From: a virus
IMG/VR virus record: IMGVR_UViG_3300025137_000169
Coordinates: 1 to 30,791 of that record
Direction: 5' to 3' (one strand)
Length of the DNA: 30,791 nucleotides
Under the pieces are notes generated by a model. That model worked only from the letters and a program-made list of their open reading frames with translations, was not told the origin of the DNA and searched no databases. The position numbers and the translations under genes are program-made. Below are positions 1-30,791 of this stretch, piece by piece (position 1 is the first letter of the stretch; every line of letters begins with the position of its first letter).

Positions 1-1192
1 TGAAGAGTGGATCGAAATACGTGAACCCAAAGGAGACGTCAATCGTCAATCACTTAACTTGCATCAGTGCGCTGTTGTCGGCGATAAGTTCATGCGAAAA
101 CTTGAACAAGGAGATAGAGAAGCTAGAAAACGTTGGGGAAAACTACTTCAAAAGCGTAAAGCTACTGGAGAACCATATATCCTTTTTAAAGGAAATACAA
201 ATAAGAATAACCCCCCAGCCTATAAAGACAACGGATTAAAAGTACATATGACTAACATATGTTCTGAAATTACATTACACACAGATGAAAACCATAGCTT
301 TGTATGTTGTTTGTCATCTTTAAATTTAGCAAGATATGAAGAATGGAAAGGTACAAATCTTATTTATGATAGTATATGGTTTCTTGATGGAGTCATGGAA
401 GAATTTATACAACGAGCTAAAGGCTTACGAGGATTTGATAACGCGGTCCGCTCAGCTACCAAAGGCAGAGCGTTGGGCCTTGGAGTACTGGGCTGGCATA
501 CTTACCTACAAGAGAAAGGGATCAGCTTCGAAGGTTTACTTGCTCAGTTTGAAACTAGGAAAATTTTTAGTCAGATTAAAATTGAAAGCGAAAGAGCTAG
601 CATGGCACTTGCAGAAACATATGGAGAACCTTTATGGTGTGTTGGAACTGGTTTACGTAATACTCATTTACGCGCTGTTGCTCCTACTGTTAGTAATAGT
701 AAGCTCAGCGGCAATGTGTCACCGGGTATTGAGCCGTGGGCTGCAAATGTTTTCACAGAACAATCAGCAAAAGGAACATTCATAAGAAAGAATCCTACGT
801 TAGTTAAATTATTAAGAAAACTTAAAATAAATAATAATGAAATATGGGACAAGATCTTGGCTGACGGTGGTAGCGTACAAAATATTACTGAGCTTGATGA
901 TGTTATTATGGCGCACAACGTCACCGCAAAGGAGGTATTTAAAACTTTTAAGGAGATTAATCAACTAGAGTTAGTTAATCAAGCTGGACTGAGACAGCAG
1001 TATGTAGATCAGTCGGTTAGTTTAAACTTAGCATTTCCTAGTGTAGCTACACCAAAATGGATTAATAAAGTTCATTTTGAAGCGTGGAAAAAAGGAGTAA
1101 AAACCCTATATTATACAAGAACAGAATCTGTATTGCGGGGTGATATTGCTAAGAAAGCAATGGATGGAGATTGTTTAGCCTGTGATGGTTAA
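1..1192 (+). CDS. nrdA: Ribonucleoside-diphosphate reductase large (alpha) subunit, class I, 3' part
   Basis: Reduces ribonucleoside diphosphates to deoxy forms and so supplies dNTPs for phage replication in the cytosol. The frame is open from base 2 through the window edge, so the N-terminal part (including the allosteric region and first redox cysteine) lies outside; the in-frame TTG at 59 is not the true start. Visible family signatures: TNICSEI with the presumed thiyl-radical Cys at 260-262 and its Asn and Glu partners, the second substrate-site Cys in FVCCLSS at 305-307, the adjacent tyrosine pair LYY at 1109-1114 used for long-range radical transfer, and a C-terminal CLAC redox pair at 1172-1183. 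These fit class I rather than class II or III. It is the only plus-strand gene and converges on the virion/lysis operon. A small-subunit (nrdB) gene is expected nearby but is not in the window. GC content is patchy inside the gene. Confidence 0.93.
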   Translation, partial: EEWIEIREPKGDVNRQSLNLHQCAVVGDKFMRKLEQGDREARKRWGKLLQKRKATGEPYILFKGNTNKNNPPAYKDNGLKVHMTNICSEITLHTDENHSFVCCLSSLNLARYEEWKGTNLIYDSIWFLDGVMEEFIQRAKGLRGFDNAVRSATKGRALGLGVLGWHTYLQEKGISFEGLLAQFETRKIFSQIKIESERASMALAETYGEPLWCVGTGLRNTHLRAVAPTVSNSKLSGNVSPGIEPWAANVFTEQSAKGTFIRKNPTLVKLLRKLKINNNEIWDKILADGGSVQNITELDDVIMAHNVTAKEVFKTFKEINQLELVNQAGLRQQYVDQSVSLNLAFPSVATPKWINKVHFEAWKKGVKTLYYTRTESVLRGDIAKKAMDGDCLACDG

Positions 1193-1193
1193 T

Positions 1194-1228
1194 AAAAAAA
1201 GGGAGGCTAAACAGCTTCCCTTTATTTT
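1194..1228. terminator. Bidirectional hairpin terminator between convergent genes
   Basis: An 8-bp stem (1201-1208 with 1213-1220, one G-T wobble, 4-base AAAC loop) is flanked by an A-run on the left (1194-1200) and a T-run on the right (1221-1230), so it reads as an intrinsic terminator from either side. It starts just after the tandem stop codons of the reductase gene and reaches the stop codon of the endolysin gene, exactly where two convergent transcripts need to end. Confidence 0.85.
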
Positions 1229-1687
1229 TTATACTACCATGTACCTGGTTTTATTATCTTTATCTTTATAAGCCTTTAGACATCTATTCCTATTGTCTTT
1301 TGCATTCACATAGCTTACATGTACCCAATCAGGGTTGCCTATTGTGCCGAACTCCCATATCATTTGATCAAAATCTAAGTTATCTTTAATGTATTCGTAC
1401 ATGTCCGCATTACTCATATAGGAATACGTATCATCAATATCCATAGCTTGTCCTTTACAATGTTGTGATTTACTACTACCACCTATTGCTTTGTTAAGTT
1501 TAGCACCACGATAAAATGAATTAATCTTTATAGGGCCGTTTACGTGGGCTCTAAGAGGCTCAAATACTTTTTCGCATAATAACTCCATGTTTCTAATATG
1601 GTCTTCTGTAGGTGTGTTATCTAAGCCAAGGCGTTTTGCTGTTATGCTATACACACCTTCCTTCATACTAACGTGTTTACTTAACAT
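1229..1687 (-). CDS. Endolysin, peptidase M15 family (DD-/LD-carboxypeptidase-like)
   Basis: A 152-residue zinc peptidase predicted to cut peptidoglycan cross-links at the end of infection. The M15A-type zinc site is readable: SQHCKGQAMDID supplies His76 and Asp83, and DWVHVSY supplies His123, with Glu112 in WEFG as the likely catalytic acid. IKINSFYRG (53-61) upstream of the zinc site is also typical of the family. It has no signal peptide, so it should depend on a holin or another membrane lesion for export. It is the last gene of the long minus-strand operon; its ATG lies inside the 3' end of the preceding small gene (11-base overlap), implying translational coupling. Length is normal for single-domain M15 phage lysins. 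The exact bond cleaved cannot be told from sequence alone. Confidence 0.88.
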   Translation of the reverse strand: MLSKHVSMKEGVYSITAKRLGLDNTPTEDHIRNMELLCEKVFEPLRAHVNGPIKINSFYRGAKLNKAIGGSSKSQHCKGQAMDIDDTYSYMSNADMYEYIKDNLDFDQMIWEFGTIGNPDWVHVSYVNAKDNRNRCLKAYKDKDNKTRYMVV

Positions 1688-1916
1688 CTTTCTTCTTTCT
1701 GCCTTTGCGAGGCTTACCTTTCACAGCATCGTCTATATCTTCGAATTGATTTCCAACCTCTTTTATAGCTTTAGCAACGTCCGCCAATTCTTCTGCTGTA
1801 AGCTTATATCTTTTTTTAATTTCTTTTACTGTAGCAATTGCTTTTTCGTCTATTGTGGTTTTACTCCATAACAGGACCCAAATATCTTTTAGGAATTGTT
1901 TTGTTAATTTTAACAT
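1677..1916 (-). CDS. Small basic helical phage protein, function unknown
   Basis: A 79-residue protein with a short hydrophobic N-terminal stretch (FLKDIWVLLW, about 8-17), a charged amphipathic helical middle (25-60) and a very basic tail (KGKPRKGRKKK). Proteins of this pattern occur next to lysis genes in other marine phages as far as I recall, but I know of no assigned role. It overlaps the lipoprotein gene upstream by 56 bases and the endolysin downstream by 11 bases, so all three are probably translated together. The N-terminal segment is short for a transmembrane helix but could bind the membrane as an amphipathic element. A role as a holin partner is conceivable and unproven. The only Met in the frame is the chosen start. 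Confidence 0.75.
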   Translation of the reverse strand: MLKLTKQFLKDIWVLLWSKTTIDEKAIATVKEIKKRYKLTAEELADVAKAIKEVGNQFEDIDDAVKGKPRKGRKKKDVK

Positions 1917-2199
1917 CTTTTTTGTTTTTAATTAATTTAATAACATATTTTATAACTATACCACCTAAAGTGGTGGCTACTAAGTCTTTAGTATCGAATT
2001 TACCGTTTCGTATATAGTCGTAGGTTTCTTTAGCAAATCCCGCTGCAAAAGCAGAAGCCACTTGTGGTAAATCTTTTTGATTTGCAACATATGCTGATGT
2101 AGCACCAGCCGCAAAATGATAATATTTATCTTGGCTTATGGATTGCGGGCTAGCACAGCTTGCAACCACCACCGCAGTAAGGGCAATAATTTTTTTCAT
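1861..2199 (-). CDS. Predicted lipoprotein, DUF2279/YfiM-like
   Basis: A 112-residue exported protein. The N-terminus is a lipoprotein signal: MKK, a hydrophobic core, then VASC with Cys15 as the expected lipidation site. Directly after follows DKYYHFAAGATSAYV, resembling the DKxxHFxxG signature of the DUF2279 (YfiM) family of small periplasmic lipoproteins. A second hydrophobic segment (about 75-90, TLGGIVIKYVIKLI) could insert in a membrane. It begins directly after the stop of the upstream gene (TGA then ATG) and its 3' end overlaps the next gene by 56 bases. Given its place three genes upstream of the endolysin, an outer-membrane lysis role similar to an o-spanin is possible; that is inference, since classic o-spanins are shorter and Pro-rich. 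Confidence 0.78.
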   Translation of the reverse strand: MKKIIALTAVVVASCASPQSISQDKYYHFAAGATSAYVANQKDLPQVASAFAAGFAKETYDYIRNGKFDTKDLVATTLGGIVIKYVIKLIKNKKDVKINKTIPKRYLGPVME

Positions 2200-2508
2200 T
2201 CATATTTTTAAATTTTTTATTTTTTCCACATCAAATTCTTTTTTTAGTTCGTGAGGAGGTCTAGTTTTACCCATTGAACCTTCAAAAATACCAATACCTA
2301 ATTTTAATAATCCTTTGCCAAGTCCTCCCATAAGGCCCATAGCTCCGCCACCAATTTGCATTTGCTGAGGTTCAAACTCTACTAGTTTACCTTCTGGTAA
2401 ATTAGGCTTTATAAGGTCAGCGGCGTTTGTAGTAAACATTCCAAACGGACTTTTATTGCGTGGCATTTCAAATTTATTATTAATATTCTTTTTATAATTA
2501 AATCCCAT
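2200..2508 (-). CDS. Small Gly/Met-rich phage protein, function unknown
   Basis: A 102-residue protein I do not recognise. The N-terminal third is basic and Asn-rich; residues about 53-80 form a Gly/Met/Leu-rich run (QIGGGAMGLMGG, then KGLLKLGIGIFEG) that could be a membrane-active or amphipathic helix; the C-terminus is Lys/Asp-rich. It has no cleavable signal peptide. It sits between a secreted thioredoxin-like gene (6-base gap) and the lipoprotein gene (no gap), so it belongs to the lysis/envelope block. The hydrophobic Gly-rich segment makes a holin-like or pinholin-like function worth considering, but nothing in the sequence is specific for one. Confidence 0.7.
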   Translation of the reverse strand: MGFNYKKNINNKFEMPRNKSPFGMFTTNAADLIKPNLPEGKLVEFEPQQMQIGGGAMGLMGGLGKGLLKLGIGIFEGSMGKTRPPHELKKEFDVEKIKNLKI

Positions 2509-2514
2509 AACTTA

Positions 2515-2925
2515 TTAAAATTTGTTTGCTGTGTTAATTTCGTTTATTGTTTCTTGTATTTCATTAAGATCTGTAGGAAGTAATAAGTCCAACCCAGCTT
2601 TAAATGTGGCTTCTTTTTCGCCATTTTTAAATATTAATAAGGTTGGTGCCATACGTATTCTATATTCTTTTTTCGTTATTGGCGCTTTAGATATATCTAC
2701 TCTATAATATAAAGCGTCTTTCACTTTTTCCCATTCGTTAAAGCAATTTTCTTTATTAAATTCCGCCCAAAATTCTACAAGAATAGTTTTATTTTCATCA
2801 TCTCCAAAAGCAGAATTACCAGATATTACATTTTCAAAATCTTTATCAGTTAACCAATATTTATCCGGAACGTCTGATTGAGTATATGATATAAAAGGTA
2901 TTAAAATTAAAATTAAATATTTCAT
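2515..2925 (-). CDS. Secreted thioredoxin-fold protein lacking the CxxC active site
   Basis: A 136-residue protein with a Sec signal peptide (MKYLILILIPFISYTQS, cleavage likely after about residue 15-17). The mature part follows the thioredoxin fold: TILVEFWAEF (47-56), then the cis-proline strand RMAPTLLIFKNGEKEATFKAG around Pro94, which closely matches the corresponding part of bacterial thioredoxin. The redox motif is replaced: where CGPC is expected the sequence reads NKEN (57-60), followed by a lone Cys61. It therefore cannot do the normal dithiol-disulfide exchange and probably acts as a periplasmic binding or chaperone module, or as a single-Cys protein. Its start codon overlaps the stop of the upstream gene by one base (TAATG), indicating coupling within the envelope block. 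Confidence 0.82.
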   Translation of the reverse strand: MKYLILILIPFISYTQSDVPDKYWLTDKDFENVISGNSAFGDDENKTILVEFWAEFNKENCFNEWEKVKDALYYRVDISKAPITKKEYRIRMAPTLLIFKNGEKEATFKAGLDLLLPTDLNEIQETINEINTANKF

Positions 2926-3212
2926 TATCTATTTTTTTGTATTTCGTATATTCTTTCGTCTAGTTTATCTAGTTTTTCTAAGATCATTTCTACATCGTCT
3001 TGAGTGTCCATTATAGTATTACGAATTAACTCATCTTTTAATTCAAACTCTGTTTTTGATATAGGAGGCTTAGGAAGTTCCATAGCAAGGGCTATATCTC
3101 CTTTCAAAGTATAATAAGTTGTAGCCAACGCTATAGTAAACCCTACTATTGTGCCTATTGTTTTTAAATCAAGTGTTACTTTTGTATTTTCTCCTATCTG
3201 TGGTGTGCTCAT
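2925..3212 (-). CDS. Membrane protein with one TM helix and C-terminal coiled coil (holin- or i-spanin-like)
   Basis: A 95-residue protein with one clear transmembrane segment (about 18-36, TIGTIVGFTIALATTYYTL), a Pro-containing linker and a C-terminal heptad-patterned helix (about 65-92, rich in Leu/Ile, Asp and Glu with LEKLDKLDERIYEIQ). This single-TM plus coiled-coil layout is what an inner-membrane spanin subunit or a class III-type holin accessory would look like; the position in the lysis/envelope block supports that, but no family-specific motif is present. The gap to the beta-barrel gene upstream is only 3 bases. If it is an i-spanin, its partner would be the lipoprotein at 1861-2199. 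Confidence 0.78.
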   Translation of the reverse strand: MSTPQIGENTKVTLDLKTIGTIVGFTIALATTYYTLKGDIALAMELPKPPISKTEFELKDELIRNTIMDTQDDVEMILEKLDKLDERIYEIQKNR

Positions 3213-3215
3213 GTT

Positions 3216-4433
3216 CTACTTAAGTGTTATGTTTAAACCTATTGTTGATTGGAATATTTCACTATCCCACATTTTAGAATACTCACCTTCCATAAATATA
3301 CCTAAATTTTTATTAATTTTCCAGCCTAAACTTAATCCAGCTGAATAATCATCCCATTGTTCTGGCTCCGAATCTTGTCTTAATCCACCTAACCCCCAAT
3401 TGTTTCTGTTTAAATAAGAAACTTCTTTATCTCCTTGTACGTACTTATGATAAGGTAATATGTAGTTGGCATAAGCATGCAGCCAAAACTTACCTTTGTA
3501 AGTGTAGTAATCAGCACCAACAATCGGTGCTACTTCACCAAAAGAATCTAGCAAATCCCATCTTTCTCCATTGTATCTATTCATTAATTCTGTAAACACG
3601 TCTTCTCTAAATTGAAGATCCGAGTAAGCTACAATTTCTCCATTTTCATCTCTCCATATCCAGTCGCTAACTTCTTCGCCTGTTTGTGAATCAGTATAGG
3701 TTGTGTAATGATCAGAGTATCCGTATTGAAAACCTAGGCTATACCAAGGATTTAAAGGATATTCAAATGTATTTCCATTTCCATCATCATATACTTGCGT
3801 TTCATTTAACCATATTTCTATTGGATTATACCCGTAGGCTCTATCATGTGTTCGGTATATTGCACCCGCTGATATACTAAACTTTTTGCCAATTGGTAAT
3901 CTTGCTCTTACTTCTGCTGATTGATATTTTAGGTTTATCTTAGAAACCTCTCTTGATTCAGCTTTTACTATGTGATACTTACCAGTATGCTTAAGAAATA
4001 TTCTATGGTTATCAAAATGATCACCCCTAAATCTTTCTTTTTCAAAATGTATTTGATATTCTAAACCTTTCAAAGCTGATGATGGAGCTCTAAAAGCAAG
4101 TTGCTCTTCAGTACCATCATAAAAGTTTTTAGGTTTTCTTTCATAACTGAACCTAGCTAACTTTCTAATACCAAAGCCATATCTATAGTCAAAAGGATAA
4201 TCAGGAGTATCGTCTACTAAAACGGGTATGTCATACAAACTAGCACCAGGTGGTGTTCTAACAAAAAATACATTTTCTTTGGCCTCAATAGAATTACTAA
4301 CATCTCCAGCACCGTATATGGTACCATATTTTAAAAAGTCTTCATACAAGGTTTTAAATAAACCTTTTTTTGGTTCTTGCGCTGTAACGTTTATACTGTA
4401 TATAAGCGTTATTAATAGTAATAATTGTTTCAT
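3216..4433 (-). CDS. Predicted phage-encoded outer-membrane beta-barrel protein
   Basis: A 405-residue protein with a clear signal peptide (MKQLLLLITLIYSINVTAQ, cleavage expected after the AQ) in the style of Bacteroidota exported proteins. The mature part is rich in Tyr, Trp, Gly and Asn and repeatedly shows alternating polar/hydrophobic strands of 8-12 residues, e.g. FSISAGAIYR, WYSLGFQYGYS, FWLHAYANYIL, DYSAGLSLGWKI, LGIFMEGEYS and the C-terminal IGLNITLK. Together these indicate a transmembrane barrel in the outer membrane. Acidic/aromatic stretches between strands (about 225-275) would be long extracellular loops. I do not recognise a precise family. It follows the 92-aa basic gene after 44 bases and starts the envelope block. 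Possible roles are blocking superinfection by masking or replacing a receptor, or weakening the outer membrane for lysis; both are inference. A virion role cannot be excluded. Confidence 0.82.
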   Translation of the reverse strand: MKQLLLLITLIYSINVTAQEPKKGLFKTLYEDFLKYGTIYGAGDVSNSIEAKENVFFVRTPPGASLYDIPVLVDDTPDYPFDYRYGFGIRKLARFSYERKPKNFYDGTEEQLAFRAPSSALKGLEYQIHFEKERFRGDHFDNHRIFLKHTGKYHIVKAESREVSKINLKYQSAEVRARLPIGKKFSISAGAIYRTHDRAYGYNPIEIWLNETQVYDDGNGNTFEYPLNPWYSLGFQYGYSDHYTTYTDSQTGEEVSDWIWRDENGEIVAYSDLQFREDVFTELMNRYNGERWDLLDSFGEVAPIVGADYYTYKGKFWLHAYANYILPYHKYVQGDKEVSYLNRNNWGLGGLRQDSEPEQWDDYSAGLSLGWKINKNLGIFMEGEYSKMWDSEIFQSTIGLNITLK

Positions 4434-4477
4434 TCCTTTACTTTTTTTTGTTAGGTTTGTATAATATATGTAATCAC

Positions 4478-4756
4478 CTATTTTTTACCTCTTTTAACGT
4501 TTTTTACTCGCCTAGGTTTACCAGCAGGCTGTCCTAGTCTTTTTTTCTCTCTTATTTTTGCTGCTTTTTCAGAAGATGACATTTCACTGGCTGTTTTTAC
4601 AGTCTTGCTAGATATTCTTTTACTAGGCCTACAATATGGGGTTCCTCTTTTTTCGCCTTTGCTACGGCCACATGGTTTTCCAGTGCGTACATCAATCCAT
4701 TTTTCTTTAAACCATCGCTTAAGATTCGCTCCTTTTTTACTTTTCTTTACCGCCAT
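4478..4756 (-). CDS. Small basic DUF5872-like protein
   Basis: A 92-residue, highly basic protein. Its N-terminal half (KKGANLKRWFKEKW, DVRTGKPCGR, KGEKRGTPYCRPSKRISSKT) matches the pattern I remember as DUF5872, found in marine phages and also in large algal viruses. Two cysteines (in KPCGR and PYCRP) lie in the conserved part, followed by an SSKTVKTASEMSSSEKAAKIREKKR region and an Arg/Lys tail. No enzymatic motif is visible; nucleic-acid binding or packaging with DNA is plausible from charge alone. Its start overlaps the stop of the 47-aa gene upstream by 20 bases. It is the third of three tiny basic, Cys-bearing genes in a row after the giant gene. Confidence 0.85.
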   Translation of the reverse strand: MAVKKSKKGANLKRWFKEKWIDVRTGKPCGRSKGEKRGTPYCRPSKRISSKTVKTASEMSSSEKAAKIREKKRLGQPAGKPRRVKNVKRGKK

Positions 4757-4880
4757 CTTTCGGTTTTTTATGTCCGCAGCCTTCGCCTTTAAATTTTAAA
4801 TGATCTTTAAACGTTTTTGCTTCTTTAGTGCTACCGTCTTTGCAATACATTGTGTGTGGTTTGAATTTTTTCTTTGCCAT
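4737..4880 (-). CDS. 47-residue basic Cys-containing phage protein
   Basis: A short gene easily missed by length cutoffs. It reads from ATG at 4880 to TAA at 4737: MAKKKFKPHTMYCKDGSTK, then a helical middle and GEGCGHKKPKDGGKEK. Two cysteines (13 and 35) and a following GH resemble a tiny metal- or disulfide-stabilised fold. I recall similar short ORFs (MAKKKFKPH, YCKDGS, GCGHTKP) in other marine phages. It begins 4 bases after the stop of the 43-aa gene and overlaps the next gene by 20 bases, so it sits inside the operon in proper phase. Function unknown. Confidence 0.78.
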   Translation of the reverse strand: MAKKKFKPHTMYCKDGSTKEAKTFKDHLKFKGEGCGHKKPKDGGKEK

Positions 4881-4884
4881 TGTT

Positions 4885-5016
4885 TTATTTTTTAGATTTA
4901 TTACCCCAGTTAGCTGCTCCTACTTTTCTACACTTAGCGATTGCACCACTAGCGTAAGCGGAAGGAAACACTTTATACCTTGCTTTTACTTTTTTGTAAC
5001 ATGCGTCTTTTGCCAT
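4885..5016 (-). CDS. 43-residue DUF6321-like protein
   Basis: Reads from ATG at 5016 to TAA at 4885. The sequence MAKDACYKKVKARYKVFPSA followed by YASGAIAKCRKVGAANWGNK is a strong match to a motif I know from cyanophages and algal viruses (KDACYHKVKSRY, WPSAYASGALVKCRKVGA, NWGNKS; DUF6321-like). In larger proteins the same motif occurs as a domain; here it is nearly the entire protein. Two cysteines (6 and 29) bracket the SAYASGA core. It starts 2 bases after the stop codon of the giant gene, so it is translated as the next operon member. No function is established to my knowledge; co-occurrence with the DUF5872-like gene is notable. Confidence 0.85.
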   Translation of the reverse strand: MAKDACYKKVKARYKVFPSAYASGAIAKCRKVGAANWGNKSKK

Positions 5017-5018
5017 AA

Positions 5019-8000
5019 TTAATTAATTTCTCTGTTATATTTTTTTTTCAATCTTTCTAATACTTGATTTCTATAATCTTCAGCTGTTTTAACTTTTTTT
5101 GGTGGTGGTGGTGGAAACTTAGCATCAAAAACTTTTTTTGAAACAAAGTATTGGTACTTGCCGTCAATTTTTCTTTTGAGTCTTAAATAATCTACACCTA
5201 ATTTTCCTTCTGGTTCGAATGATCTTGGTCCTGTTAAAGGAATTCTAGTGTATCCTAAATCTACAATTGAATCAACTTTTCTTTGGTGATCTTCTTTGGT
5301 TTCATTTCTTTCTTTTGTATATTCTTCTGTTTTTATAGGTGTTTTGCCAAGTTCTCTTTCCATTCCGTCTATACCAATATCCCATTCATTCCATCCTAAA
5401 AGTAAAGCGGTACTTTGCCAACCTTCTGTATCACTTGCTAAAGCGGACTGTACGTTGTGTGCTTTTCTTAATGCTCTATCTAATGGTATATTAAATAAAG
5501 CAGAAGCGTATTGTGCATAAGCCATAAGATATGGGTTACGAATATCTGTTGCACCTGCTTGTACACTATTATCGTATTTTTTTAGAAGATAATCTGCACT
5601 CATCATTTTTCTAATTTTACTACCTATAGGCGGAGACAACTCTAATATGTTATCCCAATTTTTTTCAGTAAAGCCTCTTCTTTCTTTGGCCATATCTTTT
5701 AAAAATGCTTTAGCTGTTAAAGCTATTTGCCCTTGAATACCTACGCCTCTTAATAATGAATCAGCCATACCTTCCATTACACTAGTGGTTTTTTCCCTTT
5801 GTTTATCAGGATCATCTTCGTCTAAACCAAAACCTAAAGCATATAATCCTTTTTGTAAAGCATTAAATATAAAGTTTTGTATTGTGCTGTAATAAATTAT
5901 TTTACTGGTATTTGTTTTCCAGTTACCTCTATTATAGTATAAATCTTGACCAGCTCTTTTAATCATACGGTTATATTGCATAGGCGTATTTGCAAACGCT
6001 AATAATATTCTACCAGCTGAGCTTGCTTGTTGAGCAGATATTTTATCAGGTCTACTTGATTGTTGTGACTCTTCTGTAATGTCCATAAAATCTTCAAAAG
6101 CTTTTGCTTCTGCATCAGTCTGAGATAACCCATCCTTAATATAAGTTTTTATTCTATTTCTGTACATTGTTGCACCACCTGTTGATATTGCTAAACTATC
6201 CGCTATTCTTGTTGGGGTAAATCCGTTTTTTAATATCAAAGCTATAACACCTTTAACACCTTTTTTCTTTGCTTGATCAGCCAACTCGTTTTCATTTATA
6301 TTTAATTGCAATCCGCCTCTTCTTACTTTAAGATAGTCTGAATTAAATATATATAGGAAGTCTTTCCAATATTGATCTTGATTAGAAAAAGCTTTACCTG
6401 CTGCTAACATATTGTTATCGTGCCAATTAATGTAGTTAGCCATAGATATTGTTTGCAGTATTGCGGAACGCATGTTGTAAAACATTATTGTGCCAACAGA
6501 CCCATTAATCCATTCATTCCATTTGTTAATTATTTCGCTGCCACCTGGTTTTTTATTTTTTCCAGTTCGCATTCTTTCTAGCATACCCTTAATATTTTTA
6601 ACAAAATCAGCGCCATAAGCTACTTGCATTTTATTTAAATTCTTTTGTGAAAATATTATATCAACGTTTTGTTGCCAGCTTTTAAGATGTTTAGCTCTTT
6701 TGTTTGTATTTAAACCTTCGTACATATCCATCTCAATGTTACTAGCCTCCCAGTTTGATATAGGCGCGGGATATCCGTCAACCCCGTTTATTTTAGCTAA
6801 ACCATCTGCAAATTCTAATAAGTTTAAATTACTTTTAACGTGGTTTACCATGTCTGCAACATCTTGTTTAGGAATGCCCGGTATCTCCATACCTTGTTTT
6901 TTCCATATGTATATTCTTACAGCTTGCCCATTAGTATATACATCTCCTTTAATTTTTTTTCCTAATATTTTTGGTACGGTTTTTAATTTATTTTTTAAAG
7001 ATTTAAAATCATCCATTAATTTTATTTGTTCAAAATTAATAGCTTGCATCCCAGCATCGTATGGTCTATGAAGATTTTCTTTGAAAAATTGCAAAGCCGC
7101 ATCTCCCTCTTTTCCTTTTATACCTTTTGCTATTTCGTATGTAAATCCTTTTAAATCATCAGCTGAAAAACGGAATAAAAATCCACCCTTGCCTTTATCT
7201 TTTCCAAGCATTCTAGCTTTTGTGTCTGAATAGCGAACAATGTTTTTAATACCTGAACTTTTTTCAATAATATTGTTTATTTGATTGTCTAAATTTACAG
7301 AGCTATTACTAAGCATTGTTGCAAAAGATTCATTTATTTGCGTGCTAGGGTTAATGTCATTTCTAGAAATAACATCTATAGTTCCTTTTTTTGCCATGCC
7401 TAAATACGCTCTTATAAAAAACCTACGTTGTTGCTTATCTCTAGGCGCGTTTTTCTTTCTTTTGCTTGTTTTAATAGTTACTTGTAATTTTGTATCTAAA
7501 TTTAAATTTAATAAACTTCTTACGTCTAAATTTAAAGGATTATGACCTAAAGAAAATAAACCTTTATCTCCAAAATAAATATAGTCAGCTCCTTTCTTTT
7601 CGTATAAATCAACTATTGCTTTAGTAGATTCTATATTAATATCCATTTGTGTGTCAGAAAATTCAACGCCGTTTTCAGCCAATACTTCAGCTATTTCTTT
7701 ATTGTTTATATATCTAGGAGTAATTATTGAATTATCTTTTTTATCTATAGTGTATTCAATTCCTAATTTATCAAGAGCTTTTACTATTTTATCATTTATT
7801 TTTGTTTGAGCCTCTATCGCTTGACTAGCAACATCGCTCCCAAATTCTTGCATTATACCTTTGTACCCAGATTTTGATCCCATTCTATCTGTCACTTTGG
7901 TTTTTATTTCAATTCCAATTTTTCTATCACCAATTTGAATCTTTACGTCAACTCCTGTGTCTCCTGTTTTTAAAGACTTTAATTGCTCAGCGTTTAATAT

Positions 8001-11000
8001 TTTTATATTATCTCCAAATATTCCTTTTAATTCTTGTGAAACATAATACTCTAAAACTTGCCCTTTTCTTTTGGATATATCTACATTGTATTTTTGTTGG
8101 CCCCTAATTAAAGCTTGGAAAAAATCATCAAACGTTGCTAAATTATTTGAAGCGCTTTCAATTAATTTTTTAAAATTAGCCGCAGAACTGCTGAATTGAC
8201 TATTAATTTTATATTTAACATCAACCTGCGATAGAACTTGTTCAACCGCATATGTATTTTCTAAAACATCATCTGCAAAGTAAAAATTATTAAAGCCTTC
8301 TTCTGCTTTACCTAATATCCAATCTGCTTTTGCTTGGGCAGATCCGTCTTCTAATCCAACTATATTACTTTCTGACAATGCTATACCTTGCGATTTTAGC
8401 CATGCTTTTATTGCTGGTGCTGATGCTTGAGGTCTTGCGGTTAATATATAAACATTTTTATTACCAAATTTATTTACAGCTTTTTGTAATTTGCTAAATA
8501 AAGGTCCTTTCTCACCGCCTATTACTTTATTAAACTGACTGAAATCAAATTCTGCACCAGTGCTCTTTAATGCGTCATGCTGTTTTGCAAACTCAGCAGG
8601 TGTTATTTCTTTTTTAGTTTTATCTGGCATATTAACAATTACCTTACTTTTAGATATTGCAACAGTGTCATCAAAATCTAATACAGTTATGCCAGCGCTG
8701 GAATCACTAAATTTAAAATCAGTAGCTCTGTCTATTTCTTTTGCAACTTGTGATAAATAGTTTTCGCTAAACTGTTCACCATTAATTTCAATAATTTTTT
8801 CAACTCTATCTAGTAAAGTGTTACCGTCAGAATCAATAGGGGAGGTATCTCTAAGTACATCTAATGTTGCATCAAATGCAATTTCTTCAGCTAAACCTTC
8901 TGCTAATGCTGTTTTTCTTGTACCCTGTGTAGATCTACCAACATCTTCACCTAGAAAATAATTTACAAATTCTTCTTTTGTAATTTTTCTTTTAACAAAT
9001 ATTTTATTACCTTCTGCTGTTTTTTCTCTTGCTTGCTTACCGTCTTTATCTAATATAGGTTCTGCAAAAGCTTTAAATCTTTTGTTAATAGTATTTTGTG
9101 ATAACACTTGATATATTAATTCAAAATTATTTTCTAAAAATTTATTATATCCTTCACCTTTACCTAATACATCTTTAGCAATAGTTTTCTTTAAATATAT
9201 TCTAAATGATTCTTTTAGCTTATTTCTAAAATCCATGCTTGTAACATTTGGTAACTTACCTCTAAATGTTTTTAAAACTGATTCTTTAATTTTTGATATA
9301 ACCTCTGGTGTAAGGCCCAAAGAAATTCTTAAGCTTTCTCTTTGATTTAATATTTCAGGGCTGGTAACGTCTTCTGTTACATTTTTAATTTCTGTAACAT
9401 CTTCATCAAAAAATTGAGGAAATATATTTTTTGCAAGTGTTTTACTTCTTTGTCTTAATCTAGTTATAATATGAGAAACTAACACCGGATTCTTTTTTGA
9501 GTCGTATGTAAGTAAAGAACCTAATATACCATATACAGGATCATTAACTAAACCATCTTCAAATTCTTTTTTATAAACATTATAACCAGGTACTAGCTTA
9601 TATTTTGAAGAAACTTCATTTAAAATCTTTTTAACATACTTGTTTTCTGCAATCTGCTGAACACCTGCTGCACCAAGATTATTAAATATTGTTTGTATAA
9701 TATTAGCATCAGAATCTGAAAACTGTGTTATATTTATATTACCAACATCTGAATCTGCTTTATCTAGCTTTTCTCTTAAATTTAATCGTATACCTCTTAG
9801 ATCAGCTTTACTAAGGGTTCCGTCTTTAATTTTCATTCCTAAATCATGCAAGAACTTTATAGTGTCTATCTCATTTCTAAAGTTAATATCTAACCCACTT
9901 GTTTTACTTAAGCTTTCTGAAATAACACCAATAAATTTAGGATCTTTAACTTTACCTTCTGCAACTCTTTCTAAAAAGTTTACAACAACTTCCTCAGGAC
10001 TTAGTATATCTGCTTGTTGACCACCGCCAGACTTAAACATAGTATTATATAACTTTGTGTCTGTTTCTTTCACGTAGTCAATAATGTTTTTAGCTATACT
10101 AGAATATTGTTCTGGTCTTGCTGCTAATGCTTCAAATAGCACCGAGTGAGAAAACTCGTGGTAACCAGTACCCGCCCTTTCGTTATTTAAAGAATTTTCT
10201 TTAGAAATAACTTCAAACTTTTTTCCATTAACAACAATATTAGCACCATTAATATCTCCTCTTAATACTGCGTTTCTGTAAGTATCATTTTTAAGAACTA
10301 GTTTGCCATTTTCAACAATCCATCTTTTATTTTTCTTATCAAACTCTGCTTTACGTGCGGGGTCTGAATCAATAAAATTAATTAAATCTTGATTGTTTTC
10401 AAAAACTTTTATATTGGATAACTTATTGTTTTTTGCGTTATTTGTAAATAATTGGAATTGGTCTTTAAAATATAAGCTGGAAGCTTCTTGGAAAGTTTTA
10501 ACAGAACTAGGGTCATTTACCCCGTCTGCTTTTAAATTTTGTTTTGCTTTCTTTATATATAAATCATAAAGCTGTGAATCTTGGCCTAGTAGGTTTGAAA
10601 ATTCATTTCCAAAATTTTCTTGAGACTTAAACATATCTCTTGAAAACTGGAGCTGATCAAAATCTTTTTGTAATGCGTTTAAAACAGCAGTTTGTTCTTT
10701 GCCTAAAAATAAACCACCATCGTTAATTATTTTTTGTGCACGAAGTCTAATTTCTGATTGAGCAGAAGTGTTGTCCATGAATTGTTTAAAAGATCTTTTA
10801 GAAACTTTAGTTGTTATATTATTATATAAATCGTTAACTATAGCATCTCTGTCCATTTGCAACTGGCGGTAATTGTTTCTCATGCTTCTCCACTCAGTCG
10901 AGTTTCTTTTAAACATAGAGTTTTTTCTATTTAACGCTTTATCAATAGCGTTCATTTCAGAATTTATTTTATTAAACTCTTTCATGTCTGTTATAGAGCT

Positions 11001-12971
11001 AAAGTCTTGCATCATTCTACCTGCAAGTGCCGGTGAAGCATTCATAACAACGCTAAACATTAAACCAGAAAACATTGCGTGATCAACGTTTTCCATTAAA
11101 GGTCTGTCTAATAACATGTTCTGAGTCATAGACGTTAACCCCTCACTTAAAGGTTCTGTAATCATAGGGAAAGCTATATTTTTTGCAAAATATCGTTTGA
11201 AACCCTCTTTAGCCATAGCGTTTTTACCTGATCTGGTAAGCATATTAGCAGTGTTTTTCAGCATATAATAAGACGGAGCAGTTCCAAATATACCTTCAGC
11301 GGCTCCATAACCCGCTGATACTAAAAACTTTTCAGCTTCACTATAGTTTACGAAAGGATCTCTCATCTCTTCGGCTGTCATAGTGTTATAGTTTTGACCA
11401 CCAGATGATGTTCCAATAAATGCACCAGCGCCAAGAGCTTCAATTTTGGCTAAATTTTTTGCAATACCTATTGATCTTGCTGCAAGCCCTGTAAGCCCAC
11501 CAGAGGCAATCATCGTTGTGAATATAGGTATTTGTGTAGAAACTTCTTGTGCTGTAAACTCCCAAAAGTTGCCATCTTTAAATGCGTCTGCAAATTTAAT
11601 GTCTGGACGATACGAATTTTTAACACCTGCTTTGTAATTATCCCACTCTAATGCAAGATTATCCATGTATTCAATTCTTTCGTTATTGTATAAAACATTT
11701 GAAATCGAAAATACAGAAGCTACCCTGCTTATTCCTAAGCCAATATCGCCAAACCCTAAGGCTATTTGAGCTAAATTTTTTTCTATTAAATCATAATTTT
11801 TTTCTAATAAATTAGTACTATTTAATAATACTTTGATATTTTTATTCTGAGCTGTAATGTTTGGAATAACCTTTAGTAAAGCTTTTCTATTAGCATTGTA
11901 CAAAGATATATTTCTTCTCATTGCCACGCTCTCTTCGGCATCAAATTCAAAATCAGGTTTTGATACGCGTTCTTTATAATTTAATATTTCTTTTTTTAAC
12001 TCTTCGTTTTTATTATATTCGGCTGATATTTTTTTACTAACTTCTTGAAACTTATCTATATCTGTGAAAATAATACTTTGATCGCTTAACCTTATGTCTT
12101 TGTTGTCAGTTTTAACATTTGAACCAATACTAGCTCCAAGCCCTCCTTGCGCTCTACTAAAAGTAAAAGCATTAATATCAACTCCAGTTTTTTCTTTTAC
12201 TAGTTTTGCTCTTGTTGTAAAATACTTGCTATTGCTTTTAATATAATTGTTAACTTTATCCTGGATTATGTTGTCTGTATATCTACTTTTATATTTTTCT
12301 AATAATCTATTTTTTGCAAAGTCTTGTGTTTTATTTAAAACAGAATCAGGGTCGTCAGAAAAAATTTCATTTCTTATTAAATTTAATTCTTCAACCTCTT
12401 CGTCAGTTAAATCATATTTATGTGGGTTTTGTATTTTGTCAATCTCTCTAGCGACATCTTCTTCAAAATCTCTTTTTGTTAACCCCGGAAGGTCTTGCGA
12501 GTACACGGGTTTAGTAGCTAATGTATTAGCTGCATTAGATATATCTCCACCAAGAATATAATCAACCATAGCTCCTCGAGGACCTCCTATATTTTTGAAT
12601 TCTTCATATTCATCCACAAACGTTTCATCAAAATAACTAATATCTGCAAATTTAGTATCAATGTCTTCATACTCTTGGTCAGTTAAAGAACCAACAGATA
12701 AAAACTCCGCAGAAGTTTCAGACATAGAAACATCATAGTCCTTTGCTTTTACGGTAGGGTTAACTATTTCTTCAAAACCACCAAAGTTAGCGTTTATAAA
12801 TACTTTTTGTTTTAAGCCTAGCTCAACTCCATATTCTTTATAAAAGTCTTCTACAAATTTATCTTGCGATGTATAATTTTCTTTTACATAATTTACCTGA
12901 GCCAGAATATTTACTTTTGGATCAAATTCAGTATATAAAGCTTTAATTAAAGTTTCGTTTATATTTGACAT
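5019..12971 (-). CDS. Giant polyvalent-type virion protein (zincin, HAD phosphatase, PD-(D/E)XK-like, LPD38-like)
   Basis: A 2650-residue protein placed where podoviruses encode internal proteins ejected with the genome. Readable parts in order: a charged N-terminal region (1-390); a Gly/Ala-rich hydrophobic stretch (about 395-660) able to contact membranes; a zincin metallopeptidase motif HEFSH at 938-942; a HAD phosphatase domain with DFDDT (Asp1432, Asp1434), LTARP (Thr1511) and a DD pair at 1567-1568; a PD-(D/E)XK-like nuclease signature GVDV...EIK (Asp1675, Glu1688, Lys1690). A long helical C-terminal region containing NMRSAILQ (Met2167) resembles the large polyvalent-protein domains such as LPD38. 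Residues 2620-2624 are five consecutive prolines. This domain mix follows the polyvalent-protein theme: effectors entering with the DNA to counter host defence or process nucleic acids. Domain names are from motif reading, not a search. No transglycosylase motif seen. Confidence 0.85.
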   Translation of the reverse strand: MSNINETLIKALYTEFDPKVNILAQVNYVKENYTSQDKFVEDFYKEYGVELGLKQKVFINANFGGFEEIVNPTVKAKDYDVSMSETSAEFLSVGSLTDQEYEDIDTKFADISYFDETFVDEYEEFKNIGGPRGAMVDYILGGDISNAANTLATKPVYSQDLPGLTKRDFEEDVAREIDKIQNPHKYDLTDEEVEELNLIRNEIFSDDPDSVLNKTQDFAKNRLLEKYKSRYTDNIIQDKVNNYIKSNSKYFTTRAKLVKEKTGVDINAFTFSRAQGGLGASIGSNVKTDNKDIRLSDQSIIFTDIDKFQEVSKKISAEYNKNEELKKEILNYKERVSKPDFEFDAEESVAMRRNISLYNANRKALLKVIPNITAQNKNIKVLLNSTNLLEKNYDLIEKNLAQIALGFGDIGLGISRVASVFSISNVLYNNERIEYMDNLALEWDNYKAGVKNSYRPDIKFADAFKDGNFWEFTAQEVSTQIPIFTTMIASGGLTGLAARSIGIAKNLAKIEALGAGAFIGTSSGGQNYNTMTAEEMRDPFVNYSEAEKFLVSAGYGAAEGIFGTAPSYYMLKNTANMLTRSGKNAMAKEGFKRYFAKNIAFPMITEPLSEGLTSMTQNMLLDRPLMENVDHAMFSGLMFSVVMNASPALAGRMMQDFSSITDMKEFNKINSEMNAIDKALNRKNSMFKRNSTEWRSMRNNYRQLQMDRDAIVNDLYNNITTKVSKRSFKQFMDNTSAQSEIRLRAQKIINDGGLFLGKEQTAVLNALQKDFDQLQFSRDMFKSQENFGNEFSNLLGQDSQLYDLYIKKAKQNLKADGVNDPSSVKTFQEASSLYFKDQFQLFTNNAKNNKLSNIKVFENNQDLINFIDSDPARKAEFDKKNKRWIVENGKLVLKNDTYRNAVLRGDINGANIVVNGKKFEVISKENSLNNERAGTGYHEFSHSVLFEALAARPEQYSSIAKNIIDYVKETDTKLYNTMFKSGGGQQADILSPEEVVVNFLERVAEGKVKDPKFIGVISESLSKTSGLDINFRNEIDTIKFLHDLGMKIKDGTLSKADLRGIRLNLREKLDKADSDVGNINITQFSDSDANIIQTIFNNLGAAGVQQIAENKYVKKILNEVSSKYKLVPGYNVYKKEFEDGLVNDPVYGILGSLLTYDSKKNPVLVSHIITRLRQRSKTLAKNIFPQFFDEDVTEIKNVTEDVTSPEILNQRESLRISLGLTPEVISKIKESVLKTFRGKLPNVTSMDFRNKLKESFRIYLKKTIAKDVLGKGEGYNKFLENNFELIYQVLSQNTINKRFKAFAEPILDKDGKQAREKTAEGNKIFVKRKITKEEFVNYFLGEDVGRSTQGTRKTALAEGLAEEIAFDATLDVLRDTSPIDSDGNTLLDRVEKIIEINGEQFSENYLSQVAKEIDRATDFKFSDSSAGITVLDFDDTVAISKSKVIVNMPDKTKKEITPAEFAKQHDALKSTGAEFDFSQFNKVIGGEKGPLFSKLQKAVNKFGNKNVYILTARPQASAPAIKAWLKSQGIALSESNIVGLEDGSAQAKADWILGKAEEGFNNFYFADDVLENTYAVEQVLSQVDVKYKINSQFSSSAANFKKLIESASNNLATFDDFFQALIRGQQKYNVDISKRKGQVLEYYVSQELKGIFGDNIKILNAEQLKSLKTGDTGVDVKIQIGDRKIGIEIKTKVTDRMGSKSGYKGIMQEFGSDVASQAIEAQTKINDKIVKALDKLGIEYTIDKKDNSIITPRYINNKEIAEVLAENGVEFSDTQMDINIESTKAIVDLYEKKGADYIYFGDKGLFSLGHNPLNLDVRSLLNLNLDTKLQVTIKTSKRKKNAPRDKQQRRFFIRAYLGMAKKGTIDVISRNDINPSTQINESFATMLSNSSVNLDNQINNIIEKSSGIKNIVRYSDTKARMLGKDKGKGGFLFRFSADDLKGFTYEIAKGIKGKEGDAALQFFKENLHRPYDAGMQAINFEQIKLMDDFKSLKNKLKTVPKILGKKIKGDVYTNGQAVRIYIWKKQGMEIPGIPKQDVADMVNHVKSNLNLLEFADGLAKINGVDGYPAPISNWEASNIEMDMYEGLNTNKRAKHLKSWQQNVDIIFSQKNLNKMQVAYGADFVKNIKGMLERMRTGKNKKPGGSEIINKWNEWINGSVGTIMFYNMRSAILQTISMANYINWHDNNMLAAGKAFSNQDQYWKDFLYIFNSDYLKVRRGGLQLNINENELADQAKKKGVKGVIALILKNGFTPTRIADSLAISTGGATMYRNRIKTYIKDGLSQTDAEAKAFEDFMDITEESQQSSRPDKISAQQASSAGRILLAFANTPMQYNRMIKRAGQDLYYNRGNWKTNTSKIIYYSTIQNFIFNALQKGLYALGFGLDEDDPDKQREKTTSVMEGMADSLLRGVGIQGQIALTAKAFLKDMAKERRGFTEKNWDNILELSPPIGSKIRKMMSADYLLKKYDNSVQAGATDIRNPYLMAYAQYASALFNIPLDRALRKAHNVQSALASDTEGWQSTALLLGWNEWDIGIDGMERELGKTPIKTEEYTKERNETKEDHQRKVDSIVDLGYTRIPLTGPRSFEPEGKLGVDYLRLKRKIDGKYQYFVSKKVFDAKFPPPPPKKVKTAEDYRNQVLERLKKKYNREIN

Positions 12972-12980
12972 AAATTTTTA

Positions 12981-14396
12981 TTAATCTGTTTTTGTTGGCC
13001 TTAGGCTTCCTCCAATAAAATTTAATTCTTTCTTATCAACTTTTATTTTAAAATTATCAATATCCAAAGCAATATTAGATGCGCTATCATTTTTCGCTAA
13101 TAACTTTTGCAATAAATCATATATTTTTTCAGGATTTTTTTGGAAATCTTTTATTTCAGATTCAATGTTATATGAGTTAGTGGCTTGTTTTTCTGCTCCC
13201 CCAACAGGGTACATAGTAAACTTATTACTGCCCCCTATTTTGTTTGCAAAAACACTTTTGTCTGCAACATAATTTGCAATTTCAAGAGCAGATTTGTCTT
13301 TTAAATTCATTATACCTTCATATAAACTTTGTAAGGATGCTCCTGTGTTAAATTTTCGAGTTTGTTCTGAAGTTGTTCCTGTATTGTAATAGTCTAAAGC
13401 TACGCTTTTTAAAGACTTTTTGTTTTCATCAACGCTTATTTTTATAAGTCTTTCTATAGTTTTATTTTTCATTTCTTGAAAATCAGGCCAAGTACTTTGA
13501 TCATTTTCATCGAAGTTAGGGTAGTCTTCTTCAAAATCTATATCTGTAAACATTGAAATTTTACCACCTTTATTAGCTATACGTAATTCATCAAACATAA
13601 GAGAATACAATTTACTTTCATCATCGCCTATCATAGAATCATATTTTATTCCTAAGTTTGTAATGTCGGCAATATCTAGTTCTAAACCTTGTAGACCACT
13701 TAGTTTAGCGGCCTTTACTTCTTTGTTAATATCTATTATTTCAGGCATTGAAACTTGAGCCCAATCTAAATCATCTAAATTTACTTTAATGTTTTTGGTG
13801 TCAATATCAGTAGAAATTACCCAATCTTTATTTTCGTCTAGTGTTACGTTATAATTTGGATTTTCAGTATTCAATATATTACCCATTGCTTCATATAACT
13901 CAGGGTTTGATTCTTTCCAAAAACCAGAAATGTTGCCATGCTCATTAAACCAGTTAGCATTTATCTGTTGAAATTTTTCTGCGTCTTTTAATAATTTATT
14001 TAGATTCTTTTTTTCTTTATTTATTGCAGTGGTTATTTCCATATAACCTTCAGTGCCGGGCGCATAGTTAGCGGCATTAGGGCCACTTCGTTCAGCAATT
14101 AATTTGCCTATCTCAGATTTAGTATTATTTAATTCATTATAATACACATTTGCTATTGGCTCTGGAAGTAACTCAATATCAGGGTTTGCAGGAAGTTTAT
14201 CTAAGTATTGATTAACAAGATTGCTTGTTTTGTTTGATCTTTGTTTAGCAGCCTCTCGTGTTTTTGCTATAGTCTGCGCTACAGCGCCTATATTTTTAAC
14301 CATTTTATCAACAGCTGGTATAATAGACTTACTAAGATTGTAGCTTTTATTTTTGTGTGCCATTGCAGCACCTAATATTAATAATTTGTTTGCCAT
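12981..14396 (-). CDS. Probable internal virion/structural protein, 471 aa, unknown family
   Basis: No recognisable domain. The first 70 residues are basic and Ala-rich (MANKLLILGAAMA, then IAKTREAAKQRSNK), suggesting a helical or membrane-touching N-terminus. The middle is Asp/Glu/Asn-rich and largely helical, with an acidic patch (IDFEEDYPNFDENDQSTWPDF, here split as about 285-305). The C-terminus ends in FIGGSLRPTKTD. It lies between the Ala/Gln-rich internal protein gene and the giant gene (9-base gap), the position held in podoviruses by the second of three internal core proteins; that placement is the only functional hint. It uses an A-rich leader upstream of its ATG, with no Shine-Dalgarno sequence. 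Confidence 0.8.
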   Translation of the reverse strand: MANKLLILGAAMAHKNKSYNLSKSIIPAVDKMVKNIGAVAQTIAKTREAAKQRSNKTSNLVNQYLDKLPANPDIELLPEPIANVYYNELNNTKSEIGKLIAERSGPNAANYAPGTEGYMEITTAINKEKKNLNKLLKDAEKFQQINANWFNEHGNISGFWKESNPELYEAMGNILNTENPNYNVTLDENKDWVISTDIDTKNIKVNLDDLDWAQVSMPEIIDINKEVKAAKLSGLQGLELDIADITNLGIKYDSMIGDDESKLYSLMFDELRIANKGGKISMFTDIDFEEDYPNFDENDQSTWPDFQEMKNKTIERLIKISVDENKKSLKSVALDYYNTGTTSEQTRKFNTGASLQSLYEGIMNLKDKSALEIANYVADKSVFANKIGGSNKFTMYPVGGAEKQATNSYNIESEIKDFQKNPEKIYDLLQKLLAKNDSASNIALDIDNFKIKVDKKELNFIGGSLRPTKTD

Positions 14397-14430
14397 TGTA
14401 TTTATTTTTTTTTATTCAGTAATCACGCTA

Positions 14431-15183
14431 CTACACACTGCCCATAATATTTTTAAAACTATCTTTGCTTAAGAAGCCAGCCTTGTTTTTACCACCCATT
14501 CCAGCCATAGACGCGCTGGCTACCCCACCAGCCATATCCGCCATGCCTCCTACCAACGCATCGGTTGCGTCTTTTCTTGCTTGGTCAGCAGCAGCTTTTC
14601 TTTGTTGTGCCATACCCAACATTGTGCCGGTTTTTTCCATATTCATTTTTTGGCTTTGTCTTTCGCCAGTAGCAACAGCTTGTTGTCTTTGTTGCTCCCC
14701 TTGTGCTCCTAACATTGCATTTCTTTGTTCTTGTTGACCAATTGTTACAGAAGCCTGTTGTGCAGCCTGCGCTTGTGAATTAGCTAATGATTGCGCTAAA
14801 GCAGCTACTCCGCCACCACCTGCCGCGGCCGCTAAGTTACCCATTATATTAGCTGCTCCTTGTGAAGATTGTTGTGCAGCGAAATCTGCAGCCTGTGTAT
14901 TAACAGTTAAATTTTCATAAGTGTTTGTTAAATTTTTGTAAGGGTTTGACGTATCTAAAGATTCGTATTCTGACATTCTACCAGCTAATTCTTGTTGTGC
15001 AGCTCTTTGTTCGCGTCTTCTTTTACCACCACCAAATAAACTGCCTACTGCTTTAATAGCTCCACCTACGGCCTGCCCGGCCATCTGTATCCCCGCCGCC
15101 GCTACAGCAGGTGCAACAGCCCAGGTTGTTTCTCCGCTAGGGGCGTCTATTATTAAGTTTGATATTTCTAATACAATATTCAT
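14431..15183 (-). CDS. Ala/Gln-rich internal virion protein (T7 gp14-like position)
   Basis: A 250-residue low-complexity protein. Residues about 22-52 form a hydrophobic Ala/Gly helix (AVAPAVAAAGIQMAGQAVGG) ending at a basic KRRREQR patch; 95-215 is an Ala/Gln-rich helical region with repeated AQQ, QQ and GQQEQR runs; the end is Met/Gly-rich. This composition and its position after the tail protein and before two large proteins match the small internal/ejection proteins of podoviruses (as gp14 in T7), which form an outer-membrane channel during DNA entry. I infer function from composition and order only. Its GC content is above its neighbours because Ala and Gly codons dominate. Confidence 0.78.
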   Translation of the reverse strand: MNIVLEISNLIIDAPSGETTWAVAPAVAAAGIQMAGQAVGGAIKAVGSLFGGGKRRREQRAAQQELAGRMSEYESLDTSNPYKNLTNTYENLTVNTQAADFAAQQSSQGAANIMGNLAAAAGGGGVAALAQSLANSQAQAAQQASVTIGQQEQRNAMLGAQGEQQRQQAVATGERQSQKMNMEKTGTMLGMAQQRKAAADQARKDATDALVGGMADMAGGVASASMAGMGGKNKAGFLSKDSFKNIMGSV

Positions 15184-15215
15184 GTGCTATTTTTTTATAT
15201 ATTTATTATTACGTA

Positions 15216-18200
15216 TTAACTACTTATACTAATTTCACTACCTACAGAATATATTTCCTTAGATGTTGATGCGGTGTTCTGCATTTTAACAGTTGCATAA
15301 TACCCTAATAAACCACTGGTTTGCCATTCTGCGTTTTTTACATAAAATACAAAGTATGTAGGATATGACGGCGGTGAACTTGTAGTTGAAAAGTTTGCTG
15401 TAACTTCTGTTGCAGTGATTGCGGTTACTGGCCCTATTTTAGTTTTAACACCAGTACTAGGGTGTACATAGTACAAATCGTCACCTATTTGTAAATCTTG
15501 AGGTGTTTGATTTGCAAAAGTATATTTTCTTAAATTTGTACCAGCGCTAGCGTTACCTGACCAATCTCCAATACCTTGTATATTTAGCGCTTTAGTATCA
15601 ATAGTGCTTGCGGTTTCTGTAACGCCTTTAATATAGTTAAAATATTTGTTTTCTTTTTCAATAAAAGCATTTATATTTCCGTCTTGCTGATCAGTAACAA
15701 TACTTGCGCATGTCCATCCGCTATCACCTTCATAATTTAGTGTTCTAAAATTTTTCATATTAGCAGGCGCTTCGTTTAACACAAACTCTACATAAGGGGT
15801 AACAGCTGTACCATAAAAAGAGCTATGGGTTGCGTTAGTGTGATGTTCATATATTCTACCTTGCTTGAATGTGTAATACTTATTGGTCATACTAATACCT
15901 GCTTCAGGTACAAATGACTTTTTACTAACCCATCCATTAACTGATTCGGAAAAAGATAGAGTACTGTTAACATTGTAGGTATGAGTGCTAATATTGTATT
16001 GATGTTTTTTAACATCATACGACCCTACCATTAGTCCTGCATTGCTAATTAAGCTATCTCTAAAAAAATCTTTCATACCGTAATTAGATATAGCTTCCAT
16101 ACCGTCCATTGAATGCCTTACAACAACACCATTGTTTCTATCTGTAAAATAAGATCTGTGTGTATATGATGCAAAACTTTCTGGATTTTTACTTATACCA
16201 TAATCTGAATTATACGGTATTGCTTGTCCTAATACAGCTTTGTTTGAAGTTATATTTGTATTGCCATCAGCATTAAATAATGCGTCCTTGTTTGTTAATA
16301 TTTTTACAACTTTATTTTCGCAATACGCTATTATGTCGTTTTGTCTTGTATGTAACAGTTGTATACTGCCATAGTCTGGATTTAAATCTTTAGTAATATC
16401 TTCTGCAATAATAAATTGGTTTAATCTATTTAGTGCATTTTTATTGTTATATATTTGAGAAAATATTAAACTATTCTTTTTCGTTTCTTCTATATAAGGC
16501 TTGTCTTCAAATATAGTAGATACTCTTACTCCTTTTCCTAAGTTTGCTCCGTTGAAAGTATCTCTAATTGTAAATGACTCAACGCCATTTGAAAAACTAA
16601 AGCAATTATAGTATAATAAAACATTATCATTGCCATGAACTCCCCCTGACTGACAGGAAAAATTTTCTTGAGTTTCAAAATAAATATCAATGTCCGTGTC
16701 ATCCTTTGGTAGAACCTCAAATATTGGAGGCTCCGGTATACCTACTAACTGATCTTCTTTTCTAAATTGTAATACAGAAATTTGCATTATATTGTTATGA
16801 GTAGTTACTTCTCTGTCACCATTAAAAATTAAATTTTGTGCTAACGGCTGATCTAATTTTATTAGATAAACAGCGTCACCATCGTTAAATGCTGATACGC
16901 TACTACCTCTTTCAAGATACTTATATACTCTTTCAATCTTATAGACATTATTATCAATCGCTTGATTTGCTATAACCTGTCCTCTTGATCTGTCAAATTT
17001 TAAATAAACAGGATTATCTGTATTATAATTGTTTTTATTTGATGGGGCTTTTTCTAATCCAGTAATTAAAGGCAATGTAGCATACTTTGATGCTCTAGAG
17101 TGAAATTTAACATCTGTTCTTATACAGAAATGATAACCTTGGTCTAATTCTGAATTGGTGATAAAGCCACGCGAAGCAAGATAAGATTGCCCTGTACTAG
17201 TTCCTAAATGATTTAAAGCTCCATTAAAACCTCCCGATACCGGGCTTAAAGCTGTACTTTTCCCGTTTCTTGTTACAGAAGAATCCGTATTTGCTTTTCC
17301 CCCACCATACATATGAAATTGTCTTGGGTCATCATCACCTTGATCACCGTCTAAAGATATTGTGCTAAGTACTTGTAAATTATTTAAATCGTCTTCTCCT
17401 TTTAATTCAGCTAATATAGCGCTATCATTTTTTATTTTAATAAAAAATTTACCCTGGTATTCTTCTTTTCCGCTTTCATCCACGTGATCAACAACAACCA
17501 TCTTAACACCACCACCATAAGCATCTGCTGCGTCGGAAGAATTATTTGCTGTTGAATCACCTCCAACAAGAGTAGCACCTCCTGATGATGATCCGGATGC
17601 GTTTAACAACTTATCTTGATCGTAATTATCATAAAGTATTTTTATATCGTCACCAAACTCTTGTGTAAAATGCAATTCAAAATCATTGTCAGACTCTAAA
17701 TCTAATTCTTTATTTGCAATTGTATATACGTTTGTTTCGCCAGACCCAGTAACAAATTTTACTTTTGCACCAGGGTTTAAAAAATTGTAAGCCTCTCTAC
17801 TAACGCCGTTAGCCGTATTGTTGCCAATTTTATTACCACTATCTATATTAGTTTCTTGCACTTTGTACATTGCACTAACAGTAATTCTGTTCCTGCCAAT
17901 TACAGGTGTACTGCCTGGTTTTAACAAATGTTGGTCTAGATCTTGTTCGAAGTTTTTACTAAATACAAAAACATCTGGAACATAAATTTCTTTTAAAGGT
18001 TTTGCTAAAAACTCAGGTGGTGTTGTATATTTATCTATTACTTTAAATTCTTGAGTAATATTTGAAATATTATTACCTCTTTTCTTTTTTATTACTATAG
18101 AGTCATCAACATCAACTTTATTAACATCTGCAGAAGGGATAGCTATATATATAAAACCTTCTTTATCTTGATAAAAACTATCACCAATAAAATTGTGAGT

Positions 18201-19916
18201 TGGTTTTGCTATTTCTTTTATAAAATACTTGTATGTTTTTGCAAACGCAGGTGGATTAGAAGTAATTTTTGCTGTAAACTGTGTAGAAAATGAAGAGGTG
18301 TTTTGGCTTGTTTTGAAAATGCCCGAGTTACTAGTTAATACAGGTGTTTGTCTACCGAACTCATCCATGTACACCACACCAAACTGATATGTTCTTTTGG
18401 ATTTTATAGATTGCCTTTGCGCAATATTAGCGCTTCCCGGGTTGTATCGGTTTTTTAATTGAATGTCAAATACAGGCAAAACATCGTTGTTACTTGAATC
18501 TTTCAAATCAAAGTTTTCTGTATAATTGCCATACACTAATCTATTTGCGGTAACTTCTTGAGATTTTGCTCTTTTAGGTACACTATCAAATAATCTTAAT
18601 AATTGATTAGATGGTATAGTTTTAAATATTTGATCGTCTTTAACTTGGAAAGTAGTAGCAATTGTTCCGTTAGACTGTCTTTTTATAACATCAACAGAAT
18701 AACAATTAGAACTTACTGAGTCTTTGTATATAATATCTATTTCTTTTACGTCTGCAGATATTCTATCAGATAAATTTTGTAAAGTTAATGAACGAATACT
18801 GTTAACCATAGCCAAATTTTGACCAGCTTTTGTATCGTATTCAATACCTGTGCCAGCGCCCACTGTAGGGTCTGGTAAAAATGCTGCATTAGAAAACGGT
18901 GAAAAGCAAGAATACTGTCCGTTATCGTATTTATATCTATATGCAAATCTAGCAAACTTTTCTTTAAATAAAGGCTCATCTTCTTCTAATAAACAAGAAT
19001 ACTCCACCCCACCTCCTGGTGATTTTTCAGATAAAGTTAATATTGTTGCTGTGAATGAACCAACGTTTGAGCCAGTTTGAGTGTTATCAAAAGCAGTTAA
19101 TTTTATTCTAGCTTTAATAGTTTTTACAGTGTTATCAGTTTGCGTAAAAGAGTGCGTTAACACAATAACGTCACCAACTTGATAATTTGGATTTTGCGCA
19201 CCATCACCATTAAAAAATCTGCTATAATCAGATGTGCTACTACTAAATGAAGTTCCGGTATTTATAGAATTTACTAAATTGCCAACGCTTGTTGACGCTC
19301 CAAAATCAGCTGTAATCTTTATTGTTCCGCCTGGATTACCAGCAGTACCTAAGCCCCCTCTTGAGGAGCTGCTCATGCTTAGTGTAGGCGCAACTAAGGG
19401 CGCTTTTTTAATTACTGTTATTTTATCAGCTGCTAAACCTGTTGACGTAGAACTAGCTGAACTATGAGTTAAAGCCTTCCAGTATTCAATATCTACTTGT
19501 CTAGGCTCGTTTAAATCATCTGTAAAATATAAAACACCATCTAAAACATTAGCCCCTGTGATATAGTTGTCAGTATTAAAATTTAAAATACTACCTGTGT
19601 CACATAAAACAGTGTCGTAAGCATTACTTGAAGTATTGTATTCCGCTATTACATCTTTGCTAGCATGTGTTATAAAATAATATATCTTTTGAGATTCAAC
19701 ATCCTTACACACACCTATACATTTAGCGCTTTGACCAAGCGTAATACTTGATTTTTCAGTATTACCTAAAATATTCTTTAAAGCACCTACGTCGCTACCG
19801 CTAGAGTAGTCAACATCAATGTTTAAGGCATCTCTATATTCACCATTGGGAAGTAATCTTTCATCAAGGTCTTTGTTCATTTTACCTTTAATGAAAGCAT
19901 TTTTAATTTCTGGCAT
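15216..19916 (-). CDS. Giant tail protein, stabilization/nozzle-type
   Basis: A 1566-residue virion protein. The N-terminus KNAFIKGKMNKDLDERLLPN followed by GEYRDALNIDVDYSSGSDVG is the hallmark of a family I remember annotated as stabilization or structural protein in Bacteroidota and marine podoviruses. The next 100 residues show beta-propeller-like strand pairs (IYYFITHASKDVIAEYN, ANVLDGVLYFTDDLNEPRQVD). The remainder is almost entirely beta-structured with fibronectin-like TFQVKDD/YKYFIKEI strands; a Ser/Gly/Ala-rich flexible insert lies around residues 765-800. It begins 3 bases after the stop of the ring protein gene. By place it corresponds to the nozzle/muzzle at the tail end. Since no separate receptor-binding protein is present in the window, its distal beta domains could take part in host contact; that is inference. 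Confidence 0.82.
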   Translation of the reverse strand: MPEIKNAFIKGKMNKDLDERLLPNGEYRDALNIDVDYSSGSDVGALKNILGNTEKSSITLGQSAKCIGVCKDVESQKIYYFITHASKDVIAEYNTSSNAYDTVLCDTGSILNFNTDNYITGANVLDGVLYFTDDLNEPRQVDIEYWKALTHSSASSTSTGLAADKITVIKKAPLVAPTLSMSSSSRGGLGTAGNPGGTIKITADFGASTSVGNLVNSINTGTSFSSSTSDYSRFFNGDGAQNPNYQVGDVIVLTHSFTQTDNTVKTIKARIKLTAFDNTQTGSNVGSFTATILTLSEKSPGGGVEYSCLLEEDEPLFKEKFARFAYRYKYDNGQYSCFSPFSNAAFLPDPTVGAGTGIEYDTKAGQNLAMVNSIRSLTLQNLSDRISADVKEIDIIYKDSVSSNCYSVDVIKRQSNGTIATTFQVKDDQIFKTIPSNQLLRLFDSVPKRAKSQEVTANRLVYGNYTENFDLKDSSNNDVLPVFDIQLKNRYNPGSANIAQRQSIKSKRTYQFGVVYMDEFGRQTPVLTSNSGIFKTSQNTSSFSTQFTAKITSNPPAFAKTYKYFIKEIAKPTHNFIGDSFYQDKEGFIYIAIPSADVNKVDVDDSIVIKKKRGNNISNITQEFKVIDKYTTPPEFLAKPLKEIYVPDVFVFSKNFEQDLDQHLLKPGSTPVIGRNRITVSAMYKVQETNIDSGNKIGNNTANGVSREAYNFLNPGAKVKFVTGSGETNVYTIANKELDLESDNDFELHFTQEFGDDIKILYDNYDQDKLLNASGSSSGGATLVGGDSTANNSSDAADAYGGGVKMVVVDHVDESGKEEYQGKFFIKIKNDSAILAELKGEDDLNNLQVLSTISLDGDQGDDDPRQFHMYGGGKANTDSSVTRNGKSTALSPVSGGFNGALNHLGTSTGQSYLASRGFITNSELDQGYHFCIRTDVKFHSRASKYATLPLITGLEKAPSNKNNYNTDNPVYLKFDRSRGQVIANQAIDNNVYKIERVYKYLERGSSVSAFNDGDAVYLIKLDQPLAQNLIFNGDREVTTHNNIMQISVLQFRKEDQLVGIPEPPIFEVLPKDDTDIDIYFETQENFSCQSGGVHGNDNVLLYYNCFSFSNGVESFTIRDTFNGANLGKGVRVSTIFEDKPYIEETKKNSLIFSQIYNNKNALNRLNQFIIAEDITKDLNPDYGSIQLLHTRQNDIIAYCENKVVKILTNKDALFNADGNTNITSNKAVLGQAIPYNSDYGISKNPESFASYTHRSYFTDRNNGVVVRHSMDGMEAISNYGMKDFFRDSLISNAGLMVGSYDVKKHQYNISTHTYNVNSTLSFSESVNGWVSKKSFVPEAGISMTNKYYTFKQGRIYEHHTNATHSSFYGTAVTPYVEFVLNEAPANMKNFRTLNYEGDSGWTCASIVTDQQDGNINAFIEKENKYFNYIKGVTETASTIDTKALNIQGIGDWSGNASAGTNLRKYTFANQTPQDLQIGDDLYYVHPSTGVKTKIGPVTAITATEVTANFSTTSSPPSYPTYFVFYVKNAEWQTSGLLGYYATVKMQNTASTSKEIYSVGSEISISS

Positions 19917-19919
19917 ACT

Positions 19920-21032
19920 TTAGTGTTTTAAAACTTTAGATTTATTTCTCATTACTTGAGCAATTTCACGAGGGTTAAGATTAGCTAATCTTAATTTAGC
20001 ATTTCTCATTGCTGCAAATCTGTCTCTCTTATATCTATTAATTACGTATTCAGGAGAATTTGCTCTTGCACTCATTACAGCATACACAATGTGTTTGTAT
20101 ATAGCTTCCTCAGCAAATTTATGTACTTTCATTTCATCATCAGTGCCCATACTGTCAGAAACGTACTTTAATGTTATTACTTTACCGACTAAATCAGCAC
20201 TAAAATGTATTTTTCCATTTACTTCGTCCATAATAAAGTTTCCATTTCTTGTTGCTAATTCAGGTGTTAAACCAAATCTACCGCCATATCCACTTGTTCT
20301 TTCATTTAAACTATCTATATCTCCCATTGAGTCATCTACAAATGTAGCAGTAACATTATCCATATCGGCTTGCTTAAAGCGAGTTTGTGTTGTAGGTGTT
20401 TGGGTTAATAAACTATCGTCATTATCAAATAAATAGCTATAGTCACCAGCCTGTGCTATTGATTGGGATGGTATAGATGTTAATCTTGCCGGGTATAAAT
20501 GGTGTTCCACACCTAGTGCATCAATTCTTGACATTTGTACATAATCAACATAATCTTGCGGCATAACCATAGCTAAGCTATCTGGCACTTCAATTTCTTG
20601 TATTTTTTCAACTTTAGATATATCATAGCTAAACTCTTGAATACCTCTTTTAGTATGAAATAATATATCTGTTCTTTTAATTCTAGGAATTATTTTATCT
20701 TTACCTACGTAAGAAACCATAAAGTTATTAACTATATCATTTAAAGATATATATCTATAGTTACCAGATATTATAGGATTTGTAATAGTTGCCTGAATAA
20801 CATCTCCAACGCTTCTGCCTGATGCAAATATTATTTTACCAGCGTTTGATCCTGAGGAAGAGTAGCTGTATAAGTTATCTTCTATTTCAACATCGTTGAT
20901 AAAAACAATAAATTTTGATTTTGCAGTTGGTAAAGGGTCTAATGTTAATAAAAACTCAGTTTGATTTGCAGTTGCTGTAAACCTCTGCCCTGGAGTATAA
21001 TATTGGTAATGTGTTTGATTTATAAATGCCAT
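19920..21032 (-). CDS. Connector/ring protein with N-terminal fibre-like beta module
   Basis: A 370-residue protein in two parts. Residues 1-95 (YYTPGQRFTATANQTEFLL, FIVFINDVEIEDNLYSY, GKIIFASGRSVGDVIQAT) look like the small beta module found at the N-terminus of T7-type tail fibres and other virion adaptors. From about residue 95 on (YRYISLNDIVNNFMVSYVGK, TKRGIQEFSYDI, MPQDYVDYVQMSR) the sequence follows a head-tail connector/ring-type protein of Bacteroidota podoviruses; the C-terminus is basic and helical (KLRLANLNPREIAQVMRNK). It lies 3 bases from the genes on either side, so it is in the tail assembly cluster. It would sit between portal and nozzle, with the fibre-like module decorating the outside. 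Assignment is by pattern, not by search. Confidence 0.78.
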   Translation of the reverse strand: MAFINQTHYQYYTPGQRFTATANQTEFLLTLDPLPTAKSKFIVFINDVEIEDNLYSYSSSGSNAGKIIFASGRSVGDVIQATITNPIISGNYRYISLNDIVNNFMVSYVGKDKIIPRIKRTDILFHTKRGIQEFSYDISKVEKIQEIEVPDSLAMVMPQDYVDYVQMSRIDALGVEHHLYPARLTSIPSQSIAQAGDYSYLFDNDDSLLTQTPTTQTRFKQADMDNVTATFVDDSMGDIDSLNERTSGYGGRFGLTPELATRNGNFIMDEVNGKIHFSADLVGKVITLKYVSDSMGTDDEMKVHKFAEEAIYKHIVYAVMSARANSPEYVINRYKRDRFAAMRNAKLRLANLNPREIAQVMRNKSKVLKH

Positions 21033-21035
21033 GTG

Positions 21036-21725
21036 TTATGCTTTTTCTTGTGTTACACTTTTAGTATCTTCTCCACTAGCCATTGCGTAGATAGAGTTAT
21101 CTTTTATTACTATTCCAGCTAATGCTAATATTTTAATTACTAACTCTGTCTCTTCTGATTCGTGCAGCTCAAAATTAGTTGATGTAGCTGAATTGTATAG
21201 CCCAGTTGCGCTATTAGCCGCCCAAGCCGCTACAGCGGGAACTTTAACATAGTTTGCATATATACCGCTAGTTATCTGAGTATTATTAGTGCCGTACACC
21301 TTTATTCCGGCAGTATCTCTAATATATATAGGATAAGTATTTGTAGGTTTTGTAAGTGGAGATCTTTGAATATATAACCATTCTTTTTGGGTTACTTGCT
21401 CTATATCTCTACAATCAGGACAATTGTTTAATACAGTACCTAATCTATATAGGTCTGCGGGAAGTGTAGTGCCTCCGGTAACAGATATTCCTGTTTTTTC
21501 AAATGCACTTATTTTTTCTTCGAGTATTTCAACCATGTCGGAATAATCTGTTTGGTTACCTGGAACTCTTAGAAATTGATTTAGGTCATAAAAATATTGT
21601 TCAAATATGTCAAGCTGTGCTTGATTTGCAATAGTGTTAAACTCCTGAGGCGTAAGATAGCCTCGCTGTTCTTTGTTTGTTATAGCTAATACTCTTTGGT
21701 ATACTGTGTTTACGTTTACTGCCAT
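21036..21725 (-). CDS. Head-tail connector/ring-like protein
   Basis: I choose the ATG at 21725 (MAVNVNTVYQRVLAITNKEQ, 229 aa). The frame also has a TTG 30 bases upstream, but that would run through an intergenic hairpin, and the sequence MAVNVNTVYQRVLAI is the natural start. YLTPQEFNTIANQAQLDIFE and QYFYDLNQFLRVPG are typical of the small connector proteins that follow the capsid gene in Bacteroidota podoviruses, as far as I recall; a central CPDC pair (NNCPDCRDIEQV) could bind a metal or form a disulfide. The C-terminal part is helical (ETELVIKILALAGIVIK). Acts in the virion neck, probably binding portal. Leader is A/T-rich with no Shine-Dalgarno. Confidence 0.77.
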   Translation of the reverse strand: MAVNVNTVYQRVLAITNKEQRGYLTPQEFNTIANQAQLDIFEQYFYDLNQFLRVPGNQTDYSDMVEILEEKISAFEKTGISVTGGTTLPADLYRLGTVLNNCPDCRDIEQVTQKEWLYIQRSPLTKPTNTYPIYIRDTAGIKVYGTNNTQITSGIYANYVKVPAVAAWAANSATGLYNSATSTNFELHESEETELVIKILALAGIVIKDNSIYAMASGEDTKSVTQEKA

Positions 21726-21744
21726 TATATTTTTATTATAGGTT

Positions 21745-21766
21745 AAGGCCCACAAAAGCAGGCCTT
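21745..21766 (-). other. Intergenic inverted repeat (possible hairpin)
   Basis: A perfect 6-bp inverted repeat (AAGGCC at 21745-21750 and GGCCTT at 21761-21766) with a 10-base loop sits in the 54-base gap between the 262-aa gene and the connector gene. It is not followed by a clean T-run on the minus strand, so it may be an mRNA processing or stability hairpin rather than a strong terminator. Its presence argues that the connector gene starts at 21725, downstream of it. Confidence 0.4.
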
Positions 21767-21779
21767 GCCTACATTTTGT

Positions 21780-22568
21780 TTACTTTAGTTTCTTTTCAAT
21801 AGTTTGGTATACTTCAACCCCTTCATCGGTTTTAAAGTATTGTGCTAAAGCAGAGTACGGATTTTCATCAAACGGAACTGTCATAAGTTTTCTATCATTT
21901 GTTCCCCACATAAATGTTCTTTGGTCATTTGATAGTTTAATAATACCTAATTCAGTAGCTTTAATTCCAACATTTCTAATATTTATGTTTTCATCATTAG
22001 CCAATTCTAAGAACAAGTAAGGGTTTTGCCTAGCAAATAGCAAGCAATCTCTTTTAATCTCCTTAGAACTCATCGTAGATACTTTATTTCCGAATTCTGT
22101 CCTTAATATAGCCTCCATACGGTCTATATCTAATGTTGTAGCTAAATTTAATGCTTTAATTTCAGCTTCAATATATTCCATATCATTTTCAGCAATTTCA
22201 ATAGGATTAAATTCTTGAAATTTTTGTCCATTCCAAGGATGTATATCTAAAAAATTCTGTAATGTTTGTTTTTCTTTTGGTACAAATAATTGTCCATCTC
22301 TAAAAACAATATGACTTAATCTTTGCGGCCCTTTAAATTCATCAACAAATACTGTTTTTTGATTTTCACAATATTTCATTTCTCTTTCATATCCTAATTT
22401 CTCATCAAACCAAAATAGACCTCTACTTTTTAATACATACACAATAGGTGTTTGATTTAAATTTAATTCATACACTTTGTCTTTGTACACTTTTTTTGTT
22501 TCTTTTTTAACCTCAACAGGTTTTTTAGCAACCTGAGTTACAGGTTCTTGCTTTTTTACTTTTTCCAT
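21780..22568 (-). CDS. Hypothetical virion-region protein, 262 aa
   Basis: A protein directly after the major capsid gene. The first 30 residues are Lys/Val/Glu-rich and probably disordered (VAKKPVEVKKETKKVYKDKV). The body holds a beta-rich part (VYVLKSRGLFWFDEKLGYER, TVFVDEFKGPQRLSHIVF) and a helical part (MEYIEAEIKALNLATTLDID), then RNVGIKATELGIIKLSNDQR and FMWGTNDRKLMTVPF near the end. I do not recognise a named family, although similar proteins follow capsid genes in other Bacteroidota phages, to my memory. Decoration or head-completion are candidate roles. Its leader carries the decamer AAACTATTAA that also precedes the capsid gene. Confidence 0.75.
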   Translation of the reverse strand: MEKVKKQEPVTQVAKKPVEVKKETKKVYKDKVYELNLNQTPIVYVLKSRGLFWFDEKLGYEREMKYCENQKTVFVDEFKGPQRLSHIVFRDGQLFVPKEKQTLQNFLDIHPWNGQKFQEFNPIEIAENDMEYIEAEIKALNLATTLDIDRMEAILRTEFGNKVSTMSSKEIKRDCLLFARQNPYLFLELANDENINIRNVGIKATELGIIKLSNDQRTFMWGTNDRKLMTVPFDENPYSALAQYFKTDEGVEVYQTIEKKLK

Positions 22569-22604
22569 AATATAATATAATTTAATAGTTTAAAAAAGTA
22601 ATAG

Positions 22605-22631
22605 TTACCCCCGTACAAAATACGAGGGTAA
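22605..22631 (-). terminator. Hairpin downstream of the major capsid gene (attenuator/terminator candidate)
   Basis: An 11-bp stem (22605-22615 with 22621-22631) with a 5-base loop lies 16 bases past the capsid stop codon. On the minus (transcribed) strand the single irregular pair becomes a G-U wobble, so the RNA stem is fully paired; on the plus strand it is a C-A mismatch. This suggests that it is selected for the minus-strand RNA. The following sequence has a T-run (ACTATTACTTTTTT) starting a few bases later. It could partly terminate or protect the capsid transcript to raise capsid dosage. Confidence 0.6.
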
Positions 22632-22646
22632 AAATTACAATAGTTA

Positions 22647-24077
22647 TTAAGAGCTAAACTTGATAAAGTTGTTAGCAGCTTGTGTTACTAAACATCTTTC
22701 AGAAAGATAGTGAATTTCCATCTTGTCAACACCTGATGCAGTAGCTCCGCCAACTGATCCAGTGATCCATGATTTCATTCTTCTATCATCCATTTCAGAA
22801 GCTCTGTATCTTACGTGTAAGAAAGGACGTCTAACATTTTTACCTAATTGTTGGTCATAAACTGAAGACGTACCAGCTGGTACTAAAAGTCCTTTTAATC
22901 CACCTACGTGACCTCTTGTAGAAGCATCATTAAGATATTTCCAGTCAGTTTTGTAGAAGTCATAAGAACCTCTTCTAAATCCAGTAAAGCCTAAATTAAG
23001 TGCCATGTCAGATGAGTTTTCAAATACACCGTAATTAACACCACCAGTTACGTGAGGGTTTAATCCCGCAAGTAAATCATCAATGTATAAATTAGCGTCT
23101 CTATCTAAGAATAACATATTCTCTTCAATTGAACCTTGTTTGTCTAATTCTTTTAATAATAAATCAAACTCAGCAAGTTTATCAGCAGCAGGTGTTGCAG
23201 CATCAAATTGATTTGTTGCCACCATACCTCTACTAGCAATTGCAGATAATAATCCTTCAGATCCATCTGGCACATCCGCTACTGCGTTTGCATGAGATTT
23301 TTCTGCTTCAATCATTGTCATTTCTAAGTAGTCTTCGAATCTTACTCTAGTGTCTCCTTCAGCTTTCATGTACCATAGGTAACCTGCTTGTCCAGATTCT
23401 CCACTTACTTCAACCCACCCAATTTGAGCAGTATCAGAACCAGAAATTTCAAAGTGATCTTTGATAATCATTGGCTTGTTAGTGAAAGATTTGAATACAG
23501 GCTCTACAGAATTAGTCATGCTGTCAGTACCTTTGTTAAATTCAGAACCATAAACGAAGAATTTAATCGCTTGGTTATCAGTAGTTGCGATACCAGCTAA
23601 ATCATCAACATTCTCAGCGCCGTAAGGTTTGATAGTTAATGTATTAGTTGCAGTCTCGATACCAGCTGTAACAAAAGCTTTAAATACAACGCTATTAACC
23701 ACAGCTACTACAGTAGCTCCTTTTCTAATTGCGTGTGCTTCTGTTGCACCAGAATCAATACCTACGATAGCATCGATTGCTCCTGTAACAGGATTAACCT
23801 CTCCAGTGTAAGCTAAGTGTAGTCTACCTTGCTCAGACCAAATTACTTGATCAGAAGCCATAGGCATTTCTGCACCTACCATTCTCAAGAAAGAAGAAAC
23901 AGATCTGTTGCCATATCTTTCAACTTCTTGAGCATATAATTCAGGTAAATACTGTTGTGCCCAGTTTTCTCCACCTGAATGAAAATTTAAATAGTTACTC
24001 TGCAGTGTCATTTTTTGAGATGCAGGAGAAACTATGCTGCCAGCCGATGGGCCAGCAAATGAAACGTTTGTTGCCAT
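22647..24077 (-). CDS. Major capsid protein
   Basis: A 476-residue shell protein. GGENWAQQYLPELYAQEVER and VSSFLRMVGAEMPMASDQVI, then WSEQGRLHLAYTGEV, form the conserved N-terminal region I associate with major capsid proteins of Bacteroidota podoviruses, presumably of HK97 fold. The rest includes beta-rich insertion (95-215) and the GGVNYGVFENSSDMALNLGF and HVRYRASEMDDRRMKSW segments near the C-terminus. It follows the scaffold-like gene by 13 bases, the normal order. Its codon use is somewhat more GC-rich and regular than its neighbours, as expected for the most highly expressed late gene. It is flanked by a tandem AT-rich leader repeat and a downstream hairpin. Confidence 0.88.
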   Translation of the reverse strand: MATNVSFAGPSAGSIVSPASQKMTLQSNYLNFHSGGENWAQQYLPELYAQEVERYGNRSVSSFLRMVGAEMPMASDQVIWSEQGRLHLAYTGEVNPVTGAIDAIVGIDSGATEAHAIRKGATVVAVVNSVVFKAFVTAGIETATNTLTIKPYGAENVDDLAGIATTDNQAIKFFVYGSEFNKGTDSMTNSVEPVFKSFTNKPMIIKDHFEISGSDTAQIGWVEVSGESGQAGYLWYMKAEGDTRVRFEDYLEMTMIEAEKSHANAVADVPDGSEGLLSAIASRGMVATNQFDAATPAADKLAEFDLLLKELDKQGSIEENMLFLDRDANLYIDDLLAGLNPHVTGGVNYGVFENSSDMALNLGFTGFRRGSYDFYKTDWKYLNDASTRGHVGGLKGLLVPAGTSSVYDQQLGKNVRRPFLHVRYRASEMDDRRMKSWITGSVGGATASGVDKMEIHYLSERCLVTQAANNFIKFSS

Positions 24078-24080
24078 TTT

Positions 24081-24100
24081 TTAATAGTTTTTAATAGTTT
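24081..24100 (-). repeat. Tandem decamer in the capsid gene leader
   Basis: Two perfect head-to-tail copies of TTAATAGTTT (AAACTATTAA on the transcribed strand) lie immediately upstream of the capsid start codon at 24077. A third copy is at 22582-22591, upstream of the 262-aa gene. They overlap the scaffold stop region. They may act as A-rich ribosome-recruiting leader in place of a Shine-Dalgarno sequence; alternatively simple AT-rich repetition. Confidence 0.55.
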
Positions 24101-25320
24101 TTTAATTTTAGTTTAATTCCAGATAAATCATCACCACTAATAACTCTTGCTTTCATGCCACCAATTTTAACCTCTTGATGTGTTGATCTTGGGTCCATAT
24201 TAATGTTTTTTGAAGACTTAACAGATTGCTTAATAGCATCTGCCTTGCCTTGCTCATAAAAATGTTGAGCTATAGAGTCGGGATTCATCGCGGTAAATAA
24301 AGCTTTGTGATAACCAGGAGCATCTGCCATCTTGTTTTCTTTATCTAAGAACTTCTTAGTAAAGTTATTGATGTCACTCTGGGTTTCTCTAACATTATCT
24401 ACATTCTTCACATTAAACCTAAATCTCTTGTCGCCGACATTATATTCAAAACCTTTGAATTTATCATTAAAAAGTGAATCAGTTTTATTGTTAAACGCTT
24501 CTCTTTGAGATTGCGCTATTTCTTGATTCTGGGTAGACTCCTCGTTGTACCTATTAAAAAAGTCTAATGCTTCTTTTGCTTCGGGGGTTAGTCTATTACC
24601 AGCTTTAATTTCTTTATAGTAATTATCTTTTTTTGATTCAAGTTGTAATTTTGCTTCAGCAACTTCTTCTTTAAAAGCTAATTTTTGTCTTTTAATAACT
24701 TTAGGATCATCAACCTCTTCATCAAAAGAAAATTTGTCATCAATTAAGAATACAATTTCTTCGGATGATAGATGAGGTTTTGTTTGAGTATAATACTCAT
24801 GAAGTAGATCCATGTTATCAAACTTCTCATAATCCTTATTTAATTTTACATAATCTTCCAAATTGCCACCTGTTTCATTTATAAACTTAACTAAGTCTTG
24901 AATATTTTCAGGATACTCTATTGGTTTTTGTGCTTCTTCTTTCTGTAATACTTTTTCTTGTTCCGGTGTGGTAACGGTATTTTCAACGCGTTCCACCACT
25001 CCTGAATCGTCAGTTGTGTTTTCTTCATCTGTAATTTCTTGCAATACCGCTTCTTCTACATCTTCTTCTTGTCGTACTTCTTGCAATTCCACTTTGGCTT
25101 CTTGCCCAGTTTCTTCAACCTTGCTGTCTCCGCTAGACACGCTATTTTCTGCTTCTTGTTCTTGAACGGCATCTTGCTCTTGTTTAGGGGGTTGTGTTAA
25201 ATCTACTTTGTACATACCAGACTCTTTATCAAATCCGGAGTCTTTCTGTACTTCTTGTTCTTTTTCTTGTATAGACTTTTCTTCAGTCTCTACAACTTTT
25301 ACTTTTAATTCTTCTGCCAT
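24091..25320 (-). CDS. Acidic scaffold-like capsid assembly protein
   Basis: A 409-residue protein between portal and capsid genes, the usual place of the scaffold. Residues 1-140 are dominated by Glu, Gln, Asp and Val (VVETEEKSIQEKEQEVQ, QEEDVEEAVLQEITDEE) and must be disordered or coiled; 140-330 are helical and charged; the C-terminal 60 residues (GKADAIKQSVKSSKNINMDP, then KIGGMKARVISGDDLSGIKL) are basic, as expected for the capsid-binding end of a scaffold. No protease motif (Ser-His-Asp of head maturation proteases) is visible. Function inferred from composition and order. The gap to the portal gene is 33 bases. Confidence 0.8.
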   Translation of the reverse strand: MAEELKVKVVETEEKSIQEKEQEVQKDSGFDKESGMYKVDLTQPPKQEQDAVQEQEAENSVSSGDSKVEETGQEAKVELQEVRQEEDVEEAVLQEITDEENTTDDSGVVERVENTVTTPEQEKVLQKEEAQKPIEYPENIQDLVKFINETGGNLEDYVKLNKDYEKFDNMDLLHEYYTQTKPHLSSEEIVFLIDDKFSFDEEVDDPKVIKRQKLAFKEEVAEAKLQLESKKDNYYKEIKAGNRLTPEAKEALDFFNRYNEESTQNQEIAQSQREAFNNKTDSLFNDKFKGFEYNVGDKRFRFNVKNVDNVRETQSDINNFTKKFLDKENKMADAPGYHKALFTAMNPDSIAQHFYEQGKADAIKQSVKSSKNINMDPRSTHQEVKIGGMKARVISGDDLSGIKLKLKNY

Positions 25321-25353
25321 AATAAAATATTATATGATTATACAATTTATATA

Positions 25354-27777
25354 TTACTTAGGATCAAATGTACCTAAGTCAAAATCTCCGCTTAAAATAT
25401 CATTTCCACCTGATTCAAAACTTTTTGGCGGTAAGTTATTCTTACGTTGATTTATAAGCTCGCTTTGTTGGCTAGCTTGTATTTTTGTTCTTTCGTCTTT
25501 TCGATTCTCTTTTTCAGAGTTCTTTTGCTTTTCAACATTGTTTTTAGCTCCATGTAACTGCATATTCATTTGGAACTCTAAATTCATTAATTCTTTTTTA
25601 AGAGCTGCTTCCGCTTGTAGCTTTTGCATATCTAATTGCCCTTTAGCTTGCTCTAATTGAATTTTACTTTGCATTAACGCTTGTTGTTTCTGAACCTCAG
25701 CTTGGGCAGCAACTTGTTGTGCTTGCGCATTTGCCTGTGCTTGTGCCTGTATATTTGCTTTAGCAGTTTGCTGATCTTGTTGTTGCTTTTTCTTTCTTCT
25801 AAGTTTTAACAATTGATTTGCTAATTTAACATTCTTTATCATTCTTATATCAATAGCATCTTCAAGATGAATGTTGTTTTGCCCAATAGCAACTTGAATA
25901 TTATTTTCTAACATTTGCTTTTCTTCTTCATCAGGTTCGAGCTCTAAAAATATACCAAAATCATGTAAATGCAATTCAGATAATTCATTTAAAGTTGCTA
26001 CATTATGAGAACCTATACTTTGAACAAACGCTGTTGCTGTAGGTGAGTACTCTAAAACATCAGATATTCTTAAAGATATTTTTTCTGCTGTTTCTGTTGT
26101 TAGGTATAAACCGCTTTGTAATATATGTCTAGTTGCTGTATTACTATTTGCTGCTGCTAATTTTTGCACACCAACTAAAGCATTCCTGTCTGGGCTACTA
26201 CCGTCTCTAGCTTCGTTTAACCCTGTAGCATCTCTTATCATTTGCATATAATAGTTATATGTACTAATCAATGCTGTTAATTTATTTGTACCTGCGCTAT
26301 TATTTATTTCTTGTATAGGTATTTTACCTGGGTTCATATCACCGTCTGAAGTAAATGATCTACCGATTATACTACCTGTTTGGAAGAACATATTCAATGC
26401 TTCTTGAGGATTGTAATTACTCCCGTTACCTAAATCTATTTCAGCTAAACCATCTGCATCAACGTAAACCCCATCTGGAACCATCCTTGAAAGAATTTGT
26501 TGAATTTTTAAATGAGTTAACTGTATCATATCAGCAAAGCTAGTAACTCTGCTAACTAAAGACTCTATATTGCCATTATACATTCGAGGCGCAACAATAG
26601 AGTAATTCATTTTTACTTTATTTGCATCGCTCTTTTCTCGAAGCATGTTTTCGCAAAGATTCCATTTTAAAAGTTTCTTTGCTCCAGGTATATATATTCC
26701 GTCATAAAGAACTTCTACATTTTTTGCTATACGCTCGAACTTCAATCCTTCCGTCGTTGGTGGATTAAAAGCATCAGACTTTTTAATTATTTTTTCTGCT
26801 CCAGTTGCTGTTTCTTTTACTTTATAAACTTCATTCATATACGTTTTATAATTAAAATATAAAACTTCTATTGAATTATTATCGGTCTGGTCAGATCTTG
26901 ATGTATACTTATTAAATAGATTATAACTAGATCCACCGTTTTGAATTAAAGATTTTAAATCTTCATCTGTTAAATCAGGGAATTCTTTTTTAAGATCTAT
27001 TAATGTTATTGTTTTCATTTCGCCCACATAATAGATGTCGTCAAAATAAGGTGATTCAGTATGTGAGTAAACTATATTAGCAGGATCTACGTATTCTATT
27101 TTTATTCCTTCAGAGGTATTAAATGTGTTTTTAACGCACCCTATACCAACTACAGCTAAATCATAGTAAAATCTTTTCTTAGTTAATTCGTAATTATTTA
27201 AATTAAAAACAGTAGAAATAGCTTGCTCTTCAGCAATTTCAATAGCTTGCTTATAATCTAACTGCATATGTAATTGTAACTCCTCGTTATTTTCCGGTAG
27301 CTGATCAGCAGGCATTCTTGATAAATCTATTCCAAAATTTTGCGACACAAATTGATTTATATCCTGTGTTTGCATATCAACCATTATACTTTCCATATAT
27401 GCTGTTCTTTGGTTTACACCAAATGGATCTTGAGAAAAAGCCTTTATATCGTATGTTCTTTCAGCAATACCGTTAACAACTATATCTACAAACTTAGGTA
27501 TAATAGGAACTGGTTTCCAGTCTAAATTAAGGTATGACAAATCTCCATTGATGGACAATTCGTCTTTGTATTTCTGTGTTGACTGCTCACCTCTTGCGTA
27601 CAATCTTAACTTATGAAAATTATCTTGGTTAGTTAAATATCTGTTTATACCAGATGATTTTTTAAACCATTCATTTTCTATAGCTTTAGCAATTTCTAAG
27701 CCGTATTCCATTGATAATTTTTCATCATCACCAACGGCTTGACTTGGAAAGTAGTTTTTCATAACTGATTCAGCCAT
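25354..27777 (-). CDS. Portal protein
   Basis: An 807-residue protein that would form the dodecameric DNA gate at one capsid vertex and dock the terminase. It is recognised by its position directly after the terminase, by length and by sequence: KPVPIIPKFVDIVVNGIAER, YDLAVVGIGCVKNTF, ADGLAEIDLGNG, and NSAGTNKLTALISTYNYYMQ with TGLNEARDGSSPDRNALVGV, the last resembling the conserved region of large podovirus portals. From about residue 645 to 775 it has a long Gln/Ala/Lys-rich coiled coil (KKKQQQDQQTAKANIQAQAQ and onwards), i.e. a barrel-like crown. The start ATG overlaps the terminase stop by 8 bases (ATGGCTGA). Confidence 0.87.
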   Translation of the reverse strand: MAESVMKNYFPSQAVGDDEKLSMEYGLEIAKAIENEWFKKSSGINRYLTNQDNFHKLRLYARGEQSTQKYKDELSINGDLSYLNLDWKPVPIIPKFVDIVVNGIAERTYDIKAFSQDPFGVNQRTAYMESIMVDMQTQDINQFVSQNFGIDLSRMPADQLPENNEELQLHMQLDYKQAIEIAEEQAISTVFNLNNYELTKKRFYYDLAVVGIGCVKNTFNTSEGIKIEYVDPANIVYSHTESPYFDDIYYVGEMKTITLIDLKKEFPDLTDEDLKSLIQNGGSSYNLFNKYTSRSDQTDNNSIEVLYFNYKTYMNEVYKVKETATGAEKIIKKSDAFNPPTTEGLKFERIAKNVEVLYDGIYIPGAKKLLKWNLCENMLREKSDANKVKMNYSIVAPRMYNGNIESLVSRVTSFADMIQLTHLKIQQILSRMVPDGVYVDADGLAEIDLGNGSNYNPQEALNMFFQTGSIIGRSFTSDGDMNPGKIPIQEINNSAGTNKLTALISTYNYYMQMIRDATGLNEARDGSSPDRNALVGVQKLAAANSNTATRHILQSGLYLTTETAEKISLRISDVLEYSPTATAFVQSIGSHNVATLNELSELHLHDFGIFLELEPDEEEKQMLENNIQVAIGQNNIHLEDAIDIRMIKNVKLANQLLKLRRKKKQQQDQQTAKANIQAQAQANAQAQQVAAQAEVQKQQALMQSKIQLEQAKGQLDMQKLQAEAALKKELMNLEFQMNMQLHGAKNNVEKQKNSEKENRKDERTKIQASQQSELINQRKNNLPPKSFESGGNDILSGDFDLGTFDPK

Positions 27778-29989
27778 AATTCTTTATTATTTTTGATAGA
27801 GTTCCTTTATTTTCGTATTTATTCAAAGTGATATTAACTTTTTGTCTTATTAACTCAGCGTTAGGTCTGTATTTATTCTTATTACATGCCATAATTGCTA
27901 ACCCTGAGCTTATAGCTGCATCAAACTTTGTTCTCTTGTTTATATCAAATTTAGCCCAATCGTTTAATGTTCTATTAAAATATAAATTTCCGTACTGGCC
28001 TTCGTCTATAATACCAACGTAATCATTTATATATGTTTCAATTGCAGCAGCATGAGCTTGTCTTATATCTTCGCTTGAGTTAGGTATTCCACCTATTTCT
28101 TTTTCTGTAATTGATAATTTATTTCTAGCTCTGTCTGGTCTATTCATACTAAAACCTCTATAGCCTCTTCTTTTTATATAATATAATAATCTTGGTTTAT
28201 TGTTTTCTGCAAGTAGTGGCATACCATAAAATACTAGCGCCATTAACATATCTTCAAAAAACATTTCTGCAGTTTGTGGTCTAGCCACATATTCTAAAAA
28301 AAACATATTAGCAGGAGCGTTTTCCATGCTAAATTTTGTTAATCCATGCAAAGAACCTTTAGAGCCTTGCCCATCTGTTGTCCCTGATATATCGTAACTA
28401 TCACAACCAAAAGCACCCATATGCTCATTGCCTGGATATTTTGTACCGTTTTTAATTATAATATTATTCTGTAACTTTAAACTTGGTACCCAGCTAACTT
28501 TAAATCTTCCATTAGGGTTTGGTGAAAATTGAACTTTAGTATCTTTGATACCGTTTTTCCAAGAAAAGCTACCAGTAGTAACACTTGACATATTAGCAAC
28601 TTCGTCATTGTAATCTATTTGCTCATATATCTTAGCTAAGTTAAATATACTGTTTTTAGTTTCATCTCTGAAAGCGTGCTCCTCTGTCCTTGGGAATTGT
28701 CTGTAAAATTCATTTAATGCGTCTTGGTCACCTTTTAAGCCATCAACTTCATTTTCCCAGTGTTCAATAACGCCAGTGTCAATTTCTTCTCCGTGTACAT
28801 CTTTAACTTCTGTTTTTGGTGTTTCGAATACAGGTATTCCATTAGAATCAATGAATCCCTCGAAGTTCCATTCCATAGGTATGAACAAAGAATATAATCC
28901 TGAGCGAGTCTGCCCATTGCGGTTTCGTTTTGTAACATCTGAATTGTTATATAGTTTTTTAAAGTTTTCACCTCCTTTGTCTGATGAGTTGCTTGTTGAT
29001 CCCATCATACATTTTCCAATAATTCTGCTACCTAATCTAAGGGTGGTTTTCGTAACACGCCAGTTGTTGAGGATGTTCTCGGGGCGCTCCCATTTACCGG
29101 CTTCGTCATGAACGAGGAGGGCGAGTTTCTCACCATCATAGGAGTTATCGCCGGTGTTTTTCCAATCGATCGTGGTGTCCAATCCTTGTATATCCTCGAT
29201 GGCTTCGTTGGCGGTAAGTTTTCTTCTTGTGAACTTACTTGCTGGGACTCTGAAAGCGAGCTCGGTCTTGGGCCTGTCCATACCATCCTGGATGGGCTTG
29301 AAAAAGAAGGGATAGTTAACTGATATGGGAACCACTTTATCGGTAAACATCTTCTTGGCATCAGCCCCAGATTTAGATAAAATTCCATATCTCGAGTCCG
29401 AGGATATGGTCGCCAAATTGACCACCTCTCCTGAGGCCATGAAAGAGAAACCAGATCTACGGTTCTTGAGGTAACACATCCCATAGGATCGTATATCTGC
29501 CTTACAAGCTTCCCAGAAAAGGAAGAATAATCTATTTGCTTCTCGAAACTCTGGCTTCCCAACATCAATCTTGGTCCACTGCAGGTACATGTAATGAGTA
29601 CCAGTAATGTAAGTGCGAGTCCCTTTGTTATAAAACCAAAAACCTTCTTCTCTTTTAATAAATTCTGAATCAATATACCCATGCCATTTGTTTTTAAAAT
29701 CTGCTGGCAAATCTCGCCAATCAAATATTGTTTTTATTTTTTGCAATTCTTTAGGATATTCTTGAACCTCCCATATATCATTACCTTTAAAAACATCTTT
29801 GGGCTGTTTAGGTAATGCTATTTTAAGATTCTGTATCTCATATATATCACCTATCATACCTGTTTTGCTTATAACAACAACGTCATGTTCCTTATTATAT
29901 CCGTATTTCCACTTTTTTCCTTTATTAAGCCTTTTAATAGTATTAATTTTAATAGGCTCTATAATGTTATATAATGATTGCTTATACAT
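27770..29989 (-). CDS. terL: Terminase large subunit (ATPase/nuclease)
   Basis: A 739-residue DNA-packaging motor. Walker-A-like loop: LKNRRSGFSF (174-183), an unusual form with Arg-Arg-Ser-Gly where GKT/S is normally seen. Walker B: LLVHDEAGKW with Asp295-Glu296. Coupling motif region GSTSNSSDKGGENF follows. The C-terminal nuclease shows FGCDSYDISG with Asp530 and Asp533 as metal ligands. FYRQFPRTEEHAFRDE is the linker typical of this terminase group. Residues about 117-316 (29041-29640) are encoded by DNA near 46 percent GC, versus about 25-35 percent just outside; frame and motifs continue unbroken. Starts one base inside the stop of the small-terminase candidate (TAATG). Confidence 0.92.
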   Translation of the reverse strand: MYKQSLYNIIEPIKINTIKRLNKGKKWKYGYNKEHDVVVISKTGMIGDIYEIQNLKIALPKQPKDVFKGNDIWEVQEYPKELQKIKTIFDWRDLPADFKNKWHGYIDSEFIKREEGFWFYNKGTRTYITGTHYMYLQWTKIDVGKPEFREANRLFFLFWEACKADIRSYGMCYLKNRRSGFSFMASGEVVNLATISSDSRYGILSKSGADAKKMFTDKVVPISVNYPFFFKPIQDGMDRPKTELAFRVPASKFTRRKLTANEAIEDIQGLDTTIDWKNTGDNSYDGEKLALLVHDEAGKWERPENILNNWRVTKTTLRLGSRIIGKCMMGSTSNSSDKGGENFKKLYNNSDVTKRNRNGQTRSGLYSLFIPMEWNFEGFIDSNGIPVFETPKTEVKDVHGEEIDTGVIEHWENEVDGLKGDQDALNEFYRQFPRTEEHAFRDETKNSIFNLAKIYEQIDYNDEVANMSSVTTGSFSWKNGIKDTKVQFSPNPNGRFKVSWVPSLKLQNNIIIKNGTKYPGNEHMGAFGCDSYDISGTTDGQGSKGSLHGLTKFSMENAPANMFFLEYVARPQTAEMFFEDMLMALVFYGMPLLAENNKPRLLYYIKRRGYRGFSMNRPDRARNKLSITEKEIGGIPNSSEDIRQAHAAAIETYINDYVGIIDEGQYGNLYFNRTLNDWAKFDINKRTKFDAAISSGLAIMACNKNKYRPNAELIRQKVNITLNKYENKGTLSKIIKNYG
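29041..29640. other. GC-rich island inside the terminase ATPase coding region
   Basis: By hand count about 279 of 600 bases are G or C in this interval, while the 60-base blocks next to it have 15 (29641-29700) and 21 (28981-29040). Within it, codons such as AAG, ACC, CTC, GCC and TCC replace the AAA, ACA/ACT, TTA and TCT preferred elsewhere. The reading frame of the terminase is intact throughout. Looks like an allele segment from a higher-GC relative. Confidence 0.7.
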
Positions 29990-30261
29990 TACTTAGATCT
30001 TCTTTCTGCAAACCCTTTAAAAGCATCTTCTTTTTTGCTCAAAGGTTTATTATCTAATAAGGCTTTTTCTTCTTCAATACGATTAAGTATCTCAAAAGCA
30101 TCGAATATTGCAAGTTTTTTTGTAGCCGCTGCATTTTTAAGTCTGTCAGCTGATAAATCATCGCTAGAATCTACAATAGCTTCTTTAGCAACTTTAATAA
30201 GTTCTTCAACAGCTCGCTGCCCAGCTAGGATTATATTCTTTTTCGTTTCCTTGACGTTCAT
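29989..30261 (-). CDS. Small terminase subunit candidate
   Basis: A 90-residue, mostly helical and charged protein directly in front of the large terminase, overlapping it by one base. The segment NIILAGQRAVEELIKVAKEA and the later KLAIFDAFEILNRIEEEKAL look like two helical hairpins suited to oligomerisation; the C-terminus (AFKGFAERRSK) is basic. No clear helix-turn-helix is readable, so the terminase role rests on location and size. Its start lies within the 3' end of the GroES-like gene (56-base overlap) and is the only Met in the frame, so the overlap is probably real. Confidence 0.6.
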   Translation of the reverse strand: MNVKETKKNIILAGQRAVEELIKVAKEAIVDSSDDLSADRLKNAAATKKLAIFDAFEILNRIEEEKALLDNKPLSKKEDAFKGFAERRSK

Positions 30262-30791
30262 ACTTAATAGATATTGAATTAGTTAATACTCTGTATAATC
30301 TTTCACCATCAACAACAAATTCATATTCACTGCTAGGTGTAAATCCAACTAAATCATTTTTATTTATATCTTTAAGATTTTTGTCAATATACTTTATAAT
30401 TCCTCTTAATGGAATTTCTTTTTCTAATAATATATTATTTGATTCAATTGGTTTAACAAAACAATAACCTTCTGGTGCGTACCATAAGTTGTTTCTTTTG
30501 TAAAGAAATATTTGATCTGATTTTACAAAGTATTTATCTTCTTTATAATAACTCCTACTGTTTTTTTCAACACCGTAAACATCGTAGAATCTTCTAAACA
30601 CATTGTGATGAACAATAACTTCGTCTCCCACTTGTATTTCTGTTTCTTGATGCTTTGGTGTAGCCAATACTATTCCAACACGACTAACATACCGGTGGTC
30701 AGATATTTCTGTATTCAACAGCAGCTCTGTATCACCGATTTGTTTGGTATTGTCGTATCTATTGGATTTTGGTTTTATTATAAAATCAAAT
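30206..30791 (-). CDS. GroES-like (Cpn10-fold) co-chaperonin-type protein, 5' end cut
   Basis: The frame is open up to the window edge; reading in from 30790 it begins FDFIIKPKSNRYDNTKQIGD, so the true start is outside and the internal TTG at 30718 is not it. The region VGIVLATP, ETEIQVGDEVIVHHN resembles the GroES barrel (a GKVLAVG-like strand followed by VKVGDIVIF). VEKNSRSYYKEDKYFVKSDQ and IFLYKRNNLWYAPEGYCFVKPI then appear to start a second similar repeat with KPI, LRGIIKYI, INKNDLVGFTP and FVVDGERLYRVL, so the protein may be a two-copy GroES fold. A phage GroES partner would help fold the capsid, as gp31 of T4 does. Identification is by pattern and moderately sure; an unrelated beta-barrel is the alternative. 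Confidence 0.6.
   Translation of the reverse strand, partial: FDFIIKPKSNRYDNTKQIGDTELLLNTEISDHRYVSRVGIVLATPKHQETEIQVGDEVIVHHNVFRRFYDVYGVEKNSRSYYKEDKYFVKSDQIFLYKRNNLWYAPEGYCFVKPIESNNILLEKEIPLRGIIKYIDKNLKDINKNDLVGFTPSSEYEFVVDGERLYRVLTNSISIKYERQGNEKEYNPSWAASC

Follow-up and report, generated by a model that had tools for sequence, protein, structure and literature searches.

The window and its seven-gene operon

The window, meaning the whole stretch of DNA that was analyzed, is a 30.8 kb virus fragment. TerL, portal and MCP all have matches among the PHROG head-and-packaging families; the MCP shares 39-46% identity with those of Cellulophaga, Flavobacterium (elemo) and Maribacter phages. Seven ORFs run on the minus strand from 4433 to 1229, with structural genes and a 2650-aa ORF upstream, and stop before a convergent RNR gene. 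The features are as follows, where "triad" designates the barrel, tmcc and trx genes.

3216..4433, minus strand: predicted outer-membrane beta-barrel, 405 aa, signal peptide, 12 predicted strands; triad core
2925..3212, minus strand: tmcc, 95 aa, N-terminal TM segment and charged coiled-coil-type C-terminal part; triad core
2515..2925, minus strand: trx, exported thioredoxin-fold protein, 136 aa, N57-x-x-N60 and cis-Pro94; triad core
2200..2508, minus strand: p102, 102 aa, glycine-rich, without export signal, few relatives; outside the core
1861..2199, minus strand: lipoprotein, 112 aa, lipobox VASC, phrog_29588-like (E 5e-8); optional partner
1677..1916, minus strand: p79, small conserved protein; optional partner
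1229..1687, minus strand: M15 peptidase endolysin, PF08291, phrog_894; last gene of the operon
4453..4467, minus strand: promoter-like ATATTATACAAACCT upstream of the barrel gene, putative role
about 1199..1230, no strand assigned: inverted repeat with T-runs, terminator-like as read from the sequence, between the convergent M15 and RNR genes

This arrangement agrees with the original prediction, in which seven consecutive genes end with an M15 lysin and four of the products (barrel, tmcc, trx and lipoprotein) are exported or membrane proteins. Intergenic gaps, in translation order from barrel to M15, are 3, -1, 6, 0, -56 and -11 nt; because these are short or negative, the translational coupling proposed across the seven genes is plausible. 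The M15 protein matches PF08291 (E 1.4e-14) and the endolysin family phrog_894 (9.5e-30), and its Peptidase_M15_3 domain scores 54.6 bits against a curated cut-off of 23.2. Encoded at 4478-5016, after the 2650-aa gene and ahead of the barrel gene, are p92, small, basic and of the DUF5872 type (PF19197), and p43, which matches part of phrog_727.

Co-occurrence and spread of the triad

Loci were scored with profiles, 80 having been fetched by barrel similarity and 80 by tmcc similarity, and co-occurrence was counted only for loci flanked on either side by 2.5 kb or more of sequence. Both tmcc and trx lie within 2.5 kb of the barrel gene and on the same strand in 64 of 64 barrel loci; tmcc loci contain the barrel in 54/56 cases and trx in 56/56. 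Median gaps are 4 nt between barrel and tmcc and -1 nt between tmcc and trx. Genes are mostly ordered barrel-tmcc-trx, with a minority arranged as tmcc-trx-barrel. The conserved unit is this triad, and the seven genes of the window are a local arrangement. Five families had been predicted to form one unit, and their failure to co-occur had been set beforehand as a reason to abandon the idea. Barrel, coiled coil and thioredoxin do co-occur near-universally, but M15 (11 of the 64 barrel loci) and the lipoprotein (8 of 64) do not belong to the unit; p79 is likewise present in 11.

Selecting loci by M15 similarity makes the count less circular than selecting them by barrel or tmcc. Those with upstream room (n = 49) contain trx in 40 cases, tmcc in 39 and the barrel in 30, which makes tmcc-trx the innermost pair. 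Loci selected by the lipoprotein carry the triad in 10/10 cases. No barrel without the tmcc-trx pair was seen among loci with room. The pair occurs without the barrel at L174, L205, L208-L212, L214, L216, L218, L222, L223 and L267, and does so even in records of 60-107 kb. At the listed loci from L205 on, trx is shorter (about 101-116 aa) and still carries NxxN, and L223 has two tmcc-trx pairs. Copies of p79 are found near the triad in podovirus-type (window 1677-1916) and crAss-like (L033:13267-13521) loci. In one podovirus relative lacking the triad, a cassette for exported proteins occupies the equivalent site ahead of M15 (L225:2148-6997); it encodes a Lipoprotein_16-like protein of 154 aa and proteins of 541, 119, 239 and 483 aa, and is perhaps an alternative to the triad.

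The triad is present in hundreds of uncultured marine viruses (432 barrel relatives in viral contigs and at least 559 tmcc relatives) from at least three unrelated lineages, namely phi38:1/elemo-like podoviruses, T4-like phages and crAss-like phages. The examined viral records include nine with the TerL type of the window (phi38:1-like), one of which (G005) has tmcc-trx without the barrel, seven with T4-type Gp23, and 14 with crAss-like TerL, three of them distant. Note that lineage labels of the remaining loci were assigned from gene context and are less sure. Judging from relatives, the hosts are probably Bacteroidota. Searching 50,697 phage records with tblastn gave no match to barrel or tmcc, and trx found only ordinary thioredoxins and, weakly, an ssRNA-phage record. 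In the bacterial genomes searched, barrel and tmcc are confined to two MAG contigs. One is contig C16 of G041, which holds the only matches in 295 genomes of that MAG's class and whose TerL is 75% identical to that of the window; the other is L177. No published description of the triad was found in the open-access literature, a scope that takes in little of the subscription journals.

On the barrel tree, the three lineage labels need 11 changes where the minimum is two, and well-supported branches force at least five lineage changes per group; the long branch of row L287 is unreliable. These label changes indicate that the barrel, if not the whole module, moved between unrelated phages. In L042 (record G018), stops break TerL and RNR into pieces, which suggests a poor assembly or a decayed copy.

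A promoter-like element may have moved along with the module. In crAss-like operons, TATATTAT-n-TATAAACC lies 43-54 nt upstream of the barrel gene, or upstream of the lipoprotein gene where that gene comes first (L050, L079). It is present in 28 of 165 upstream regions, versus 0.2 expected, and the roughly 91 kb of G016 contain it just once. An extended form, TATATTAT-n-TATAAACC(A/T)AC, is seen in L036, L033, L039, L049 and others. The similar form in the podovirus window, ATATTATACAAACCT (4453-4467), is the basis for proposing joint movement. Podoviruses carry ACAAGTAAT at eight loci. The sequence NATAAATA, the T4 late promoter, precedes T4-like barrels at 29/165 loci versus 8.5 expected, and was set aside as weak against an AT-rich background.

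Properties of the three proteins

No Pfam, PHROG or PDB sequence family matched the barrel. A first AF2 model built from 13 sequences was too weak (pLDDT 61, pTM 0.55); it took a deep alignment to obtain a prediction of good confidence (12 strands, pLDDT 81, pTM 0.69). The protein combines a signal peptide with a predicted closed antiparallel barrel, and its top PDB matches are barrels of the outer-membrane type. The PDB fold search was rejected as a guide to function, since TamA, BamA, CymA and OmpG came out together at Z 9-11 and are only generic outer-membrane barrels. OmpG, CymA and the TamA barrel share this fold with the viral protein at about 5-11% identity, a generic likeness, whereas the viral barrel has a large conserved loop (residues 197-297). 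Mean identity is 0.64-0.76 in the long loops versus 0.77 in the strands. Alternate strand positions are highly conserved and include charged residues, which probably face the lumen and suggest a closed barrel. The best predicted-structure match, BFVD A0A516LKJ4 (E 5.9e-26, TM 0.67/0.79, 23% identity), is a viral model of 342 aa, compared with 405 aa for the window barrel, and looks like a true relative.

In 67 relatives, tmcc has a single TM segment (residues about 17-35) and a charged helical C-terminal part. The net charge around this segment weakly supports an N-in orientation. No PDB sequence match was found. A match to phrog_1009 in 35 of 67 members was discounted as a generic coiled-coil match because 12 of 14 control genomes match as well, and the proposed cyanophage and pelagiphage relatives were not found in P-SSM2, HTVC008M or S-SM2. 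A second, diverged tmcc-like family (104-110 aa) is encoded downstream of the triad at L160:7081-7413 and L223:6671-6985.

The fold of trx was assigned from a PF00085 match (E 1.1e-7) and from a profile of 90 relatives that matches PDB thioredoxins at up to 5e-14. Cysteine is absent from both CxxC positions in all 176 proteins (0/176), so the thioredoxin is redox-dead, as had been predicted. Asparagine occupies the two positions in 161/176 and 171/176, and the cis-Pro facing the active site is invariant (176/176). The protein thus shares with the thioredoxin family (PF00085) a fold-level sequence match and the cis-Pro, and differs in having NxxN in place of CxxC, in being exported and in including some shorter variants of 104-119 aa. 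Given the conserved NxxN and the invariant cis-Pro, the active site is, on sequence grounds, repurposed rather than decayed. An ordinary CGPC thioredoxin is encoded in a phage locus also bearing the triad (L061:4425-4706), so the NxxN form is not simply its substitute.

Neighboring lysis genes and possible roles

Every podovirus record counted has the M15 gene within 1.5 kb of trx (8/8). In T4-like phages one gene order recurs, namely rnr - tm81 - tm2 - barrel - tmcc - trx - amidase endolysin - Phage_holin_4_1, and the triad adjoins the amidase endolysin and Pfam holin at many loci. The amidase endolysin of crAss-like records lies about 37-76 kb from the triad in 9/9 (linked in 0/9), and that of the gp23-positive record G038 lies 27 kb away. 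A small two-TM family, tm2 (L073:7684-7986, L160:3459-3707), is encoded close to the triad in some phages of each of the three lineages and is possibly holin-like. At L019, the barrel ORF and the "big" gene before it share 4 nt; a comparable giant gene of cultured elemo phages is annotated as a structural protein. Lipoproteins, one of them proline-rich, are inserted between barrel and tmcc at crAss-like L033:9191-9601 and L036:9218-9931 and are possible o-spanin-like partners.

We tentatively favor a reading in which the triad is a trans-envelope, spanin-like module that disrupts the outer membrane, and consider it nearly as likely to be right as wrong. The triad would be virus-specific and expressed late, opening or breaking the outer membrane as infection ends. 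In this scheme, for which we infer the topology of tmcc, the formation of a complex, the time of expression and the membrane-disrupting action, tmcc would be the inner-membrane anchor with its charged helical part extending into the periplasm, and the barrel would be seated in the outer membrane. As a periplasmic adaptor, trx would hold a partner in the groove formed by NxxN and cis-Pro, with no disulphide exchange. After the action of the holin and of the endolysin (M15 or amidase), the complex would join or destabilize both membranes. An inner-membrane coiled coil, a periplasmic adaptor and an outer-membrane barrel beside two unrelated endolysin types fit this role, as do the constancy of the triad (64/64, 54/56) in three unrelated lineages, its linkage to lysis genes with non-homologous endolysins and the overlap of the barrel ORF with the "big" gene at L019. 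Against it stand the distant amidases of the crAss-like records and G038, the barrel-less tmcc-trx relatives, which show that an outer-membrane partner is not always encoded, the lack of a lipoprotein among barrel and trx, the weak charge support for an N-in tmcc, and cultured relatives that lyse their hosts although they have neither barrel nor tmcc. It is the location in crAss-like phages, together with the barrel-less variants, that makes this reading only tentative.

The i-spanins of lambda Rz/Rz1 and T4 PseT.3/PseT.2 resemble tmcc, as predicted from its sequence, in being short single-TM proteins with a coiled-coil-type part. Where the triad lies among lysis genes, it would also be like spanins in that the single-TM gene is coupled to an exported gene downstream of it and has a partner at or near the outer membrane. 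Unlike two-component spanins, the triad has a predicted 12-strand barrel rather than a lipoprotein as its outer-membrane part and an additional redox-dead thioredoxin fold; the tmcc of the window has no cysteine, and no sequence relation to spanins was found. Barrel and trx carry ordinary signal peptides and neither is a lipoprotein. A lipoprotein ORF lies within 2.5 kb at only 14/33, 10/23 and 15/38 loci, and several families are involved. For lack of the lipoprotein, the triad is classed here not as a spanin but only as possibly spanin-like in action.

Envelope genes of this kind might instead exclude superinfecting phages, with the barrel masking or occupying a receptor or envelope channel and tmcc and trx holding it in place so that later phages cannot inject. 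The long conserved loops, the exchange among phage lineages and the crAss-like triad with its own promoter-like element far from lysis genes would suit such a role, but in podoviruses and at many T4-like loci the triad has endolysin and holin genes as neighbors, and its conserved loops and near-universal partnership appear unlike fast-diversifying exclusion genes. The original prediction of a coordinated envelope set in Bacteroidota-type phages is retained, and its exclusion variant, which we consider unlikely, is not favored, because the triad is late or lysis-linked in two lineages, conserved in its loops and widely shared. Control of lysis, in which tmcc and trx hold, inhibit or release endolysin or holin in the periplasm and the barrel is accessory, has in its favor that a barrel-less pair directly precedes M15 at several loci and that the pairwise distances of tmcc and trx correlate better (r 0.65) than those of either with the barrel (0.27, 0.37). 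It is less likely still, since the triad occurs with M15 and amidase endolysins alike, the crAss-like endolysin is unlinked and the constant barrel partnership is left unexplained.

An auxiliary outer-membrane pore with a periplasmic binding protein, feeding the infected cell, is slightly more improbable again. The barrel fold resembles monomeric porins such as CymA and OmpG (Z about 10-11, not diagnostic) and the triad often adjoins ribonucleotide reductase, but no transporter or TonB-like domain was found, and the conserved, probably lumen-facing charges suggest a closed barrel. A virion or assembly component, the other outcome that was to count against the original prediction, is very improbable: the triad shares an operon with virion genes in podoviruses, but barrel and trx carry signal peptides and the three families span three unrelated virion types.

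PMC6139136 raises as an open question how phages with no recognizable spanins breach the outer membrane; it counts Bacteroides and Croceibacter phages as spanin-less and suggests that an OMP could serve as an o-spanin. According to PMC12596118, the Bacteroidetes phages in its data set use only unimolecular spanins. For the spanin-like reading, the triad is a concrete candidate of three genes. It is possible, though doubtful, that a machine of barrel, coiled coil and NxxN "asparagine thioredoxin" that opens the outer membrane constitutes a new lysis mechanism, found in unrelated lineages with marine Bacteroidota hosts and not known from cultured phages. The trx protein itself appears to be a conserved reuse of a thioredoxin active site without cysteines. 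If the spanin-like reading is true, the triad would be a virus-specific envelope machine common to at least three unrelated marine phage lineages.
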